The notes beneath the pieces are model-generated. The model was not told where the DNA came from, did not search any database, and saw only the letters and a program-made list of their open reading frames with translations. The position numbers and the translations under genes were made by a program. DNA of 64,000 nucleotides from positions 1,364,001 to 1,428,000 of the forward strand of contig NZ_CP121252.1 in assembly GCF_029637705.1 (NCBI RefSeq), given 5' to 3'. Shown piece after piece: positions 1-64,000 of this stretch. Numbering within the stretch: position 1 is the first letter of the stretch; each line of letters opens with the position of its first letter. The DNA comes from Citricoccus muralis. Its GTDB lineage: Bacteria > Actinomycetota > Actinomycetes > Actinomycetales > Micrococcaceae.

Positions 1-1146
1 ACGGTGTTCTGTATCTGCCTTGCCCACGGGGTCACCGGTCTGCTAAGCGCGATGACCGGTCGACGTCGGGTCCGCGAGACGCTTTCGCTGATTGCGTTCA
101 TCCCGCTCATGCTCGCCGGCGTTATTTTCGGAACAGCGGTCGAGAGCATTCCGGGCCTGATCGAGCAGTTGCCGGGCGTACTGGGCGTGCTGGTGTGGAC
201 GCCGCTGGGTAGCTTCACCGGGTCCGCCTGGACGGCATCGCAGGGCGACCTTGGACTGGCAGCGGCCCAGTTGGGAGTCAGCCTCGTCTGGGTCCTCGGT
301 GCCATCTGGCTGTGGGTGACGGCCGTGCGGCGCAGCATCGATCGCGCACCAAGCTCCGGCACGAGCAGCCGTAGCACTCGCGGCACGGGGCTGTTCGCCC
401 GTTTTCCGGCCACCCCCGCCGGTGCGATTGCGGCGCGGTCGATCATTTACTGGCTCAAGGACCCGCGCTATTCGGCGAGCCTCATCATGGTGCCGCTCAT
501 GGTGGTCGTGTTGATATTCCTGGGCGCGCAATCGGGCAGCTCCGTGATCGTGCTCCTGATCGGCCCCCTGGTCGGCTTGCTGTTGGGATTCGCGATTCAG
601 GCGGACCTCTCCTATGACGGCGCTGCTCTGTCCATGCACATCACCACCGGAGTCACCGGTCAAGACGACCGACGGGGTCGCGTCTCGGCGCTGCTGATCT
701 GGGCGGTGCCGGCCACCATCGGCGCCACCGTGATCGGTGCAGCCGTGACCGGGGCGTGGAACCTGCTGCCTGCAGCCTTGGGCCTGGGCATGACGCTGTT
801 GCTGGGCGGTGCCGGACTCTCCGCGCTCATTTCAGCGCGATTCGTGTACCCGGTGCCAGCCCCCGGGGCGAGCCCGTTTGCCACACCGCAGGGTTCGATG
901 ATGCGCACCGCCATGGTGCAGATGGTGTCCCTGCTCGCCACCGTGGTGGTCACCCTGCCGGCCGTGGTGCTCTCCATCGTGGCGCTGGTCAACGGGGATA
1001 CCCTGTGGAACCTCATCGCCTTGGCGGTGGGCCTGGTCAACGGGGTGATCGTGCTGTGGATCGGTATGAAGCTCGGAGCCGCCTGGTATGACAGCACCAG
1101 CGACAAGACCTACCAGCAAGTGCTGCGCTACGTGTCCAGCCAGTAG
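1..1146 (+). CDS. ABC-2 type transporter permease, 5' truncated
   Basis: An open frame enters from the left edge in frame 1 and stops at 1144-1146, so the N-terminus lies outside the window. The visible 381 residues are very hydrophobic, with about nine or ten candidate membrane segments (for example around residues 30-45, 85-105, 155-195 and 230-260). A hydrophilic Ser/Thr/Arg-rich loop sits near residues 110-135. Just after that loop comes a segment resembling the motif found after the cytoplasmic loop in large ABC-2 exporters of actinobacteria. No ATPase gene is visible; it would be expected just upstream. The substrate cannot be told. Family assignment rests on the hydropathy pattern and remembered similarity. 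Confidence 0.6.
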   Translation, partial: TVFCICLAHGVTGLLSAMTGRRRVRETLSLIAFIPLMLAGVIFGTAVESIPGLIEQLPGVLGVLVWTPLGSFTGSAWTASQGDLGLAAAQLGVSLVWVLGAIWLWVTAVRRSIDRAPSSGTSSRSTRGTGLFARFPATPAGAIAARSIIYWLKDPRYSASLIMVPLMVVVLIFLGAQSGSSVIVLLIGPLVGLLLGFAIQADLSYDGAALSMHITTGVTGQDDRRGRVSALLIWAVPATIGATVIGAAVTGAWNLLPAALGLGMTLLLGGAGLSALISARFVYPVPAPGASPFATPQGSMMRTAMVQMVSLLATVVVTLPAVVLSIVALVNGDTLWNLIALAVGLVNGVIVLWIGMKLGAAWYDSTSDKTYQQVLRYVSSQ

Positions 1147-1167
1147 CCAGCCGACTGAAGGAGTAGA

Positions 1168-1527
1168 ATGGCCACCATGACGTCTTCCGTTCACGCCTCC
1201 CAGCAGGATCCCTACGGTCAGCCCGGCTCTCCGAGCGGAGCCGGATCCAGCGTTCTGGAACGTGAGGAGCAGCTCCAGGAAATAGAGCCAGGCGACCACG
1301 AGCGCTTCGCACACTACGTGCGCAAGGAAAAGATCATGGAGTCCGCCATGACCGGCGAGCCCGTGATCGCCCTGTGTGGCAAGGTCTGGACGCCGGGCAG
1401 GGATCCCCAGCGGTTCCCCGTGTGCCCCGAGTGCAAAGAGATCTACGAAGGTTTCAGTTCTGGCGACGAAGGCTCCTCGGGATCCGGTGGCAAAGGACGC
1501 GGCTGGTTCGGCCGTGGCAAGTCCTAA
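1168..1527 (+). CDS. DUF3039 family protein
   Basis: A small acidic protein of 119 residues. The conserved core (about residues 45-100) has LCGKVW followed by VCPECKEIYE, giving a C-x(n)-CxxC arrangement that suggests a small zinc-ribbon-like site. The C-terminus is a Gly/Ser-rich tail ending in basic residues. This is the pattern of the actinobacterial DUF3039 family, whose function is not known to me. The ATG at 1168 has an AAGGAG ribosome site 5 nt upstream. It lies 21 nt after the permease and 96 nt before a helicase gene that I remember as a frequent neighbour of DUF3039 in Micrococcales. Confidence 0.8.
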   Translation: MATMTSSVHASQQDPYGQPGSPSGAGSSVLEREEQLQEIEPGDHERFAHYVRKEKIMESAMTGEPVIALCGKVWTPGRDPQRFPVCPECKEIYEGFSSGDEGSSGSGGKGRGWFGRGKS

Positions 1528-1582
1528 CTCGACCGCCTGAATTCCCAGACCAAAGTGACTGTCCCCGCAGGTGCGGGTTTGC

Positions 1583-1602
1583 TCGCCGCGCGTACGCGGC
1601 GA
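1583..1602 (+). other. GC-rich hairpin in helicase leader
   Basis: TCGCCGCG and CGCGGCGA form an 8-bp perfect stem around a CGTA loop. It lies just upstream of the GAGGAGG ribosome site of the helicase. There is no T-run after it, so it is more likely an mRNA leader structure than an intrinsic terminator. Confidence 0.35.
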
Positions 1603-1623
1603 TAGAGGAGGTGTCCTGCACCC

Positions 1624-3432
1624 GTGTCGGATGCACTGTTCCAGATCGGCGAGAATCTGCCCCCAGCGATGCCCGAACGCGCCGCCTGGGGTACGGCAAC
1701 GAAGCTTCGTCAGTGGCAGCAGGAGGCCCTGGAACGGTACTTTTCGGCACCACATCGGGACTTCCTCACCGTGGCAACCCCCGGCGCAGGTAAGACCACC
1801 TTCGCGCTACGCGTGGCCAAAATGCTCAAAGAATCCGGCGTGATTAGCCGGATCACCGTGGTGGCACCCACCGATCACTTGAAGAAGCAGTGGGCCGATT
1901 CTGCCGCTCGCGTGGGGCTGGCGATCGACCCTAACTTCAAGAACTCCGACGGTCGCCACGGCGACGAGTACCTCGGCGTGGCTCTCACCTACGCTCAGGT
2001 GGCGAATAAGCCGATCTTGCATCGAAATCGCACCGAAGCGGCAAACACCCTGGTCATTCTCGATGAGATCCACCACGGCGGCGATGCGCTGAGCTGGGGC
2101 GACGGCATCAGGGAGGCCTTCGAACCGGCCGCCCGAAGGCTCGCTCTGACAGGTACTCCGTTCCGCTCGGATACGGCATCGATTCCCTTTGTCGACTACG
2201 TTGAAGAGCGCGACGGCATCCGGCGCAGCCGGGCCGACTACACCTACGGTTACGGGCCTGCGCTGCGTGACCACGTGGTGCGCCCGGTGCTGTTCATGGC
2301 CTATTCCGGTCAGATGCGCTGGAAATCCTCCGCCGGTGAGGTGATGGAAGCCCAGCTCGGCGAGGCCGCAACCAAAGCCATCACGGGGGCCGCCTGGCGC
2401 ACTGCGCTGAATTCGGAGGGGGAGTGGATCCCCTCGGTGCTTCGGGCGGCCGACCGTCGACTCACCGAAGTGCGGCGTAATGTCTCCGATGCTGGCGGAC
2501 TGGTGATCGCCACCGACCACGAGGACGCCCGCGCGTACGCCGCCCAACTGGAAGTTATCACCGGGGAACCGGTGACGACGGTGCTGTCGGATGATGCCGG
2601 CGCCTCGGAGAAGATTGAGACGTTCGCGGAGAGCGACTCCCGGTGGATGGTCGCCGTGCGCATGGTGTCCGAAGGCGTGGACGTGCCCCGCCTGTGCGTG
2701 GGTGTGTACGCCACCTCGACCTCGACACCGCTGTTCTTTGCGCAGGCGATCGGCCGTTTCGTGCGTTCGCGTAAGCGCGGTGAGACGGCCAGCGTGTTTT
2801 TGCCTTCGGTGCCCCAACTGATGCTGTTGGCCAACGAGATGGAGGCCGAACGCAACCACGCACTGGATGCCCCGGTGGGTGGGGTGGACCCGGAGACCAT
2901 GGAGGATCTCTCCAACGCGCCGGAGGAAGACGAGTTGGCCGCGGCCAATCGTGAAGACTCCGCCTCGGACAGTCTGTTGCGCGAGAAATTCCAAGCGCTG
3001 GAATCCTCGGCGTCCTTCGATAAGGTGCTCTACGACGGTGCTGAATTTGGCACCGGTGGTGCGGTGGGTTCCGAGGATGAATTGGACTTCTTGGGGATCC
3101 CTGGACTGCTCGATGCGGACCAGGTTTCCACCCTCCTGCGTCAGCGTCAGGCCGAGCAGCTCAAGCGCCGCCCACAGACCCCGCAGGTCAACGGTCAAGC
3201 CTCGGAGCAGGAAGCAGCGCAGTCCGTGGTTTCGCACCGTCGAATGAAAGAACTGCGCTCCGAATTATCGAAGTCGGTGGCCGCGTGGTCGGCACGTACT
3301 GGCACCCCGCACGGGGTGATTCACAATCGGCTCCGCGAAGTCAGCGGCGGGCCCGCGGTGGCTCAAGCCAGTCAGGACCAACTGGAGAAACGGCTCAGCA
3401 CCCTGCAGGGCTGGTTTGTCGGGCGAAGCTAA
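1624..3432 (+). CDS. DEAD/DEAH-box (SF2) helicase
   Basis: This 602-residue protein has superfamily 2 helicase motifs in order: a Q-like region (KLRQWQQEAL, about 28-36), Walker A ATPGAGKTT at 51-59, motif II DEIHHG at about 147, motif III TGTPF near 177, and a C-terminal RecA-like domain with a VSEGVDVPRL segment and an AIGRFVRSR motif VI. The C-terminal 170 residues are acidic and poorly conserved. GTG at 1624 is preceded by a GAGGAGG ribosome site. The enzyme probably unwinds or translocates on nucleic acid; no specific substrate can be named. It is the last gene of its direction and ends 15 nt before a long hairpin. Confidence 0.85.
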   Translation: MSDALFQIGENLPPAMPERAAWGTATKLRQWQQEALERYFSAPHRDFLTVATPGAGKTTFALRVAKMLKESGVISRITVVAPTDHLKKQWADSAARVGLAIDPNFKNSDGRHGDEYLGVALTYAQVANKPILHRNRTEAANTLVILDEIHHGGDALSWGDGIREAFEPAARRLALTGTPFRSDTASIPFVDYVEERDGIRRSRADYTYGYGPALRDHVVRPVLFMAYSGQMRWKSSAGEVMEAQLGEAATKAITGAAWRTALNSEGEWIPSVLRAADRRLTEVRRNVSDAGGLVIATDHEDARAYAAQLEVITGEPVTTVLSDDAGASEKIETFAESDSRWMVAVRMVSEGVDVPRLCVGVYATSTSTPLFFAQAIGRFVRSRKRGETASVFLPSVPQLMLLANEMEAERNHALDAPVGGVDPETMEDLSNAPEEDELAAANREDSASDSLLREKFQALESSASFDKVLYDGAEFGTGGAVGSEDELDFLGIPGLLDADQVSTLLRQRQAEQLKRRPQTPQVNGQASEQEAAQSVVSHRRMKELRSELSKSVAAWSARTGTPHGVIHNRLREVSGGPAVAQASQDQLEKRLSTLQGWFVGRS

Positions 3433-3447
3433 GAACGACACACATTG

Positions 3448-3508
3448 AGACACAGATACAAGCGGGGCTCGAGATCTTTGATCTCGAGCCCCGCTTGTAT
3501 CTGTGTCT
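3448..3508. terminator. Perfect 29-bp hairpin between convergent genes
   Basis: Bases 3448-3476 and 3480-3508 are exact reverse complements: 29 bp with no mismatch, closed by a TTT loop. The right arm ends one base before the stop codon of pncA (minus strand), and the left arm begins 15 nt after the helicase stop. It most probably terminates both convergent genes. There is no clear T-run on either side. The stem is much longer than the 8-14 bp seen in the other hairpins of this window. Confidence 0.75.
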
Positions 3509-3509
3509 A

Positions 3510-4184
3510 TCAGCCGACGGCGTGGACCCAGTGGCACAACTGGGCGCCAGCGTCTTCCATCTCGTCCAGCGCAGCTTTTGAGTTTTCCTCGCTGACGCCC
3601 ACGATGAGGTTCGTCATCACCTTCGTCTGGTAGCCAGCATCCACGGCGTCGAGCACGGTGGCTTGTACGCAGTGGTCAGTGGCAATGCCGACAACAGTGA
3701 TGGCATCGATGTCCCGCTCGGAGAGCCATTCATCCAGCGTGAGTGCATCGTCCTCGATGGCGGCGGCACCAGCGGCGGTGGCGCCATAGGGGCCGACGGT
3801 GCCCTCGGGGGCGTTGGGGTGGATGGTATCTGGGTCTCCTAGCTGCCCGTCGAAAGCAGAGTAGGACGCGTCGTAGCGGCCCTTGAGGAATTGGGCGTCG
3901 AGGTACTCTTCGTCCAGGTTGGGGTGCAGTTCAGCGCCGGTAGTTCCTGCCAAGCAGTGCACCGGCCAGGTCTCTTCAAAGTCGGGTTCAGCATCCGAAG
4001 CCGCAGCGAAGTGCGGACCCGGGTCAACATGCCAGTCGCGAGTGGCGACAACAGCAGCATATTCTCCGGAGTGCTCTTCGAGGAACTCGGAGATACGGGC
4101 GGCAATGTTCGCGCCGCCGGGGACGGCCAGTGAGCCGCCTTCGCAGAAGTCGTTCTGGACGTCTACGATCACCAAAGCACGCAT
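3510..4184 (-). CDS. pncA: Nicotinamidase
   Basis: This cytosolic hydrolase converts nicotinamide to nicotinate and ammonia in the NAD salvage pathway. The 224 residues show the isochorismatase/nicotinamidase fold: VDVQNDF with D8, K101 in LKGRYDAS and C172 in ATDHCVQAT make the Asp-Lys-Cys triad, and DWHVDPGPH (residues 50-58) gives the metal-binding Asp and His residues. ATG at 4184 has an AAAAGGA ribosome site. It lies 78 nt downstream of pncB on the same strand, so the two enzymes act in sequence and are probably co-transcribed. The length is slightly above the mycobacterial type (about 186), from a longer insert around residues 110-150. Confidence 0.93.
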   Translation of the reverse strand: MRALVIVDVQNDFCEGGSLAVPGGANIAARISEFLEEHSGEYAAVVATRDWHVDPGPHFAAASDAEPDFEETWPVHCLAGTTGAELHPNLDEEYLDAQFLKGRYDASYSAFDGQLGDPDTIHPNAPEGTVGPYGATAAGAAAIEDDALTLDEWLSERDIDAITVVGIATDHCVQATVLDAVDAGYQTKVMTNLIVGVSEENSKAALDEMEDAGAQLCHWVHAVG

Positions 4185-4262
4185 GGTGGGTGTCCTTTTT
4201 CATTGAGCGTCGTGGCGAGTGATTGAGTTTGCTGCCCCCGGTTTTCAGGGGCGCAGGCCAGC

Positions 4263-5600
4263 TTAGCCCATTCCATCCACAAAGGTGGAGAGCGCGGCTT
4301 CGCCCGGTTGTAACCTTCGGACCACATTGGGCAGTTCGGCCAGCGAATCACGATGGCGTTGGGCTGCTCGGGTCACGGCTTCGGGGCCGGTCCAGCCTGA
4401 CACAATCTGGCCGTCACGGACAAATTCGTGCATCAGAGCTCGGTCGTTGGCGTCGGTGGCGGGGGGCTGATTAACACCGACGAGTTCGGCGGTGGCGAAG
4501 CCATGGGCGTTGAGTCGGCGAGCAGCGTGTTTGCGGCCGCCGTAGCTGGCTTTGCCGGTAGACGCCTTCGCGACGTCGATCCATTCGCCGTCGTCGTTCT
4601 GCCGTGACACCAGCTTATAGACCATGGAAGCGGTGGGGGCGGCCGAACCGGTGACCAACCGCGTCCCCACCCCGTACGTGTTCACGGGGGCGGACTTCAG
4701 GTAGGCGATGGCGAACTCATCCAGGTCTGAGGTGACCATGATCCCAGTGTCCTGGTTGCCCAGCTCATCCAGTAACTGGCGCACCCAGTGGGCTTGCTCC
4801 ACCAGGTCCCCGGAATCGAGGCGAACATTACGCAACGCTCGCCCGGCCACCGCAACCGCGGTGCGAACCCCTTGTTCCACCTCGTAGGTGTCGACGAGCA
4901 GAGTGGTGTCGGCGCCGAGGGCATCGACCTGCGCCTGGAATGCGTCCCGCTCGGAATCGTGCAGCAGGGTGAAGGAGTGCGCGGCGGTGCCCAGAGTGGG
5001 GATGCCATAGCGGATGCCGGCCTCGAGGTTAGAGGTGGCGGTGAATCCGGCAATGATGGCGGCACGGGCAGCAGCTACCGCGGCTTCTTCGTTGATGCGT
5101 CGCGACCCCATTTCCACGCAGGCCCGGTCTCCGGCGGCCGAGGTCATGCGCGAGGCGGCGGATGCCACCGCGGAGTCATAGTTGAGGATGGACAGAATGT
5201 AGGTCTCCAGAATGCAGGCCTCGGCGAAACTCGATTCGACCTGGAGTACCGGGGATTGCGGGAAGTAGGCCTCGCCCTCGGCATAACCATAGATATTGCC
5301 GCTGAACCGGAAATCGGCCAGCCAGGCCAGGGTGGTGTCATCCACCACGCCTTGACGGTCCAGGAAAGCCAATTCGTCGTCGGCGAACCGGAAATCGGCC
5401 AGGCCCTCTAAAAGGCGCCCTGTGCCAGCGAGGACACCGTAGCGGCGTCCTTCGGGCAGTCGACGGGTGAACACCTCGAAGACGGAACGGCGGTGGGCTG
5501 CACCCGAGCGCAGGGCCGCCTGCAGCATGGTGAGCTCGTAGTGGTCAGTGAACAACGAAGTGGGTCGCTGCCCGCGAAGCTGATGTGTCTGATCGGTCAC
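4263..5600 (-). CDS. pncB: Nicotinate phosphoribosyltransferase
   Basis: PncB joins nicotinate to PRPP to give nicotinate mononucleotide, using the product of PncA. The 445-residue protein begins VTDQTHQLRGQ and reaches the family hallmark TDHYELTML near residue 16. It also carries the phosphoribosyl-site segment RLDSGDL and a VTSDLDEF strand in the C-terminal half, and ends in a family-typical tail. The open frame runs far upstream through clpS, but those residues are Arg/His-rich shadow sequence. GTG at 5600 gives the expected N-terminus; GTG at 5609 is an alternative. It heads a pncB-pncA operon and diverges from clpS over about 70 bp, as in mycobacteria. Confidence 0.92.
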   Translation of the reverse strand: MTDQTHQLRGQRPTSLFTDHYELTMLQAALRSGAAHRRSVFEVFTRRLPEGRRYGVLAGTGRLLEGLADFRFADDELAFLDRQGVVDDTTLAWLADFRFSGNIYGYAEGEAYFPQSPVLQVESSFAEACILETYILSILNYDSAVASAASRMTSAAGDRACVEMGSRRINEEAAVAAARAAIIAGFTATSNLEAGIRYGIPTLGTAAHSFTLLHDSERDAFQAQVDALGADTTLLVDTYEVEQGVRTAVAVAGRALRNVRLDSGDLVEQAHWVRQLLDELGNQDTGIMVTSDLDEFAIAYLKSAPVNTYGVGTRLVTGSAAPTASMVYKLVSRQNDDGEWIDVAKASTGKASYGGRKHAARRLNAHGFATAELVGVNQPPATDANDRALMHEFVRDGQIVSGWTGPEAVTRAAQRHRDSLAELPNVVRRLQPGEAALSTFVDGMG

Positions 5601-5660
5601 CCTGGCCACGATACTCGGTGTGTCCGCCGGATGCCGAGATGCTGTACGTCTTAAGAGCGT

Positions 5661-5666
5661 TAGAAT
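5661..5666 (+). promoter_or_regulatory. -10 box of leaderless clpS
   Basis: TAGAAT is followed by exactly 6 nt and then the clpS ATG, with no Shine-Dalgarno sequence. Transcription would start at or next to the A of the start codon. The -35 region is weak. Confidence 0.6.
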
Positions 5667-5672
5667 GCGCAT

Positions 5673-6047
5673 ATGTGTCCTTCGACGACGAGCCTGCCTG
5701 ATGCGGGCGCGAACCCCGAGGCCACGCCGATCTTGCGAGTGTCGGTGGACGGGGCGGAATCTACTGAAACAGGAACCGACACCCTGGTGCGGCCCGAGGA
5801 TCGTACCCGCCTGGAGAAGCCGTGGATCGTGATTGTCTGGAACGACCCGGTGAACCTGATGTCCTACGTCTCCTACGTGTTCCGGCGCCATTTCGGATTC
5901 TCTGCGGCGCGCGCCGATGAGCTGATGTTGCAGGTGCACCACCAGGGCAAGGCGGTGGTCGCTTCCGGAACGCGGGAAGAAGCCGAGCGGCATGTGGAGG
6001 CTATGCACGGCTACGGGCTGTGGGCCACCCTGGAACAGCCTGAATGA
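5673..6047 (+). CDS. clpS: ATP-dependent Clp protease adaptor ClpS
   Basis: ClpS delivers N-degron substrates to the ClpAP/ClpCP protease. The first 45 residues are a variable tail. The core begins with PWIVIVWNDPVNLMSYV (about residues 50-66), the conserved N-degron pocket strand, and continues with the VHHQGKAVVASGTREEAE segment that contacts Clp ATPase. The total of 124 residues is normal for actinobacteria. ATG at 5673 sits 6 nt after a -10 box and abuts the pncB upstream region. It is followed by a DUF2017 gene 30 nt downstream, a pairing I recall as conserved in actinobacteria. Confidence 0.93.
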   Translation: MCPSTTSLPDAGANPEATPILRVSVDGAESTETGTDTLVRPEDRTRLEKPWIVIVWNDPVNLMSYVSYVFRRHFGFSAARADELMLQVHHQGKAVVASGTREEAERHVEAMHGYGLWATLEQPE

Positions 6048-6077
6048 CACCGAGACACGAAAGCTGACACTGACTTC

Positions 6078-6803
6078 ATGGCACGAGGATTTACCTCCAC
6101 TCCGCGTGGCTACCTGGCCACGTTTGAGAGCGGCGAACAGCGGCTGCTGCGCCAGCTCTTCGACGACGTCATCACCCTGTTGCGTCGTCGCGAAGATGAA
6201 ACCCGCTCTGACGCCGAGACCGATCAGGCTGGCGCCGAGGCTGAGCCCGATACCGAAGCTGGTACCGGAGACGCTGGTGACGCAGACATCGCGACAGACA
6301 GTGACTTTTGGGCTCTGGTGTCGGGTATTTCGGCGGGCACCGGGGAGAACCGCCGCGCCGCGCCGAGTGAAGCAGCGACGTTACGACTGTTGCCCACCGG
6401 CACCCCGGATGCGGCCAGTGAGGCGGAGGCCCAAGAGTTTCGGGCACTGACCGAAGATGCCGTGCTGCAGGCGAAACTGGAGGACCTGCAGCGTGCCATC
6501 GCCGCCGTGGAATCGCGACATCTGGTGCTGGATCTTGCCGCGGCCGAGTCGTTTGGTCGGGCCCTGAACGCCGTGCGCCTGGTGTTGGCCACCCGCCTGG
6601 AGATTGAGACCGATGACGACGCAGCGAGGGTGCACGAGATCTCGGATGTCGCCAACGCCGACTCGGTGGACGCCTATATGGCGCTGCTGTACAACTTCAC
6701 CTCCTGGTTGCAGGAGACGCTGATGACCGCATTGCTGGCGGATCTGCCCGACCAGCTGGGTGCTGCCGATGATGACCACGGCGAGAGAGAGGACCGCCCA
6801 TGA
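6078..6803 (+). CDS. DUF2017 family protein
   Basis: This 241-residue acidic protein starts [17 protein letters not shown] and contains [17 protein letters not shown], typical of actinobacterial DUF2017 proteins. The first third ends in an Asp/Glu/Ala-rich low-complexity stretch (about residues 45-75). The C-terminal half is predicted helical and ends with a [14 protein letters not shown] segment. The function is unknown. Its position after clpS and its 4-nt overlap with murI (ATGA at 6800) suggest translational coupling. A role linked to ClpS-dependent proteolysis is only an inference from gene order. Confidence 0.8.
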
Positions 6804-7705
6804 CCACCGCCGCGAACTCGGGCGCACCGATCGGGATCTTCGACTCCGGGGTGGGCGGACTCACTGTAGCCCGTGCCGTGATCGACCAGCTACCGCAGGA
6901 ATCCATCGTCTACGTAGGGGATACGGTCAACAGCCCTTACGGCCCGAAATCCATTGCCACGGTGCGCCGACTGGCTCTGGAAGTGATGGATGAACTGGTG
7001 GATGCCGGGGTGAAGCTGCTGGTTATTGCCTGCAACTCGGCCTCGGCCGCTGTGCTACGCGACGCCCGGGAACGCTACACCCAGCGCTACGGAATTCCGG
7101 TGGTGGAGGTCATCCAGCCGGCGGTGCGCCGGGCGGTGGCGGCAACCCGTAACGGTCGCATCGGCGTCATCGGCACCGAAGCCACCGTGGGATCGCGGGC
7201 CTACGAGGATACGTTTGCGGCCGCGCCGTCGTTGGAGATCACCTCGGTAGCATGCCCGCGTTTCGTGGAGTTCGTGGAGGCCGGGATCACCTCCGGCCCC
7301 GAACTGCGCACCCTGGCCGAGGAGTATCTGGCTCCGCTGAAAACAGCTGGCGTCGATACTCTGGTGCTCGGTTGCACTCACTACCCTTTGCTGACCGGCG
7401 TGATCTCCTATGTGATGGGGGAGAGCGTCACCCTGGTGTCCTCCGCGGAGGAGACCGCGCAGGACGTGTACCGCGAGCTAGTGCGCCACGACCTGGAGAA
7501 TGTCGATTCCGGGGTCGAGCGGGAGCCCGGTGAGACGGCGCTGCAACGGCACCGGTTCATGGCCACCGGCGACGCCGATCAGTTCGAGCTGCTGGCCCGG
7601 CGCTTCCTGGGCCCCGAAGTCTCCGGGGTGCATCACGTGAACCGGGTAGCCGAAGAGCTGCCCACTGGCACCTTGTCTGTGGTTCCCGTCCCGGACGCCC
7701 GGTGA
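6800..7705 (+). CDS. murI: Glutamate racemase
   Basis: MurI interconverts L- and D-glutamate, supplying D-Glu for the peptidoglycan stem peptide. The 301-residue protein has the N-terminal [11 protein letters not shown] loop (residues 13-23), the first catalytic cysteine C78 in IACNSASAA, and the second near C192 in LGCTHYPLL. Both acid/base Cys residues are present, so it should be active. It overlaps the DUF2017 gene by 4 nt. The order murI, Rv1339-like hydrolase, rph, rdgB that follows is the one known from mycobacteria. Confidence 0.95.
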
Positions 7706-7813
7706 CGCAACGTTGGGCATGAGCCAGCACGGGCGCAGTACAGTGACCAGGATAGCCAGCAACCGAACCCGCCGACGGGTCACGGCGGCACCGGACCAGG
7801 GAGGAACCCCACG

Positions 7814-8650
7814 ATGCAGCTGACCATCATCGGAGCCTCGGGCTCGTTCCCCGGCCCGGGCTCACCCGCCTCCTGCTATCTGGTGACCGCGGAGGGTGTT
7901 GACACCGACGGGGTGACGCCGAAAACGTGGCGGGTGCTGTTGGATTTGGGTAACGGCGCCCTGGGTACGCTGCAGCGCTACATGATGTTGCCCGACATCG
8001 ACGCTATCGCGCTGAGCCACCTGCACCCGGACCACTTCATGGACCTGTGCGGGTTGCATGTCGCGGTGCGCTGGGATCCGGAAGGCTGGAAGGGCATTCA
8101 CATTCCCGTGTTCGGTCCCACCGGCACCGCCGATCGACTGGCCACCGCCTACGGGCTTGACCCGGACCCGGGCATGCACCCGGACTTCGACTTCCAGACC
8201 TGGACGCCCAGGGAGCCGGTGACCGTGGGGCCGCTGACCATCACCCCCTACCCGGTGCGCCATCCCATCGAGGAAGCTTTCGCCCTGCGCGTGGAGGCCG
8301 TGGAACCGGGAGAGCCCGGAGTGAGGGGAGAGGCTGCAGACCAGCACACCACCACGGTGTTGACTTACTCCGGTGACACCGATACCTGCGACGGACTGGT
8401 GGAGGCCGCCCGCGACGCCGACCTGTTCCTCTGCGAGGCTGGCTTCCACGAGGGGCGCGACGACGCCATCGACGGCGTGCACTTGACCGGTAAACGCGCC
8501 GGGGCCACCGCCACCGAGGCCGGGGTACGCCGCCTGCTGCTCACCCACCTGCCGGTGTGGAACGACCCGATGGCCACCGCCGTCGAAGCCCGCGAGACCT
8601 TCGCCGGCGACCTCGCCGTCGCCGTCTCCGGTGTAACCTACCGGGTGTGA
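7814..8650 (+). CDS. Metallo-beta-lactamase-fold hydrolase, Rv1339-like
   Basis: This 278-residue protein has the MBL motif HLHPDH (H69, H71, D73, H74 as metal ligands) after a LDLGNGALG strand. Further ligands are expected at the GDTDTCDGL aspartate (about residue 195) and a C-terminal THLPVW histidine. The start [18 protein letters not shown] and the position between murI and rph match mycobacterial Rv1339, described as a cyclic-nucleotide phosphodiesterase. By that relationship it may hydrolyse cAMP, though activity here is inferred. ATG at 7814 has a GGGAGGA ribosome site. A TACAGT box at 7739 could be a promoter for the hydrolase-rph-rdgB group. Confidence 0.85.
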
Positions 8651-8703
8651 GTCCGCCGCTCGCGGACCGCCCCACCCAGAACCACGAGGAGAGATCCCGA
8701 ACC

Positions 8704-9452
<749 letters not shown>

Positions 9453-9456
<4 letters not shown>

Positions 9457-10079
9457 CCACGGGCGCACCCGAACCGAAAGTCGTCCTCGCCACCACCAAC
9501 CAGGGCAAGCTGCGCGAGCTGCGGGAGCTGCTGCGCGGGTCCGTGTCCGGGCTCGACGTTGACACCCAGGTCATCGACGCCGCCACCGCCGGGGCGCCCG
9601 ACGTCGTCGAGGACGGAGTGACCTTCGAGGCCAACGCCCTCAAGAAAGCTCACGCCGTCGCCCAGCACACCGGGCTGATCTCCGTTGCCGATGATTCCGG
9701 TCTCGCCGTCGAGGTGCTCGGCGGAGCCCCCGGGATCTTCTCCGCCCGCTGGTCCGGACGACACGGGGACGACACCGCGAACCTCCAGCTCCTCTTGGCC
9801 CAGCTCGGGGACGTGCCCGATGCGCACCGCGCTGCCGCTTTCGTCTGTGCTGCCGCGCTGGCCACCCCGGACGGCGCCGAGCACGTGGAGCGGGGTTACC
9901 TGAACGGCAGCCTGCTGCGGGCGCCCCAGGGCGAGGGCGGCTTCGGCTACGACCCGATCCTGCAGCCCGAGGGCATGGACCGCTCCTGCGCCGAGCTGAG
10001 CTCAGCGGAGAAGAACGCCATCTCTCACCGCGGCCACGCCTTCCGAGCCCTGTTGCCCCATCTGATCGAGGTGCTCTGA
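9453..10079 (+). CDS. rdgB: Non-canonical purine NTP pyrophosphatase (RdgB/HAM1)
   Basis: The enzyme removes ITP, dITP and XTP from nucleotide pools. The 208 residues contain [18 protein letters not shown] at the N-terminus (substrate Thr/Asn/Lys), [31 protein letters not shown] around residues 80-100, and [11 protein letters not shown] near 165, followed by [12 protein letters not shown]. All are signature positions of the HAM1 family. It starts within the rph stop (ATGA at 9453) and ends 3 nt before the exonuclease gene, so it is part of one operon. Confidence 0.95.
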
Positions 10080-10082
10080 GCG

Positions 10083-11189
10083 GTGCGCCTCACCCAGGTT
10101 CCTGGACTGGATTTCACCGCCATCGACTTCGAAACCGCCAACGGTTTCCGCGGTTCACCGTGTGCGGTCGGCGTGGTGCGCGTGCGCGACGGACTCGCCG
10201 CCGAGACCGCCTCGTGGCTGATGCGCCCACCCGCCGGTTTTGACCGCTTCGACCCGCGCAATGTGCGTATCCACGGGATCACTGAAGACCAGGTGGCCGA
10301 CCAGCCGCGCTTCGGAGAGATGTTCGCCGAGCTACAGGATTTTATTGGCGACGACGCCGTGGTCGCCCATAACGCCGGTTTCGACGTCGGCGTCATCGAA
10401 TCCGCCCTCGAGGTTTCTGGTGTGGATGTGCCCGAAATGCACTTCGGTTGCTCCCTGATGCTGGCCCGCAAGTCCTACTCCCTGACCTCCTACGCGCTGC
10501 CGTCGGCCTCCGCAGAGGCTGGGTTCACCCTAGACCACCATCACGACGCGCTCGCCGACGCCCAGGCTTGCGCTGCCATTGTTCAGGACATTGGGCGCCG
10601 CCAGACCACCGACGAGACGACGCAGGTCCCCGCTGCAGGTCATCGCGACCTGGCGACCGTGCTGAGTGCCGCGGGGCTGTCGCTGCGGACCCTGGCCGCC
10701 CATCCCGCCGGTCAGAACGAATCGCGGCCCACCATTCAGGCTCGGGGAATGTCCGACTACTTCGATGCCACCGTGGCTCTGCCCCGGGGCACCCGGCTCC
10801 CGGATCTGATGCGCTGGCCCGATGAGGGCACCAACCCGCAACCCAACCCCGATGCCGACCCTGCACACCCACTCCACGGTCAGCTGGTCGTGTTCACGGG
10901 CAACTTGGGCATGCCGCGTCAGGAAGCCAAGCACAAAGTGGCCCACTATGGTGCGAGCACCGCGAACCGGGTCACGGCCGCCACCACGGTGCTGGTCGTC
11001 GGTGACGGCTTCCGCCCCGAGCACCTGCACAGCACCGGTGCGTCGCGAGGGACCAGCAAGGCGATCGGTCACCGCAAAATGCGCGACGCCCTGGCCCGGC
11101 GGGACCGCGGCCAGCAGCTGAGCATCCTCTCCGAGCCCGAGCTGCTGCAGATGCTGGACATGAACTGGCCGGCCGCCTCCGCCGTCTAG
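10083..11189 (+). CDS. DEDDh exonuclease fused to a BRCT domain
   Basis: The N-terminal domain (residues 10-180) is a DnaQ-like 3'-5' exonuclease: FTAIDFETAN gives the first Asp and Glu, VVAHNAGFD the third acid, and HHDALADAQA the His and final Asp of DEDDh. After a variable linker, residues 255-360 form a BRCT domain (GQLVVFTGNLGMPRQEA, then TTVLVVGDG), as in NAD-dependent ligases. GTG at 10083 is 3 nt after rdgB. The fusion suggests a repair or processing exonuclease brought to DNA or partner proteins by BRCT, rather than the polymerase III proofreading subunit. Its stop overlaps the stop of the opposing gene by 4 nt. Confidence 0.88.
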   Translation: MRLTQVPGLDFTAIDFETANGFRGSPCAVGVVRVRDGLAAETASWLMRPPAGFDRFDPRNVRIHGITEDQVADQPRFGEMFAELQDFIGDDAVVAHNAGFDVGVIESALEVSGVDVPEMHFGCSLMLARKSYSLTSYALPSASAEAGFTLDHHHDALADAQACAAIVQDIGRRQTTDETTQVPAAGHRDLATVLSAAGLSLRTLAAHPAGQNESRPTIQARGMSDYFDATVALPRGTRLPDLMRWPDEGTNPQPNPDADPAHPLHGQLVVFTGNLGMPRQEAKHKVAHYGASTANRVTAATTVLVVGDGFRPEHLHSTGASRGTSKAIGHRKMRDALARRDRGQQLSILSEPELLQMLDMNWPAASAV

Positions 11190-12109
11190 GTGATCGACGC
11201 CACCCAGCGTTCAACGGCTACTGACACGAGATCCGGGGCTGCGGGGCCTTCGACGATGATCGGTTCCCGCCCCCGAGCGGCGCGCAGCTGGCGCACGAGC
11301 ACTGACACACTCTCCGGTTCTTCCGGGTGATCTTCGAGACGCTCTTCACCGACAGCAGAGGCATACGCGGCTGCGGCCAGCACCACGGGAGCGCTGGAAC
11401 CGACCAGTTCGTCGGGCCAGGCCACAGCATCCAGGTCTGACGTTGTCTGTGCCTTCTCGAGCGCCGTCGTCAGTAGCGCACGCACCGGCGCGGCCGGCTC
11501 TGCCTCCAGCACATCCACCGCCCGGTGGACGGCGTGTACCAGTGCGTCGGTGCTGTCACCGTCGTGAGCGGAATACAGCAGGTCGGCTATGATCACCGCC
11601 GCCGCACAGGACGCCTCCCACGCCGCAGGCTCGCCCTGCGTCAGGGCTGCTCCTTGACGCGCCAGCGAGACGATCAGGTGATCTTCCAGCCCGGGGACCA
11701 GCGCATAGATCGCGCTGCGGGACAATGCTCGAGGTCCGTCGTCTCCGGGGTGGGCCGGATCGCGCAGGGTCGGCATCTGATCCGAATCCAGCGCCCGCAG
11801 ATTCCGCTCCGCGTCTCCGCCGAAGACGGTCTCCAGCACCGATTGCTCGTCGATCCACCGCGGCGGCACCGGGGGAGCACCGTCCGGCAACGTCCCCCGC
11901 TGGGCCCGCCACCAGCGCAGTCCACCCAACCAGACACAGGCAGTCGGGTCGGATTCATACCCCTGATTCGCCCACTCGATCCATTCCAGCAGCCCGTCGA
12001 AGAAGTACACGCTCAACCCGCTATCTGTTTCCGCACTGGCCCGCAAGAGCATTTCGGCGCGGACGGCAAAGCCTTCGGGCAGGGGAGCAGGGTGCGAAGA
12101 TTCGGTCAT
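11186..12109 (-). CDS. Hypothetical protein, Trp-rich N-terminal region
   Basis: I do not recognise this 307-residue acidic protein. The N-terminal half is rich in Trp and aromatic residues (ACVWLGGLRWWRAQRG near residue 60). The middle and C-terminal halves look like Ala/Leu-rich helices, with a SAPVVLAAAAYASAVGEE segment reminiscent of DUF4192-type proteins, but the rest does not match. No signal peptide or membrane segment is evident. Codon use and G+C resemble the neighbours. It stands alone on the minus strand, tail-to-tail with the exonuclease (4-nt CTAG overlap) and divergent from sbcD. Its ATG lies 6 nt after a TAGGCT box, so it is probably leaderless. Confidence 0.6.
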   Translation of the reverse strand: MTESSHPAPLPEGFAVRAEMLLRASAETDSGLSVYFFDGLLEWIEWANQGYESDPTACVWLGGLRWWRAQRGTLPDGAPPVPPRWIDEQSVLETVFGGDAERNLRALDSDQMPTLRDPAHPGDDGPRALSRSAIYALVPGLEDHLIVSLARQGAALTQGEPAAWEASCAAAVIIADLLYSAHDGDSTDALVHAVHRAVDVLEAEPAAPVRALLTTALEKAQTTSDLDAVAWPDELVGSSAPVVLAAAAYASAVGEERLEDHPEEPESVSVLVRQLRAARGREPIIVEGPAAPDLVSVAVERWVASIT

Positions 12110-12115
12110 ATCCCC

Positions 12116-12121
12116 AGCCTA
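12116..12121 (-). promoter_or_regulatory. -10 box of leaderless hypothetical gene
   Basis: On the minus strand TAGGCT is followed by GGGGAT (6 nt) and the ATG of the 307-residue hypothetical protein. No separate ribosome site fits. Confidence 0.5.
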
Positions 12122-12168
12122 GTTGCGTGGTCTCGTTATCGTGTCCTTGGCGTGCCTAAGCTGGAGGC

Positions 12169-13344
12169 ATGCGTCTGTTGCACACCTCCGACTGGCACCT
12201 CGGCCGATCCTTCCACGGCACCGGCATGCTGGAGACCCAACGCGAATTCATCGCCGCCCTCATCGACACCATCCGCACCGAACAGATCGACGTGCTGCTG
12301 ATCAGCGGGGACGTCTACGACCGTGCCTTGCCCGCCTCCGACGCCGTCGAGGTCTTCGACGACGCCCTGGCCCGGATCCGGGAGGCCGGAGCGATCGTCG
12401 TCATCACCTCGGGCAATCACGATTCCGCCACCCGCCTGGGTTTCGGCGGCCGGTTGATGGATGCGGCCGGGGTGCACGTGCGCACCCGGGCCGACACGGT
12501 ACAGGACCCGGTCAGCGTGGTTATTGACGGGGTGACGACGCTGATCTACGGGATCCCCTATCTGGAACCGCGGCTGATCAGCACCTCCTGGCAAACCCCC
12601 TCCCACCACACCGGGGTGCTCACCGAGGCGATGACCCGCATCCGGGCTGATCTGGAGCAACAACAGTCCGCACGCGGACCTCTCACCAGCATCGTGATGG
12701 CTCACGTTTTCGCCGCCGGCGCCTCCGGCAGCGATTCCGAGCGCGCCATCGGCGCCGAGCAGATGCAGGGCGGGCTCGGACAGGTCGCCGCCTCGGTGTT
12801 CGACGGAGTGGACTACGTCGCGCTGGGGCATCTCCACGGGCGTCAGAGCATCACCGAGACGGTGCGTTACTCCGGCTCCCCGCTGCGCTACTCCTTCTCC
12901 GAGGCGCGCCAGGCGAAAGGCGGATGGATCCTCACCATCGGCACCGAAGGAATCGAGAGCATCGACCCGGTGCAGTGGCCCGTGGGCCGGGCGCTGAAGG
13001 TGCTGGAATCGGACATCGAGGATCTGCTGCACAACCTGGCCTACGCCGACGCCGAGGACGCCTGGTGCCAGATCACCGTCACCGACGCCGAGCGCCCACC
13101 TCAGGCCTACACCCGGCTGAAGCAACGCTTCCCGGGGTTGCTGAATTTCATCCTCGCCCCGCGCGGACCCCGGCCGACGGTCGCCTCCTATGCGCAGAAA
13201 CTCGACGACGCTGTCTCCGATGTGCAGATGTGCACCGATTTCGTGGAGCACGTACGCACGCGGCCCGCCTCCGAGGCGGAGACCGCGCTCCTCACCGAGG
13301 CCCTGGAACACGGCCGCATCCAGGAAGCGGAGGCCCGCCGATGA
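12169..13344 (+). CDS. sbcD: SbcD nuclease subunit
   Basis: SbcD (Mre11-type) is the nuclease subunit of the SbcCD complex, which opens hairpins and processes DNA ends. The 391-residue protein has all calcineurin-like phosphoesterase motifs: HTSDWHLG (D8, H10), SGDVYDR near 46, GNHDSATR near 84, a MAHVF histidine near 180, and ALGHLHGRQ near 220. ATG at 12169 has GGAGG immediately upstream; the same stretch also shows TAAGCT 6 nt before ATG, so either a leadered or a leaderless start would work. It overlaps sbcC by 4 nt, the usual arrangement. Confidence 0.95.
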   Translation: MRLLHTSDWHLGRSFHGTGMLETQREFIAALIDTIRTEQIDVLLISGDVYDRALPASDAVEVFDDALARIREAGAIVVITSGNHDSATRLGFGGRLMDAAGVHVRTRADTVQDPVSVVIDGVTTLIYGIPYLEPRLISTSWQTPSHHTGVLTEAMTRIRADLEQQQSARGPLTSIVMAHVFAAGASGSDSERAIGAEQMQGGLGQVAASVFDGVDYVALGHLHGRQSITETVRYSGSPLRYSFSEARQAKGGWILTIGTEGIESIDPVQWPVGRALKVLESDIEDLLHNLAYADAEDAWCQITVTDAERPPQAYTRLKQRFPGLLNFILAPRGPRPTVASYAQKLDDAVSDVQMCTDFVEHVRTRPASEAETALLTEALEHGRIQEAEARR

Positions 13345-16300
13345 GACTACACCGACTGGAAATCCAAGCCATCGGTCCCTTCGCCGAACGCGAGACCATC
13401 GATTTCGCCGACCTCGATCAGGCCGGGCTGTTCCTGCTCGACGGCCCCACCGGAGCCGGTAAATCCACCGTGTTGGCCTCCATCTGCTACGCCCTTTACG
13501 GCTCCGTGCCCGGCCAGCGAAAACTGGACTCCCTACACTCCACCCTGGCCGCCCCCGGCACCCGTCCCGAGGTGTTGCTGGAGGTCACCGTCTCCCAGCG
13601 CCGCTTCGAGATCCTGCGTTGGCCGGCTCATCAGCGCCCCGCCAAGCGCAAACGCACAGGGTCTGACGGCACCACCACCGAACAGGCCGGGGTGCACCTG
13701 CGCGAATGGGTCGACGGCGACTGGATAGAGCGGTCTCGCCGCAACGACGAGACCGGGCACCTGCTCTCCGAAGTGCTGGGACTCACCGCCGAGCAATTCA
13801 TGAGGGTCGTGCTGTTGCCGCAGGGCGAGTTCGCCGCGTTTTTGAATGCCGGGTCGAAAGATCGCGAAACCCTGCTACGCAAGCTCTTCGACACGCAGCG
13901 CTTCGATGCTGTGGAGGAGTGGTTGCGTGAGCAGGCACGGGCCCACGGCGAGAAAGTACAGCGCGACTCCGAAACCCTAGACGAGATCCGCCAGCGCCTG
14001 CGCGTCGCCGTCGCCGAACTGATCAATGACGAAGGCGACACCACCGACGGCGGCGAGTCTGATGATGCGGCGGCGCCCCAGGCCGAGGCCGCTCTACATG
14101 TTGAAGCATTGACCGATGACGCACTGTTGGAGCAGGTGGAATCAGCCTTGCGCCTGAGCGTCGACCTGGCTGAGGCAGCACAGGTACAGGCGAAGCAGCG
14201 CAGCACCGCCGCCCGCCAGCGGCTCGATGCGTTGACCACGCGCCGACGCACCCAGCAGGCCGCCCAGGCCTGGCAGCATCGCCAGCAACGCCACCTAGAA
14301 TCCAACGAGGCGGTCGACCAATGTCGGCAACGACTACAGCGCCACACAGCAGCCCAGAAGGTGCTGGAGGCGGCCGCTGCAGCGCAACGTGCCACCGAGC
14401 AGCGCAAGCACCTGCAGGAATCGACGAACGATCTCAACCAGCGCCTGGACGCGACGCCTGAGGTGATGGCGTGGAACCCCGACACGTCCACCGAGCAATC
14501 GCCAACCAGTCGTTGGCGCGAAGCTCTTGCCGCGGGATACCGGCAGCAGCAGCGCCTGGAACAGGCACGCACCGACCAGCAAAAACTGCTCCGCCTACGC
14601 AGCCGTAGCGAGACCGTCCGAAAAGACATTGAGGCGCGAGAAGCCGGCTGCGAAAAAACCCAGGAGTCCATGACCGCACTCACCTCCGAGCGCCAACAGC
14701 ACGAAGAACACCTGGAGAAGTTGGATGCGGCATCGGTCTCGCTGGAGCACTTGCGAGAAGAAAAGAATCGTGCCGACGACATCGCCCAAGCGGCCCGGCG
14801 TGCCGCCGCGGAAGCCACGAAGCTGACCGAAAAGGAAGAGCAGCTGCGTGCTGTGATTGATCGCGCTCAGGCGGCGACACAGACCTGGCAAGACCTGGTG
14901 CAGCAGCGCCTGGACCGTGCGGCTTCACTGTTGGCTGTGGAGCTCATGGACGACCAGCCCTGCGCGGTGTGCGGTTCGCCGGAGCACCCGGCACCTGCGT
15001 CTACCGCAGAGCTGGAACAAATCTCTCCGGAGAAGCTTCAAGAAGCCGAAGGTCTGCGCGACGCCGCGCTCCGGGAACGCACCACCGCCGAGGAAGCCGT
15101 TGGCACGGTGCGTGCCCGACGTGATACCGCCCAGGCGCAGGCCGGTGGCCTCTCGGTGGCACAGGCCGATGCGCAGGTCGTCACCGTCCAGGAGAAAATC
15201 ACGGCGGCTGAAGCCACGCAACGTCAACGCCGCGAGATCGATGAATTGCGCCAACACGTGGTGCAGAAAATCGAATCCGCTCAAGCTCGACTCACTGCGG
15301 ATCGGGAGAAGCTGGCCGGTGAGCGCAGCACGCTCGAAGCACTCACCGAAGAAACCACCGCGCTGGCAAATCAGGTCACGCCAGAGGATCAGCAGCTCAC
15401 GGATGACGACTGGCAGTCGCGTCAGTCTGCGGTTGCGGACCGCATCGCAGAAATCGAGGGGCTGATCGAAGCGCTACAACAACTCGAGCACGCCAGAGAG
15501 ACTGAGGATGAATCCCGGCGCCGCCTAGAAGCCCAACTGTCCGCAGGTATCGACCCCGAGGATTCCGACAGCCAGGGATTCGACGACGTCGACCAGGCCC
15601 GAGCCGCTGCCCTGACCACTCAGGAGGCGACCGCCGATCAACAGCAGCTGGAGGCCTGGCGTAACGAAGCGGCCGCCCTGGCTGAGCTAGCCGAACAGCC
15701 CGATGTGGTGGCCGGTCGGGCGAGCCTGGAACGCGACGAGCCAGCACCGACAGACGAAGATCTAGCCCAGGCCGCCACAACACTAGAAGTGGCCGAACAC
15801 GAACTGTCCGAGGCCGCCACCGAACTCGGCTCGGTGCGGACCACCCGCGACCAGCACCGCGAGGAGATGGACCGGATGCGCGGGATTGTGGAGCGCTCCG
15901 CCGATCAGCTGGCCCGATTCCGAGAAATCGACGAGCTGCTGAAGCTGGTGCGTGGCGAGGGCGAAAACTCCTACAAGATGCGGCTGGGCAGCTACGTGCT
16001 GGCCGGGCGCTTGGAGAAAGTCGCGCTGGCTGCCTCGGAACGGCTGGCGGGCATGACCCAGGGACGCTACACCATTGAGCACGACGACACGGCGGTGTCC
16101 GGGCGTCGGGCCGGGCTTGATTTGCGCATCCGCGACCACGTCAATGACACGCTGCGCCACCCCAGCACCCTCTCCGGTGGGGAGGGTTTCATGGCGTCCC
16201 TGGCGTTGGCCCTGGGCCTGGCCGATACGGTGCAGGCCGAGGCTGGTGGTATCACCATGGACACCCTCTTCGTGGATGAGGGTTTCGGTTCGCTGGACGC

Positions 16301-16472
16301 CCAGACCCTGGAACAGGTCATGGAGGTGCTTGACGGGCTACAGGCCTCCGGGCGCACTATCGGGCTGGTGAGCCATGTGGAAGCGATGAAGCACCAGATC
16401 GCTCACCGCGTGGAGGTGTCCTTGACCGGCGGCGGCTCCCACCTCACCGTGGTGGGGCCGCCACTGGCCTAA
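13341..16472 (+). CDS. sbcC: SbcC ATPase subunit
   Basis: SbcC is the SMC/Rad50-like ATPase partner of SbcD. ATG at 13341 overlaps the sbcD stop (ATGA) and gives 1043 residues. The Walker A motif GPTGAGKST is at residues 35-43. Two long Gln/Glu/Arg-rich coiled-coil arms flank the zinc hook QPCAVCGSP (C541 and C544), which dimerises two complexes. The C-terminal lobe has the signature LSGGEGFMASLALAL and Walker B TLFVDEGFGSLD. All key parts are intact. The open frame extends about 400 nt upstream inside sbcD, but that part is a shadow. Confidence 0.96.
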   Translation: MRLHRLEIQAIGPFAERETIDFADLDQAGLFLLDGPTGAGKSTVLASICYALYGSVPGQRKLDSLHSTLAAPGTRPEVLLEVTVSQRRFEILRWPAHQRPAKRKRTGSDGTTTEQAGVHLREWVDGDWIERSRRNDETGHLLSEVLGLTAEQFMRVVLLPQGEFAAFLNAGSKDRETLLRKLFDTQRFDAVEEWLREQARAHGEKVQRDSETLDEIRQRLRVAVAELINDEGDTTDGGESDDAAAPQAEAALHVEALTDDALLEQVESALRLSVDLAEAAQVQAKQRSTAARQRLDALTTRRRTQQAAQAWQHRQQRHLESNEAVDQCRQRLQRHTAAQKVLEAAAAAQRATEQRKHLQESTNDLNQRLDATPEVMAWNPDTSTEQSPTSRWREALAAGYRQQQRLEQARTDQQKLLRLRSRSETVRKDIEAREAGCEKTQESMTALTSERQQHEEHLEKLDAASVSLEHLREEKNRADDIAQAARRAAAEATKLTEKEEQLRAVIDRAQAATQTWQDLVQQRLDRAASLLAVELMDDQPCAVCGSPEHPAPASTAELEQISPEKLQEAEGLRDAALRERTTAEEAVGTVRARRDTAQAQAGGLSVAQADAQVVTVQEKITAAEATQRQRREIDELRQHVVQKIESAQARLTADREKLAGERSTLEALTEETTALANQVTPEDQQLTDDDWQSRQSAVADRIAEIEGLIEALQQLEHARETEDESRRRLEAQLSAGIDPEDSDSQGFDDVDQARAAALTTQEATADQQQLEAWRNEAAALAELAEQPDVVAGRASLERDEPAPTDEDLAQAATTLEVAEHELSEAATELGSVRTTRDQHREEMDRMRGIVERSADQLARFREIDELLKLVRGEGENSYKMRLGSYVLAGRLEKVALAASERLAGMTQGRYTIEHDDTAVSGRRAGLDLRIRDHVNDTLRHPSTLSGGEGFMASLALALGLADTVQAEAGGITMDTLFVDEGFGSLDAQTLEQVMEVLDGLQASGRTIGLVSHVEAMKHQIAHRVEVSLTGGGSHLTVVGPPLA

Positions 16473-16491
16473 GCCGGACGGTTCAGCCGCG

Positions 16492-17976
16492 TCAGTTCAG
16501 CTGCAGGGCCGCATCGGTAGCCTGAGTGACCTCATCCAGCAGGGTTGGGTCATCGTTGAGTTTGCGCCCGTAGGACGGGACGATTTCGCGCAGCTTGGCC
16601 TCCCAGCCGCCGATCTTGGCGGGGAAGCAGCGCTCCAGCAGGCCGAGCATGATCGGTGCGGCCGTCGAAGCGCCGGGGGAGGCGCCCAGCAGGCCGGCAA
16701 TGGAACCGTCGGCAGCGCTGACCACCTCGGTACCGAACTGCAGAATGCCGCCCTTCTTCGGGTCCTTCTTCATCACCTGGACGCGCTGTCCGGCGGTGAT
16801 GAGCTCCCAATCCGAGCCCTCGGCCTTGGGGAAGAAATCGCGCATGGTGTCGATCTTCTTCTCCCGGGTCTTGGCCACCTCAGAAACCAGGTACTTCACC
16901 AGACCCAGGTTGTCCTTGGCCACGTTGAGCATGGGCAGCAGGTTGTGCGTGCGCACCGACAGCGGCAGATCCAGGAACGAACCGGTCTTCAGGAAGTTGG
17001 TGGAGAAGCCAGCGTAGGGTCCGAACATCAGGGAGCGCCTGCCATCGACGAAACGGGTATCCAGGTGCGGCACCGACATGGGCGGGGCACCCACCGAAGC
17101 TTGGCCGTAGACCTTGGCATGGTGCTGGTTGATGATCTCCTCGTTGGTGCACCGCAAGAACTGTCCGGACACGGGGAACCCTCCGAAGCCCTTGGCCTCC
17201 GAAATGCCGGACGCCTGGAGCAGATGCAGGGCGCCACCGCCGGCGCCAATGAAGACGAATCGGGCGCGAGCGGTGAAGGAGGAACCGGCAGCCTTGCTCT
17301 TCACGGAAAGATCCCAGCGACCGTCGGAGCCACGGGAAAGCCCGGTCACCTTGTGCCCGAACTTCACATCCACCCCGTGATCGGTCAGGTGGGTGGTGAG
17401 CTGACGAGTCAGCGAACCAAAGTCGACGTCGGTGCCGCCGGCGAAACGTGAAGCGGCCAGGCGCTTGCCGTCGTGGCGGCCGTCGATCAACAGCGGCGCC
17501 CAGCCGCGGATCGTCTCCGGATCCTCGGTGTGCTCCATAGTCTGGAACAGCGGCTGTGGGCTCATCGCCTCGTAGCGGGCCTTCAGGTAGTCGGCGTGAT
17601 CATCGCCCCACACGAAGCTCATGTGCGGTAGCGGGTTGATGAAGGTCTTGGGATCCTGGAGCACACCGTTGTTGACCAGGTGGCTCCAGAACTGGCGTGT
17701 CACGTGGTACTGCTCGTTGATGCCGATCGCCTTGCTCGGATCCACGGTGCCGTCGGCGTTCTGCGGGGCGTAGTTGAGCTCACACAGGGCGGCGTGGCCA
17801 GTACCGGCGTTGTTCCAGGGATCAGAGGATTCCTGACCGGCCTGATTGAGGTTCTCGTACAGTGCGATCGACCAGGTGGGCTCCAGCTCGGCGAGCAGCG
17901 TGCCCAATGTGGCCGACATGATGCCACCTCCCACGAGAACGACGTCGTACATCGGGGAGTCGGTTTGCTGTGGCAC
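16492..17976 (-). CDS. mqo: Malate:quinone oxidoreductase
   Basis: Mqo is an FAD-dependent peripheral membrane enzyme that oxidises malate to oxaloacetate and passes electrons to quinone. The N-terminus has the FAD dinucleotide motif [14 protein letters not shown], followed by the family-typical [16 protein letters not shown] and a [15 protein letters not shown] segment near the C-terminus. GTG at 17976 (494 residues) has AGGAG 8 nt upstream. GTG at 17982 would add two residues but leaves only 2 nt to the ribosome site. It lies convergent to sbcC, 19 nt apart, and is the usual alternative or supplement to NAD-malate dehydrogenase in actinobacteria. Confidence 0.95.
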
Positions 17977-18088
17977 GTTCACATCTCCTGATCAGTGATT
18001 CCAGTTCGCGGGCACATCGAGCATGGCGACGGGCCGCCTTCATCCCAAACTCTACTACTCGAGACCGGCCAAGAATGACCAGCGACAT

Positions 18089-19825
18089 CTACGACGACAG
18101 TTGCACACGGGCGAAATGCTCATCCAAGACCGGCGAGATCGGGTAGTAGTTCACGCTCGGCCCGGTGGCCAGCGCGGAAATCGGGAAGGCCAACGGGAGG
18201 GCGGGCAGATCCGTGGCAATGGAGCGGGTGATCGCATCGATGAGGCCCTGACGTGCGGTGCCATCGGTGGCCGTTCGGGCCCGGGCCAGCCGGTTCTCGA
18301 CCGTCGGGTTGGTGTAGCCGAACTCACCAGACGCCGTGTCGAAAATCGAGGTCAGTACGTGCAAGGGATCGCGGTACGTGCAATTGCGCCCCAACAAATG
18401 GAAAGCCCGCGATGACGAGGAGCTACCGCCCGCCCGGGAGACATGGGCGAGGTAGCCGTCATCCCACGGCACCGGATCCGGCACGATGCGCAGTCCGATG
18501 CTCGCCATATCTTCGCTGATCAAGGCGAAAACCCGCTGAGGGTCTGCCAGATAAGGCCGAGACGCATCCACCGGGTAGGTGAACACGAGGTCCTCGCCGT
18601 CGTAACCGGAGACCTCTAGTTCGCGGGCGGCCTCGGCAAGGTTGTAGTCGTAGCGTTGCATCCCCTCCGGGGCGGCCGCCAGCGCCGGCGGAATGAAATG
18701 GTGCGCCGCGGAGCTACCCGAGAGCATGGTCTGCTCCACCAACAGGGACCGATTCACCGACAGGGCAACCGCGCGCCGGACCCGAAGCGAGGACAGCACA
18801 GGATGCTGCAGATTGAATCCGAGGTACAGCACCGAGAGCGGATCGCGCTGTAGCACTTGGGCCCCCGATTGAACCAGGGCACGCAGGGAACCAGGATCCA
18901 CGGTGTCGAAAAGATCCAACTGGCCGGTCCGCAGCCCGATGAGACGCTCCTGAGCTGCGGACGCCGCCACCAATTCCACGACGTCGGGGCTGGAGTCCTC
19001 ATCGGTATTCGGTGCGTCGGCGGAACCGGATGACCCGGCGGCGGAGCTGCCGGTGGCGTTTCGGTCGCGCACCAGGCGCACCGTACCGGCGGGGACCTCG
19101 TCGTTGTCCAGACGATAGGCGCCGGTGCCTGCCAGCGCCACCAGGGTTCCGGATGCTCCTCGGGCCGCGTCAGAAGCGGCCCAGGAATCGGGGGAGGTGA
19201 TGGCGAAGGCAGGATCGGTGAGGGCCCGCACCACACCGAAGACCGGTGCGGTGAACACGAGCCGCACCGTGATTTCATCCTCGGCGACCGCTTCCTCGAA
19301 AACACAGCCTGGCTCGCCCAGGAACCCCCCGAACACGGTGGCGAAACTCAGCGGCAACCGGTGCTGTAGGGCAGAGGGTCCCACACGTTCCGGTGTGGTG
19401 GCCCAGCGATCTACATTGGCCACCACCACCTCGGCGGTCAGCTGTGTGCCATCGTGGAACACCACATCATCGCGTAGCTCGAAGGTCACCTCGCGGTGAT
19501 TGCGTGAAGCCTCCCAATCGGTGGCGAGCCCGGGAATTGGGTCACCGGTGTCCAAATCCACATCTACGAGATTGTCGTACATCTGCCGCATCACCCGGTG
19601 GCTCTCCACATCGGTGGCCAGCGAGGGATCCAAGGTCAAAGGGGAAGCCGGGACACCCAGACGTAAAGTACGCCCCGCTGATGTCGAGCCGGATGCAGAC
19701 GTCGAGTCGGCGACAAGAGACGCGGGCCGGGGTTCCCATCGGGGTAGCCCGTTCAGAGAGCCGATCAGGGTAGCGGCGCCGAAACCCGCCAAGGAACCGA
19801 GGAAAGAACGTCGGCTCACGGCCAT
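18089..19825 (-). CDS. ABC transporter substrate-binding protein, family 5, Tat-exported
   Basis: This 578-residue extracytoplasmic solute-binding protein matches the dipeptide/opine/nickel class: TLRLGVPASPLTLDPSLA near the mature N-terminus, RQMYDNLVDVD, DDVVFHDGTQLTAEVVV, and LRVRRAVALSVNRSLL in the second lobe. The N-terminus MAVSRRSFLGSLAG is a twin-arginine signal, followed by a hydrophobic stretch; no lipobox cysteine is visible near the cleavage region, unusual for a Gram-positive binding protein. ATG at 19825 has GAAAGGA upstream. No permease or ATPase gene is adjacent, so it is an orphan component. The ligand is unknown; oligopeptides are most likely. Confidence 0.85.
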   Translation of the reverse strand: MAVSRRSFLGSLAGFGAATLIGSLNGLPRWEPRPASLVADSTSASGSTSAGRTLRLGVPASPLTLDPSLATDVESHRVMRQMYDNLVDVDLDTGDPIPGLATDWEASRNHREVTFELRDDVVFHDGTQLTAEVVVANVDRWATTPERVGPSALQHRLPLSFATVFGGFLGEPGCVFEEAVAEDEITVRLVFTAPVFGVVRALTDPAFAITSPDSWAASDAARGASGTLVALAGTGAYRLDNDEVPAGTVRLVRDRNATGSSAAGSSGSADAPNTDEDSSPDVVELVAASAAQERLIGLRTGQLDLFDTVDPGSLRALVQSGAQVLQRDPLSVLYLGFNLQHPVLSSLRVRRAVALSVNRSLLVEQTMLSGSSAAHHFIPPALAAAPEGMQRYDYNLAEAARELEVSGYDGEDLVFTYPVDASRPYLADPQRVFALISEDMASIGLRIVPDPVPWDDGYLAHVSRAGGSSSSSRAFHLLGRNCTYRDPLHVLTSIFDTASGEFGYTNPTVENRLARARTATDGTARQGLIDAITRSIATDLPALPLAFPISALATGPSVNYYPISPVLDEHFARVQLSS

Positions 19826-19870
19826 GGCGGTCCTTTCACAGCGGTCTTGAGGGTAGGGCCATCACTCGAG

Positions 19871-19952
<82 letters not shown>

Positions 19953-20022
19953 ATTGATCCACCCGCACACCCGGAACCGGGCGCGGCGGATCGGAGACCA
20001 TCCTACATCAGAGGCAGGGTGC

Positions 20023-20511
20023 TCAGTCGGAGCTCAGACCCAGATCGCGGCGCAGCTTCGCCACGTGCCCGGTGGCTTTCACGTTGTACTGGGCCAACTC
20101 CACCGTGCCGGACGCGTCCACCACGATGGTGGAGCGGATCAGGCCCTCGTACACCCGGCCGTAGTTCTTCTTCTCGCCCCAGGCCCCGTACTGCTCGGAA
20201 ACGGCATGATCGGCATCGGAAAGCAACGGGAAGGTGAGCTGTTCCTTTTCGGCGAAATTCGCCAGCTTCTTCTGCCCATCCGGAGAAACACCGAGCACGG
20301 CGAAACCCTCGGACGCGAAGGCGGCGATGTTGTCGCGAAAATCACAGGCTTGCTTGGTGCATCCCGGCGTGGAAGCGGCCGGGTAGAAGTAGACGATCAC
20401 GCGCTGACCGGCATAATCGGCCAGCGAAACCTCCTCGCCCTGCTGGTTCGTCAGTGTGAAGGCGGGGGCAGTATCGCCGGGGGACAGGCGTGCCGGGTGA
20501 GTCTCAGTCAT
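20023..20511 (-). CDS. bcp: Thiol peroxidase, Bcp-type peroxiredoxin
   Basis: Bcp reduces hydroperoxides using thioredoxin-type donors. The 162-residue protein begins MTETHPARLSPGDTAPAFTL. It carries the AhpC/TSA-fold active site YPAASTPGCTKQACDF with the peroxidatic Cys in TPGCT (near residue 48) and the second Cys five residues on, the PGCTKQAC arrangement of atypical 2-Cys Bcp enzymes. I chose ATG at 20511 over an upstream ATG at 20583 because the extra 24 residues are not family-like. It is divergent from sufS over about 150 bp, which fits a shared link to oxidative stress and Fe-S repair. Confidence 0.93.
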   Translation of the reverse strand: MTETHPARLSPGDTAPAFTLTNQQGEEVSLADYAGQRVIVYFYPAASTPGCTKQACDFRDNIAAFASEGFAVLGVSPDGQKKLANFAEKEQLTFPLLSDADHAVSEQYGAWGEKKNYGRVYEGLIRSTIVVDASGTVELAQYNVKATGHVAKLRRDLGLSSD

Positions 20512-20660
20512 GGCAACACTGTGGCACCTGGTGCCGGACGCTGGCAACCAGACGTCGGCAGATGTCACCGCGGACACGCGCATCCAGCTGGGTCGATTAG
20601 GCTGAAAGGCGTAGAAAACCGCTATTCAAGCACCGCCAATACCGTGGAGGAGCAGGCTGC

Positions 20661-21971
20661 GTGACGCAGAACTTGGAGCACAATGCACCGCTGACGAGTG
20701 AGGAAGCTGAGCGTATCCGTGCCGACTTCCCATTACTGAGCCCCGATGCTGAGGGGAACCGACTGGTCTATCTGGATTCCGGTGCCACCGCGCAGAAACC
20801 GCAACAGGTGCTCGACGCCGAACAAAACTTTTACCGCAACGCCAACGCGGCCGTGCATCGTGGTGCCCATAGGCTCGCGGTGGAGGCCACCGATCGGTTC
20901 GAGGCCGCGCGCCGCCGGGTTGCCGACTTTATCGGCGCCGACGAACGAGAAGTGGTGTGGACCTCCAACGCCACCGAAGCGCTGAATCTGGTGGCCTACT
21001 CGATGTCGAACGCCACCGCTGGCGCCCAACCCGGTCCCGAAGCCGATCGGTTCCGCCTGCAGCCCGGCGATGAGATCGTGGCCACCGGCATGGAGCACCA
21101 CTCCAACCTGATCCCGTGGCAGGAGCTCGCCGCTCGCACCGGTGCCACCTTCCGCTACATTCCTCTAACCGCTGACGCGCGCCTGGACCTGGATGCTGCC
21201 GCGGAGCTCATCGGCCCGAAGACCCGACTGGTCGCTTTTACCCACGTGTCGAACGTGCTGGGACTGGTCAATGATGTCGACGCCATCGTCGCCTTGGCCA
21301 GGGAAGCTGGCGCGCTCACCGTGCTGGATGCCTGCCAGTCCGCGCCACACCTGAAACTCGACGTGCACCGTCTCGGTGTCGACTTCGCCGCATTTTCCGG
21401 GCACAAGATGCTCGCCCCCACCGGTATCGGCGTGCTCTACGGTCGAGCGGAATTACTCGACGCGATGCCTCCGGTGCTCTTCGGTGGCTCGATGATCACC
21501 ACCGTGACCATGGATCGCGCCGAGTTTTTGCCCGCTCCGCAGCGGTTCGAGGCCGGTACCCAGCGGGTCGCTCAGGCCGTCGGGTTGGCCGCGGCTATCG
21601 ACTATCTAGACGCCGTCGGCATGGACAGGGTCGCTACGTGGGAGGTAGCTCTGGGGCGCCGTCTGATGGAGGGCATCGAATCACTGCCTGGCGTGCGTCT
21701 GCTTGGACCGGCGCTGGATTCCGGCGTCGAACGCACCGGTGCTGTAGCTTTCACGGTGGAGGGGGTCCATCCCCACGACGTCGGCCAGTTCCTGGACGCT
21801 CGCGGCATCGCTATTCGGGTGGGGCACCACTGCGCCGAGCCCCTGCATGGATTCCTGGGGGTGACCGCCTCCACGCGAGCCACCAGCTACCTGTACAACA
21901 CCGAAGCGGACATTGACGCCGCGCTGAATGCCCTGGCGGATGTGCGCGGATTCTTTGGGGTGGCCCGATGA
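20661..21971 (+). CDS. sufS: Cysteine desulfurase SufS
   Basis: SufS takes sulfur from cysteine as a persulfide for Fe-S cluster assembly. The 436-residue PLP enzyme has the PLP-lysine motif AFSGHKMLAPTGIGVLYG and the catalytic Cys in IRVGHHCAEPL. It also has a VYLDSGATAQKPQQVL N-terminus and the VHRGAHRLA segment. GTG at 20661 follows GGAGGAG. It overlaps sufU by 4 nt, so desulfurase and sulfur acceptor are made together. The sufB, sufC and sufD scaffold genes are not in this window. Confidence 0.93.
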   Translation: MTQNLEHNAPLTSEEAERIRADFPLLSPDAEGNRLVYLDSGATAQKPQQVLDAEQNFYRNANAAVHRGAHRLAVEATDRFEAARRRVADFIGADEREVVWTSNATEALNLVAYSMSNATAGAQPGPEADRFRLQPGDEIVATGMEHHSNLIPWQELAARTGATFRYIPLTADARLDLDAAAELIGPKTRLVAFTHVSNVLGLVNDVDAIVALAREAGALTVLDACQSAPHLKLDVHRLGVDFAAFSGHKMLAPTGIGVLYGRAELLDAMPPVLFGGSMITTVTMDRAEFLPAPQRFEAGTQRVAQAVGLAAAIDYLDAVGMDRVATWEVALGRRLMEGIESLPGVRLLGPALDSGVERTGAVAFTVEGVHPHDVGQFLDARGIAIRVGHHCAEPLHGFLGVTASTRATSYLYNTEADIDAALNALADVRGFFGVAR

Positions 21972-22420
21972 GTGCGTTCGAAGCCCTCTACCAGGACCTC
22001 ATTCTTGACCACGCCCAGCGCCGGGTCGGTGAAGCCGAACTGACCGAGGAGCCGGGGGAGTACGAGGCCCGGTCCAAGCAACACAATCCCTTGTGTGGTG
22101 ACCGGATTACGTTGCAGGTCCGCGTCGTCGACGGGCGGGTGGAACAAGTCGAGTGGACCGGAGACGGTTGCGCGATCTCGATGGCCTCGGCCTCCATGCT
22201 CACGGAATTGATGCGCGGTGAGAGTGTTGTTGATTTTGAGTCCACGCTCGCGGTGTTTCGCGAGATGATGGGTTCCCGCGGCCGAGGTGAACCCGACGAA
22301 GACACCCTGGGTGACGCGGTGGCGTTGCACGGCGTGGCGCAGTTCCCGGCACGGATCAAGTGCGCCCTACTGAGTTGGGTCGCCGCTGAAGATGCCATCC
22401 GCCGTAGTTCAGCCGCCTGA
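21968..22420 (+). CDS. sufU: Sulfur acceptor SufU
   Basis: SufU is the zinc-dependent sulfurtransferase partner of SufS in Gram-positive bacteria. The 150 residues show the three conserved cysteines: NPLCGD (about residue 41), GDGCAIS (about 66) and IKCALLSW (about 128), with an ILDHAQRRV N-terminal segment typical of SufU/IscU-like folds. ATG at 21968 overlaps the sufS stop. The short C-terminal AAEDAIRRSSAA tail is normal. Confidence 0.92.
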   Translation: MSAFEALYQDLILDHAQRRVGEAELTEEPGEYEARSKQHNPLCGDRITLQVRVVDGRVEQVEWTGDGCAISMASASMLTELMRGESVVDFESTLAVFREMMGSRGRGEPDEDTLGDAVALHGVAQFPARIKCALLSWVAAEDAIRRSSAA

Positions 22421-22474
22421 CCACCCTGTCGAGGCTCGATTACACGACGCGAAACGCAGAAGGAGGCACCAGCA

Positions 22475-22789
22475 GTGACACCCGAGCAGATCAAGCCCGT
22501 CAGCAAGGCTGCTGCCGCATACGACTCGCTGCGCCGTTCCATCGTGCGCGGGGAGCTTCGGCCCGGCCAGCGGGTCACACTCAAAGTGCTCTCAGACATG
22601 CTCGGGATGAGCCTGACGCCCGTTCGAGAGGCGCTCAATCGGCTCGTTTCTGAAGGTTATGCGGTTCATGACCCCCACCACGGGACGTTCATTGCCGAAC
22701 AGAGTCGCGGCCGCATCGAGCAGGTTTACCGGTTGCGCGGGGTGCTGGTGCTGCTGTTGGTGAGCGTGCTGATTCCGATCGTGTCCTAG
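22475..22789 (+). pseudogene. Truncated GntR-family regulator
   Basis: The first 80 residues are a good FadR/GntR winged helix-turn-helix: AYDSLRRSIVRGELRPG, then LSDMLGMSLTPVREALNRLVSEG and the wing HDPHHGTFIAE. The linker RIEQVYRLRGVL normally leads into a long all-helical ligand (FCD) domain. Here it runs into a hydrophobic stretch VLLLVSVLIPIVS and a stop, giving only 104 residues. A strong AAGGAGG ribosome site remains at 22459. The gene therefore looks like a regulator that lost its ligand domain, through deletion or frameshift. It points at the MFS transporter it may once have controlled. A functional DNA-binding-only protein cannot be excluded. Confidence 0.6.
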
Positions 22790-22803
22790 CTGATCGTCGG
22801 CGA

Positions 22804-22836
22804 CGTCGGGCCGGGTTAGGCGTTCCCGGCCCGACG
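22804..22836. terminator. Hairpin terminator between GntR remnant and MFS gene
   Basis: CGTCGGGCCGGG (22804-22815) and CCCGGCCCGACG (22825-22836) form a perfect 12-bp stem with a 9-nt loop. It lies between the convergent GntR remnant and MFS gene. No T-run is present. The loop contains GGTTAGGCGTT, which is repeated at 22852-22862. Confidence 0.65.
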
Positions 22837-22862
22837 CTTGGTGGCGGACCAGGTTAGGCGTT

Positions 22863-24254
22863 TCACTCTGGCCGTCGGTTGGCTTCGGTGTCCGCGCCGC
22901 GCATAAGCCACAAGGCGAGTGAGCCAACGAGTACGGCCACAGCCACGCTGATGTACACCTCCTGGGGCGTCCACCCACCGTCGAGCAAGGATCCCGTCAC
23001 GATGGGAGCGAGGATCGCGCCGGCCCGACCGATACCGATCGCCCAACCGGAACCGGTGCTACGGACCGTGGCAGGGTAAGACTGCGGGGTGAGTACATAG
23101 AGTCCGGCAATGCAGCCATTGATCAGCATGCCGACCACAATGCCCAGCGCGAGCACGAGTGACACGACGGCGGTGGAGGAGATGAAGAGCACGATCGCCA
23201 CCGAAGCGCCGACGGTGAACCAAAACAGGGTCGACCGGGTGGACCAGCGCGCCGTCAGAACGCCGAACAGCAGTGAGCCGATGGTCCCGCCCAAGGTCAA
23301 CATGATGCCGCCGATCACGCCTTGCTCTTGCGTGAGCCCGGACTCGTTGAGCAGTCGTGGGGTCCACGAGTTGACGAAGTAGAAACCAAACATGATGGCG
23401 AAGAAGGCCAACCAGATCAGCAACGTGGTCCGACGGTTGCGTGCGTTGAGCAACGCACCGATGCCGCGTCCACCGCTCTTTACGGCGGCGGTCCCTTGGT
23501 CGGGGTCGTCAGCACCGTTCGGTGCGAGACTGGTTCCCGTGGTGGTCAGTTCGCGAACGGGTTCTTGGCCGATGCGCCGGGCGATGGCATTGATCTTTTC
23601 CAGGGCCCGATTCGGGCGTCGGGCATAGAGGTAGGACGCAGATTCCGGCATCAGCGCGATGACGAGCACGAGAGAGAACACGGTGAGCACCCCGCCCAGG
23701 GTGTACACGGAACGCCATCCGTGCTCAGCCATGATCCACACGGCTGCCGTTCCGCCCAGGGAGGCGCCCACGCCGTAGCCGGCAGCGTAGATGCTTACGG
23801 CCAACCCGCGCCTTTTTCGGTTGGCGTACTCGGCAGAGAGCACGTTGGTTCCGACGAGGATCCCGCCGATGCCCAGGCCGGTGACGATCCTCCAGATGCC
23901 GAGCTCAGTGGCATTGGACGCCGTGGCGGAAAGGAAGAGGCCAGCCGCGTTCACCACCAGGGACAGAATCGTCATGTTTCGTCGACCGACGCGATCGGCG
24001 ACCGGGCCCAATGTCAGAGAGCCGACCGCCATGCCCACCAACCCTGCGCTGAGCAACAGGCCGAGCACGGAGGCGCTCAAACCGAATTCTTCGGTGACCG
24101 GGGTGGCGGTGAAGGCCATGGCCAGGACATCGTAGCCGTCGAGCGCGTTGAGGAAGGTGCAGATGCCGATGATCACCCACTGATAAAGGCCCATCGGTGA
24201 GTTTTCGATGCGGTTCCGCAGGTCCTGAGAACCACGGTCTGTAACTGCAGTCAT
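22863..24254 (-). CDS. MFS transporter, aromatic acid:H+ symporter type
   Basis: This 463-residue inner-membrane protein has 12 predicted membrane helices. TM1 contains NALDGYDVLAMAFT, close to the DGxD signature of the AAHS (PcaK/BenK) family. Loop 2-3 has GPVADRVGRRNMT (MFS motif A), TM4 carries RIVTGLGIGGILVG, and a long central loop (about residues 205-270) contains the PESASYLYARR segment. Aromatic acids or related organic acids are therefore the likely cargo, imported with protons. ATG at 24254 has AAAGG upstream. It stands alone, opposite a truncated GntR regulator; an inverted repeat upstream may be its operator. Confidence 0.82.
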   Translation of the reverse strand: MTAVTDRGSQDLRNRIENSPMGLYQWVIIGICTFLNALDGYDVLAMAFTATPVTEEFGLSASVLGLLLSAGLVGMAVGSLTLGPVADRVGRRNMTILSLVVNAAGLFLSATASNATELGIWRIVTGLGIGGILVGTNVLSAEYANRKRRGLAVSIYAAGYGVGASLGGTAAVWIMAEHGWRSVYTLGGVLTVFSLVLVIALMPESASYLYARRPNRALEKINAIARRIGQEPVRELTTTGTSLAPNGADDPDQGTAAVKSGGRGIGALLNARNRRTTLLIWLAFFAIMFGFYFVNSWTPRLLNESGLTQEQGVIGGIMLTLGGTIGSLLFGVLTARWSTRSTLFWFTVGASVAIVLFISSTAVVSLVLALGIVVGMLINGCIAGLYVLTPQSYPATVRSTGSGWAIGIGRAGAILAPIVTGSLLDGGWTPQEVYISVAVAVLVGSLALWLMRGADTEANRRPE

Positions 24255-24283
24255 GGCGAAATACCTTTGCCTGTACCTATAGC

Positions 24284-24312
24284 GATAGTTATTGTTTCGC
24301 GACCAAACTATC
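24284..24312. promoter_or_regulatory. Inverted repeat, possible operator of MFS gene
   Basis: GATAGTT (24284-24290) and AACTATC (24306-24312) are exact reverse complements 15 nt apart, 30-58 nt upstream of the MFS start codon. A smaller CTAT-AGCG-ATAG palindrome overlaps the left arm. On the minus strand a TATAGG box lies next to it. The placement would let a dimeric regulator block the promoter. Confidence 0.4.
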
Positions 24313-24419
24313 AGTGAGCGGCGTCACGGGCCACCATGGCGACAGTCACAATATAAGAAATGAGAAAATGAGGTGTCGCGTGGACGTTCGCGGCGGCAAA
24401 AATGGCGGCTGGATACAGC

Positions 24420-24453
24420 TTCGGCCTCGTCACAACGAGGTGACGAGGCCGAA
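24420..24453. terminator. 14-bp hairpin downstream of tRNA-Lys
   Basis: A perfect 14-bp stem (24420-24433 with 24440-24453, starting TTCGGCCTCGTCAC) has an AACGAG loop. It begins 14 nt beyond the tRNA-Lys 3' end on the minus strand and probably ends that transcript. No T-run follows in the minus direction. The 443 bases from 24255 to 24697 hold only the MFS promoter region, this hairpin, tRNA-Lys and about 150 bases with nothing recognisable. Confidence 0.6.
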
Positions 24454-24466
24454 AAATGATGATCTG

Positions 24467-24539
24467 TGCGCCCCCCGGGACTCGAACCCGGAACCTATTG
24501 ATTAAGAGTCAAGTGCTCTGCCAGTTGAGCTAGAGGCGC
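24467..24539 (-). tRNA. tRNA-Lys (anticodon CTT)
   Basis: The 73-nt minus-strand cloverleaf has acceptor GCGCCTC pairing with GGGGCGC, discriminator A, D-arm GCTC/GAGC, and anticodon stem TTGA/TCAA with loop CTCTTAA (anticodon CTT, codon AAG). The T-arm CCGGG/CCCGG has loop TTCGAGT. The first anticodon-stem pair is a C-T mismatch. CCA is not encoded. Confidence 0.95.
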
Positions 24540-24697
24540 AGACCGTTGCTGACGAATTCCACTGTGTGGCGTGCTGTGCAACGAAGAAAGACTCTACCAG
24601 AGGATTTTCCTGGATGCGAAATCGATGGGACGTGGCGTCGGACACGCTCCACCGGCTGGCACAGGAGCAGCGGATGTTCGACGGATCCGCAGTGCAG

Positions 24698-25180
24698 TTA
24701 TTGCGCAGAAGACGGGTCCGAAGGGGTGTAGAACGAGTCTAGGGTGTCCATGAACAACGTCATGAAGCGCTCGAAATCTTCGGCGTCGGAGGTCTGCTCC
24801 AACTGCAGTTGATCGTCGACGTCGTGCGAGGTATCCCATGTCACCGGAATCCGGGGCGTGGGCTGGACGTCGAACCACACGCGATACCCCGTGACGGATT
24901 CGACCTGGTATCCCGAACCTGTGTCGGCCAGAGTCGCCACGTTGGACAGTTCGATGGTGGTATTGGACCAGGTCGGGGTCTCGGTGGTGGGCCGATCGGG
25001 ATCGAGGGTGTCCGAAGGGACGGGGCAGAGCACCATTTCTAGGGGCTGTCGCCGATAGCCGATCAGCAGCGGGTCCGAGGATCCGGAAGTGTTCGCGTAG
25101 ACGACGTTGTAGTCGCCGTAGTTGAAAATCCGAGAATCGAAAACCTCGCGCAACGTCTTCTTGAGGTCTTCGCTGTCCAT
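24698..25180 (-). CDS. Hypothetical protein
   Basis: I do not recognise this 160-residue acidic cytosolic protein. It begins MDSEDLKKTLREVFDSR and ends with a helix DAEDFERFMTLFMDTLDSFY. Between them is alternating polar/hydrophobic sequence suggestive of beta strands (GDYNVVYANTSG, ESVTGYRVWFDVQ). The overall length and helix-strand-helix layout recall small YbjN/SseB-like proteins, but no motif proves it. ATG at 25180 lies 7 nt after a TAGACT box, which suggests a leaderless message and decides the start over ATG at 25204. It is divergent from ilvD. Confidence 0.6.
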   Translation of the reverse strand: MDSEDLKKTLREVFDSRIFNYGDYNVVYANTSGSSDPLLIGYRRQPLEMVLCPVPSDTLDPDRPTTETPTWSNTTIELSNVATLADTGSGYQVESVTGYRVWFDVQPTPRIPVTWDTSHDVDDQLQLEQTSDAEDFERFMTLFMDTLDSFYTPSDPSSAQ

Positions 25181-25187
25181 GGAGACC

Positions 25188-25193
25188 AGTCTA
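25188..25193 (-). promoter_or_regulatory. -10 box of leaderless hypothetical gene
   Basis: TAGACT on the minus strand is followed by GGTCTCC (7 nt) and the ATG at 25180. No Shine-Dalgarno sequence is present. Confidence 0.5.
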
Positions 25194-25332
25194 CGGTGGC
25201 ACACGGGGTGCTCCGGTTACCCCGATCACAACGTTTCTCAATTGTGACCGGAGAACGTACAGATTTTTGGCATGTGGACCGTGATTGAGGAGACATCTTC
25301 GTTACGAAGGGCCGCATTCGATAACGCGGTCG

Positions 25333-25338
25333 TATGAT
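25333..25338 (+). promoter_or_regulatory. -10 box of leaderless ilvD
   Basis: TATGAT is followed by GAGCCA (6 nt) and the ilvD ATG at 25345. No ribosome site lies between, so the transcript probably starts at the ATG. The -35 region is not recognisable. Confidence 0.6.
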
Positions 25339-25344
25339 GAGCCA

Positions 25345-27111
25345 ATGAGCTCTCGCACCGATGAATCAGCAGGGCCTGAGGCTCCCGACGCAGCAGCCGC
25401 CGGCACCACGGGCCAAAATCCTACGATCGATATCAAGCCTCGTTCTCGCGACGTCACCGACGGCATGGAACGCGCTCCTGCGCGCGGCATGCTACGCGCC
25501 GTGGGCATGGGCGACGACGATTTTGCCAAGCCGCAGATCGGCATCGCCTCGTCCTGGAACGAGATCACCCCTTGCAACCTGTCGCTAGACCGACTGGCTG
25601 ATGCAGCGAAAAACGGCGTGCACGCCGGTGGGGGATACCCCTTGCAGTTCGGCACCATCTCGGTGTCCGACGGCATCTCGATGGGTCACGACGGCATGCA
25701 CTACTCGCTGGTGTCACGCGAGGTCATCGCCGACTCCGTCGAGACCGTGATGATGGCCGAGCGCCTCGACGGTTCCGTACTGTTGGCTGGTTGTGACAAG
25801 TCCCTGCCCGGCATGCTCATGGCCGCGGCGCGACTCGACCTGGCCAGTGTCTTCGTCTACGCCGGATCGACTATGCCCGGCTACGCCACCCTGTCTGACG
25901 GGGTGGAGCGTCAGGTCACTCTCATCGACGCGTTCGAAGGCGTGGGGGCCTGCGCGCGCGGAACGATGAGCCAGGAAGACTTGGACAGGATTGAACGTGC
26001 CATCTGCCCGGGCGAAGGGGCTTGCGGCGGGATGTACACCGCTAACTCGATGGCGTCCGTGGGCGAGGCCCTGGGCATGTCCATCCCCGGCTCGGCTTCC
26101 CCACCCTCGGCCGATCGTCGTCGCGACGCCGACGCACGTGCTGCCGGTCAGGCTGTGGTGAACCTGCTCCGGAAGGGGATTACCGCCCGTGACATCCTCA
26201 CGAAGAAGGCGTTCGAGAACGCCATCGCTGTGATGATGGCCTTTGGTGGTTCCTCCAATGCGGTGCTGCACCTGCTGGCGATTGCTCGCGAGGCCGGCGT
26301 GGATCTGCGTCTCTCCGACTTTAACCGGATCGGCGATAAGGTTCCGCACCTGGCGGACATGAAGCCGTTCGGACAGTACGTGATGACCGATCTCGACAAG
26401 ATCGGCGGCGTGCCGGTGGTCATGAAGGCCCTGCTGGACGCGGGTGTGCTGCACGGCGATGCGTTGACCGTGACCGGCAAGACCGTGGCCGAGAACCTGG
26501 CCGACGTCAACCCTCCGGAACTGGACGGCAAGGTGCTGCGCAAGATGGATAATGCGCTGCACCCTAGTGGTGGTCTCACGGTGCTGCACGGCACCCTGGC
26601 GCCGGAAGGTGCTGTGGTGAAGTCGGCCGGATTCGACGCCGATGTCTTCGAGGGCACGGCGCGCGTCTTTGAACGCGAACGCGCCGCGATGGATGCGCTC
26701 TCCGAGGGCAAACTGAAGGCTGGTGACGTCGTGGTGATCCGCTATGAAGGCCCCAAGGGTGGTCCGGGTATGCGCGAAATGCTCGCCATCACCGGTGCCA
26801 TCAAGGGTGCGGGTCTGGGCAAGGATGTCTTGCTGCTCACCGATGGTCGCTTCTCCGGGGGCACCACCGGCCTGTGTATTGGTCATATTGCCCCCGAGGC
26901 CGCCGTAGGTGGACCCATCGGGTTGGTCGAGGACGGCGACATCATCCGTGTCGACATCGGAGGTCGGTCCATCGAGCTGGATGTGGACGAGGCCGAGCTG
27001 GAGCGCCGTCGTGAAAACTGGACGCCGATTCAGCCGAAGTTCACCACCGGCGTGCTGGGCAAATACGGCCAGCTCGTGCACTCCGCCGCCGAAGGCGCCT
27101 ACTGCGGCTAA
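25345..27111 (+). CDS. ilvD: Dihydroxy-acid dehydratase
   Basis: IlvD is an Fe-S enzyme that dehydrates dihydroxy-isovalerate and dihydroxy-methylvalerate in valine and isoleucine synthesis. ATG at 25345 gives 588 residues. Visible family features are [17 protein letters not shown] (a ligand Cys), [49 protein letters not shown], and C-terminal [13 protein letters not shown] plus [18 protein letters not shown]. An in-frame ATG at 25285 exists, but the TATGAT box 6 nt before 25345 points to the downstream start. It precedes the ilvBNC attenuator and is probably a separate transcript. Confidence 0.95.
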
Positions 27112-27143
27112 GGTGACGACCCCGGTCTAGCAGATCATGATGA

Positions 27144-27180
27144 CCCCGCGAGTCTCACAGCACAGCTGAGGCTCGCGGGG
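27144..27180 (+). terminator. Terminator hairpin after ilvD
   Basis: CCCCGCGAG (27144-27152) pairs with CTCGCGGGG (27172-27180), 9 bp, around a 19-nt loop in which CTCA/TGAG can pair as well. It lies 32 nt after the ilvD stop and 30 nt before the ilvB promoter, so it insulates the two units. There is no T-run. Confidence 0.6.
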
Positions 27181-27209
27181 ACTTATGATGAACACGTGGC
27201 TCAGTCTCG

Positions 27210-27238
27210 TTGACACGGGCGGGAAGTTTGGACATGAT
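27210..27238 (+). promoter_or_regulatory. Promoter of the ilv leader and ilvBNC
   Basis: TTGACA (27210-27215), a 17-nt spacer and CATGAT (27233-27238) form the best -35/-10 pair in the window. The leader peptide ATG lies 6 nt after the -10 box, so transcription should start at that codon. Confidence 0.75.
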
Positions 27239-27244
27239 GTAAGC

Positions 27245-27289
27245 ATGTCCAACACGGAACGCGTCGTCGTTATCGAGCGCATGGCCTGA
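27245..27289 (+). CDS. ilvBNC leader peptide (attenuator peptide)
   Basis: A 14-codon open frame reads MSNTERVVVIERMA and stops at TGA 27287-27289. Residues 7-10 are Val-Val-Val-Ile, the amino acids made by the operon it precedes. It has no ribosome site, and its ATG falls exactly where transcription should begin. Just downstream are a long stem and a terminator with seven T residues. This is the classic arrangement of ribosome-mediated attenuation; Corynebacterium glutamicum ilvBNC is known to use a leader peptide without a ribosome site. Translation here is inferred. Confidence 0.75.
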   Translation: MSNTERVVVIERMA

Positions 27290-27331
27290 GTTCAACACTC
27301 AGCACGGGCGAAGAACTCGCCGCCATGCGCT
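27276..27331 (+). promoter_or_regulatory. Attenuator stem overlapping the leader peptide
   Basis: AGCGCATGGC (27276-27285) pairs perfectly with GCCATGCGCT (27322-27331), and inside it GAGTTC (27288-27293) pairs with GAACTC (27313-27318). The left arm covers the last codons and stop of the leader peptide; the right arm directly touches the terminator stem. A ribosome paused at the Val/Ile codons would disturb this fold. I could not identify a convincing antiterminator helix by eye. Confidence 0.6.
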
Positions 27332-27373
27332 AAACCCCGAGCAGGCACACCAGCCGACTTTCGGGGTTTTTTT
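27332..27373 (+). terminator. Intrinsic terminator of the ilv attenuator
   Basis: AAACCCCGA (27332-27340) pairs with TCGGGGTTT (27361-27369), and a run of seven T residues (27367-27373) follows, overlapping the right arm. It is the only textbook intrinsic terminator in this part of the window and stands 123 nt before the ilvB start. The 385 bases between ilvD and ilvB contain the ilvD terminator, promoter, leader peptide, stem, this terminator, and a further GC hairpin (around 27431-27461) before ilvB. Confidence 0.75.
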
Positions 27374-27496
27374 GTTGGATATCCGAATGAGCTGGCCACA
27401 CATCAGTAGACGGAATCCTCCGCCACAGAGGGCGGACGCCCCGGAACCCGCCGGGGTGGCACGAATGCAGATCACGAATCAACCGAGGCACAGCCA

Positions 27497-29365
27497 ATGA
27501 GTTCTGGAACACGGATCACCCCAGCGGTGATGTCCGCCCACAGCGGTCGCGATAAGCGCGATCAGACCGAATCCGCCGAATCCCTAGTACCCGGGCCGAA
27601 CAACATGGTGGAACCGACCTCGATGAAGGGCTCCGCGGCGATCGTCCGCTCGCTGGAAGAAATGGGAGTCACCGACGTCTTCGGTCTTCCCGGCGGCGCC
27701 ATTCTGCCGACCTACGATCCGCTGATGGACTCGAAGAAGATCCGCCACGTCCTGGTCCGTCACGAGCAGGGCGCCGGTCACGCAGCCCAGGGCTATTACT
27801 TGGCCACCGGACGTCCCGGTGTGGCCATTGCGACCTCCGGCCCGGGGGCGACCAACCTGGTGACGGCGATCGCCGACGCGCACATGGACTCCCAGGCCGT
27901 GGTGTTCATCACCGGTCAGGTCGGATCCCAGATGATCGGCACCGACGCCTTCCAGGAAGCCGACATCGTGGGCATCACCATGCCGATCACCAAGCACTCC
28001 CGTCTGGTGACCCGCGCCCAGGACGTGCCGCAGGCCCTGGCCGAGGCGTTCTTCATCTCCACCACCGGTCGGCCCGGTCCGGTACTGGTGGATGTCACCA
28101 AGGATGCCCAGGAAGGTCTGATGGACTTCTCCTGGCCGCCGAAGATCGACCTGCCCGGCTACCGCCCCGTGCTGCGTGGCCACGCTAAGCAGGTGCGCGA
28201 GGCCGCCAAGCTGATCCAGGAAGCAGAGCGCCCCGTGCTCTACGTCGGCGGTGGTGTGTCCCGAGGTCACGCCTCCATCGAGTTGCGCGAATTGGCCGAA
28301 GAAATCAACGCTCCGGTGGTCACCACTCTGACCGCTCGCGGCGTGTTCCCGGACTCGCACCCTCAACACCTGGGCATGCCCGGCATGCATGGCGCCGTCT
28401 CGGCCGTCTCCGCACTGCAGATGTCTGACCTGCTGATCACGCTCGGGGCCCGCTTCGACGACCGCGTGACCGGCCAGCTGGTCAGCTTCGCCCCGAACGC
28501 GAAGGTGATCCACGCGGACATCGACCCGGCCGAAATCTCCAAGAACCGTCCTGCCGATGTGCCGATCGTGGGCTCCGTGAAGGAGATCATCCCCGAGTTG
28601 ACGGAAGCGGTGCGTGAAACGCGCAAGACGACCGAGGGCCCGGATCTCACCGAGTGGTGGCGGATTCTGAACCGCATCCGCGAGACCTACCCGATGGGGT
28701 ACACGCCCACCGAGGACGGGCTGATGGCTCCGCAGGAAGTCATCAAGCGCATTTCAGAGGCCTCCGGTCCCGAGGCTACGTATGTGGCCGGGGTGGGCCA
28801 GCACCAGATGTGGGCCTCGCAGTTCGTCAAGTACGAACGTCCCCACCAGTGGCTGAACTCCGCCGGACTGGGCACCATGGGCTTCGCCGTCCCGGCCGCC
28901 ATGGGTGCCAAGGTGGGTGAACCTGACCGCGTGGTCTGGGCCATCGACGGCGACGGCTGCTTCCAGATGACCAACCAGGAGCTTGCCACTTGCGTGATCA
29001 ACCAGATCCCCATCAAGGTGGCCGTCATCAATAACTCCTCGCTGGGCATGGTGCGTCAGTGGCAGACCCTGTTCTATGACGCCCGCTATTCCAATACCGA
29101 TCTCAACACCGGTCATGACACCGCACGGGTCCCGGACTTCGTCAAGCTCGCTGACGCCTACGGTTGCGTGGGCCTGCGTTGCGAGCGCGAAGAGGACCTG
29201 GACGCCGTGATCGCCGAGGCCATGTCGATCAACGACCGTCCGGTCATCGTCGATTTCGTCGTCTCGCGTGATTCGATGGTGTGGCCGATGGTGCCCTCGG
29301 GCGTGTCCAACGACGACATCCAAGTGGCCCGAGACATGACGCCTGAGTGGGCAGAGGAGGACTGA
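27497..29365 (+). CDS. ilvB: Acetolactate synthase large subunit
   Basis: IlvB is the ThDP-dependent catalytic subunit that condenses pyruvate with pyruvate or 2-oxobutyrate, the first common step to Val, Leu and Ile. The 622 residues begin with a 40-residue variable tail, then [16 protein letters not shown], the [14 protein letters not shown] segment and the catalytic Glu in [14 protein letters not shown]. The ThDP/Mg motif [16 protein letters not shown] ends at [11 protein letters not shown] at 27497 has GAGGCA upstream; the ATGs at 27533 and beyond would shorten only the variable tail. It forms an operon with ilvN (4 nt apart) and ilvC, under the upstream attenuator. Confidence 0.96.
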
Positions 29366-29369
29366 GACC

Positions 29370-29882
29370 ATGTCACGACACACACTCTCTGTGCTGGTAG
29401 AAGACGTGCCCGGTGTGCTGACCCGTGTGGCCAGCCTGTTCGCCCGTCGTGCGTTCAACATCGACTCTCTGGCCGTGGGACCGTCGGAGACCCCGGGGCT
29501 GTCCCGGATCACCGTCGTCGTCGACGCCGAGGGCGATCTGCTCGAGCAGGTCACCAAGCAGCTGAACAAGCTGATCAACGTGATCAAGATCGTGGAGCTC
29601 ACTCCCGACGCCTCCGTGCAGCGCGACCACATGTTGGTCAAGGTTCGCTCTGATGCCGCCACCCGCGCCTCCGTGGTGCAGGCAGTGGAGCTGTTTCGCG
29701 CCTCCGTGGTGGACGTATCCACGGATGCGATCACCATCGAGGCCACCGGCTCCCTGGACAAGCTCCACGCCCTGCTTGAAGTACTCGAACCCTTCGGCGT
29801 GCGTGAACTGGTCCGCTCCGGCACCATCGCCGTCGGCCGCGGCGCCAAGTCGATGACCGATCGCGCGCTCAACAAGCACTGA
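29370..29882 (+). CDS. ilvN: Acetolactate synthase small subunit
   Basis: IlvN is the regulatory subunit that activates IlvB and gives feedback inhibition by valine. The 170 residues contain an N-terminal ACT domain (HTLSVLVEDVPGVLTRVASLF, then FNIDSLAVGPSETPGLSRITVV) and the C-terminal ALS_ss_C region ending in RELVRSGTIAVGRG. ATG at 29370 follows GGAGGAC. It lies between ilvB and ilvC in the standard order. Confidence 0.95.
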   Translation: MSRHTLSVLVEDVPGVLTRVASLFARRAFNIDSLAVGPSETPGLSRITVVVDAEGDLLEQVTKQLNKLINVIKIVELTPDASVQRDHMLVKVRSDAATRASVVQAVELFRASVVDVSTDAITIEATGSLDKLHALLEVLEPFGVRELVRSGTIAVGRGAKSMTDRALNKH

Positions 29883-29917
29883 ACACCCTTGACCCCCTAG
29901 ACCCGCAACATCACTAA

Positions 29918-30958
<1,041 letters not shown>

Positions 30959-31012
30959 TCAACACCGACGCGCGGTGACGGGCCGACGCCGGCCCGATAC
31001 CCCTGATCGAGG

Positions 31013-31045
31013 ACGGCGGGACCCCACCCAGGTGGGTCCCGCCGT
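31013..31045 (+). terminator. Terminator after ilvC
   Basis: ACGGCGGGACCC (31013-31024) pairs with GGGTCCCGCCGT (31034-31045), 12 bp with a 9-nt loop that can pair further. A short TGT follows. It separates ilvBNC from serA. Confidence 0.75.
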
Positions 31046-31102
31046 TGTCCATTTCACAGCTTCACCTGACGGCATCGGTGTGCACCGGCACCGTCGTCGT
31101 TC

Positions 31103-31108
31103 TAAAAT
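31103..31108 (+). promoter_or_regulatory. Possible -10 box of serA promoter
   Basis: TAAAAT lies 66 nt upstream of the serA start in the 216-bp gap after ilvC. The -35 hexamer at the right distance is weak. Confidence 0.4.
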
Positions 31109-31174
31109 CGAATCGGCCCTCCGAAGAATCCTCCGTGTGGGCTCACCCCTGCAGACGAGTGGAAAGTATTGACC

Positions 31175-32776
31175 GTGTCAAAACCCGTTGTCCTGATCGC
31201 TGAAGAACTGTCGCCCGCAACCGTGGATGCCCTCGGACCTGATTTCGAGATCCGCTCCACCGACGGCGCCGACCGTGCTCGTCTGCTCGCTGACCTCCCC
31301 GGGGCCGATGCCGTGCTGATCCGCTCGGCCACCCAGATGGACGCTGAGGCCATTGCCGCGGCCCCCGATCTGAAGATCATCGCCCGCGCTGGTGTGGGTC
31401 TCGATAACGTGGACACCCGCGCGGCCACCGACGCCGGCGTCATGGTGGTCAATGCGCCCACCTCCAACGTCATCTCCGCCGCCGAACTCACCTGCGGCCA
31501 TATCCTCGGTGTGGCCCGCAACATTGCCCCCGCCAACGGCGCGCTCAAGGCAGGGGAGTGGAAGCGCTCTAAGTACACCGGTGTCGAGCTCTACGAAAAG
31601 ACCCTCGGCATTATCGGCCTGGGCCGCATCGGCGCCCTGGTGGCTGAGCGCATGAAGGCGTTTGGCATGAAAGTTGTTGCCTACGACCCCTACGTCACTG
31701 CCGCCCGTGCACAGCAGATCGGCGCCCAGTTGCTGGGCCTGGATGAGCTGCTGGAGACCGCCGACTTCGTGACCATCCACATGCCGCGCACCCCCGAAAC
31801 GCTGGGCATGATCTCCGATGACCAGTTCGCCCGGATGAAGGACACCGCCTACGTGATCAACGTGGCCCGCGGTGGACTCATCGACGAAGACGCACTGGGC
31901 CGCGCCCTGGAGGCCAAGACCATCGGTGGCGCCGCTGTTGACGTGTTCGTCAAGGAGCCCGCCGTGGACCTGGACTTCTTCGGCTACGACAACGCCGTGG
32001 TCACCCCTCACCTGGGCGCCTCCACCGCCGAGGCCCAGGAGAAAGCTGGCATCTCGGTCGCCAACTCCGTGCGCCTGGCGCTGGCCGGGGAACTCGTTCC
32101 CGACGCCGTCAACGTGGCCGGCGGAGCCATCGACCCCTACGTGCGCCCCGGCATCCCGCTGGTGGAGAAGCTGGGCCGAGTGCTCACCTCGCTGCTGCAC
32201 CAGAAGTCCCTGGCGGCTGTTGAGGTCGTCGTCGCCGGTGAGCTCGCCGAACTCAATGTCGACTCGCTGCGCCTGGCCGCACTGAAGGGTGTCTTCACCG
32301 ACGTCGTTTCCGGGCAGGTCTCCTACGTCAACGCGCCCCTGCTGGCTGAGCAACGCGGCGTGGACGTGCGCCTGACCACCACCCCCGAGTCTCCCGCCTA
32401 CCGCAACACCATCACGGTGCAGGGCGTCGCTGCCGACGGCACTCAGGCCGCCGTCACCGGCACGTTGACCGGACCGAAGCAGATGCAGAAGCTCGTGGGC
32501 ATTAACGGCTATGATTTCGAAGTGGCCCTCACCGACCATTTGCTGGTGTTCAACTACGCCGACCGCCCCGGCGTGATCGGCCTGATCGGTGCACGCCTGG
32601 GTGACGCCCAGGTCAACATCGCCGGCATGGATGTCTCCCGTTCGGACTCGGCGGATGAGGCACTGGCCGTGCTCACCCTGGACTCTGACCTTCCGGAGGG
32701 CACCACCGAGGCGCTGGCCGCCAGCATCGAAGCGTCCATGGTCGCCGAAATCAACCTGGAGGACACCGGCCGATGA
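31175..32776 (+). CDS. serA: D-3-phosphoglycerate dehydrogenase
   Basis: SerA oxidises 3-phosphoglycerate, the first step of serine synthesis. GTG at 31175 has GGAAAG 8 nt upstream and gives 533 residues; TTG at 31169 is too close to that site. It has the NAD motif GIIGLGRIG near residues 145-153, NVARGGLIDEDAL with catalytic Arg/Glu neighbourhood, and the TPHLGAST histidine. A C-terminal intervening domain is followed by an ACT domain (LLVFNYADRPGVIGLIG), the long actinobacterial form that can be inhibited by serine. It overlaps metG by 4 nt. Confidence 0.95.
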   Translation: MSKPVVLIAEELSPATVDALGPDFEIRSTDGADRARLLADLPGADAVLIRSATQMDAEAIAAAPDLKIIARAGVGLDNVDTRAATDAGVMVVNAPTSNVISAAELTCGHILGVARNIAPANGALKAGEWKRSKYTGVELYEKTLGIIGLGRIGALVAERMKAFGMKVVAYDPYVTAARAQQIGAQLLGLDELLETADFVTIHMPRTPETLGMISDDQFARMKDTAYVINVARGGLIDEDALGRALEAKTIGGAAVDVFVKEPAVDLDFFGYDNAVVTPHLGASTAEAQEKAGISVANSVRLALAGELVPDAVNVAGGAIDPYVRPGIPLVEKLGRVLTSLLHQKSLAAVEVVVAGELAELNVDSLRLAALKGVFTDVVSGQVSYVNAPLLAEQRGVDVRLTTTPESPAYRNTITVQGVAADGTQAAVTGTLTGPKQMQKLVGINGYDFEVALTDHLLVFNYADRPGVIGLIGARLGDAQVNIAGMDVSRSDSADEALAVLTLDSDLPEGTTEALAASIEASMVAEINLEDTGR

Positions 32777-34377
32777 GCTCCACGCCCGACCGCCGCTACT
32801 ATGTGACCACCGCGATCGCCTATCCCAATGGCGAGCCGCACATTGGTCACGCCTATGAGTACATCGGCGCCGACGCGATGGCCCGGTTCAAGCGCCTGGA
32901 CGGTTACAACACCTATTTTCTGACCGGCACCGACGAGCACGGTCAGAAAATGCAGCAGACCGCCGAGAAGCTCGGGATCACCGTTGCCGAGCTGGCCGCG
33001 CGCAATTCGGCCCAGTTCAAGCGAATCGACGACGAGGTGCTGGGCATCTCCTACGACCGGTTCATCCAGACCACCGACCCCGACCACCACGTCACCGCCC
33101 AGGAGCTGTGGCGGCGGATGGAGGCTAACGGGGACATTTACCTGGACCGGTACGCCGGTTGGTATTCGGTGCGCGACGAGCGGTTCTTCACCGAAGACGA
33201 AACCGAGGTAGCCGAGGACGGCACCCGCACCGCTGTCGAGACCGGCACCGAGGTCACCTGGACCGAGGAGGAGTCCTACTTCTTCCGGCTCTCGGCCTAC
33301 CAGGACAAGCTCCTGGAGCTCTACCGGACCAACCCGGAATTTGCCGCACCCCGATACCGGTTCAACGAGGTCATCCGCTTCGTCGAATCCGGTTTGGAGG
33401 ACCTGTCCATCTCCCGGACCTCCTTCGACTGGGGCATCGACGTGCCCGAATCCAGCACCGGCATGACGCCGTCCGCCCATCACGTGATGTACGTATGGGT
33501 GGACGCACTGAGTAACTACCTCACCGGTTCCGGGTTCCCGAACGAGTCCTACACCCAGCGCTGGCCCGCCGACCTGCACGTCATCGGCAAAGACATCTCT
33601 CGCTTCCACTGTGTGTTCTGGCCCGCGTTCTTGATGTCGGCCGGTATTGAGTTACCGCGTCGGGTCATCATCCACGGGTTCCTCAACAACCGTGGCGAGA
33701 AGATGTCGAAGTCGCTGGGCAACGTCGTCGGACCCGAGGAATGGGTCAACCAGTACGGACTCGACACCGTGCGCTACTTCCTGCTGCGCGAGTTCAGCTT
33801 CGGCGCCGATGGCTCCTATTCGCATGAGGCCGTCGTGGGCCGGCACAACGCGGATCTGGCGAACAACCTGGGTAACCTCGCCCAGCGTTCCCTGTCCATG
33901 GTGGCCAAGAACTGCAACACGGCCGTGCCCACTCCCGGCGAGCTGACGGAGGCCGACCAGGGGCTACTGGACGCCGTCGAGGCGCTGCTGGAGCACTCCC
34001 GGGCCGCCTACGAGATCCAGGACTTCCACGGCGCGCTCGAGCACACCTGGAGCGTGCTGGCCAAGGCCAACGCCTACTTCGCCGACCAACAGCCCTGGGT
34101 GCTGCGGAAAACCGACACTGCGCGTATGGAAACCGTGCTCTGGGTGACCCTGGAAACCGTGCGTCGAATCGCCCTGCTGGTGCAACCCGTGCTGCCCACC
34201 GCCGCGGGACGCCTGCTGGACCTGCTGGGAATCGATGCCGACGGCGACGCCGGGGCAACGAACGCCTCGGGTGCCGGCGCTCGCTCCTTTGCAGCATGGA
34301 ACGATTCCCTGGTTCCCGGAGCAGCACTGCCAAAGCCGGAACCGGTGTTCCCACGCTACGAAGAGCCCACCGAATAG
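32773..34377 (+). CDS. metG: Methionyl-tRNA synthetase
   Basis: MetG charges tRNA-Met. The 534 residues have the class I HIGH motif (EPHIGHAYEY, H23-H26) and KMSKS at about 310-314 in NRGEKMSKSLGNVV. The connective domain carries SVRDERFFTEDETEVAED and TWTEEESYFF without the CxxC zinc knuckle, as in the mycobacterial type of MetRS. There is no C-terminal tRNA-binding domain. It starts inside the serA stop codon (ATGA), so it is translationally coupled to serine synthesis, an unusual place for metG. The following leuB has its own apparent promoter. Confidence 0.95.
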   Translation: MSSTPDRRYYVTTAIAYPNGEPHIGHAYEYIGADAMARFKRLDGYNTYFLTGTDEHGQKMQQTAEKLGITVAELAARNSAQFKRIDDEVLGISYDRFIQTTDPDHHVTAQELWRRMEANGDIYLDRYAGWYSVRDERFFTEDETEVAEDGTRTAVETGTEVTWTEEESYFFRLSAYQDKLLELYRTNPEFAAPRYRFNEVIRFVESGLEDLSISRTSFDWGIDVPESSTGMTPSAHHVMYVWVDALSNYLTGSGFPNESYTQRWPADLHVIGKDISRFHCVFWPAFLMSAGIELPRRVIIHGFLNNRGEKMSKSLGNVVGPEEWVNQYGLDTVRYFLLREFSFGADGSYSHEAVVGRHNADLANNLGNLAQRSLSMVAKNCNTAVPTPGELTEADQGLLDAVEALLEHSRAAYEIQDFHGALEHTWSVLAKANAYFADQQPWVLRKTDTARMETVLWVTLETVRRIALLVQPVLPTAAGRLLDLLGIDADGDAGATNASGAGARSFAAWNDSLVPGAALPKPEPVFPRYEEPTE

Positions 34378-34393
34378 ACCCCCACAGAAAGGG

Positions 34394-34399
34394 TAGACT
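34394..34399 (+). promoter_or_regulatory. -10 box of leaderless leuB
   Basis: TAGACT is followed by GCAACA (6 nt) and the leuB ATG. A GAAAGGG sequence lies further upstream, inside the promoter, at a distance (12 nt) poor for a ribosome site. Confidence 0.55.
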
Positions 34400-34405
34400 G
34401 CAACA

Positions 34406-35479
34406 ATGTCTTCCAGCTCACATTCCGCATTGAATCTCGCCGTCATCGGCGGCGACGGCATCGGCCCGGAAGTTACCGCAGAAGCCCTGAAAGTCATGCG
34501 AGCGGCCTCCGCTGCCGAGGGCGACGCCGAGATCACCGCCACCGAATACCCGCTGGGCGCAGCCCACTGGCTCGAGACCGGTGAAACCCTCAACGACGAG
34601 ACTATCGAACGGCTCCGCGGCCACGACGCCATCCTCTTCGGCGCTGTCGGCGCGGCCCCCGACGACACCCGCATCCCCTCCGGGATCCTGGAGCGCGACG
34701 TGCTGCTGAAGCTGCGGTTCACCTTCGACCACGGCGTCAACATCCGCCCCGCCGTCCTCTACCCTGGGGTGCGTTCTCCGCTGGCCGAGCCGGGGACCAT
34801 CGACTTCGTCGTCTTCCGCGAAGGCACCGAAGGCCTCTACGTAGGCAACGGCGGTGTGGTGCGTCAGGGGACTGAACAGGAAATCGCCACCGAGTCGTCC
34901 GTCAACACCGCCTACGGCGTGGAGCGGGTCGTGAGGGCCGCCTTTGAGTTTGCCGCCACCCGGGAACGCAAACACGTCACCCTGGTGCACAAGCACAACG
35001 TGCTGCTGTTCGCGGGCCGGCTCTGGAACCGGATCGTCCACCAGGTGGCCGCCGAGTTCCCGCAGGTCACCCACGACTACCTGCACGTAGACGCAGCGAC
35101 CATCTTCATGACCACCGATCCGGGGCGCTTCGATGTGATCGTCACTGACAATATGTTCGGCGACATCATCACCGACCTCGCCGCCGCCGTCACCGGGGGC
35201 ATCGGCATGGCCGCCTCGGGCAACATCAACATTCACGGCACCGCGCCGTCGATGTTCGAGCCCGTTCACGGCTCCGCACCCGATATTGCCGGTCAGCAGA
35301 AGGCCGATCCCACCGCCGCGATCCTCTCCGGAGCGTTGCTGCTGGAACGCTACGGCCGTCCCGGCGCTGCTGCACGCATTCACCGCGCGGTGTGGGATGA
35401 CGTCGCCGCCCACGCAGCCGGTCCCTCGGCGCGCAGCACCGCGCAGGTCGGAGACGACATCGCCGCCGCCCTGGCGTAG
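34406..35479 (+). CDS. leuB: 3-isopropylmalate dehydrogenase
   Basis: LeuB oxidatively decarboxylates 3-isopropylmalate in leucine synthesis. The 357-residue enzyme has [19 protein letters not shown] at the N-terminus, [19 protein letters not shown] with substrate Arg residues, and the [23 protein letters not shown] Asp/metal segment shortened to [11 protein letters not shown] here. A C-terminal [12 protein letters not shown] loop binds NAD. The short actinobacterial form is typical. It is separated from leuCD by 9 kb but shares the pathway, and ilvE follows 65 nt downstream. Confidence 0.95.
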
Positions 35480-35544
35480 GCGCACCCACTCGCACCGTAT
35501 CGGCCAGTTCGACCACGACTGACCCTGATGAGGAAAGGCACATC

Positions 35545-36678
35545 GTGACCATCGACTTCGAGATCCAGGCCCATCCGTCCCCGCTGGGAGACGAGGCCCG
35601 TCACGAGATTCTCAGCAACCCCGGATTCGGGGACCACTTCACGGATCACATGGTGACGATTGACTGGACGGCGGACCTGGACGCCCAAGCCGCGGCCGTC
35701 GCCTCCGGGGACTTCCTCAACATTCAGGGTCACTGGCACAACGCCCGGCTCGAGCCCTTCGGGCCGATCAGCATGTCCCCGGCCTCGGCCGTGTTGCACT
35801 ACGGTCAGGAGATCTTCGAGGGGCTCAAAGCCTACCGGCATGCGGATGGCTCCATCTGGACGTTCCGCCCCGAGGCCAACGCCGCCCGACTGAACCGTTC
35901 CGCCCGTCGTCTGGCGCTGCCGCAGCTGCCCGAAGAGGCGTTCCTGGAAGCCATCAGACTGCTGGTCGCCCACGACCACCAGTGGGTTCCCGACGGCGAC
36001 GGCGAGTCCTTGTACTTGCGCCCGTTCATGATCGCCACGGAAGAATTCCTGGGGGTGCGGCCCTCGCGCACCGTGTCCTTCCGGGTGATCGCTTCGCCCG
36101 CCGGTAACTACTTCGGCGGCGAGCTGAAGCCGGTCTCCATCTGGGTCTCCCGCGACTACGCCCGTGCCGGGGTCGGCGGCACCGGGGTCGCCAAGTGCGG
36201 TGGCAACTACGCCGCCTCACTGGCACCCCAGCTGGAAGCGGCCGCCCGCGGCCACGCCCAGGTGCTGTTCCTGGACCCGTTGCATGACAACTCGATCGAG
36301 GAACTCGGCGGGATGAACGTGTTCTTCGTTTTCGCCGACGGACGCCTGGTCACCCCGGAACTCACCGGCACCATCCTGGAGGGCGTCACGCGTTCCTCGG
36401 TACTGCAGATCGCCCGCGATCACGGCCACACCGTGGAAGAACGCCGTATCACCCTCGACGAGTGGAAAACCGGGGTCGCCTCCGGTGAGATCACCGAGGT
36501 ATTCGCCTGCGGCACCGCAGCCGTCATCACCCCCATCGGTGCGGTGCAGGATGGCGAGGAGATCATCGAATCACCCGCCGGGGATCACGCCGCCACCCTC
36601 AAAATCCGCAAGGAACTTCTTGACCTGCAGACCGGTCGCGGTGAAGACCGCCACCAGTGGATGCACCGCCTCGTCTGA
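35545..36678 (+). CDS. ilvE: Branched-chain amino acid aminotransferase
   Basis: IlvE is a fold-type IV PLP enzyme performing the last transamination to Val, Leu and Ile. The 377 residues have LHYGQEIFEGLKAYRH, LYLRPFMIATE, the PLP lysine in GVAKCGGNYAASL near residue 217, the DGRLVTPELTGTILEGVTR segment and EVFACGTAAVITPIG. GTG at 35545 has AGGAAAGG upstream. It lies directly downstream of leuB. Confidence 0.95.
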   Translation: MTIDFEIQAHPSPLGDEARHEILSNPGFGDHFTDHMVTIDWTADLDAQAAAVASGDFLNIQGHWHNARLEPFGPISMSPASAVLHYGQEIFEGLKAYRHADGSIWTFRPEANAARLNRSARRLALPQLPEEAFLEAIRLLVAHDHQWVPDGDGESLYLRPFMIATEEFLGVRPSRTVSFRVIASPAGNYFGGELKPVSIWVSRDYARAGVGGTGVAKCGGNYAASLAPQLEAAARGHAQVLFLDPLHDNSIEELGGMNVFFVFADGRLVTPELTGTILEGVTRSSVLQIARDHGHTVEERRITLDEWKTGVASGEITEVFACGTAAVITPIGAVQDGEEIIESPAGDHAATLKIRKELLDLQTGRGEDRHQWMHRLV

Positions 36679-36708
36679 CTCCTCAAACCCCACCCGAAAG
36701 GCACAGAT

Positions 36709-37494
36709 ATGCGGATAGCCCGCTTCGTGGCCCAAGACCAGCCCGCCTACGGCGTCGTCGAAAATGATGACTCCAAGGCCGTGGAGGACCTCACCCTCAC
36801 CGTGCTCCAGGGAGACCCGTTCTATCAGGGCGTGCAACCGACCAACCAGACCCATACGGTCGGCGACGTGCGTCTGGTGGCTCCCATCATTCCACGCTCC
36901 AAGATCGTGGGTATCGGACGCAACTGGGCCGACCACGCCCAGGAACTCGGCAACGAGGTCCCGGCCCGTCCTTTGATGTTTCTTAAGCCCAACACCTCGG
37001 TGGTCGGACACGGCGATCCGGTCACCCTGCCCAGCTGGTCCGAGGAAATATCCTACGAAGCCGAGCTCGCCGTCGTCATCGGCACTATCTGCAAGGATGT
37101 ACCGCGCGAACGCGTCAAGGACGTCATCTTCGGCTATACCGTGGCGAACGATCTTACGGCCCGCGACGCCCAGCGTAACGACAATCAGTGGGCGCGTGCC
37201 AAAGGTTTCGACGGTTCCTGCCCGCTGGGACCCTGGATCGAGACCGAACTCGACACCGATGATGTGCGCATCACCTCCCACGTCGACGGCGAACTGCGTC
37301 AGGACGGCACCACCGCCGACATGATTTTCGACGTCGCCGAGCTGGTGGCCACCGTGTCCGAAGCCTTCACCCTGCTGCCCGGTGACGTCATTCTCACCGG
37401 TACCCCCGCCGGGGTAGGCATCGTCGACGCCGGTGCTCGCATCGAGGTCGCGGTGGAAGGCATCGGCTCACTGGCCACGGTACTGCGACGCTAG
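36709..37494 (+). CDS. Fumarylacetoacetate hydrolase family protein
   Basis: This 261-residue protein of the FAH superfamily has the metal-binding Glu residues in SYEAELAVVIG (about 110), the VANDLTARDAQ segment (about 145) and LLPGDVILTGTPAGVG near the C-terminus. Many members are hydrolases, isomerases or decarboxylases of short keto acids, and the substrate here cannot be named. The position between ilvE and gltX matches the mycobacterial Rv2993c gene, so it is a conserved resident of this region. ATG at 36709 has GAAAGG upstream. Confidence 0.88.
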   Translation: MRIARFVAQDQPAYGVVENDDSKAVEDLTLTVLQGDPFYQGVQPTNQTHTVGDVRLVAPIIPRSKIVGIGRNWADHAQELGNEVPARPLMFLKPNTSVVGHGDPVTLPSWSEEISYEAELAVVIGTICKDVPRERVKDVIFGYTVANDLTARDAQRNDNQWARAKGFDGSCPLGPWIETELDTDDVRITSHVDGELRQDGTTADMIFDVAELVATVSEAFTLLPGDVILTGTPAGVGIVDAGARIEVAVEGIGSLATVLRR

Positions 37495-37521
37495 CCTCGC
37501 GGGGACTAGACTGACAGCATC

Positions 37522-39066
37522 ATGAGTCAGAATTCACGCCCCATCCCTGCCGATATCCCCGCCGTCCCGGCCGATGCCGACGTGCGCGTCCGCTTCTGCC
37601 CCTCGCCCACGGGCACCCCGCACGTCGGGTTGATCCGCACCGCCTTGTTCAACTGGGGCTGGGCACGCCACACCGGCGGCAAGATGATCTTCCGCATCGA
37701 AGACACCGACGCCAAGCGCGACTCCGAGCAGTCCTACCTACAGCTGCTCGACGCGCTGCGCTGGCTCGGCATCGACTGGGATGAAGGCGTCGAGGTCGGC
37801 GGACCGCACGAGCCGTATCGTCAGTCCCAGCGCGCCGGGATCTACCAGGATGTGATCTCCAAGCTGCGCGAAGCCGGCTACATCTACGAGTCCTTCTCCA
37901 CCCCGGAAGAAGTCGAAGCCCGCCACCGTGCCGCCGATCGTGATCCGAAACTGGGGTACGACAACTTCGACCGCGACCTCACCGACGACCAGCGCGCCGC
38001 CTACCGCGCCGAGGGCCGCGAGCCGGTCTTGCGTCTGCGGATGCCCGACGAGGACATCACCTTCACTGACACCGTCCGCGGCGAGATCACCTTCAAAGCC
38101 GGCTCCGTTCCGGACTTCGTGGTGGTCCGCGCCGATGGCTCCCCGCTCTACACCCTGGTCAACCCGGTCGATGACGCGCTGATGGAGATCACCCACGTGC
38201 TGCGCGGCGAAGACCTGCTCTCGTCCACCCCGCGTCAGATTGCGCTCTATCGCGCCCTACACGCCGTCGGAGTGGCCCGCTACATGCCCGAATTTGGACA
38301 CTTGCCCTACGTGATGGGACAGGGGAACAAGAAACTCTCCAAACGTGATCCGGAATCGAACCTGTTCCTGCACCGCGAGAAGGGATTCATCCCCGAGGGC
38401 CTGATCAATTACCTGGCGCTGTTGGGTTGGTCACTCTCGGCGGACGAGGATATCTTCACTCGCGAGCAGTTCATCGAGAACTTCGATATCCACGACGTGC
38501 TGGCCAATCCGGCCCGGTTCGACGAGAAGAAGGCCACCGCCATCAACTCGACTCACATTCGCCTGCTCGACGGCGACGACTTCCGCCAGCGGCTCGTGCC
38601 GTACCTGCACGATGCCGGGCTCATTGCCGACCCGATCACCGACGACGAACAGCGCATCCTCACTGCCGCTGCCCCTCTGGTCCAGGAACGCGTTCACCTC
38701 TTGGGGGAGGGCGCTGAGATGCTGGCCTTCCTGTTCCGCGATGATGCCGAGATCGAGACGGAGCAGGGTGCGCTCAAGGGCATGCCCGCGAACCTGCAGG
38801 AAGCGCTGACCGCCGCCACCGAGGCATTGGCCGGACTCGAGGACTGGACCATCGAGGGCATTGAATCCGCGCTGCGCACAGCCCTGATCGAGGGCCTGGA
38901 GCTCAAACCTCGCCAGGCTTTCGGACCGGTGCGCACCGCCGTCTCCGGGCGCAAAGTCTCGCCGCCGCTCTTCGAATCACTCGAGATTCTGGGCAAGGAA
39001 TCAACCTTGGCCCGCCTCCAGCGTTTCGCCCAGGAGCAGGCCGACGCCGCCGCGGCGACCGCCTGA
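37522..39066 (+). CDS. gltX: Glutamyl-tRNA synthetase
   Basis: GltX attaches glutamate to tRNA-Glu and, in actinobacteria that use GatCAB, also to tRNA-Gln. The 514-residue enzyme has the class I motif [19 protein letters not shown] near residue 30, [14 protein letters not shown], and the KLSKRD variant of KMSKS near residue 272. A TAGACT box lies 9 nt before the ATG, so its own promoter gives little or no leader. tRNA-Gln and tRNA-Glu genes lie less than 1 kb downstream, joining enzyme and substrates. Confidence 0.95.
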
Positions 39067-39079
39067 ACGCCGTAGCATC

Positions 39080-39865
39080 ATGATTCGCGGTGTGCTGTTC
39101 GACATCGACGACACCTTGATCGATCTTGCTTCCGCGCAGACGGTCACCTTTCAGGAGACGATAGCGCGGCAGACAGGCCAGGATCTGATGTCGTTCGACC
39201 CGGCCACGCTGGCCGAGGCCACCCGGTACTTCGCCCGCGACCTCGACGGTCACTACGACCGCTACGTCGCCGGTGAACTGGATTTCCTCGGTCAGCGCCT
39301 GGCCCGCGTGCGAGGCGCCATGGACGTGCTCGGACGAAATACCGCTCCGGATGAGCAGTTGTGGGGTGAGACCTACGAACGCAACGTACGGGCTCGCTGG
39401 GCGCTCTTCGAGGATGTCGCACCGACCCTGACATGGCTCGACGAGCACGGGGTGCCCTATGGGGCGGTGTCCAATAACGTGGAGCATTATCAGCGGGGAA
39501 AACTGGCCGAGGTGGGGCTGTCGTGGGACATTGTCGTTGGGACCGATACCGCTGGTGCTCCCAAACCCGACCCGGCCCCCTTCCTGGAAGGATGCCGGCT
39601 GCTGAACTGTGCACCCAACGACGTGATGATGGTAGGGGACAATCCCATTGCCGACGGGCAGGGTGCACGCGAGGCCGGGCTCACCTCGGTGTTGGTCGAG
39701 CGGCCCCAACCAAAATCGCTGCGTGCAGCCGCCTCCGTCAGCGCCGTCAGCGCGACCGCAGCAGGCGATCGACTGGACTATGCAACCGCGCCACCAGGCG
39801 TGCACCGGATCACTGATCTGCGCGAAATTCGGTGTTTTGTCATCGGCGCCGAGACTCGTGTATAG
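39080..39865 (+). CDS. HAD-superfamily hydrolase
   Basis: The 261 residues carry the HAD motifs: FDIDDTLIDL (motif I, D9 and D11), AVSNNVEHYQ (motif II), GAPKPDPAPF (motif III Lys near 163) and MVGDNPIADGQGA (motif IV). A helical cap lies between residues 15 and 120. It is a class I phosphatase-like enzyme of unknown substrate. ATG at 39080 follows gltX by 13 nt, so both are probably co-transcribed. Its last codons contain the promoter of the following tRNA genes. Confidence 0.88.
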   Translation: MIRGVLFDIDDTLIDLASAQTVTFQETIARQTGQDLMSFDPATLAEATRYFARDLDGHYDRYVAGELDFLGQRLARVRGAMDVLGRNTAPDEQLWGETYERNVRARWALFEDVAPTLTWLDEHGVPYGAVSNNVEHYQRGKLAEVGLSWDIVVGTDTAGAPKPDPAPFLEGCRLLNCAPNDVMMVGDNPIADGQGAREAGLTSVLVERPQPKSLRAAASVSAVSATAAGDRLDYATAPPGVHRITDLREIRCFVIGAETRV

Positions 39866-39866
39866 T
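39837..39866 (+). promoter_or_regulatory. Promoter of tRNA-Gln/tRNA-Glu
   Basis: TTGTCA (39837-39842), an 18-nt spacer and TATAGT (39861-39866) form a strong pair overlapping the end of the HAD gene, 34 nt before tRNA-Gln. Confidence 0.65.
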
Positions 39867-39900
39867 CTTTACCTGTTGCCGGAGCGATCCGGACAGCCCT

Positions 39901-39972
39901 TGGGGTATGGTGTAATTGGCAACACAACGGTTTCTGGTACCGTCATTCTAGGTTCGAGTCCTGGTACCCCAG
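39901..39972 (+). tRNA. tRNA-Gln (anticodon CTG)
   Basis: A 72-nt cloverleaf: acceptor TGGGGTA with TACCCCA, discriminator G, anticodon stem ACGGT/ACCGT with loop TTCTGGT (anticodon CTG, codon CAG), and T-arm with GGTTCGAGTCC. CCA is not encoded. Confidence 0.95.
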
Positions 39973-40055
39973 CGAAACTCCAATTTGGAGGATCATCCCG
40001 ACAAGTGATAAGCTTGCGGGGTTGCTTGATCGGACTTCAGTCCGACAAGACCACT

Positions 40056-40128
40056 GGCCCCATCGTATAGCGGCCTAGTACGCCGCCCTCTCACGGCGGT
40101 AACGCGGGTTCGAATCCCGCTGGGGTCA
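40056..40128 (+). tRNA. tRNA-Glu (anticodon CTC)
   Basis: A 73-nt cloverleaf: acceptor GGCCCCA with TGGGGTC, discriminator A, anticodon stem CCGCC/GGCGG with loop CTCTCAC (anticodon CTC, codon GAG), and T-arm GCGGG/CCCGC around TTCGAAT. It is 83 nt after tRNA-Gln; the spacer holds two small hairpins (CTCCAA/TTGGAG near 39977 and TCGGAC/GTCCGA near 40030) that may aid processing. Confidence 0.95.
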
Positions 40129-40135
40129 CAGTGAG

Positions 40136-40174
40136 AACGAGGCTCCGGGTTCATCCCGGAGCCTCGTTTGTTTT
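40136..40174 (+). terminator. Terminator of the tRNA-Gln/Glu unit
   Basis: AACGAGGCTCCGGG (40136-40149) and CCCGGAGCCTCGTT (40155-40168) form a perfect 14-bp stem with a 5-nt loop, followed by TTGTTTT. It begins 8 nt after tRNA-Glu. The rest of the 40175-40311 gap holds a candidate promoter (TATACT at 40220-40225) for the amidase. Confidence 0.85.
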
Positions 40175-40311
40175 GTGCGATAGAACAGATGAGGTTGTGA
40201 CGATCTTCAACGGCTCCTTTATACTCGTGGTGGCGTTGAGACACTTCTCACTTGCAGTTTTATCCTGCCGGACGCCCCAGCTCATCACTCTCTGACACAT
40301 TGAGGCCACCC

Positions 40312-42726
40312 ATGCCCAACCTCGCACTCGGATTCCTCGCTCCTGCCGTCTCCCTGACACTGATCGCCGGTCTTGGCCTTCCCGCCGTGGTCTCCTCCGA
40401 TCCGCCGACGCAGACCACCCCGGCATCGACCACAACGTCGGAGGAAACGGAAGCGGTCACCCCCACCGGACAAGACGAGGAATCGATCTCCTTCACGGAG
40501 GTCGACCCCGAGGCGCTGCCACTGGACGCGCAACCTCAGTCTCCAGTATCGGCATCGGCTCCTCCTGAGGCTGTCGAATCTGTAGAATCCTCGGAACCCG
40601 CCGAGTCCAGCGCGGAAGCTTCACCGGAGACGTCCGAGCCTGCGGAAGACGCCGCGTCCACAGATGCGGAGGCCACGGGTGAGCCGAGCACCGAAGTGCC
40701 CAGCGAGGTCACGGAAGATCAGTCCGCAGCCGAGCCGCAGGCACTCTCGGCTCCGGCGCCTGCCCCGGTCGACGAGCGCGACGCCGCCGATCAGGAACTG
40801 GCCGAAACGGCGCTGCCTGACGAAGAAGAGCTACTCGCAGCGCTCACCGCTCCGACCGAAACCATTGATTTCATGGCGGCCGGGCTCACCTGGAACGCCT
40901 CCACCACTGAGAATGTGGTGGAAGCCTCTGTCCGCGTGCGCGAAGGTGACCAATGGTCGGACTGGAACGAGCTAGAGATCCACCCCATCGACCGCGAATC
41001 TGGGGTCACCGTCACCAAGCAGGGCACGGAGCCACTGATCACCAATGGAGCCAATGCCATCCAGGCGCGCGTGCTCACGGAAAGCGGTGACGTCCCCGGC
41101 GGTTTGGAAGTCACCGTCATTGACCCGGGGGAGTCCCCGACCGATGGTGAACTGGCTCCGGCCTCACCAGCGTTGGAAGAAGAGCCAGTGGAAGCCGAGC
41201 TCAGTTCTTCCGTGGCGTCAGCAACCACAGCGGCGGACGCATCTGCCTCGATCCGTTTGGCCAGTTCCATCACGCCGGCAGAATCCGGAATGACACGGGC
41301 CATCCAGGCCTCGTCCAATGCGAATGTGCTCAAGCCAGCGATCGTGACGCGCAGCCAGTGGGGTGCTAACGAATCGTGGGCGGTTGATAGCGCTCAGTCA
41401 CCGAAGCTGGATGCGATGTACATCCATCACACCGCGGGCACCAACAACTACTCTGCAGCCCAGGCCTACCAGCAGATTCGCGCCATTTACTCGTATCACG
41501 CGCGGACCCTGAACTGGGGCGACATCGGCTATCAGTTCTTGGTGGACCGATACGGCACCATCTATGAAGGACGTCGCGGTGCCCTGACCTCCTTGCCGGT
41601 CGGCGCCCAGGCCGGCGGATTCAACACGAATACCATCGGCATTTCTGCCATGGGCAACTTCGATGTGGCGCAGCCTCCTGCAGCCATGGTTGAGGCCCTG
41701 CAGAAGGTGCTGGCCTGGCAGGGCTATCGGCACGGTCTGAAAGCGAATTCCAACACGCAGCTGACGTCGCGTGCGACGCCGGGGTCCTCAGCCAAGTACC
41801 CTAGCGGAACCAAGGTGACGGTGCCTGTGATTCTTGGCCACCGCGACACCAACTCGACGGCGTGTCCAGGGCGCTACCTGTACCCGAAGCTTTCCTCCAT
41901 GCGCACTAATGTCGCCAACCGCATCGCCGCCGCCGAGCGCGAGCATGGCCCGGGTGATGCCGTGCACGAGCAAATGTGGCTACGCTCAACGCAGGGTGTC
42001 AAAAACGGTACTGGTGTTGGCGCTTCAACTTTGGGGTGGATCGGTCGCGGTGAGATCGTGACTCGGATCGGCACTAATGGGTCCTGGTCTCGGGTTCAGA
42101 CTCCCATCGGAACCGGTTGGCTGCCCACGAAGCAATTGTCCCAGTGGCAAGTCACATTGGGTGCTGTTATGGAGACCCGGTACACCAAGCGCAGCACCAC
42201 CATGCGAGTGGGTGCGAATAGCAAATTCGCCTTCAGAGCCACGGTACCGGACCAAGCACGCGTCGAAGTACTCAGCCGCTTCGGAGCATGGTCATACGTC
42301 ACGACGGATGCAGGTACCGGCTGGATTGCCACTTCGCACCTCCATGTCGCTCGCTGGGCATCCGCCACGGTGATGATCAAGCGCTCTCCCAGCTCCTCGG
42401 CAGCATCTATCGGCCGGATTGGTCGAGCCGAGGCGGTCGGAGTTCGCGGAACTTCAGGAAGTTGGTCGGAAGTGATCACACCGATTGGCCGGGGATGGAT
42501 GCCGACCTCGCAGGTCACGGCCTCCAAAGTGTCCCCAGGATCGGTGATTTCAACCACGACAACGAACCGTCGGACCACGCTTAAGGTCGGCGCTCACAGC
42601 TCTTTCGGCGATCGTGCGGTCCTGGCGAACGGCGCACGAATCCAGGTACATGCGCGTGTGCCGTACTGGTCTTATGTGACGACCTCGGTCGGCACGGGGT
42701 GGGTCGCAACAACTCATCTGAAATAG
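40312..42726 (+). CDS. Secreted N-acetylmuramoyl-L-alanine amidase with SH3-like repeats
   Basis: The 804-residue exported protein probably cleaves the amide bond between MurNAc and the stem peptide. Parts in order: a signal peptide (residues 1-28), an acidic Pro/Ser/Glu/Thr-rich linker (about 30-200), and a beta-rich region (about 200-290). Then follows a PGRP/amidase-2 domain (about 341-535) starting KPAIVTRSQWGAN, with zinc ligands near H373 (YIHHTAG), H510 (GHRD) and C518 (TACPG). Residues 555-804 hold four SH3-like modules in an A-B-A-B pattern; each ends in GTGWLPT, GTGWIAT, GRGWMPT or GTGWVAT. ATG at 40312 is chosen for the signal peptide. It is followed 12 nt later by thiL. Confidence 0.88.
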   Translation: MPNLALGFLAPAVSLTLIAGLGLPAVVSSDPPTQTTPASTTTSEETEAVTPTGQDEESISFTEVDPEALPLDAQPQSPVSASAPPEAVESVESSEPAESSAEASPETSEPAEDAASTDAEATGEPSTEVPSEVTEDQSAAEPQALSAPAPAPVDERDAADQELAETALPDEEELLAALTAPTETIDFMAAGLTWNASTTENVVEASVRVREGDQWSDWNELEIHPIDRESGVTVTKQGTEPLITNGANAIQARVLTESGDVPGGLEVTVIDPGESPTDGELAPASPALEEEPVEAELSSSVASATTAADASASIRLASSITPAESGMTRAIQASSNANVLKPAIVTRSQWGANESWAVDSAQSPKLDAMYIHHTAGTNNYSAAQAYQQIRAIYSYHARTLNWGDIGYQFLVDRYGTIYEGRRGALTSLPVGAQAGGFNTNTIGISAMGNFDVAQPPAAMVEALQKVLAWQGYRHGLKANSNTQLTSRATPGSSAKYPSGTKVTVPVILGHRDTNSTACPGRYLYPKLSSMRTNVANRIAAAEREHGPGDAVHEQMWLRSTQGVKNGTGVGASTLGWIGRGEIVTRIGTNGSWSRVQTPIGTGWLPTKQLSQWQVTLGAVMETRYTKRSTTMRVGANSKFAFRATVPDQARVEVLSRFGAWSYVTTDAGTGWIATSHLHVARWASATVMIKRSPSSSAASIGRIGRAEAVGVRGTSGSWSEVITPIGRGWMPTSQVTASKVSPGSVISTTTTNRRTTLKVGAHSSFGDRAVLANGARIQVHARVPYWSYVTTSVGTGWVATTHLK

Positions 42727-42738
42727 GTTCGGCACCCA

Positions 42739-43791
42739 GTGACACAACGTGTGGGAGATCTCGGCGAGCATGCGGTTCTCGAGGCGATTCAGCGGATTAT
42801 CGAGGCCGCCGAGCGTCCCTGGCCCGAAGGCACGATAGGCCCTGGAGATGACGCAGCCGTACTTCCGGTAAAGAGTGGTCGGGTCGTCGTCAGTACTGAC
42901 GCGATGAGCCTTGATCGTGATTTTCGCCTGGTCTGGCCGAGCGGTGTTCGCGACAATGGCTTCTCCACAGGGTGGAAGGCAGCGGCCCAGAACCTGTCCG
43001 ATATCAATGCAATGGGTGGGACCAGCACCGCGCTCTTCATGGCCCTTACGATGCCTCCAGAAACAAAGATCCAGTGGGTCGAAAATCTGGCACGTGGGAT
43101 GCTGACGGCGATCCGAGTACTTCACGGTCCCGGATGCCGGTTGGCAGGCGGTGATCTTGGATCAGGATCCGATCTTACGATGGCTGTCACAGTCATGGGG
43201 GAGACGGGAACCCGCGACCCCATACTTCGTCGCAGCACGAATATGCTCCGAAACCCAGAAGAAGCCGTGCTCATCCACACAGGCCATGTCGGATGGGCCG
43301 CCGCTGGCTTGTGCGTTCTAGAGACGCCACGGAAAGACCTGGAACACATTCTTCGTCAGAGTCCTCATCCGAGGCATCTGGTTCGGTTGATGGTTCGTGC
43401 AGTCCGAGCGCAAATGCGGCCGAGGCCGCCGCTGACCCAAGGGCCAGCGGTACATGGCGCAGTCGACTGCATGATGGATGTTTCCGATGGACTCACGCGC
43501 GACAGCCATAAGCTGGCCCAGGCCAACGGATTTCGCGCATTCTTGGATGAATCTTGGGTGAGCGCACGTTCGGCTGAGTTACGGCCTATCGCCGAGGCTG
43601 TTGGCGCTAGCGCTGAAGAGTGGGTCAAGGAAGGCGGCGAAGACTATGGCTTGCTCGGGGCGATACCCCACGATGCTCCAGTGCCCAGCGGGTGGTCACG
43701 CTGTGGCACCCTTCGGGCTCTTCGCGCGGATGACGTGGAAGCCAACGTAGTCGCTGGCGACACGGGGGGTTGGGATCATTTTTCCGAGTAA
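42739..43791 (+). CDS. thiL: Thiamine-monophosphate kinase
   Basis: ThiL phosphorylates thiamine monophosphate to the cofactor thiamine diphosphate. The 350 residues carry GPGDDAAVLP, STDAMSLDRDFRL, the KAAAQNLSDINAMGG segment, LAGGDLGSGSDLTMAVTVMG and MDVSDGLTRD, all hallmarks of the PurM/ThiL-type kinase. GTG at 42739 lacks a clear ribosome site and lies 12 nt after the amidase gene, so the two are probably co-transcribed. From memory, thiL in related genomes sits near ddl and DUF3515; here it is 8 kb away from them. Confidence 0.92.
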   Translation: MTQRVGDLGEHAVLEAIQRIIEAAERPWPEGTIGPGDDAAVLPVKSGRVVVSTDAMSLDRDFRLVWPSGVRDNGFSTGWKAAAQNLSDINAMGGTSTALFMALTMPPETKIQWVENLARGMLTAIRVLHGPGCRLAGGDLGSGSDLTMAVTVMGETGTRDPILRRSTNMLRNPEEAVLIHTGHVGWAAAGLCVLETPRKDLEHILRQSPHPRHLVRLMVRAVRAQMRPRPPLTQGPAVHGAVDCMMDVSDGLTRDSHKLAQANGFRAFLDESWVSARSAELRPIAEAVGASAEEWVKEGGEDYGLLGAIPHDAPVPSGWSRCGTLRALRADDVEANVVAGDTGGWDHFSE

Positions 43792-43793
43792 CC

Positions 43794-43819
43794 TGGCCGA
43801 CCCGCAAGCGGGTCAGCCA
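43794..43819. terminator. Hairpin between thiL and the IclR gene
   Basis: TGGCCGACCCG and CGGGTCAGCCA pair over 11 positions with one mismatch around a CAAG loop. It covers the 3' ends of the convergent thiL and iclR-type genes. No T-run follows. Confidence 0.5.
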
Positions 43820-44601
43820 TTCTCGATGGAGCGCACCATTTCCGTCAGGCGATGAGCCGCGCGTAGCACTGTTGCTGAATGATGCCGGCCAGGGGAGCGT
43901 GTCAGGCGCTCGATCGGTCCGGAGATCGACACTGCTGCAATGACTTTGTTGTTGGTTCCTCGCACCGGTGCGGAAACAGAACCGACACCCGTCTCGCGCT
44001 CACCCATGGACTGTGCCCAGCCCCGTCGGCGCACGCCCGCCAAAGTGGCCGGGGTGAAGATCGCCTGATCTAGGCCCTCGAGCAGACGTTCTTGGTCCTC
44101 CCAGGCCAGGAGCACCTGAGCGGCGGAGCCGGCTTTCATGGAGAAGCGAGTCCCGACCGGAATCGAATCTCGCAGCCCCACTGGTCGTTCAGCGCTCGCG
44201 ACGCAGACTCTCGTGTCGGCATGGCGACGGAACAACTGAGCAGATTCTCCAGTGCTGTCTCTCAGCCAGGCAAGAACCGGCACGGCCGCGGCCGTCATCC
44301 TGTCCTCGCCGACTGCTGAAGCCAACTCGGTGAGGCGGCCACCGAGAACGTAGTGCGATTGGTAGTCCCGGCTGATGAGACGATGGTGAATGAGGGCAGC
44401 TGCAAGGCGATGCAGCGTGGGTCGTGCAATCCCCGTCGACTCGACCAACTGCGCCAGCGATGCCGGGCCGCGCTCCAGAGCGTGCAGGATCATCATTGAC
44501 TTATCGACGACGCCGACGCCCGACGGGGAGTATGTGGGATCGACGGCTTCGTTTTCACGAGGGATGTGTGAGATCGGGGGTCGAGAGCTACTGTGTTCCA
44601 C
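43813..44601 (-). CDS. IclR-family transcriptional regulator
   Basis: The 262-residue protein has an N-terminal winged helix-turn-helix (SMMILHALERGPASLAQL, then TGIARPTLHRLAAAL, about residues 34-70) and a C-terminal IclR effector domain with MKAGSAAQVLLAW and GVRRRGWAQSMGERETGVGSV. It is divergent from leuCD. The same place in corynebacteria holds LtbR, which represses leucine genes, so it probably controls leuCD and itself. GTG at 44601 lies 6 nt after TACTAT on the minus strand, giving a leaderless message. The effector is unknown; leucine or a pathway intermediate is plausible. Confidence 0.88.
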   Translation of the reverse strand: MEHSSSRPPISHIPRENEAVDPTYSPSGVGVVDKSMMILHALERGPASLAQLVESTGIARPTLHRLAAALIHHRLISRDYQSHYVLGGRLTELASAVGEDRMTAAAVPVLAWLRDSTGESAQLFRRHADTRVCVASAERPVGLRDSIPVGTRFSMKAGSAAQVLLAWEDQERLLEGLDQAIFTPATLAGVRRRGWAQSMGERETGVGSVSAPVRGTNNKVIAAVSISGPIERLTRSPGRHHSATVLRAAHRLTEMVRSIENG

Positions 44602-44607
44602 TATTCG

Positions 44608-44613
44608 ATAGTA
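44608..44613 (-). promoter_or_regulatory. -10 box of leaderless iclR-type gene
   Basis: On the minus strand TACTAT is followed by CGAATA (6 nt) and GTG. The nearby palindrome at 44616-44632 lies in the spacer between -10 and -35, suitable for autorepression. Confidence 0.5.
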
Positions 44614-44615
44614 TC

Positions 44616-44632
44616 ATCTCAATATATGAGAT
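44616..44632. promoter_or_regulatory. Palindrome in the iclR-leuC intergenic region
   Basis: ATCTCA-ATATA-TGAGAT is a perfect 6-bp inverted repeat with a 5-nt spacer, 14 nt upstream of the iclR-type start and 114 nt before leuC. It is an AT-rich island in G+C-rich DNA. A second ACTAT-TCG-ATAGT repeat (44600-44612) touches the regulator start codon. It is the best candidate operator for the IclR protein. Confidence 0.55.
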
Positions 44633-44745
44633 AAATTGGTGACTGTTTTGCCCCCTTGTTCTCGCGGTGCGATTGTAGTGAGCATCAGGGCCCGGCCAGA
44701 AGGGGGACGGGTGGTTACTGGTATCGGAAGGCAGGCGAGATCGCC

Positions 44746-46236
44746 ATGAGTGATCAGCAATCGGAATACGGAACGACCATCACGACGTCGGACCGCCCGC
44801 GTACACTCGCAGAAAAGGTGTGGGACGACCACGTTGTCGTTCGTGGTGAGCGCAACGGCGACGTCCAGACGCCTGACCTGCTATACATTGACCTGCACCT
44901 GATTCACGAGGTGACCTCACCGCAGGCCTTCGAAGGGTTGCGGCTGGCGGGCCGTCAGGTGCGTCGCCGTGACCTCACCATCGGCACCGAGGACCACAAC
45001 ACTCCAACGATGGACATCAACAAGCTCATCGCGGATCCCACCTCGCGTAAGCAGGTGGACGCGCTGCGCACGAACGCCGAAGAATTCAACATCCGCTTGC
45101 ACTCCCTGGGCGACCGTGAGCAGGGCATCGTGCACGTCGTAGGCCCACAGCTTGGTCTCACTCAGCCTGGCATGACGGTGGTCTGCGGTGACTCGCATAC
45201 CTCGACCCATGGTGCCTTCGGTGCTTTGGCTTTCGGTATCGGCACCTCTGAGGTGGAGCATGTGATGGCCACCCAAACTTTGCCGTTGAAGCCGTTCAAG
45301 ACCATGGCCATCAACGTGGAAGGGACGCTGAAGGAAGGCGTCACCTCCAAGGACATCATTCTGGCTGTCATTGCCAAGATCGGCACCGGTGGCGGTCAGG
45401 GCTATGTGCTCGAGTACCGCGGATCCGCTATTCGCTCCCTGTCCATGGAAGCTCGGATGACGATCTGCAACATGTCGATCGAGGCAGGTGCTCGCGCTGG
45501 CATGATCGCTCCTGACGAGATCACCTTTGACTACGTTCAGGGCCGTCCGCATGCCCCTGAGGGCCAGGACTGGGACGATGCTGTGAATTACTGGCGTACC
45601 TTGAAGACGGATGAGGGCGCCACCTTCGATCAGGAAGTCTTCCTGAACGCTGATGACCTCGAGCCGTTCGTGACCTGGGGGACTAACCCCGGCCAGGGTG
45701 TCTCCCTCTCGGCTAACGTGCCGGACCCGGCATCCTTCGAAGATCCGAATGAACGGGCCGCTGCCGAGCGCGCACTGCAGTACATGGATCTCACCGCAGG
45801 TACACCGATGAAAGAGATTCCTGTTGACACGGTGTTCTTGGGCTCGTGCACGAACTCTCGTATCGAGGATCTGCGACAGGCTGCAGCCATTCTCGAAGGA
45901 CAGACGAAGGCCGAAAATGTCCGCATGATGGTTGTCCCGGGATCGCATCGCGTGCGCATGCAGGCTGAGGAAGAAGGTCTGGACAGGATTTTCAAAGAAT
46001 TTGGTGCCGACTGGCGATTCGCTGGTTGCTCGATGTGCTTGGGTATGAACCCGGACCAGCTCGCGCCAGGGGAGCGGTGCGCATCAACATCGAACCGCAA
46101 TTTCGAAGGGCGACAGGGCAAGGGCGGTCGCACTCACTTGGTGTCTCCCGTTGTTGCCGCCGCAACGGCGATCCGGGGAACGCTGTCATCACCGTCCGAC
46201 CTCACATCGGATGCCGCAGTACTGCAGGACGCTTGA
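44746..46236 (+). CDS. leuC: 3-isopropylmalate dehydratase large subunit
   Basis: LeuC with LeuD isomerises 2-isopropylmalate to 3-isopropylmalate. ATG at 44746 gives 496 residues starting [11 protein letters not shown]; the open frame begins 90 nt earlier, but those residues do not resemble LeuC. The 4Fe-4S ligands are in [14 protein letters not shown] and [14 protein letters not shown]. The aconitase-type [19 protein letters not shown] and VDTVFLGS strands are present. leuD follows 17 nt later. Confidence 0.95.
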
Positions 46237-46253
46237 GGAGCTGAGAAAGAGTC

Positions 46254-46859
46254 ATGGAAAAGATCAGCACACACACCGGTATCGGCGTTCCACTGAAGCA
46301 GTCCAACGTGGACACGGACCAGATCATCCCAGCTGTCTACTTGAAGCGGATCACCAAGACCGGATTCGATGATGCCCTGTTCGCAGGTTGGCGGAAGAAC
46401 CCGGACTTCATCCTCAACCAGGAGCCCTATAGTCGAGGGTCGGTTCTGGTGGCAGGACCGGACTTCGGCACCGGATCTTCCCGTGAGCACGCGGTGTGGG
46501 CACTGCGTGACTACGGCTTCAAGGTCGTGATTGCCGCACGTTTCGCCGACATCTTCTACGGAAATGCGGGCAAGCAGGGACTGGTGGCCGCGCAGGTTGA
46601 CCAGGGCGACATCGAGCTCATTTGGAAGGAGCTCGAAAACAATCCGGGCACCGAAATTACGGTGGACCTTGAGCACCGCCTGGTCGAGTGTGGATCCATC
46701 TCTACGACCTTCACTATCGACGATTACACGCGTTGGCGGCTCATGGAAGGCCTCGATGACATCAGCCTGACGCTGCGTGACGAAGAGCGAATTCGAGAAT
46801 ACGAAGCACGCCGTCCGGCGTTCAAACCCACGACACTCCCGGCACGCACGGCGGACTAA
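46254..46859 (+). CDS. leuD: 3-isopropylmalate dehydratase small subunit
   Basis: The 201-residue swivel-domain partner of LeuC has [16 protein letters not shown] near residue 10, the substrate-binding [14 protein letters not shown] (about 74), and [18 protein letters not shown]. Length is standard. ATG at 46254 follows AAAGAG. It ends 120 nt before murA. Confidence 0.95.
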
Positions 46860-46979
46860 TTCTCAGAACTTTGTCATCTTCTCGGCGTATGCTGTTCTCT
46901 ACATGTGCGCGGTGAGGGGTCGTTTCGATCGCTCAGGACGCCAGGGAAGACTGCACCAGCCACGGAGGTTTCGAATCCT

Positions 46980-48323
46980 ATGGGAGAACTGCTGACCATC
47001 AACGGCGGTAAGCCGCTCGAAGGACGTGTCAGCGTACGCGGCGCGAAGAACCTGGTGCCTAAGGCCATGGTTGCCGCACTTTTGGGGTCGGGAACGTCCG
47101 TGTTGCGCAACGTTCCAGAGATCAAGGACGTTGATGTCGTCACTGGGCTGTTGCAGCTTCACGGGGTCAAGGTCGAACGCGATTCCGAAGACGGATCAAT
47201 GACGCTCGACCCTCGTGAAGCCAAGACGGCTGGATCATCTGAGATCGATGCTTTTGCTGGCGATTCTCGCATTCCGATCTTGTTCTGTGGCCCGTTGATG
47301 CATTCCGTGGGTGAAGCATTCATCCCTGACCTCGGCGGCTGCAAGATCGGTGACCGTCCGATTGATTACCACCTGACCGTCCTTCGCAACTTTGGCGCCG
47401 TCGTCGAAAAGCGTCCGGGCGGAATTCACATCTCTGCTCCTAAGGGACTCTACGGAGCCAAGCTCGAGTTGCCTTATCCTTCGGTCGGAGCGACCGAGCA
47501 GGTACTGCTGACCGCGGTGCGTGCCGAGGGCATTACGGAGCTTAAGGGCGCCGCCGTCGAACCAGAGATTCACGACCTGATCCACGTGCTCCAGAAGATG
47601 GGCGCGATCATTACGGTGCAGACAGACCGCACGATCCGTATCGAAGGCGTCAAGAAGCTCAGTGGTTACAACCACCTCGCCATTCCGGACCGCAACGAGT
47701 CCGCTTCCTGGGCATCAGCCGCTTTGGTCACCCAGGGCGATATTTTCGTCGAAGGTGCCATGCAGCGTGATCTGACGGCGTTCCTCAACGTGTACCGCAA
47801 GATTGGCGGTGAGTTCTCCGTCCACGACGATGGCATCCGTTTCTGGCATGGTGGCGACGCGCTGAACTCGCTGGTCTTGGAGACGGACGTCCATCCCGGG
47901 TTCATGACCGATTGGCAGCAGCCGCTGGTCGTAGCTCTCACCCAGGCACAGGGTGTCTCCATTGTGCACGAGACCGTGTATGAGAACCGGTTCGGCTTTA
48001 CGGACGCGCTGGTGCGTATGGGCGCTTCCATCCAGTTGCACCGTGAGTGCTTGGGATCGGTGCCGTGCCGGTTCGGTCAGCGGAACTTCCTGCACTCAGC
48101 TGTGATTTCAGGACCGACGAAGTTGCATGGCGCCGACTTCGATATCCCGGATCTGCGTGGCGGATTCTCTCACCTTGTTGCGGCCTTGGCGGCCAAGGGG
48201 ACCTCGCGTGCGACCGGCATCGAGATCATCAACCGTGGTTACGAAAAGTTCATGGAGAAGCTCGAAGGCCTCGGCGCCGACGTGTCGCTCTCTGATCAGC
48301 AGGCGTCACTACAGCTCATTTGA
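46980..48323 (+). CDS. murA: UDP-N-acetylglucosamine 1-carboxyvinyltransferase
   Basis: MurA transfers enolpyruvate from PEP to UDP-GlcNAc, the first committed step of peptidoglycan synthesis. ATG at 46980, after CGGAGG, gives 447 residues starting MGELLTINGGKPLEG. The RGAKNLVPKAMVAAL segment supplies the Lys/Asn pair, and PDLGGCKIGDRPIDYH carries the catalytic-loop Cys (about residue 122). All parts of the EPSP-synthase-like two-lobed fold are present. An ATG 75 nt upstream would add residues unlike MurA. From memory, leuD-murA-plsC-gpsA-ddl is the usual Micrococcales order. Confidence 0.93.
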   Translation: MGELLTINGGKPLEGRVSVRGAKNLVPKAMVAALLGSGTSVLRNVPEIKDVDVVTGLLQLHGVKVERDSEDGSMTLDPREAKTAGSSEIDAFAGDSRIPILFCGPLMHSVGEAFIPDLGGCKIGDRPIDYHLTVLRNFGAVVEKRPGGIHISAPKGLYGAKLELPYPSVGATEQVLLTAVRAEGITELKGAAVEPEIHDLIHVLQKMGAIITVQTDRTIRIEGVKKLSGYNHLAIPDRNESASWASAALVTQGDIFVEGAMQRDLTAFLNVYRKIGGEFSVHDDGIRFWHGGDALNSLVLETDVHPGFMTDWQQPLVVALTQAQGVSIVHETVYENRFGFTDALVRMGASIQLHRECLGSVPCRFGQRNFLHSAVISGPTKLHGADFDIPDLRGGFSHLVAALAAKGTSRATGIEIINRGYEKFMEKLEGLGADVSLSDQQASLQLI

Positions 48324-48370
48324 TCCGTGCGGAGCCGGTGTGCCAAGTTTTTGCTCGGCCGGGTCTGCCC

Positions 48371-48376
48371 TACAGT
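48371..48376 (+). promoter_or_regulatory. -10 box of leaderless plsC
   Basis: TACAGT is followed by TATAGC (6 nt) and GTG at 48383; TTTTTG at 48348-48353 is a weak -35 at 17 nt. The same spacing as in other leaderless genes here decides the plsC start. Confidence 0.5.
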
Positions 48377-48382
48377 TATAGC

Positions 48383-49111
48383 GTGACTGAGACATTTCTG
48401 CTGCGAGCCGGGTTCGCCGGCGCCGCCTCCATCGTTCTGCCGACACTGAACCTGTCGATGAACAAAGAATGGTCGGGCCGCGAGTACCTTCCCGACTCCG
48501 GGTTCATCCTGGTTGCCAACCACATTTCCGAGCTCGACCCACTCACGTTGGCTCACATGGTGTACCGGGCCGGCTACTTGCCTCACTTCCTCGCCAAGCG
48601 TGAACTCTTCGACGCGCCGGTGCTGGGAAAGATCCTTACTGGGATGCAGCAAGTGCCCGTCGACCGCGCCAAGGGCGGTGCGGAATCCCTCGAGGTCGCG
48701 GAGAAAGTGGTCTCGGATGGTGGGGTTGTCATCATCTACCCTGAAGGCACTATTACTCGTGATCCGCAGGGCTGGCCCATGGCGGCCCGTACCGGCGCAG
48801 CGCGTTTGGCCCTGAAGACCGGTGCTCCTGTGATCCCCGCGGGGCAGTGGGGTGTGCACGAGTTTTTACCGCGCAAGGCAAAGAAACCGTCCCCGTTCCC
48901 GCGGAAGACGTCACGTATTGCCATCGGTCCCGCTGTAGAGCTGGACGATCTGCGCAACGGTCCACTGACGCGCAAAGTCCTGGTGTCGGCCACCGAACGC
49001 ATGATGCGCGCGATCACCGAACGTGTGGAGATTCTGCGCGAGGAAAAGGCGCCAGACGGGATCTGGGATCCTACGCTCAATAAACGTCGCCCGCATGGAG
49101 AAGCCCTCTGA
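48383..49111 (+). CDS. plsC: 1-acyl-glycerol-3-phosphate acyltransferase
   Basis: PlsC-type enzymes add the second acyl chain to make phosphatidic acid at the membrane. GTG at 48383 gives 242 residues starting VTETFLLRAGF; the frame is open back to TTG 48320, but the TACAGT box and family length favour 48383. The catalytic NHISELD (HX4D) is near residue 43, followed by the KRELFD segment and the EGTITRD glycerophosphate motif near 120. A hydrophobic N-terminal segment may be membrane-associated. Its stop overlaps gpsA by 1 nt (TGATG), linking two phospholipid genes. Confidence 0.88.
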   Translation: MTETFLLRAGFAGAASIVLPTLNLSMNKEWSGREYLPDSGFILVANHISELDPLTLAHMVYRAGYLPHFLAKRELFDAPVLGKILTGMQQVPVDRAKGGAESLEVAEKVVSDGGVVIIYPEGTITRDPQGWPMAARTGAARLALKTGAPVIPAGQWGVHEFLPRKAKKPSPFPRKTSRIAIGPAVELDDLRNGPLTRKVLVSATERMMRAITERVEILREEKAPDGIWDPTLNKRRPHGEAL

Positions 49112-50184
49112 TGAGCTCACAACCAGCTCAGCCCAGCGCCGTTGGAGCGCGTGAACTGCCTGCGAACATCACCGTGTTGGGTTCCGGTTCTTGGGGAACC
49201 ACCTTTGCCAAGGTGATTGCCGATGCAGCCGTCGAACGTGGTGACCACGATCTCGCCGTGATGCTCTGGGCGCGCCGCGACGACGTGGCGGCCGCCATCA
49301 ATGAGCGACACGTCAATCCCGAGTACTTAGACGAGATCGACCTCCCCGAAAGTATTCGTGCCACCACAGATTTGAAAGCGGCGGTCGAAGGCGCGGAAGT
49401 GATCGTGCTGGCCGTTCCGGCTCAACATGTCCGCGAGCAACTGCATGCGCTGAAGGATGCCCTCGGCGAAGACACCGTCATCGTTTCCCTGGTGAAGGGA
49501 CTCGAGCGTGGAACCGATGAGCGGATTTCTGAGATCTGTGCTTCGGAACTGGACCTAGATCCGGAGAACTTTGCCGTGGTTTCCGGTCCGAACCTGGCCA
49601 TGGAGATTGCCCGTCGCGAACCGACGGCCACGGTGGTGGCATCTGCAAGTGAACAGACTGCCGCAAAGATCGCGAAGCTCACGAACTGCTCTTATTTCCG
49701 CCCCTACCGCAACACCGACGTCACCGGGGTAGAAATTGGCGGAGTGGTCAAGAACGTCATCGCCTTGGCTGTTGGACTCTGTGACGGCCGCGGATTCGGA
49801 GACAACTCGAAGGCGTCCATCATTACCCGCGGATTGGCCGAGACCACCAGGCTTGCTGCAGCTCTAGGGGCTCGACAAGAAACCATGGCGGGGCTCGCAG
49901 GGTTGGGCGACTTGGTCGCCACCTGTGCCTCGCCGCTGTCACGTAACCGCACCGCCGGTCGTTTTATGGGCGAAGGCTATCGAGCAGACGAACTGAGCTC
50001 GGTCATGCGTCAGACGGCCGAAGGCGTCAAATCTGTGTCGGCCGTCGTTGAACTTGCGCACCGCATGCGTGTAGAAATGCCCATCAGCGAGGCGATGAAC
50101 GCCGTCGTCTCCGGTGCCTTGGACGTAGAATCCCTGGCCACCCTGCTCCTCGCCCGTGATCTGAAATCGGAGGCCTCCTCATGA
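49111..50184 (+). CDS. gpsA: Glycerol-3-phosphate dehydrogenase [NAD(P)+]
   Basis: GpsA makes sn-glycerol-3-phosphate for phospholipids. The 357 residues have the Rossmann motif VLGSGSWGTTFAKVIAD, VSGPNLAMEIARREPTA, the catalytic Lys in GGVVKNVIALAVG and GLGDLVATCASPLSRN near residue 270. It sits between plsC and ddl, overlapping both (1 nt and 4 nt). Confidence 0.95.
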   Translation: MSSQPAQPSAVGARELPANITVLGSGSWGTTFAKVIADAAVERGDHDLAVMLWARRDDVAAAINERHVNPEYLDEIDLPESIRATTDLKAAVEGAEVIVLAVPAQHVREQLHALKDALGEDTVIVSLVKGLERGTDERISEICASELDLDPENFAVVSGPNLAMEIARREPTATVVASASEQTAAKIAKLTNCSYFRPYRNTDVTGVEIGGVVKNVIALAVGLCDGRGFGDNSKASIITRGLAETTRLAAALGARQETMAGLAGLGDLVATCASPLSRNRTAGRFMGEGYRADELSSVMRQTAEGVKSVSAVVELAHRMRVEMPISEAMNAVVSGALDVESLATLLLARDLKSEASS

Positions 50185-51359
50185 CCTCAGCCCCCACGAC
50201 TCGTCGCCGCGTACTTGTTCTCTTTGGCGGCCGTTCCGCGGAGCATCCGGTGTCTTGTGTCACCGCAGTCGGCGTTCTCAACGCCCTTGACCGCAATGCA
50301 TACGAAGCCATCCCTGTTGGGATCACGCGCAACGGAACCTGGTCGGCCGTCCGGGAAACTCCCGATACCTGGACCGTATCCCGACTGATTGGACAAACGG
50401 CCATCCCAGAAGCCGAGGCAGCCTCCGGTAGCCCGCTTGGTGCAGAGTTGCCTGAGGTGCAGGAACCGGAGCACCCGGTGGCGCTCCACCGCGCCTCAAC
50501 AGGGATCCAACTCGTCGACACGGTCACCCACGAAGTGCTCAGCGAGGTCGATGTCGTCTTTCCGCTGTTGCACGGTCCTTTCGGCGAAGACGGCACCGTT
50601 CAGGGGCTCTTCGAAACACTCGGGATTCCCTACGTGGGCGCCGGAGTGTTGGCGAGCGCGGTCGGTATGGACAAGCACTACATGAAGTTGGCTTTCCAAG
50701 CGGCTGGTCTAACTGTGGGCGACTGGGTCACCATTACGAATCGCGATTGGTATCAGCGTCGAGACCAGAAACTGGACGAGATCCGAAACCTTGCCTTCCC
50801 GGTGTTCGTGAAACCGGCTCGTGGTGGTTCTTCCCTGGGCATCACCCGAGTCACCGACCCGGCCCTGCTCGAGGACGCCATCGAGGAAGCCCGCAGATTT
50901 GACCCCAAGGTCGTCGTCGAGGCAGGAATCCTTGGACGCGAAATCGAATGCGCGGTCCTGGACGGGCATGAAACGGACGATCCTCGTGCTTCGTACCCCG
51001 GGGAAATCGAAGTGCTCGACGAAACGTCGGGCCACCAGTTCTATGATTTTGCCGCCAAGTATCAAGATGATGCCGCAGCCGAACTCAGCTGTCCCGCCCG
51101 GATTCCCGAGGATGCCATCGACGAAGTGCGTCGCCTTGCGGTGCGCGGATTCCAGGCTGTTGATGCGTCCGGACTGTCGCGGGTGGACTTCTTCTACACT
51201 CCGGATGGCCAATGGGTGATCAACGAGATTAACACCATGCCCGGCTTCACCCCTATCAGCATGTACCCGGCGATGTGGGACCGCACCGGTCTGAGCTACC
51301 CTGAGCTGATTCACGAACTCATTGAGCTAGGCGTCGAGCGCGGGACCGGGTTGCGCTGA
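50181..51359 (+). CDS. ddl: D-alanine--D-alanine ligase
   Basis: Ddl joins two D-Ala for the peptidoglycan stem peptide. The 392-residue ATP-grasp enzyme opens with VLFGGRSAEHPVSCVTA, has PLLHGPFGEDGTVQGLFE near 130, PVFVKPARGGSSLGITRV for ATP binding, and VDFFYTPDGQWVINEINTMPGF at the Mg site. The omega-loop reads FAAKYQDD, a KY-type pair that marks D-Ala-D-Ala rather than D-Ala-D-Lac ligases. ATG at 50181 overlaps gpsA by 4 nt. Confidence 0.95.
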   Translation: MTSAPTTRRRVLVLFGGRSAEHPVSCVTAVGVLNALDRNAYEAIPVGITRNGTWSAVRETPDTWTVSRLIGQTAIPEAEAASGSPLGAELPEVQEPEHPVALHRASTGIQLVDTVTHEVLSEVDVVFPLLHGPFGEDGTVQGLFETLGIPYVGAGVLASAVGMDKHYMKLAFQAAGLTVGDWVTITNRDWYQRRDQKLDEIRNLAFPVFVKPARGGSSLGITRVTDPALLEDAIEEARRFDPKVVVEAGILGREIECAVLDGHETDDPRASYPGEIEVLDETSGHQFYDFAAKYQDDAAAELSCPARIPEDAIDEVRRLAVRGFQAVDASGLSRVDFFYTPDGQWVINEINTMPGFTPISMYPAMWDRTGLSYPELIHELIELGVERGTGLR

Positions 51360-51367
51360 TCGCACTG

Positions 51368-51386
51368 TAGTCGGCGTAGCCGACTA
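51368..51386. terminator. Hairpin between ddl and DUF3515 gene
   Basis: TAGTCGGC-GTA-GCCGACTA is an 8-bp perfect stem with a 3-nt loop, 9 nt after the ddl stop and 12 nt from the stop of the convergent gene. It could serve both. Confidence 0.6.
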
Positions 51387-51397
51387 TCCCGACCGAT

Positions 51398-51958
51398 TCA
51401 GCCGTTGGTGCTTGGGATGGGTGCCTGCGTCGCATCGGGCTGGGCGGTGCATTCCCGCTCTGCCGGAATCCTCTCTACCGCCGACGCGAGATCAACCATC
51501 ACCGACGACGAAGCGGCACGAGAGGCATCAAAGAGCACCTCAACGGCAGGGTCCCGACCGTAGCTGGTGAGACGCCAATTCTCGCCTTCCTCCATGGCGA
51601 TCCAGTCAACACCATTCGCGTTGACGCAGTGCTCCGTGGTGGGCCCCGGAACGTCCACACCGCAACGCAAGACGACAGCCGCTGGATCACCCCATGCGCC
51701 CGTGGACTGCGCATCAGTGCGCGCCCGGTCGAAGCCGGCTACCGTTTCAGGAAGGGCAACCATTGCTTCTGCGCAGACAGGGTTGGTTGCATCTTCCGCG
51801 GTCTCGATTCCGGAAACCATGTTGCTGGCACACCCGGACAGACCCAAACCGACGATCGCAAACCCGGTTCCGAACACAGCCGTGGTGATGCGACGGCGAC
51901 GTGGACGAGGGCCTGACAAGAGTGGGCGAAGCGCGAACGCGCCCGAGGAAGGTTGCAT
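51398..51958 (-). CDS. DUF3515 family lipoprotein
   Basis: This 186-residue protein has a basic start (RPRRRRITTAVFG), a hydrophobic stretch and a lipobox-like LSGC (Cys about residue 43), so it is probably a membrane-anchored lipoprotein. The mature part has four further cysteines (NPVCAEAM, LRCGVDV, EHCVNANG, RECTAQ), which may form disulfides, and the WIAMEEGENWRLTSYGRDPAVEV segment I associate with DUF3515 (mycobacterial Rv2980, also next to ddl). The function is unknown. ATG at 51958 lies 6 nt after TAGGCT, so the mRNA is probably leaderless. Confidence 0.82.
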   Translation of the reverse strand: MQPSSGAFALRPLLSGPRPRRRRITTAVFGTGFAIVGLGLSGCASNMVSGIETAEDATNPVCAEAMVALPETVAGFDRARTDAQSTGAWGDPAAVVLRCGVDVPGPTTEHCVNANGVDWIAMEEGENWRLTSYGRDPAVEVLFDASRAASSSVMVDLASAVERIPAERECTAQPDATQAPIPSTNG

Positions 51959-51964
51959 GACTCC

Positions 51965-51970
51965 AGCCTA
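51965..51970 (-). promoter_or_regulatory. -10 box of leaderless DUF3515 gene
   Basis: On the minus strand TAGGCT is followed by GGAGTC (6 nt) and the ATG. The GGAG could also act as a short ribosome site. Confidence 0.5.
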
Positions 51971-52034
51971 ACGATGTCTGGTTGCCGTCCGGTAAGAATG
52001 GCGATGAGAAGTCTTTCTCAGTAGGGTAGGACCG

Positions 52035-53141
52035 TTGTCCAAATCACTTGTCTATGAGACCGGAACCCCTGAGCTAATCGTGAATCCTCCAGCAGATCAC
52101 CCGCGCACCGAGTCGCAGGAACCTCATGCCGTCGGTACTGGGGCACCGGTGATCTTGGAATGGCTCGTTCAAGCGGAGTCCGCACTGGCCAACAGCTCCG
52201 ACCGACTCAACGCGATCAATATTTTCCCGGTGCCGGACGGTGACACCGGCACCAACCTCTACACGACCGTCGCGGCGGCCCGCTCCGGGCTGAATGTGGA
52301 CGATCCCGCCGTCCGCACCGTGGGAGACGCACTAGCGCACGCCGGACGCGCCGCCCTGGACCAAGCGCGAGGTAACTCGGGCACGCTGATGGCGGTAGCG
52401 CTTACCGGGCTATCGGAGCCCATGCGAGAGTCGCCACGGCTCACCGCGCCGTTGCTCGCCCAGGGACTAGACCGTGCCCGCACGGCTGCATGGTCGGCAC
52501 TGTCTGACCCACAGGAAGGCACGCTGCTATCGGTCCTGACTCGGTGCGCTGACGAGGCACGGGAGTTCCTGGATTCTCTGGATGACCAATCTTCCGATCA
52601 CCTCAATTCTCGACGAGTCCTCGCCCAGTGTTGTGAGCACCTCGTTGTGACGGCCCGAACAGCCGTGGTGGCAACCGAGAATGAGCTGGCGGCGCTAACT
52701 CAAGCCAAAGTCGTTGACGCAGGTGCCATCGGTTTGCTGCTCGTACTCGACGCACTGCGTAGCGCCGTCACCGGCCGTCCCTGTGAAGAAGGCCTGCTCG
52801 AAGGACTGCACGGCACGGATATCCAGGCACCGCACCTGCATTCGCACCTACCCGATCATGAAGGCCATGAAGTGATGTGTTCCATGGTGCTGTCACCGTT
52901 GGACGCTGCGACCCTGCGCTTCGGGCTGGACGAAATCGGGGATTCGGTCATTATGTCTCCGATTTCCACGGACGCTGACACCGAAGGGCGGGTGCGTTGG
53001 CGGATCCACGCCCATGTTCCCAACGTGGAAACAGCCCTGGAACTCGTCCGGCGGGCCGGGCAACCGGAAAACCTCGACGTCACTGATCTTTCCGCGGGTG
53101 GGCACCCCCACGCGACCACCCACTCTCACCGGGACTCGTGA
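52035..53141 (+). CDS. DAK2 domain protein
   Basis: The N-terminal 200 residues form a DAK2 (DhaL-like) domain: LERLVQ-like start, NAINIFPVPDGDTGTNLY with the Mg-ATP-binding aspartates (about residues 58-75) and RGNSGTLMAVALTGL. The C-terminal part (about 270-360) resembles the middle domain of FakA/YloV fatty-acid kinases. At 368 residues it lacks the full length of FakA (about 550), so fatty-acid kinase activity is uncertain. TTG at 52035 lies 7 nt after TAGGGT. It overlaps recG by 4 nt, the usual actinobacterial neighbour. Confidence 0.8.
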   Translation: MSKSLVYETGTPELIVNPPADHPRTESQEPHAVGTGAPVILEWLVQAESALANSSDRLNAINIFPVPDGDTGTNLYTTVAAARSGLNVDDPAVRTVGDALAHAGRAALDQARGNSGTLMAVALTGLSEPMRESPRLTAPLLAQGLDRARTAAWSALSDPQEGTLLSVLTRCADEAREFLDSLDDQSSDHLNSRRVLAQCCEHLVVTARTAVVATENELAALTQAKVVDAGAIGLLLVLDALRSAVTGRPCEEGLLEGLHGTDIQAPHLHSHLPDHEGHEVMCSMVLSPLDAATLRFGLDEIGDSVIMSPISTDADTEGRVRWRIHAHVPNVETALELVRRAGQPENLDVTDLSAGGHPHATTHSHRDS

Positions 53142-55387
53142 GCTCCCTCATCGCGGCCCAACCGGGCTCAGTACTTCACCAACCGCTCAGTGGCATTCTG
53201 GGCGGTCGCACAGCTACACGTTTGCAGGAACAGCTCAAGATCACCACCACCGGGGAATTGCTGGAGCACTTTCCTCGTCGCTGGGTGGAACTCGGTGAGC
53301 TGACACCCATTCATCAACTTCCCGTGGGGGAACAGGTCACGATCGTCGCTCGTGTCGTGTCCACTACCAAACGCCGCATGCAGTCGCGTCGGGGTTTCCT
53401 GGTCGATGTGGTCGTCTCGGATGACATCGATGGTCACTCCGGTGGCACGCTATCTATGGCGTTCTTCAACGGTTACGACGCTGATCGCCGCCTATCATCC
53501 GGCACCCGTGCCATGTTCCACGGCAAGACTGCCCTGTATCGGGGCGCATTGACTCTCAACAACCCCGATTTCACCGTGCTCGACGCTGCCGAAAACCCTA
53601 GCGATCAGGATCTATCTCCAATTCCGGTGTATCCGGCCACTGCGAAGCTAGCGTCGTGGACCATTCGCACCTGTGTGGATACCGTGCTGGACGCCATCAA
53701 CTGGGACGCAGTTGAAGACCCAATACCCGACGATCTGCTTCGCGAGGCCTCGGACTCCTTGGAACCGTTGCCGGGACTGGACCAGGCCCTCCGCGACATA
53801 CATCGCCCGCGTCAGGTATCGGATGCGTACCGGGCGAAAACCCGTTTTGCGCTCCACGAGGCGCTCATTTTGCAAGGTGTACTGTCTCAGCGACGCGAGC
53901 GCAATGCTACCCGGTCGGCCTCTACACCGTATCCGCGTCGCGAGGACGGAATGGCGGCGTTACTGGACGATCGGCTTCCTTTTACGCTCACGGAGGGACA
54001 GACGGCGGCTGGCACCGCCATCAGTAAGGGACTCGACTCGACTCAACCCATGTCGCGATTGCTCCAGGGAGAGGTTGGTTCGGGAAAAACGTTGGTTGCG
54101 TTGCGGGCGATGGCCCAAGTGGCGGACGGCGGCGGGCAGGCCGCACTCATCGCCCCGACGGAAGTGCTGGCCGCCCAGCATTATCGATCCATTGTCTCGA
54201 CGCTGGATGTATTGGCCACTGCGGGGCAGCTCACCAGTTGGACGGGTCCGGCCACGGACGTCGTTCTACTCACCGGGTCGATGTCGACACAAGCCAGACA
54301 CGAAGCGATGCTCAAGATTGCCTCGGGACAAGCTGGAATCGTCATTGGTACGCACGCGCTGCTCTCTGACCGCGTCAGCTTCGCCCAACTCGGGCTCGTC
54401 GTCATCGACGAACAGCACCGCTTCGGCGTCGACCAACGCGAGGCGTTGCGCCAATCCAATCCTGGCACTCACCTGTTGGTCATGTCCGCCACACCCATCC
54501 CGAGATCGGTCGCCATGACCGTCTTCGGCGATCTCGATGTCACCGTGTTGGACGCACTACCCTCCGGGAGAAAACCAGTGGCTACTCACGTGGCGCGGAT
54601 GGAACACGGCCCGAGGATTATCGGCCGTGTTTGGGAGATCATCGCCGAGCAAATACAGGCCGGACACCAGGCGTTCGTCGTATGCCCCAAGATCACCCCA
54701 GGTCTGTCCGCTACGGATGCCAACACTGACTCCAGCGGCCTGAGGCTGAGTCTGACTGCACCGGAGCATGCGGCAGCCGTGGAAGACATGGTGGAACGGA
54801 TTCCGCAGATCCCGGTCTTGCAGGGTACCCGTGTCGCAGCTTTGCACGGTCAATTAGACCAACCGACCCAAGACGAGGTCATGGGGCGGTTTGTGCGCGG
54901 CGAAATCGACATCTTGGTAGCAACAACCGTCATCGAAGTCGGAGTCGACGTTCCCAACGCTACGGTCATGGCGGTGCTGGATGCCGACGCCTTTGGACTG
55001 TCGACCCTGCATCAGCTGCGTGGTCGCGTGGGACGAGGGCAGGCCCCTGCCGTGTGTCTGCTAGCCACCCGGCTTCCCGACGGTCACACCGCTCTGGATC
55101 GTCTCGACGTACTGGCGGAAACGCAGGACGGCATGCGTATTGCAGAAGCAGATGTAATGGCCAGAGGTGAAGGGGACGTGTTGGGATCCAGCCAGCACGG
55201 ATTTGGCTCCCGGTTGCTGGTGCTGAAAGTTCTGCGTCACGCCTCCCTCATCCAGCTATGCGCGGCCTGGATCACGAAGGCTCGTGAACACGACCCCCAG
55301 CTACAGGCCTACCCGGCGCTGGCAGGTGAGATCGCCGCGTGGGAGGCGGCGCACGAGGCGACCTCCGGATATCTTGAGAAGACCTGA
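53138..55387 (+). CDS. recG: ATP-dependent DNA helicase RecG
   Basis: RecG reverses stalled forks and processes branched DNA. The 749 residues have an N-terminal OB/wedge domain (LSGILGGRTATRLQEQL, then VTIVARVVSTTKRR). The helicase core has Walker A LLQGEVGSGKTLVAL near 310, IDEQHRFGVDQREALR (DEQH, near 422) and ATPIPRS. C-terminal motifs are TTVIEVGVDVPNATVM and LHQLRGRVGRG. All are intact. GTG at 53138 overlaps the DAK2 gene stop. Confidence 0.95.
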   Translation: MSSLIAAQPGSVLHQPLSGILGGRTATRLQEQLKITTTGELLEHFPRRWVELGELTPIHQLPVGEQVTIVARVVSTTKRRMQSRRGFLVDVVVSDDIDGHSGGTLSMAFFNGYDADRRLSSGTRAMFHGKTALYRGALTLNNPDFTVLDAAENPSDQDLSPIPVYPATAKLASWTIRTCVDTVLDAINWDAVEDPIPDDLLREASDSLEPLPGLDQALRDIHRPRQVSDAYRAKTRFALHEALILQGVLSQRRERNATRSASTPYPRREDGMAALLDDRLPFTLTEGQTAAGTAISKGLDSTQPMSRLLQGEVGSGKTLVALRAMAQVADGGGQAALIAPTEVLAAQHYRSIVSTLDVLATAGQLTSWTGPATDVVLLTGSMSTQARHEAMLKIASGQAGIVIGTHALLSDRVSFAQLGLVVIDEQHRFGVDQREALRQSNPGTHLLVMSATPIPRSVAMTVFGDLDVTVLDALPSGRKPVATHVARMEHGPRIIGRVWEIIAEQIQAGHQAFVVCPKITPGLSATDANTDSSGLRLSLTAPEHAAAVEDMVERIPQIPVLQGTRVAALHGQLDQPTQDEVMGRFVRGEIDILVATTVIEVGVDVPNATVMAVLDADAFGLSTLHQLRGRVGRGQAPAVCLLATRLPDGHTALDRLDVLAETQDGMRIAEADVMARGEGDVLGSSQHGFGSRLLVLKVLRHASLIQLCAAWITKAREHDPQLQAYPALAGEIAAWEAAHEATSGYLEKT

Positions 55388-55451
55388 TCCATGTTCTGAC
55401 GTATGGTGAAGTTCCACACTCCGTCACCCACGACCCAAGGAGATTCGCACC

Positions 55452-56039
55452 GTGTCTCGCATCGTTTCAGGCGTGGCGGGAGGCCTCCCACTCGTCTCGG
55501 TCCCCGGTACTGGAACTCGGCCAACGACGGACCGTACCAAAGAAGCCCTGTTCTCATGGTTGGAATCCCGAGGTTGGCTGGAGGGAACCGCGGTGCTCGA
55601 TCTTTACGCTGGCTCGGCTGCGCTGGGTTGCGAAGCCGCCTCACGGGGTGCGGGCGAAGTGCTCAGCGTAGAAAGGCACGGTAAGGCCGCCGGGGTGTGC
55701 AAGCGCAATGCAGAGACACTGAACAGCAAGCTCGGACGCACCGCCGTGCGAGTACAGAACGCGTCTGTTGATACCGCGTTACAGCAGTTAACACCGGGCC
55801 AATGGGACCTAATCCTTGCCGACCCACCTTACGATCTCGACGGTGAACAGTTGAATCGCAGCCTGGAGTTGATGGATGCGGTGTTGGATGAACGTGGACT
55901 GCTGGTGTTGGAGCGATCCACACGGAGTGCTGAACCCCAGTGGCCCCAAAGGCTGGACGTGATCGAACAGCGTGACTATGGGGAGACCCGACTGTACTTC
56001 CTCCGTCCACGGGACGATGAACAGCCAGCCCGACGATGA
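55452..56039 (+). CDS. rsmD: 16S rRNA (guanine966-N2)-methyltransferase
   Basis: RsmD methylates G966 of 16S rRNA. The 195-residue protein has PTTDRTKEALFSWL, the SAM-binding VLDLYAGSAALGCEAASRGAG and the catalytic ILADPPYDLDG (NPPY-type DPPY). GTG at 55452 follows AAGGAG. rsmD and coaD are normally neighbours; here three genes separate them. Confidence 0.93.
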   Translation: MSRIVSGVAGGLPLVSVPGTGTRPTTDRTKEALFSWLESRGWLEGTAVLDLYAGSAALGCEAASRGAGEVLSVERHGKAAGVCKRNAETLNSKLGRTAVRVQNASVDTALQQLTPGQWDLILADPPYDLDGEQLNRSLELMDAVLDERGLLVLERSTRSAEPQWPQRLDVIEQRDYGETRLYFLRPRDDEQPARR

Positions 56040-56054
56040 AGAGGAGTGAGCCCG

Positions 56055-56840
56055 ATGGAAAACACCAACAGTTCGATGCCGGTCACGGATTTGGCGATGG
56101 AGCAGGTGGTGACCGCGGGCGAGACCTACCAGATTGACCTGGTCACCCAAGGGCCCGCCACTGATGCCAGGGCGGGAGTGCTGGAGCTAGCCTTCTCCGA
56201 CCGTGCAGGTAGCAGGATTGAGCTTCCGGACTGGCCCCATCATTCGTCGTTGTTTGGTGAGTATCTCTACCTGAGGGCTAAACAAGACCAGCCGCGGCGG
56301 ATGACGTTGCTCGTCACCGCGCCGGCTGGGGCGACCCAGCTACGACTTGCTGGCCATGCCTGGTCAAATTACGAGGGGCTGCAACTATTGTCGCCACCGC
56401 GGTTCACCCCATGTGACGACGTTGCCCTCAAGGTCAATGAGCCGATCGGGGGAGAGGTCACCGCGGGCATTGCGCTCGCGGCCGTCCACGCGTGCCACCA
56501 TGTTCCTTTTGATGTGGAGACCATGCAGGTGGAGATTCCGGTTCAGGGAAATCTGCGACCAGTGCAGCAGATGCTTTACCTACGATTCTTCGCCGAAGAC
56601 GATGCTGCACTGAGCGTTTCTGCGGCGAGCACCGCAGATTCCACGGTGATCGAGATTCCGGTAGAGACCCACACAGGTAGCTGGACGGTGCACAGTGACG
56701 ACATCATCGTGCCAGACAGCGCTGCTTATTTACGGCTATCAGGGCCTGTTCCGAGCCATGACACGAATCCGGTCACCATCACCCGCATGCCGGGGCTGCG
56801 CTGGAAACGCCCGGTGGAGGAATCGCCCGAGACCACCTGA
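56055..56840 (+). CDS. Hypothetical protein, two beta-sandwich-like halves
   Basis: I do not recognise this 261-residue protein. ATG at 56055 has GAGGAG 8 nt upstream; a GTG at 56046 lies within that site. No signal peptide or membrane segment is seen. Each half reads as beta strands with similar landmarks: GEYLYLRAKQDQ with TAPAGATQLRLAG in the first, MLYLRFFAEDDA with VPDSAAYLRLSG in the second, suggesting two tandem jelly-roll domains of carbohydrate-binding type. It follows rsmD by 15 nt and stops 1 nt before the convergent ATP-grasp gene. The context suggests a surface-polymer or glycan role, which is only inference. Confidence 0.65.
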   Translation: MENTNSSMPVTDLAMEQVVTAGETYQIDLVTQGPATDARAGVLELAFSDRAGSRIELPDWPHHSSLFGEYLYLRAKQDQPRRMTLLVTAPAGATQLRLAGHAWSNYEGLQLLSPPRFTPCDDVALKVNEPIGGEVTAGIALAAVHACHHVPFDVETMQVEIPVQGNLRPVQQMLYLRFFAEDDAALSVSAASTADSTVIEIPVETHTGSWTVHSDDIIVPDSAAYLRLSGPVPSHDTNPVTITRMPGLRWKRPVEESPETT

Positions 56841-56841
56841 C

Positions 56842-57648
56842 TCAGCTCGATAGCGCTTTTTCCGCGTCGCGCCACTGCTGAGCCAGGTTGCGCTCATAGG
56901 TACGTGACAAGGTGTAGCTCTGTCCGAAGTACAAGCCGCCAGGCGTTAGCGTGATCTCTCCGATGACTAAACCCTGCACACTCCGGTACAAGTCGATGCG
57001 GCAGAACGGGGTCGGCACCGCGCTGGAGGCGGCCTCACCGACTCGAATAATTTCCGGTCCGATCTCGGACAGATCGAAGTCACCGATGTCCACTTTTCGT
57101 GGGTTGTAGCTGATCCGGTCTCCGCCGATCGGAGTCAGTTTCCGATCGAACCACTGCACCGTATGTGGCCGTGTGTTGCGATCTATCACCAGAATGAGCT
57201 CGACCCTCCCGCCGAAAGCGTAGACCTTGAAATCACGGGGAATGTCGTAGCCGTCAGCATCGACGACCTTCTCCTCGACTATCAAACGGTTGCCACTGAG
57301 ATGCTTCTGGTTAAGCTCCGGACGGTCGAAAAACTCTTGCTGGCGCTCCCTGATCTCGTCCTCAGTGAGGACCTCATCATAGAACGCCTCGTGAAAACCC
57401 TCCGGGTGCTCCGAGAGGACCATGACTCCCTGCGCTGAATGTAGCTGTGTCGGTTTCAGCACGAACTCCAAGGGCAATCCGGAGAGATTGATCTCGGCAG
57501 GGGTCTCGAAATCTCGCAGAATATTCACCACAGGTAGGGAATGGGTCTGGCAGAACCGGGCACACTCTATCTTGTCGTGCAGGAACCATGGGACATCTGG
57601 TTCCTCACCGTCGATCCGTCGTTGAAGATACTGGTGCCAATACTCCAT
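56842..57648 (-). CDS. TupA-like ATP-grasp protein
   Basis: The 268 residues match the TupA-like ATP-grasp family: PLEFVLKPTQLHSAQGVM (ATP lysine), LIVEEKVVDADGYDIPRDF, KVYAFGGRVELILVIDR and the Mg-site strand FCRIDLYRSVQGLVIGEIT. Family members ligate amino acids or similar groups during teichuronopeptide and capsule synthesis. ATG at 57648 has AGGAGG upstream. It lies 33 nt after the aminotransferase on the same strand, so they are probably one operon. No glycosyltransferases are adjacent, so the acceptor is unknown. Confidence 0.78.
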   Translation of the reverse strand: MEYWHQYLQRRIDGEEPDVPWFLHDKIECARFCQTHSLPVVNILRDFETPAEINLSGLPLEFVLKPTQLHSAQGVMVLSEHPEGFHEAFYDEVLTEDEIRERQQEFFDRPELNQKHLSGNRLIVEEKVVDADGYDIPRDFKVYAFGGRVELILVIDRNTRPHTVQWFDRKLTPIGGDRISYNPRKVDIGDFDLSEIGPEIIRVGEAASSAVPTPFCRIDLYRSVQGLVIGEITLTPGGLYFGQSYTLSRTYERNLAQQWRDAEKALSS

Positions 57649-57681
57649 GCCGCCTCCTGTGCTGAACGTGGGGTGGTGTTT

Positions 57682-58929
57682 CTATCGAATGCGTGTGTTG
57701 AGGGCTTGGCGAGCTGCCGCGATTACGCTGGGTTGCTTGCAGAAGGCAAAGCGCATCCACGATTGCAGGGGAGCATCGCTGAGCCAAGGGCGGCACAATG
57801 CGGTCACGGGGATTCCAACAATCCCGACGGACTCGGCTAACCACCGTGCCGCTTCCGTGGCATCGTTGCGCCCCCACGGCTCCAGATCCACAACAGCAAA
57901 GTACCCGGATGCTGGAACCACAGGGTCAAGCCCCGCATCACGAAGCGCTGCCACAAGCTCATCGCGACGATGCCGAAAGCCGTCCCGCTGCTCCCGGAGG
58001 TAGTCATCACCCTCTCGCAGGGCGTGGGCAATTGCATGCTGGTACGCCGGACCGGACGAATACGTGAGGAACTGCTTGACGGCACGGATCGCAGCGACCA
58101 CTTCAGGTGCACCCATCACCCAGCCGATTTTCCACCCGGTGAGTGAAAAGGCTTTGCCCGCCGATGACACCGTCACGACTTTCGAGCTAGCCACCTCAGT
58201 GCCGTCGGATGCTGTACTACCGCTGGCCATCGGCAGGTGGGCGCCGTCATAGACGAGATGCTCGTAGACCTCGTCCGAGAGCACCCAGAGGTCATGGCGG
58301 TGTGCGATTTCCAGGAGCGCATCCCGCAACTGAGCCGTCAGTATCGATCCAGTGGGATTGTGTGGCGTATTGATGATGATCATCGAGGTGCGCGGAGTGA
58401 TGGCGGCCTCCAAAGCCGCCGGGCCGGGTAGGAATTCCGGCGCATTCATGGGCACAACTACCTGGGTTGCACCCCGTAACGCGATCATGGCTGCATACGA
58501 GTCGTAGAACGGCTCAAAGGTGATGACTTCGTCGCCGGGTTTCACCAGAGCCAAAAGAGCCGCGGCAATACCTTCGGTGGCCCCGGTAGTGATCAGTACC
58601 TGATCTTCGGGGGAGTAATACAACCCATAGTGGCGCTGTTGGTGCTCGCTGATCGCCCTGCGCAGCTCGATCAATCCGGTACCCAGTGCGTACTGGTTGG
58701 CGTTCGTGGCCCCGGGGGTCATCACTAGTTCGGCGGCGCGCTGGCGGATCCACTCGGGTCCATCAGTATCGGGGAACCCTTGTCCAAGGTTCACCGCATG
58801 GTGCCGAACCGCCAAACTCGTCATCTCTTCAAAGATGGTCGGTGCCGGTACCCCTTCACGGAGCAACCCGGCTGATTCGGCCGCACTTTTCCAGGGTCCG
58901 GTGGGGTAGGGTCGAGTCAAGGAATCCAT
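57682..58929 (-). CDS. Pyridoxal-phosphate aminotransferase, class I/II
   Basis: This 415-residue fold-type I enzyme has HHAVNLGQGFPDTDGP, LITTGATEGIAAALLALV, IINTPHNPTGSILT, VLSDEVYEHLVYDG and the PLP lysine in SSAGKAFSLTGWKIGWV (near residue 245). The family includes methionine/kynurenine aminotransferases and the mycobacterial DapC (N-succinyl-diaminopimelate aminotransferase), so lysine/DAP synthesis or amino-acid salvage are both possible. ATG at 58929 lies 7 nt after TACTAT, which decides it against ATGs at 58938 and 59073. It diverges from coaD with only 22 bp between starts and probably leads into the ATP-grasp gene. Confidence 0.82.
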   Translation of the reverse strand: MDSLTRPYPTGPWKSAAESAGLLREGVPAPTIFEEMTSLAVRHHAVNLGQGFPDTDGPEWIRQRAAELVMTPGATNANQYALGTGLIELRRAISEHQQRHYGLYYSPEDQVLITTGATEGIAAALLALVKPGDEVITFEPFYDSYAAMIALRGATQVVVPMNAPEFLPGPAALEAAITPRTSMIIINTPHNPTGSILTAQLRDALLEIAHRHDLWVLSDEVYEHLVYDGAHLPMASGSTASDGTEVASSKVVTVSSAGKAFSLTGWKIGWVMGAPEVVAAIRAVKQFLTYSSGPAYQHAIAHALREGDDYLREQRDGFRHRRDELVAALRDAGLDPVVPASGYFAVVDLEPWGRNDATEAARWLAESVGIVGIPVTALCRPWLSDAPLQSWMRFAFCKQPSVIAAARQALNTRIR

Positions 58930-58936
58930 AGTCTTC

Positions 58937-58946
58937 ATAGTAGGTT
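58937..58946. promoter_or_regulatory. Overlapping divergent -10 boxes, aminotransferase and coaD
   Basis: TACTAT (minus strand, 58937-58942) is 7 nt from the aminotransferase ATG, and TAGGTT (plus strand, 58941-58946) is 5 nt from the coaD ATG. The two boxes share two bases, so the promoters cannot both be occupied. Confidence 0.4.
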
Positions 58947-58951
58947 GTCCC

Positions 58952-59419
58952 ATGCGTCGAGCAGTTTGTCCCGGTTCATTCGACCCCGTCCACAACGGCC
59001 ACGTGGAGATCATCGCCCGGGCGTCCTCGCTCTTTGACGAGATCATCGTCGCGGTGTCTACCAACGTCAACAAGACTTACCGATTCTCCTTGGAAGATCG
59101 CATGACGATGATTTCCGAGACGGTGTCCTACTTGCAAGGCATCACCGTGATGGCACTGGAAGATGGGCTGATCGCAGAGTTCTGCCGCGACCAGGGCGCC
59201 AATGCCCTCATCAAGGGGATTCGCAATCCGCTCGATGTCGACTACGAAATGCCCATGGCGACCTTCAATAGGCACCTCACTGGCATTGAGACGATTTTCC
59301 TGCCGACGGATGGGCGGTATGCGCACGTCTCCAGTTCGCTGTTGAAGGAGATCTCAGGTTTGGGCGGGGACATCTCTGAATTTGTGCCGCGCTCGGTGGC
59401 ACGCCGGTTGGCACGCTAA
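58952..59419 (+). CDS. coaD: Phosphopantetheine adenylyltransferase
   Basis: CoaD makes dephospho-CoA from 4'-phosphopantetheine and ATP. The 155 residues begin MRRAVCPGSFDPVHNGHVEII with the HxGH nucleotidyltransferase motif (H17-H20). They contain KGIRNPLDVDYE and TDGRYAHVSSSLLKEI near the C-terminus. Length and motifs are standard. It is cut off from its usual neighbour rsmD by a three-gene insertion. Confidence 0.95.
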   Translation: MRRAVCPGSFDPVHNGHVEIIARASSLFDEIIVAVSTNVNKTYRFSLEDRMTMISETVSYLQGITVMALEDGLIAEFCRDQGANALIKGIRNPLDVDYEMPMATFNRHLTGIETIFLPTDGRYAHVSSSLLKEISGLGGDISEFVPRSVARRLAR

Positions 59420-59446
59420 CTCCGTAGCCTTTCCTCGCGCGTCTAT

Positions 59447-59475
59447 TTGGTTCAGTGCATCCTGGGCGATACACT
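59447..59475 (+). promoter_or_regulatory. Promoter of DUF177-rpmF-rnc-mutM
   Basis: TTGGTT (59447-59452), a 17-nt spacer and TACACT (59470-59475) lie just after coaD. Transcription would begin near 59482, leaving a leader of about 107 nt before the DUF177 gene. Confidence 0.5.
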
Positions 59476-59588
59476 GGATGCTTGGTTCAATCGATCCAGC
59501 GCGCCCTGAAGCCCTTTCATCTGATCGGTGTTGTGTGGCGTGCGGACTCGGGCAACAACGAAGACTGATACGGAAAGGAGTCCAGACG

Positions 59589-60194
59589 ATGCCATCGACA
59601 CGATCGACGTCCACGTCGACGACTGCCAACCCGTGGATCCTCTCCGTTAATGACCTGGTCCAGAGTCCCGGGAACATGCGCACGGTGGAGGGCATTTGGC
59701 CCGCACCGGACGCGTTGTCTGTTCCTTTGTTCGGCATTCAGCAGGGCGCTGATGTTGACGTTGAATTGCGACTGGAATCGGTGCATGAGGGAATCCTTGT
59801 GTCCGGTCAGGTCACCGCTGACGCCAACGGAGAGTGCTCCCGTTGCCTGGATCCCTTGCATGAGACCCTCGTGGTTCCCGTGCAGGAGCTGTTCCTCTAC
59901 GAGCCCGAGGGCGATGAAGAGGACCAGCCACTGGTTCAGCGCGACACCGTAGATGTCGAGCCTGTGGTCCGCGACTCCGTGGTGCCCTCGCTCCCGTTCC
60001 AGCCGGTGTGCCGGGACGACTGCCAAGGGCTGTGCGGACAATGCGGCATCCGTTTGGATGAAGCTCCTGAGGGGCATCATCACGAGCAGGTGGATCCGCG
60101 TTGGGCGGCATTGGCTGCGTTTGCGTCCGAGCAGGATACCGACGACACTGGACTGGAAGAAAAGACCTCCGATCACGAGACAGAAGAGAGATAA
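59589..60194 (+). CDS. DUF177 (YceD) family protein
   Basis: This 201-residue acidic protein has [20 protein letters not shown]-like core ([15 protein letters not shown]) and a C-terminal Cys cluster [18 protein letters not shown], typical of YceD/DUF177 proteins. The cysteines probably bind zinc. The gene nearly always precedes rpmF, and a role in rRNA or large-subunit accumulation has been proposed for plant and bacterial members. ATG at 59589 with GGAAAGGAG upstream is chosen; the frame is open further back but without family features. It is 2 nt from rpmF. Confidence 0.88.
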
Positions 60195-60196
60195 TC

Positions 60197-60400
60197 GTGG
60201 CTGTTCCAAAGCGGAAGATGTCCCGTTCCAACACGCGTTCGCGCCGTTCGCAGTGGAAGGCTTCGGCCCCCACCCTGATCAAGTCGGTTGAGAACGGTCG
60301 CGTCAGCTACCGTCTGCCGCACCAGGCTCAGTTGGTGACCGACTCGGCCGGTACCCCGTTGTTCTACGAGTACAAGGGCCGCAAAGTCGCTGACGCCTGA
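60197..60400 (+). CDS. rpmF: 50S ribosomal protein L32
   Basis: The 67-residue basic protein begins [20 protein letters not shown], the L32 signature. It has no cysteine at all, so it is the zinc-independent C-minus form found in actinobacteria. GTG at 60197 overlaps the preceding gene closely. Its place between DUF177 and rnc is conserved. Confidence 0.95.
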
Positions 60401-60408
60401 GGCACACC

Positions 60409-61140
60409 TTGACTCGTAAACGTGCATCGAATTTCGATGCCGAGCGGACAACTCAAGAAGTGACGAAGCATCTCGGAGTCCATATTGGCGCCGAGATGCT
60501 TTGTCTTGCTTTAACCCACCGCTCCTATTCGTTCGAGCATGGAGGCATCCCCACCAACGAACGACTCGAATTCTTAGGCGATTCCGTCCTGGGTGTACTG
60601 GTCACTGACCACTTGTATCGCACGTTCCCCGACGGAGCCGAAAGCTCACTGGCCAAACTACGCGCCTCAGTCGTTTCGACTTTCGCCTTGGCCACAGCGG
60701 CCCGACGCATCGGCATCGGTCAACATATCCGCCTCGGTCAGGGAGAGATCCGTACCAACGGTGCGGACAAAGACTCCATCTTGGCTGACACCCTCGAAGC
60801 GTTGATCGGCGCTGCCTATATCGAGGGCGGATTCGCACGCGCCGAGCAGATCGTCGCACAGCACATCATCCCGCTCCTAGACGACGACGATGTCATGGGA
60901 GCTGGCAAAGACTGGAAAACCCTGGTCCGCATGGTGACGGAGAACAACGGTCTAGGCGATCCGGTCTATCAGATCGATTCCACTGGACCGGACCACGCGC
61001 GTTCATTCACCGCGACTCTCGTTGTCCAAGGCGTTTCCTACGCGACAGCCCAAGGTGGTTCCAAGAAGGAAGCAGAGCGGGAAGCCGCTCGCGCCAGTTG
61101 GCCCGCCATCAAGGAACTCGATCATGCCGGAGTTGCCTGA
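60409..61140 (+). CDS. rnc: Ribonuclease III
   Basis: RNase III cuts double-stranded RNA in rRNA and mRNA processing. The 243-residue protein has ERLEFLGDSVLGVLVTDHLY (signature with catalytic Glu/Asp), ADTLEALIGAAYIEGG with the second acidic pair, and a C-terminal dsRNA-binding domain (KTLVRMVTENNGLG, then GGSKKEAEREAARASW). TTG at 60409 is 8 nt after rpmF. It overlaps mutM by 17 nt. Confidence 0.95.
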   Translation: MTRKRASNFDAERTTQEVTKHLGVHIGAEMLCLALTHRSYSFEHGGIPTNERLEFLGDSVLGVLVTDHLYRTFPDGAESSLAKLRASVVSTFALATAARRIGIGQHIRLGQGEIRTNGADKDSILADTLEALIGAAYIEGGFARAEQIVAQHIIPLLDDDDVMGAGKDWKTLVRMVTENNGLGDPVYQIDSTGPDHARSFTATLVVQGVSYATAQGGSKKEAEREAARASWPAIKELDHAGVA

Positions 61141-61996
61141 AGTCGAAGTAGTGCGAAGGGGACTGCAGAGCTCGGCCGTCGGTCGACGGATCACTGACCT
61201 CGAGATTCTCGATGCTCGAACCTTAAGACGCCACGGGCAGGGCCCACAGGATTTCATCGAGCAAGTTACCGGGGCATGTATAGACTCCGCCCAGCGTCGT
61301 GGAAAGTACCTTTGGCTACCGATGAAGACTGGCTCTGGTGAGGGAACAGCCATGGTCGTTCACCTCGGTATGAGCGGGCAGATGCTCGTGTCTCGTAGTG
61401 ATATTCCGGATCAGCGGCACTTGCGGTGCCGATTCGTTTTGGATGACGGTGCCGATGAACTGCGATTCGTTGATCAACGAATTTTCGGCGGACTCTACAT
61501 GGACCGTCTCATTGCTGTGGACGATGCACCCGGCGAGACTATTCCTTCCACCATCGTGCATATCGGGCGTGATCCTTTGGACCGACTCTTTAGCCTTGAT
61601 GAGGTATTTGCACAGACCCAGCGTCGCCGCACTGAGATCAAGCGGATCCTGCTGGACCAGTCGGTCGCGGCAGGAATCGGCAATATTTACGCGGATGAGG
61701 CCCTGTGGCGGGCCGGTCTGCACTTCGCGACGCCGGTCAACTCCATGAGTCGTGACGAAGTTACCGCCATCTATGCAGCGGCCCACGAGGTCATGACTGA
61801 GGCATTAGACCAGGGAGGAACCAGCTTCGACTCCCTCTATGTGAACGTCAACGGTGAATCCGGATACTTCGCCCGTAGCTTGAACGTCTATGGCCGTGCG
61901 GGAGAGAACTGCCGGCGGTGCAATAGCACCATCGTTCGCAGTGCCTTTATGAACCGCTCGAGCCATTACTGCCCGGTGTGCCAGCCGATTCCTTGA
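61124..61996 (+). CDS. mutM: Formamidopyrimidine-DNA glycosylase
   Basis: MutM removes 8-oxoguanine and formamidopyrimidines. ATG at 61124 gives 290 residues starting MPELPEVEVVRRGL: Pro2 is the Schiff-base nucleophile and Glu3 the partner, so this start is essential and the longer open frame cannot be the real one. RGKYLWLPM supplies the conserved Lys near 57, and the C-terminal CRRCNSTIVRSAFMNRSSH with CPVC forms the zinc finger. It starts 17 nt before the rnc stop. Confidence 0.96.
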   Translation: MPELPEVEVVRRGLQSSAVGRRITDLEILDARTLRRHGQGPQDFIEQVTGACIDSAQRRGKYLWLPMKTGSGEGTAMVVHLGMSGQMLVSRSDIPDQRHLRCRFVLDDGADELRFVDQRIFGGLYMDRLIAVDDAPGETIPSTIVHIGRDPLDRLFSLDEVFAQTQRRRTEIKRILLDQSVAAGIGNIYADEALWRAGLHFATPVNSMSRDEVTAIYAAAHEVMTEALDQGGTSFDSLYVNVNGESGYFARSLNVYGRAGENCRRCNSTIVRSAFMNRSSHYCPVCQPIP

Positions 61997-62006
61997 CCAA
62001 GGAATC
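61987..62006 (+). terminator. Small hairpin at the end of mutM
   Basis: GATTCCTT-GACC-AAGGAATC is an 8-bp stem that includes the mutM stop codon. No T-run follows, so it is only a weak terminator candidate. Confidence 0.35.
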
Positions 62007-62055
62007 TCGTGGTGACGCTCGGGTTTCTGACAGAGTGCGTTCGTTCTGTGTGCGT

Positions 62056-62061
62056 ATACTT
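62056..62061 (+). promoter_or_regulatory. Possible -10 box of LCP gene
   Basis: TATACT lies 69 nt upstream of the LCP start and is followed by a T-rich stretch. No clear -35 is seen. Confidence 0.4.
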
Positions 62062-62130
62062 TTTTCGTCGGGATAATTGGCGTGCGAGCATGCCTGGACG
62101 ACGCTCCGTATTCGTTGAAGGGACCTGAGT

Positions 62131-63288
62131 TTGTCACGTGCATCGCACTCCGCGCCACGTCGGTTCCGCCGCCTCCGGCGGATTCGACCTCCGCGGAAAA
62201 GCGTTTGGTTGACGCTACTCTCGTCTGTGCTGGCTCTAGTGCTTGTCGGAGCCGGAGCCGTTTCCCTGTACGCCAACCGCCTCACCACCGAGTTCAATGA
62301 AGGACGCCAGACCGTGGAGTCAGGAATCATTCCCGACCACGAGCCGCTGGAAGATGGCGTTCTGAACATCTTGCTTCTAGGATCCGACTCGCGCGGTGAT
62401 GCCGAAAACTCAGATGAAGGTGGTGGCGAGCGCTCGGACACCATGATGTTGGTGCATATCCCGGAAGACCGCGAATCTGCCTACGTCATGTCGATCATGC
62501 GCGACCTCTGGGTAAATATCCCGGGATACGGCGAAACGAAGGTCAACGCCGCTCTCGACTACGGAGGGTACCCCTTAGTCATCGACACCGTGGAAGAACT
62601 CGTCGGCGCCGACATTGACCACCTTGCTATCGTCGATTTCGACGGCTTCAGAGAACTGACGACGGCGCTGGGTGGTGTCGAAGTCGAGAACTCGATCCCC
62701 TTCTCTTCCGGTCAGTCCAATCCTGCCTTCTACCCAGAAGGGACCATTCGGCTTGAGGGCACAGACGCACTGCGTTTCGTACGCGAGCGTAAGGCTTTCC
62801 TCGACGGTGACTACCAGCGTGTCAAAAACCAGCAGCTGTTCCTCACGGCGATCATTAGGCAGCTGTTGAACGCAGATACCCTTACTGATCCGCAGAAGGT
62901 CAATGATGTCGTGAGCATGTTTACCCCGTTTATCACGGTGGACGAAAGCCTCGATGCCTCGACCATCGTGGACTATGGCATCTCACTGCGGGACCTCCGC
63001 GCCAACAACATCGAAATGTTCACTATCCCTAACGCCGGCCCGGGAACAACGTCCGGCGGCGCCTCGGTGATCTGGCAGGACGAGAATGTCATGCCTCGAC
63101 TGCAAGAAGCGTTCCGCAACGACGACCTGGGAGCCTTCCTCGAAGCCGAGGGCTTGCTGGAAGATGTGGAGGGGGAAACCGAGATTCCGGATAACGGCGG
63201 ACCAACGGGGACCGCATCTCCGAGTCCGGAGACATCAACTGGAACGGATAGTGCCAGTTCGTCCGAGCCCACTACGGGCCAAGGGTGA
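62131..63288 (+). CDS. LytR-CpsA-Psr (LCP) family protein
   Basis: LCP enzymes transfer lipid-linked glycopolymers to peptidoglycan outside the membrane. The 385 residues begin with a strongly basic cytoplasmic tail and one membrane helix (about 25-47). The LCP domain contains ILLLGSDSRGD, RSDTMMLVHIPE, SIMRDLWVNIPGYG, TKVNAALDYGGYPLV and DALRFVRERKAFLDGDYQRV, covering the conserved Asp and Arg residues. A Ser/Thr/Pro-rich tail follows (about 350-385). TTG at 62131 has GAAGGGA 7 nt upstream. A glycosyltransferase gene follows 4 nt later, which fits surface-polymer synthesis. Confidence 0.9.
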   Translation: MSRASHSAPRRFRRLRRIRPPRKSVWLTLLSSVLALVLVGAGAVSLYANRLTTEFNEGRQTVESGIIPDHEPLEDGVLNILLLGSDSRGDAENSDEGGGERSDTMMLVHIPEDRESAYVMSIMRDLWVNIPGYGETKVNAALDYGGYPLVIDTVEELVGADIDHLAIVDFDGFRELTTALGGVEVENSIPFSSGQSNPAFYPEGTIRLEGTDALRFVRERKAFLDGDYQRVKNQQLFLTAIIRQLLNADTLTDPQKVNDVVSMFTPFITVDESLDASTIVDYGISLRDLRANNIEMFTIPNAGPGTTSGGASVIWQDENVMPRLQEAFRNDDLGAFLEAEGLLEDVEGETEIPDNGGPTGTASPSPETSTGTDSASSSEPTTGQG

Positions 63289-63292
63289 TCTC

Positions 63293-64000
63293 GTGCGAGT
63301 ACAACTGATCACGCATTCTTACCTGCCCGAATACACGCCGCCTCGACGTCGCTGGGAAGCGTTCGTTAGCGAGCTACGCCGCGCTGGTATCCAAGTGGAC
63401 GTCATCGCTCCGGTCGCTGATCCACGTTGGTTGTCGACGCCGGAAGATCACCAAGCTGCGCGCACCCGCTGGGGGCCGAGCGGGGAGCGAATCGTGCGAG
63501 TCCCCGGACTGGCTGCTTTGACAGGAAGTCGAGACGGTCGTTTTTACGCCTCAGTTATCCAGTCGTTGGCATCTATCCCTACGTCTTGGACCATTGAGCG
63601 TCCGGACGTGCTTGTCGTCACCATTCCTGCCTTGCCCCTGGTCGTCCCGGCGCGAGTGATTGCTGCGACGCAACGTGTCCCTCTGATAGTTGAAATGCGT
63701 GATGCCTGGCCAGATCTTGCCTTTGACTCTGGCGTGAAGGCTGGCCTGCTGTCGAAGGTGTTGGCCTGGCTAGTAACTGATGCGCAGCGCTCTGCAGCAG
63801 CGGTTGTGACGGTTACTCGAGGATTCGGTGAGCGCCTTATTGAGCGTGGCATTGAACGTGTCGTACACATCGGAAACGGTGTCGCACGAGTCAGTAGGTG
63901 GGACAATCTAAAATCCCGTGATCGTCGGACCGGCGAGCTAAACGTCCTGTATCTCGGCAATCATGGTGAGTCACAAGGGCTGGATACCCTTATCGAGGCG
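63293..64000 (+). CDS. Glycosyltransferase family 4, 3' truncated
   Basis: An open frame from GTG 63293 runs off the right edge (236 codons visible). It reads RVQLITHSYLPEYTPPRRRW at the N-terminus, EMRDAWPDLAFDSGV near residue 125 (the GT4 nucleotide-sugar and acceptor lobe pattern, as in WbuB-like transferases), VVTVTRGFGERLIERG, then VVHIGNGV and VLYLGNHGESQGLDTL at the start of the second Rossmann lobe. It lies 4 nt after the LCP gene and probably begins or continues a surface polysaccharide cluster beyond this window. Sugar and acceptor are unknown. Confidence 0.82.
   Translation, partial: MRVQLITHSYLPEYTPPRRRWEAFVSELRRAGIQVDVIAPVADPRWLSTPEDHQAARTRWGPSGERIVRVPGLAALTGSRDGRFYASVIQSLASIPTSWTIERPDVLVVTIPALPLVVPARVIAATQRVPLIVEMRDAWPDLAFDSGVKAGLLSKVLAWLVTDAQRSAAAVVTVTRGFGERLIERGIERVVHIGNGVARVSRWDNLKSRDRRTGELNVLYLGNHGESQGLDTLIEA

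Follow-up and report, generated by a model that had tools for sequence, protein, structure and literature searches.

A predicted ribosome-gated attenuator with a leaderless leader peptide upstream of ilvBNC in Citricoccus muralis and its relatives

The DNA between ilvD and ilvB of Citricoccus muralis appears to encode a ribosome-mediated transcription attenuator of the ilvBNC operon with a leaderless leader peptide, a reading to which we assign a probability of about 0.82. The element was analysed in a window of 64,000 nucleotides, meaning the whole stretch of DNA examined, taken from a genome that is a single contig of 3.13 Mb; ilvD lies upstream of the leader, which is followed by ilvB-ilvN-ilvC-serA (Table 1). 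An earlier note on this DNA had proposed attenuation of ilvBNC through a leaderless leader peptide rich in branched-chain amino acid (BCAA) codons and a terminator, and that proposal is most likely correct. The element belongs to a known kind of leaderless BCAA attenuator, to which the Micrococcaceae and neighbouring families can now be added. Its predicted anatomy, its conservation, the covariation of its base pairs and the arrangement that would let the position of the ribosome control formation of a helix, P1, are the parts of this reading that are carried by sequence analysis.

The promoter, the ATG six bases beyond the -10 box (at 27245), the encoded peptide and the terminator with seven T residues were all found where the earlier note had placed them. 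A promoter scan of an 801-nt region returned exactly the 27210/27233 site, with a 10/12 match and 0.1 matches expected in shuffled sequence. The pattern of TTGACA, a spacer of 16-19 nt, NANNNT, six bases and ATG occurs three times in the 3.13-Mb genome (once when reversed), and among those three only the occurrence in the window opens a BCAA leader. The ilvB gene is preceded by a short ORF that carries a run of BCAA codons, and the four BCAA residues previously noticed at positions 7-10 are read as V7 V8 V9 I10. A BCAA run of four within 13 codons is expected in about 2% of cases by chance, so that taken by itself it is weak evidence; the case is carried by conservation.

Table 1. Features of the ilvB leader region and its flanking genes, in coordinates of the window
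Feature	Position	Strand	Details
ilvD	25285-27111		
-35 box TTGACA	27210-27215	+	read in the sequence and found by the promoter scan
-10 box CATGAT	27233-27238	+	17-nt spacer after the -35 box; read in the sequence and found by the promoter scan
Leader ORF MSNTERVVVIERMA plus TGA	27245-27289	+	14 codons; start predicted at +1
Control codons GTC GTC GTT ATC	27263-27274	+	V7 V8 V9 I10
P1 5' arm AGCGCATGGC	27276-27285	+	within the final codons of the leader
Inner hairpin a, CTGAGT/ACTCAG	27286-27302	+	27286-27291 with 27297-27302; includes the stop codon
Inner hairpin b, GGCGA/TCGCC	27307-27321	+	27307-27311 with 27317-27321
P1 3' arm GCCATGCGCT	27322-27331	+	abuts the terminator directly
Terminator hairpin AAACCCCGAG ... 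TTCGGGGTTT	27332-27369	+	27332-27341 with 27360-27369; 10 pairs including A-U
U-tract	27367-27373	+	seven T
ilvB	27497-29365	+	acetolactate synthase large subunit; heads the regulated operon
ilvN	29370-29882	+	acetolactate synthase small subunit
ilvC	29930-30958	+	ketol-acid reductoisomerase
serA	31169-32776		

Collectively, 138 ilvB upstream regions were scanned (80 named loci, with 30 and 28 more from further relatives), and a short BCAA-rich ORF was found behind a promoter in 86 of them, the other 52 having no leader match. Three false matches were dropped by eye before counting (in L005, a locus that probably has a true leader with a poor promoter, and in L063 and L103), as were two duplicate leaders (L085 and L089), leaving 81. 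The gap between the -10 box and the start codon, for which 4-10 nt were allowed, is 6 nt in 56 of these, 7 nt in 23, and 5 and 8 nt in one each; the start codon is ATG in 62 and GTG in 19. A stricter scan (promoter match of at least 8/12, start codon 6-7 nt after the -10 box, and a BCAA cluster), applied to the 136 regions of adequate length, gave 73 leaders against 0.6 in dinucleotide shuffles. Among the 80 named loci the leader ORF is present in 40, and 35 of the 40 without it are Microbacteriaceae, going by the genus in the record name. No leader ORF was found in any of those 35 loci (among L022-L080), two of them with an upstream region shorter than 300 nt, and at E<=0.01 the P1-terminator model matched none of them; five of them compared with Rfam yielded nothing credible, the one match lying far below its gathering score.

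Judged by IlvB, Candidatus Yaniella excrementigallinarum (Micrococcaceae, 78%) is the closest named relative, with two further Micrococcaceae genomes standing closer still (85% and 83%). The closest leader peptides to MSNTERVVVIERMA are MSNTRLVVVIQRLA and MFSTGCSRRIVVIQRVA, followed by MSKTLVVVM in G015 and MSKTLLVVI in Candidatus Yaniella. The run, whose loss in close relatives the earlier note had held to speak against attenuation, is not lost: it reads LVVVI in the nearest genome, IVVI in the next, LVVVM in G015 and LLVVI in Candidatus Yaniella. The composition of the run in Val, Ile and Leu varies among close relatives, and a run without Leu therefore does not extend the known mechanism, as had been suggested. 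In the G015 and Candidatus Yaniella leaders the stop codon follows directly upon the run; because these ORFs stop earlier and yet keep the RNA of the P1 arm, the arm is conserved as RNA and not as peptide.

Reading frame and codon choice point the same way. When the five codons before the P1 arm were anchored on P1, blind to frame, the fraction of BCAA codons in the predicted phase was 0.84 for 58 distinct order-level leaders (a set previously selected for a BCAA ORF) and 0.75 for 22 distinct phylum-level leaders found by a structure model that takes in 15 upstream bases; in the other two phases it was 0.04-0.09 in both sets. Codons that are rare elsewhere are favoured in the leaders, with GTA making up 82 of 172 Val codons and CTT 62 of 131 Leu codons, compared with 4% and 2%, respectively, in six ORFs of the window. 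In the window's own run GTT is the single rare codon.

Beyond the run, the end of the ORF pairs with downstream RNA to form P1, of 10 bp in the window. The earlier note had described a 10+6-bp stem, of which the 10-bp part stands as P1, while the 6-bp part is inner hairpin a and the second inner hairpin had been missed; its 9-bp terminator is likewise present, with 10 pairs if the A-U pair is counted. The whole leader folds to -54.6 kcal/mol, against -36.9 +/- 3.8 in 200 shuffles (z -4.65), none of which folded as low. An intrinsic terminator between the leader ORF and ilvB is recognised here from sequence and folding; an automated terminator scan reported none, presumably because the loop exceeds the scan's 8-nt limit. 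A terminator is present in 71 of the 81 leaders, and in 59 of those 71 there is a P1 helix at least 6 bp long whose outer end falls -3 to +2 nt from the terminator start, against 10.0 in shuffles, which rules out that P1 adjoins the terminator by chance. These 59, chosen by that property, are the leaders of the folding tests described below; the distance from the conserved end of P1 to the C-core of the terminator is 2-3 nt in 50 and 0-4 nt in all 59.

Covariation supports P1. In 55 sequences aligned to a structure model, R1, both partners had changed in 83 cells of the P1 and terminator pairs, compared with 30.1 in shuffles (none of 500 reached that count), and 94.6% of the P1 cells were paired, counts that were made on a model-fitted alignment (A2) leaning toward the model, an alignment by MAFFT (A1) having set the terminator two columns off. 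The covariation score was 0.304, and at most 0.095 when the partners were slid by 1-3 columns; anchored pair counts made without the fitted alignment, on rows selected for a helix of at least 6 bp, agree at P1 positions 4, 5, 6 and 8. One P1 pair is A-T, C-G and G-C in the window and the two nearest genomes, the encoded residue being M, L and V.

R1 matches 46 of 59 relatives, including 28 of 37 genomes in the same family, and 45 of its 48 matches lie on the same strand as ilvB and within 700 nt before it, the other three being on other contigs of G050 and G051. In a sample of the phylum it matches 29 of 296 genomes at E<=0.001, and 25 of 26 phylum-level loci have ilvB downstream, the remaining one, L161, being a short locus. 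In one family, which we infer to be the Mycobacteriaceae, 105 of 121 genomes match at E<=0.05. Another matched group is probably Streptomyces, because six model-found loci carry exactly the published S. lividans IlvL peptide, MRTRILVLGKRVG, with the same P1 beside the terminator. R1 misses all seven sampled genomes of one genus (g249) that may be Corynebacterium. In a group from another part of the phylum (L147, L154, L156, L158, L160, L161, L162, L164 and L168) the run LVLIT, LVLIS, LVLIR, VLLIT or ILVVT is followed directly by TAG, whose last bases can open the P1 arm (TAGCGC; TAGGCGC in L164), such that the stop codon adjoins or overlaps P1; reading these loci revealed no evident leaderless start. 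Leaderlessness is accordingly predicted from sequence solely for the order-level, Streptomyces-type and mycobacterial-type leaders.

The element did not coincide with a curated RNA family: the covariance models of Rfam 15, T-box and ilvB-OMG among them, matched nothing in the leader at E values up to 10 when run on positions 20000-36000 of the window, and nothing in the leaders of seven related loci at E values up to 1. A T-box hinted at by GGGTGGCAC at 27454-27462 was dropped in the absence of an Rfam match.

In constrained folding the ribosome was taken to reach 13 nt beyond the first nucleotide of its A-site codon, and the RNA up to that point was masked. Folding with and without a ribosome footprint, which the earlier note had proposed, gave P1 a probability of at least 0.5 in 58 of the 59 leaders when the first run codon occupies the A-site, and in 0 of 59 when the ribosome is at the stop codon; without a ribosome P1 formed in 34 of 59, the window included. 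The first run codon is 14-23 nt upstream of P1 in 58 of 59 leaders, and in the window a ribosome would leave all 10 P1 pairs free at V7, seven at V8, four at V9 and none at I10. Covariation and constrained folding thus indicate a helix over the end of the ORF that is gated by ribosome position. In the same folding model the terminator has a probability of at least 0.87 in all three ribosome states in 59 of 59 leaders. Nine leaders (L004, L006, L007, L008, L010, L011, L014, L097 and L102) have a P1 probability of 0.07 or less without a ribosome, and in L010 and L014 codons near the start of the ORF pair instead with the interior of P1 (TTCGTTACC with GGTAACGAA), a pairing absent from the window that might possibly act as an anti-antiterminator.

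From these features the following mechanism can be drawn. Transcription would start at or beside A27245, and the ribosome would load on the bare AUG. With ample Val and Ile it would reach the UGA at 27287-27289, where its front edge would mask the P1 5' arm, and with P1 blocked the terminator would end transcription. With uncharged tRNA-Val the ribosome would wait at V7-V8, its leading edge having reached the outer end of P1 or a position just within it; the helix would then form during the stall, and RNA polymerase would read through into ilvB. Judged from homologues, the stalled state should be the ON state, because the operon makes the amino acids that are sensed and because in M. tuberculosis a change of LVVI to AAAA is reported to abolish induction, with expression staying low (PMC13236596).

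Any route by which P1 might defeat the terminator can only be suggested, since the two share no paired bases; as a counterpoint, the terminator forms in the folding model with or without P1. The earlier note had identified no antiterminator, and the wider comparison upholds and extends this observation: an upstream complement to the terminator 5' arm was no better than in shuffles in 58 of 59 leaders (p<=0.05 in L054 alone; 0.26 in the window and 0.06 in L083), so that a classical overlapping antiterminator of the trp type was rejected as a general feature. We tentatively suggest that the ribosome-gated P1 might block termination sterically across much of the Actinomycetota, with the overlap described for C. 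glutamicum as a derived special case. P1 would end 0-4 nt before the G-C core of the terminator without pairing to terminator bases, and the RNA exit of the polymerase could not hold both helices, which would be mutually exclusive only while the polymerase is present. Among the papers listed by a literature search confined to those outside subscription, none was recognised as an account of steric or adjacent-hairpin antitermination. A simple rule that P1 means ON would, moreover, predict the opposite of the reported effect of a start-codon mutation in the C. glutamicum leader, which lowers expression by 80% (PMC11857589), because P1 of the window forms without a ribosome.

It is also conceivable, if somewhat doubtful, that P1 and the terminator compete through a real overlap of bases (a boundary trinucleotide, with branch migration) and that the element is an ordinary overlapping attenuator missed by thermodynamic folding. 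The C. glutamicum antiterminator (36-79) and terminator (77-113) are described as having three bases in common, and mutations at 110-112 of that terminator as raising expression seven- to eight-fold (PMC11857589); in the window, P1 touches the terminator. The first pair position outside P1 is paired in 18 of 51 leaders against 15.7 in shuffles (49 of 1000 as high), and a one-base extension of P1 is possible because of this marginal enrichment. Such an overlap is opposed by the second outside position, which is unenriched (14 against 11.2; 169 of 1000 shuffles as high), by the lack, in 58 of 59 leaders, of an upstream complement to the terminator 5' arm beyond chance, and by 47 of 47 distinct distant leaders (from 52 loci) in which P1 ends 0-3 nt before the C-core, although these were found with a model that contains the P1-terminator spacing and the helix finder favours CGC/GCG.

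That P1 is instead a pause or synchronising hairpin, or an aid to termination within a cluster of hairpins, antitermination being set by the distance between ribosome and polymerase, seems to us unlikely. A joint action of neighbouring hairpins in intrinsic termination has been reported (PMC8355165), the C. glutamicum change G37A, in the antiterminator stem, is reported not to lower AHAS activity (20.0 against 13.0; PMC11857589), and the terminator forms in every modelled state; as a termination aid, however, P1 would make the stalled state OFF, contrary to M. tuberculosis, where removal of the control codons leaves expression low and uninducible. Far less probable again is that the leader is a relic or constitutive, with ilvBNC regulated otherwise and the small ORF incidental. 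Substitution of the presumed control codons in the S. coelicolor ilvB leader is reported to have had no effect (in PMC1262725), a result at odds with the proposal for the window, and the loci with the S. lividans peptide share the structural type of the leader in the window; neither ORF nor element was seen in the 35 presumed Microbacteriaceae loci. The maintenance of frame, codon choice, covariation and position across the order and beyond nevertheless argues against a relic.

Control of ilvB genes by uORF attenuation has already been proposed as common (PMC10272879), and the leader in the window resembles the C. glutamicum ilvBNC attenuator, or ilvB-II motif, which is described as a 15-codon BCAA leader with a helix over the end of the ORF and then a terminator, before the same operon (PMC11857589, PMC10272879). 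Transcription there is reported to start one nucleotide from the leader start codon, and a change of VVV to AAA in the leader to abolish valine-dependent expression (PMC11857589). Since the S. lividans ilvL, MRTRILVLGKRVG, is also reported to be transcribed leaderless (PMC8079986), a start codon at +1 does not extend the mechanism in the way the earlier note had envisaged. In contrast to the C. glutamicum account, with its trinucleotide common to antiterminator and terminator and its proposed anti-antiterminator, P1 of the window merely abuts the terminator and is predicted by folding to be stable without a ribosome. The M. tuberculosis ilvB1NC leader, as described in PMC13236596, similarly has a BCAA run (LVVI), an antiterminator covered by a ribosome at the stop codon and a terminator with a U-tract; it appears to differ in peptide sequence and P1 interior, and its mechanism is backed by reporter evidence, whereas that of the leader in the window is predicted from sequence. 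The Streptomyces ilvL leaders (PMC8079986, PMC1262725) share leaderlessness and, in the six loci with the S. lividans peptide, P1 beside the terminator. By analogy only, small hairpins likewise form the antiterminator that decides read-through in ANTAR systems, where they are bound by protein (PMC3369931), while the gate in the window would be the ribosome. In papers outside subscription, the literature search found no attenuating ilvB leader peptide for Arthrobacter and no leader-peptide transcription attenuation for the Micrococcaceae. Such comparisons indicate one design of control codons, P1, terminator and near-fixed spacing beneath the separately described Streptomyces and mycobacterial leaders, and the abutting helices raise for the published models the point of how the antiterminator works.

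A few minor features flank the element. A tRNA gene lies on the minus strand upstream of ilvD (24467-24539), and a strong hairpin without a T-run, CCCCGCGAG...CTCGCGGGG, just 3' of ilvD (27144-27180) is possibly the end of the ilvD transcript. Between the terminator and ilvB there are tandem hairpins at 27419-27436 (TCCGCC/GGCGGA) and 27438-27457 (GCCCCGG/CCGGGGT). The spacer between terminator and ilvB is shorter in the L084 and L085 leaders, and a pair of hairpins also occupies the equivalent position in the two nearest genomes (L082 and L083), with bases that are changed yet still pair.
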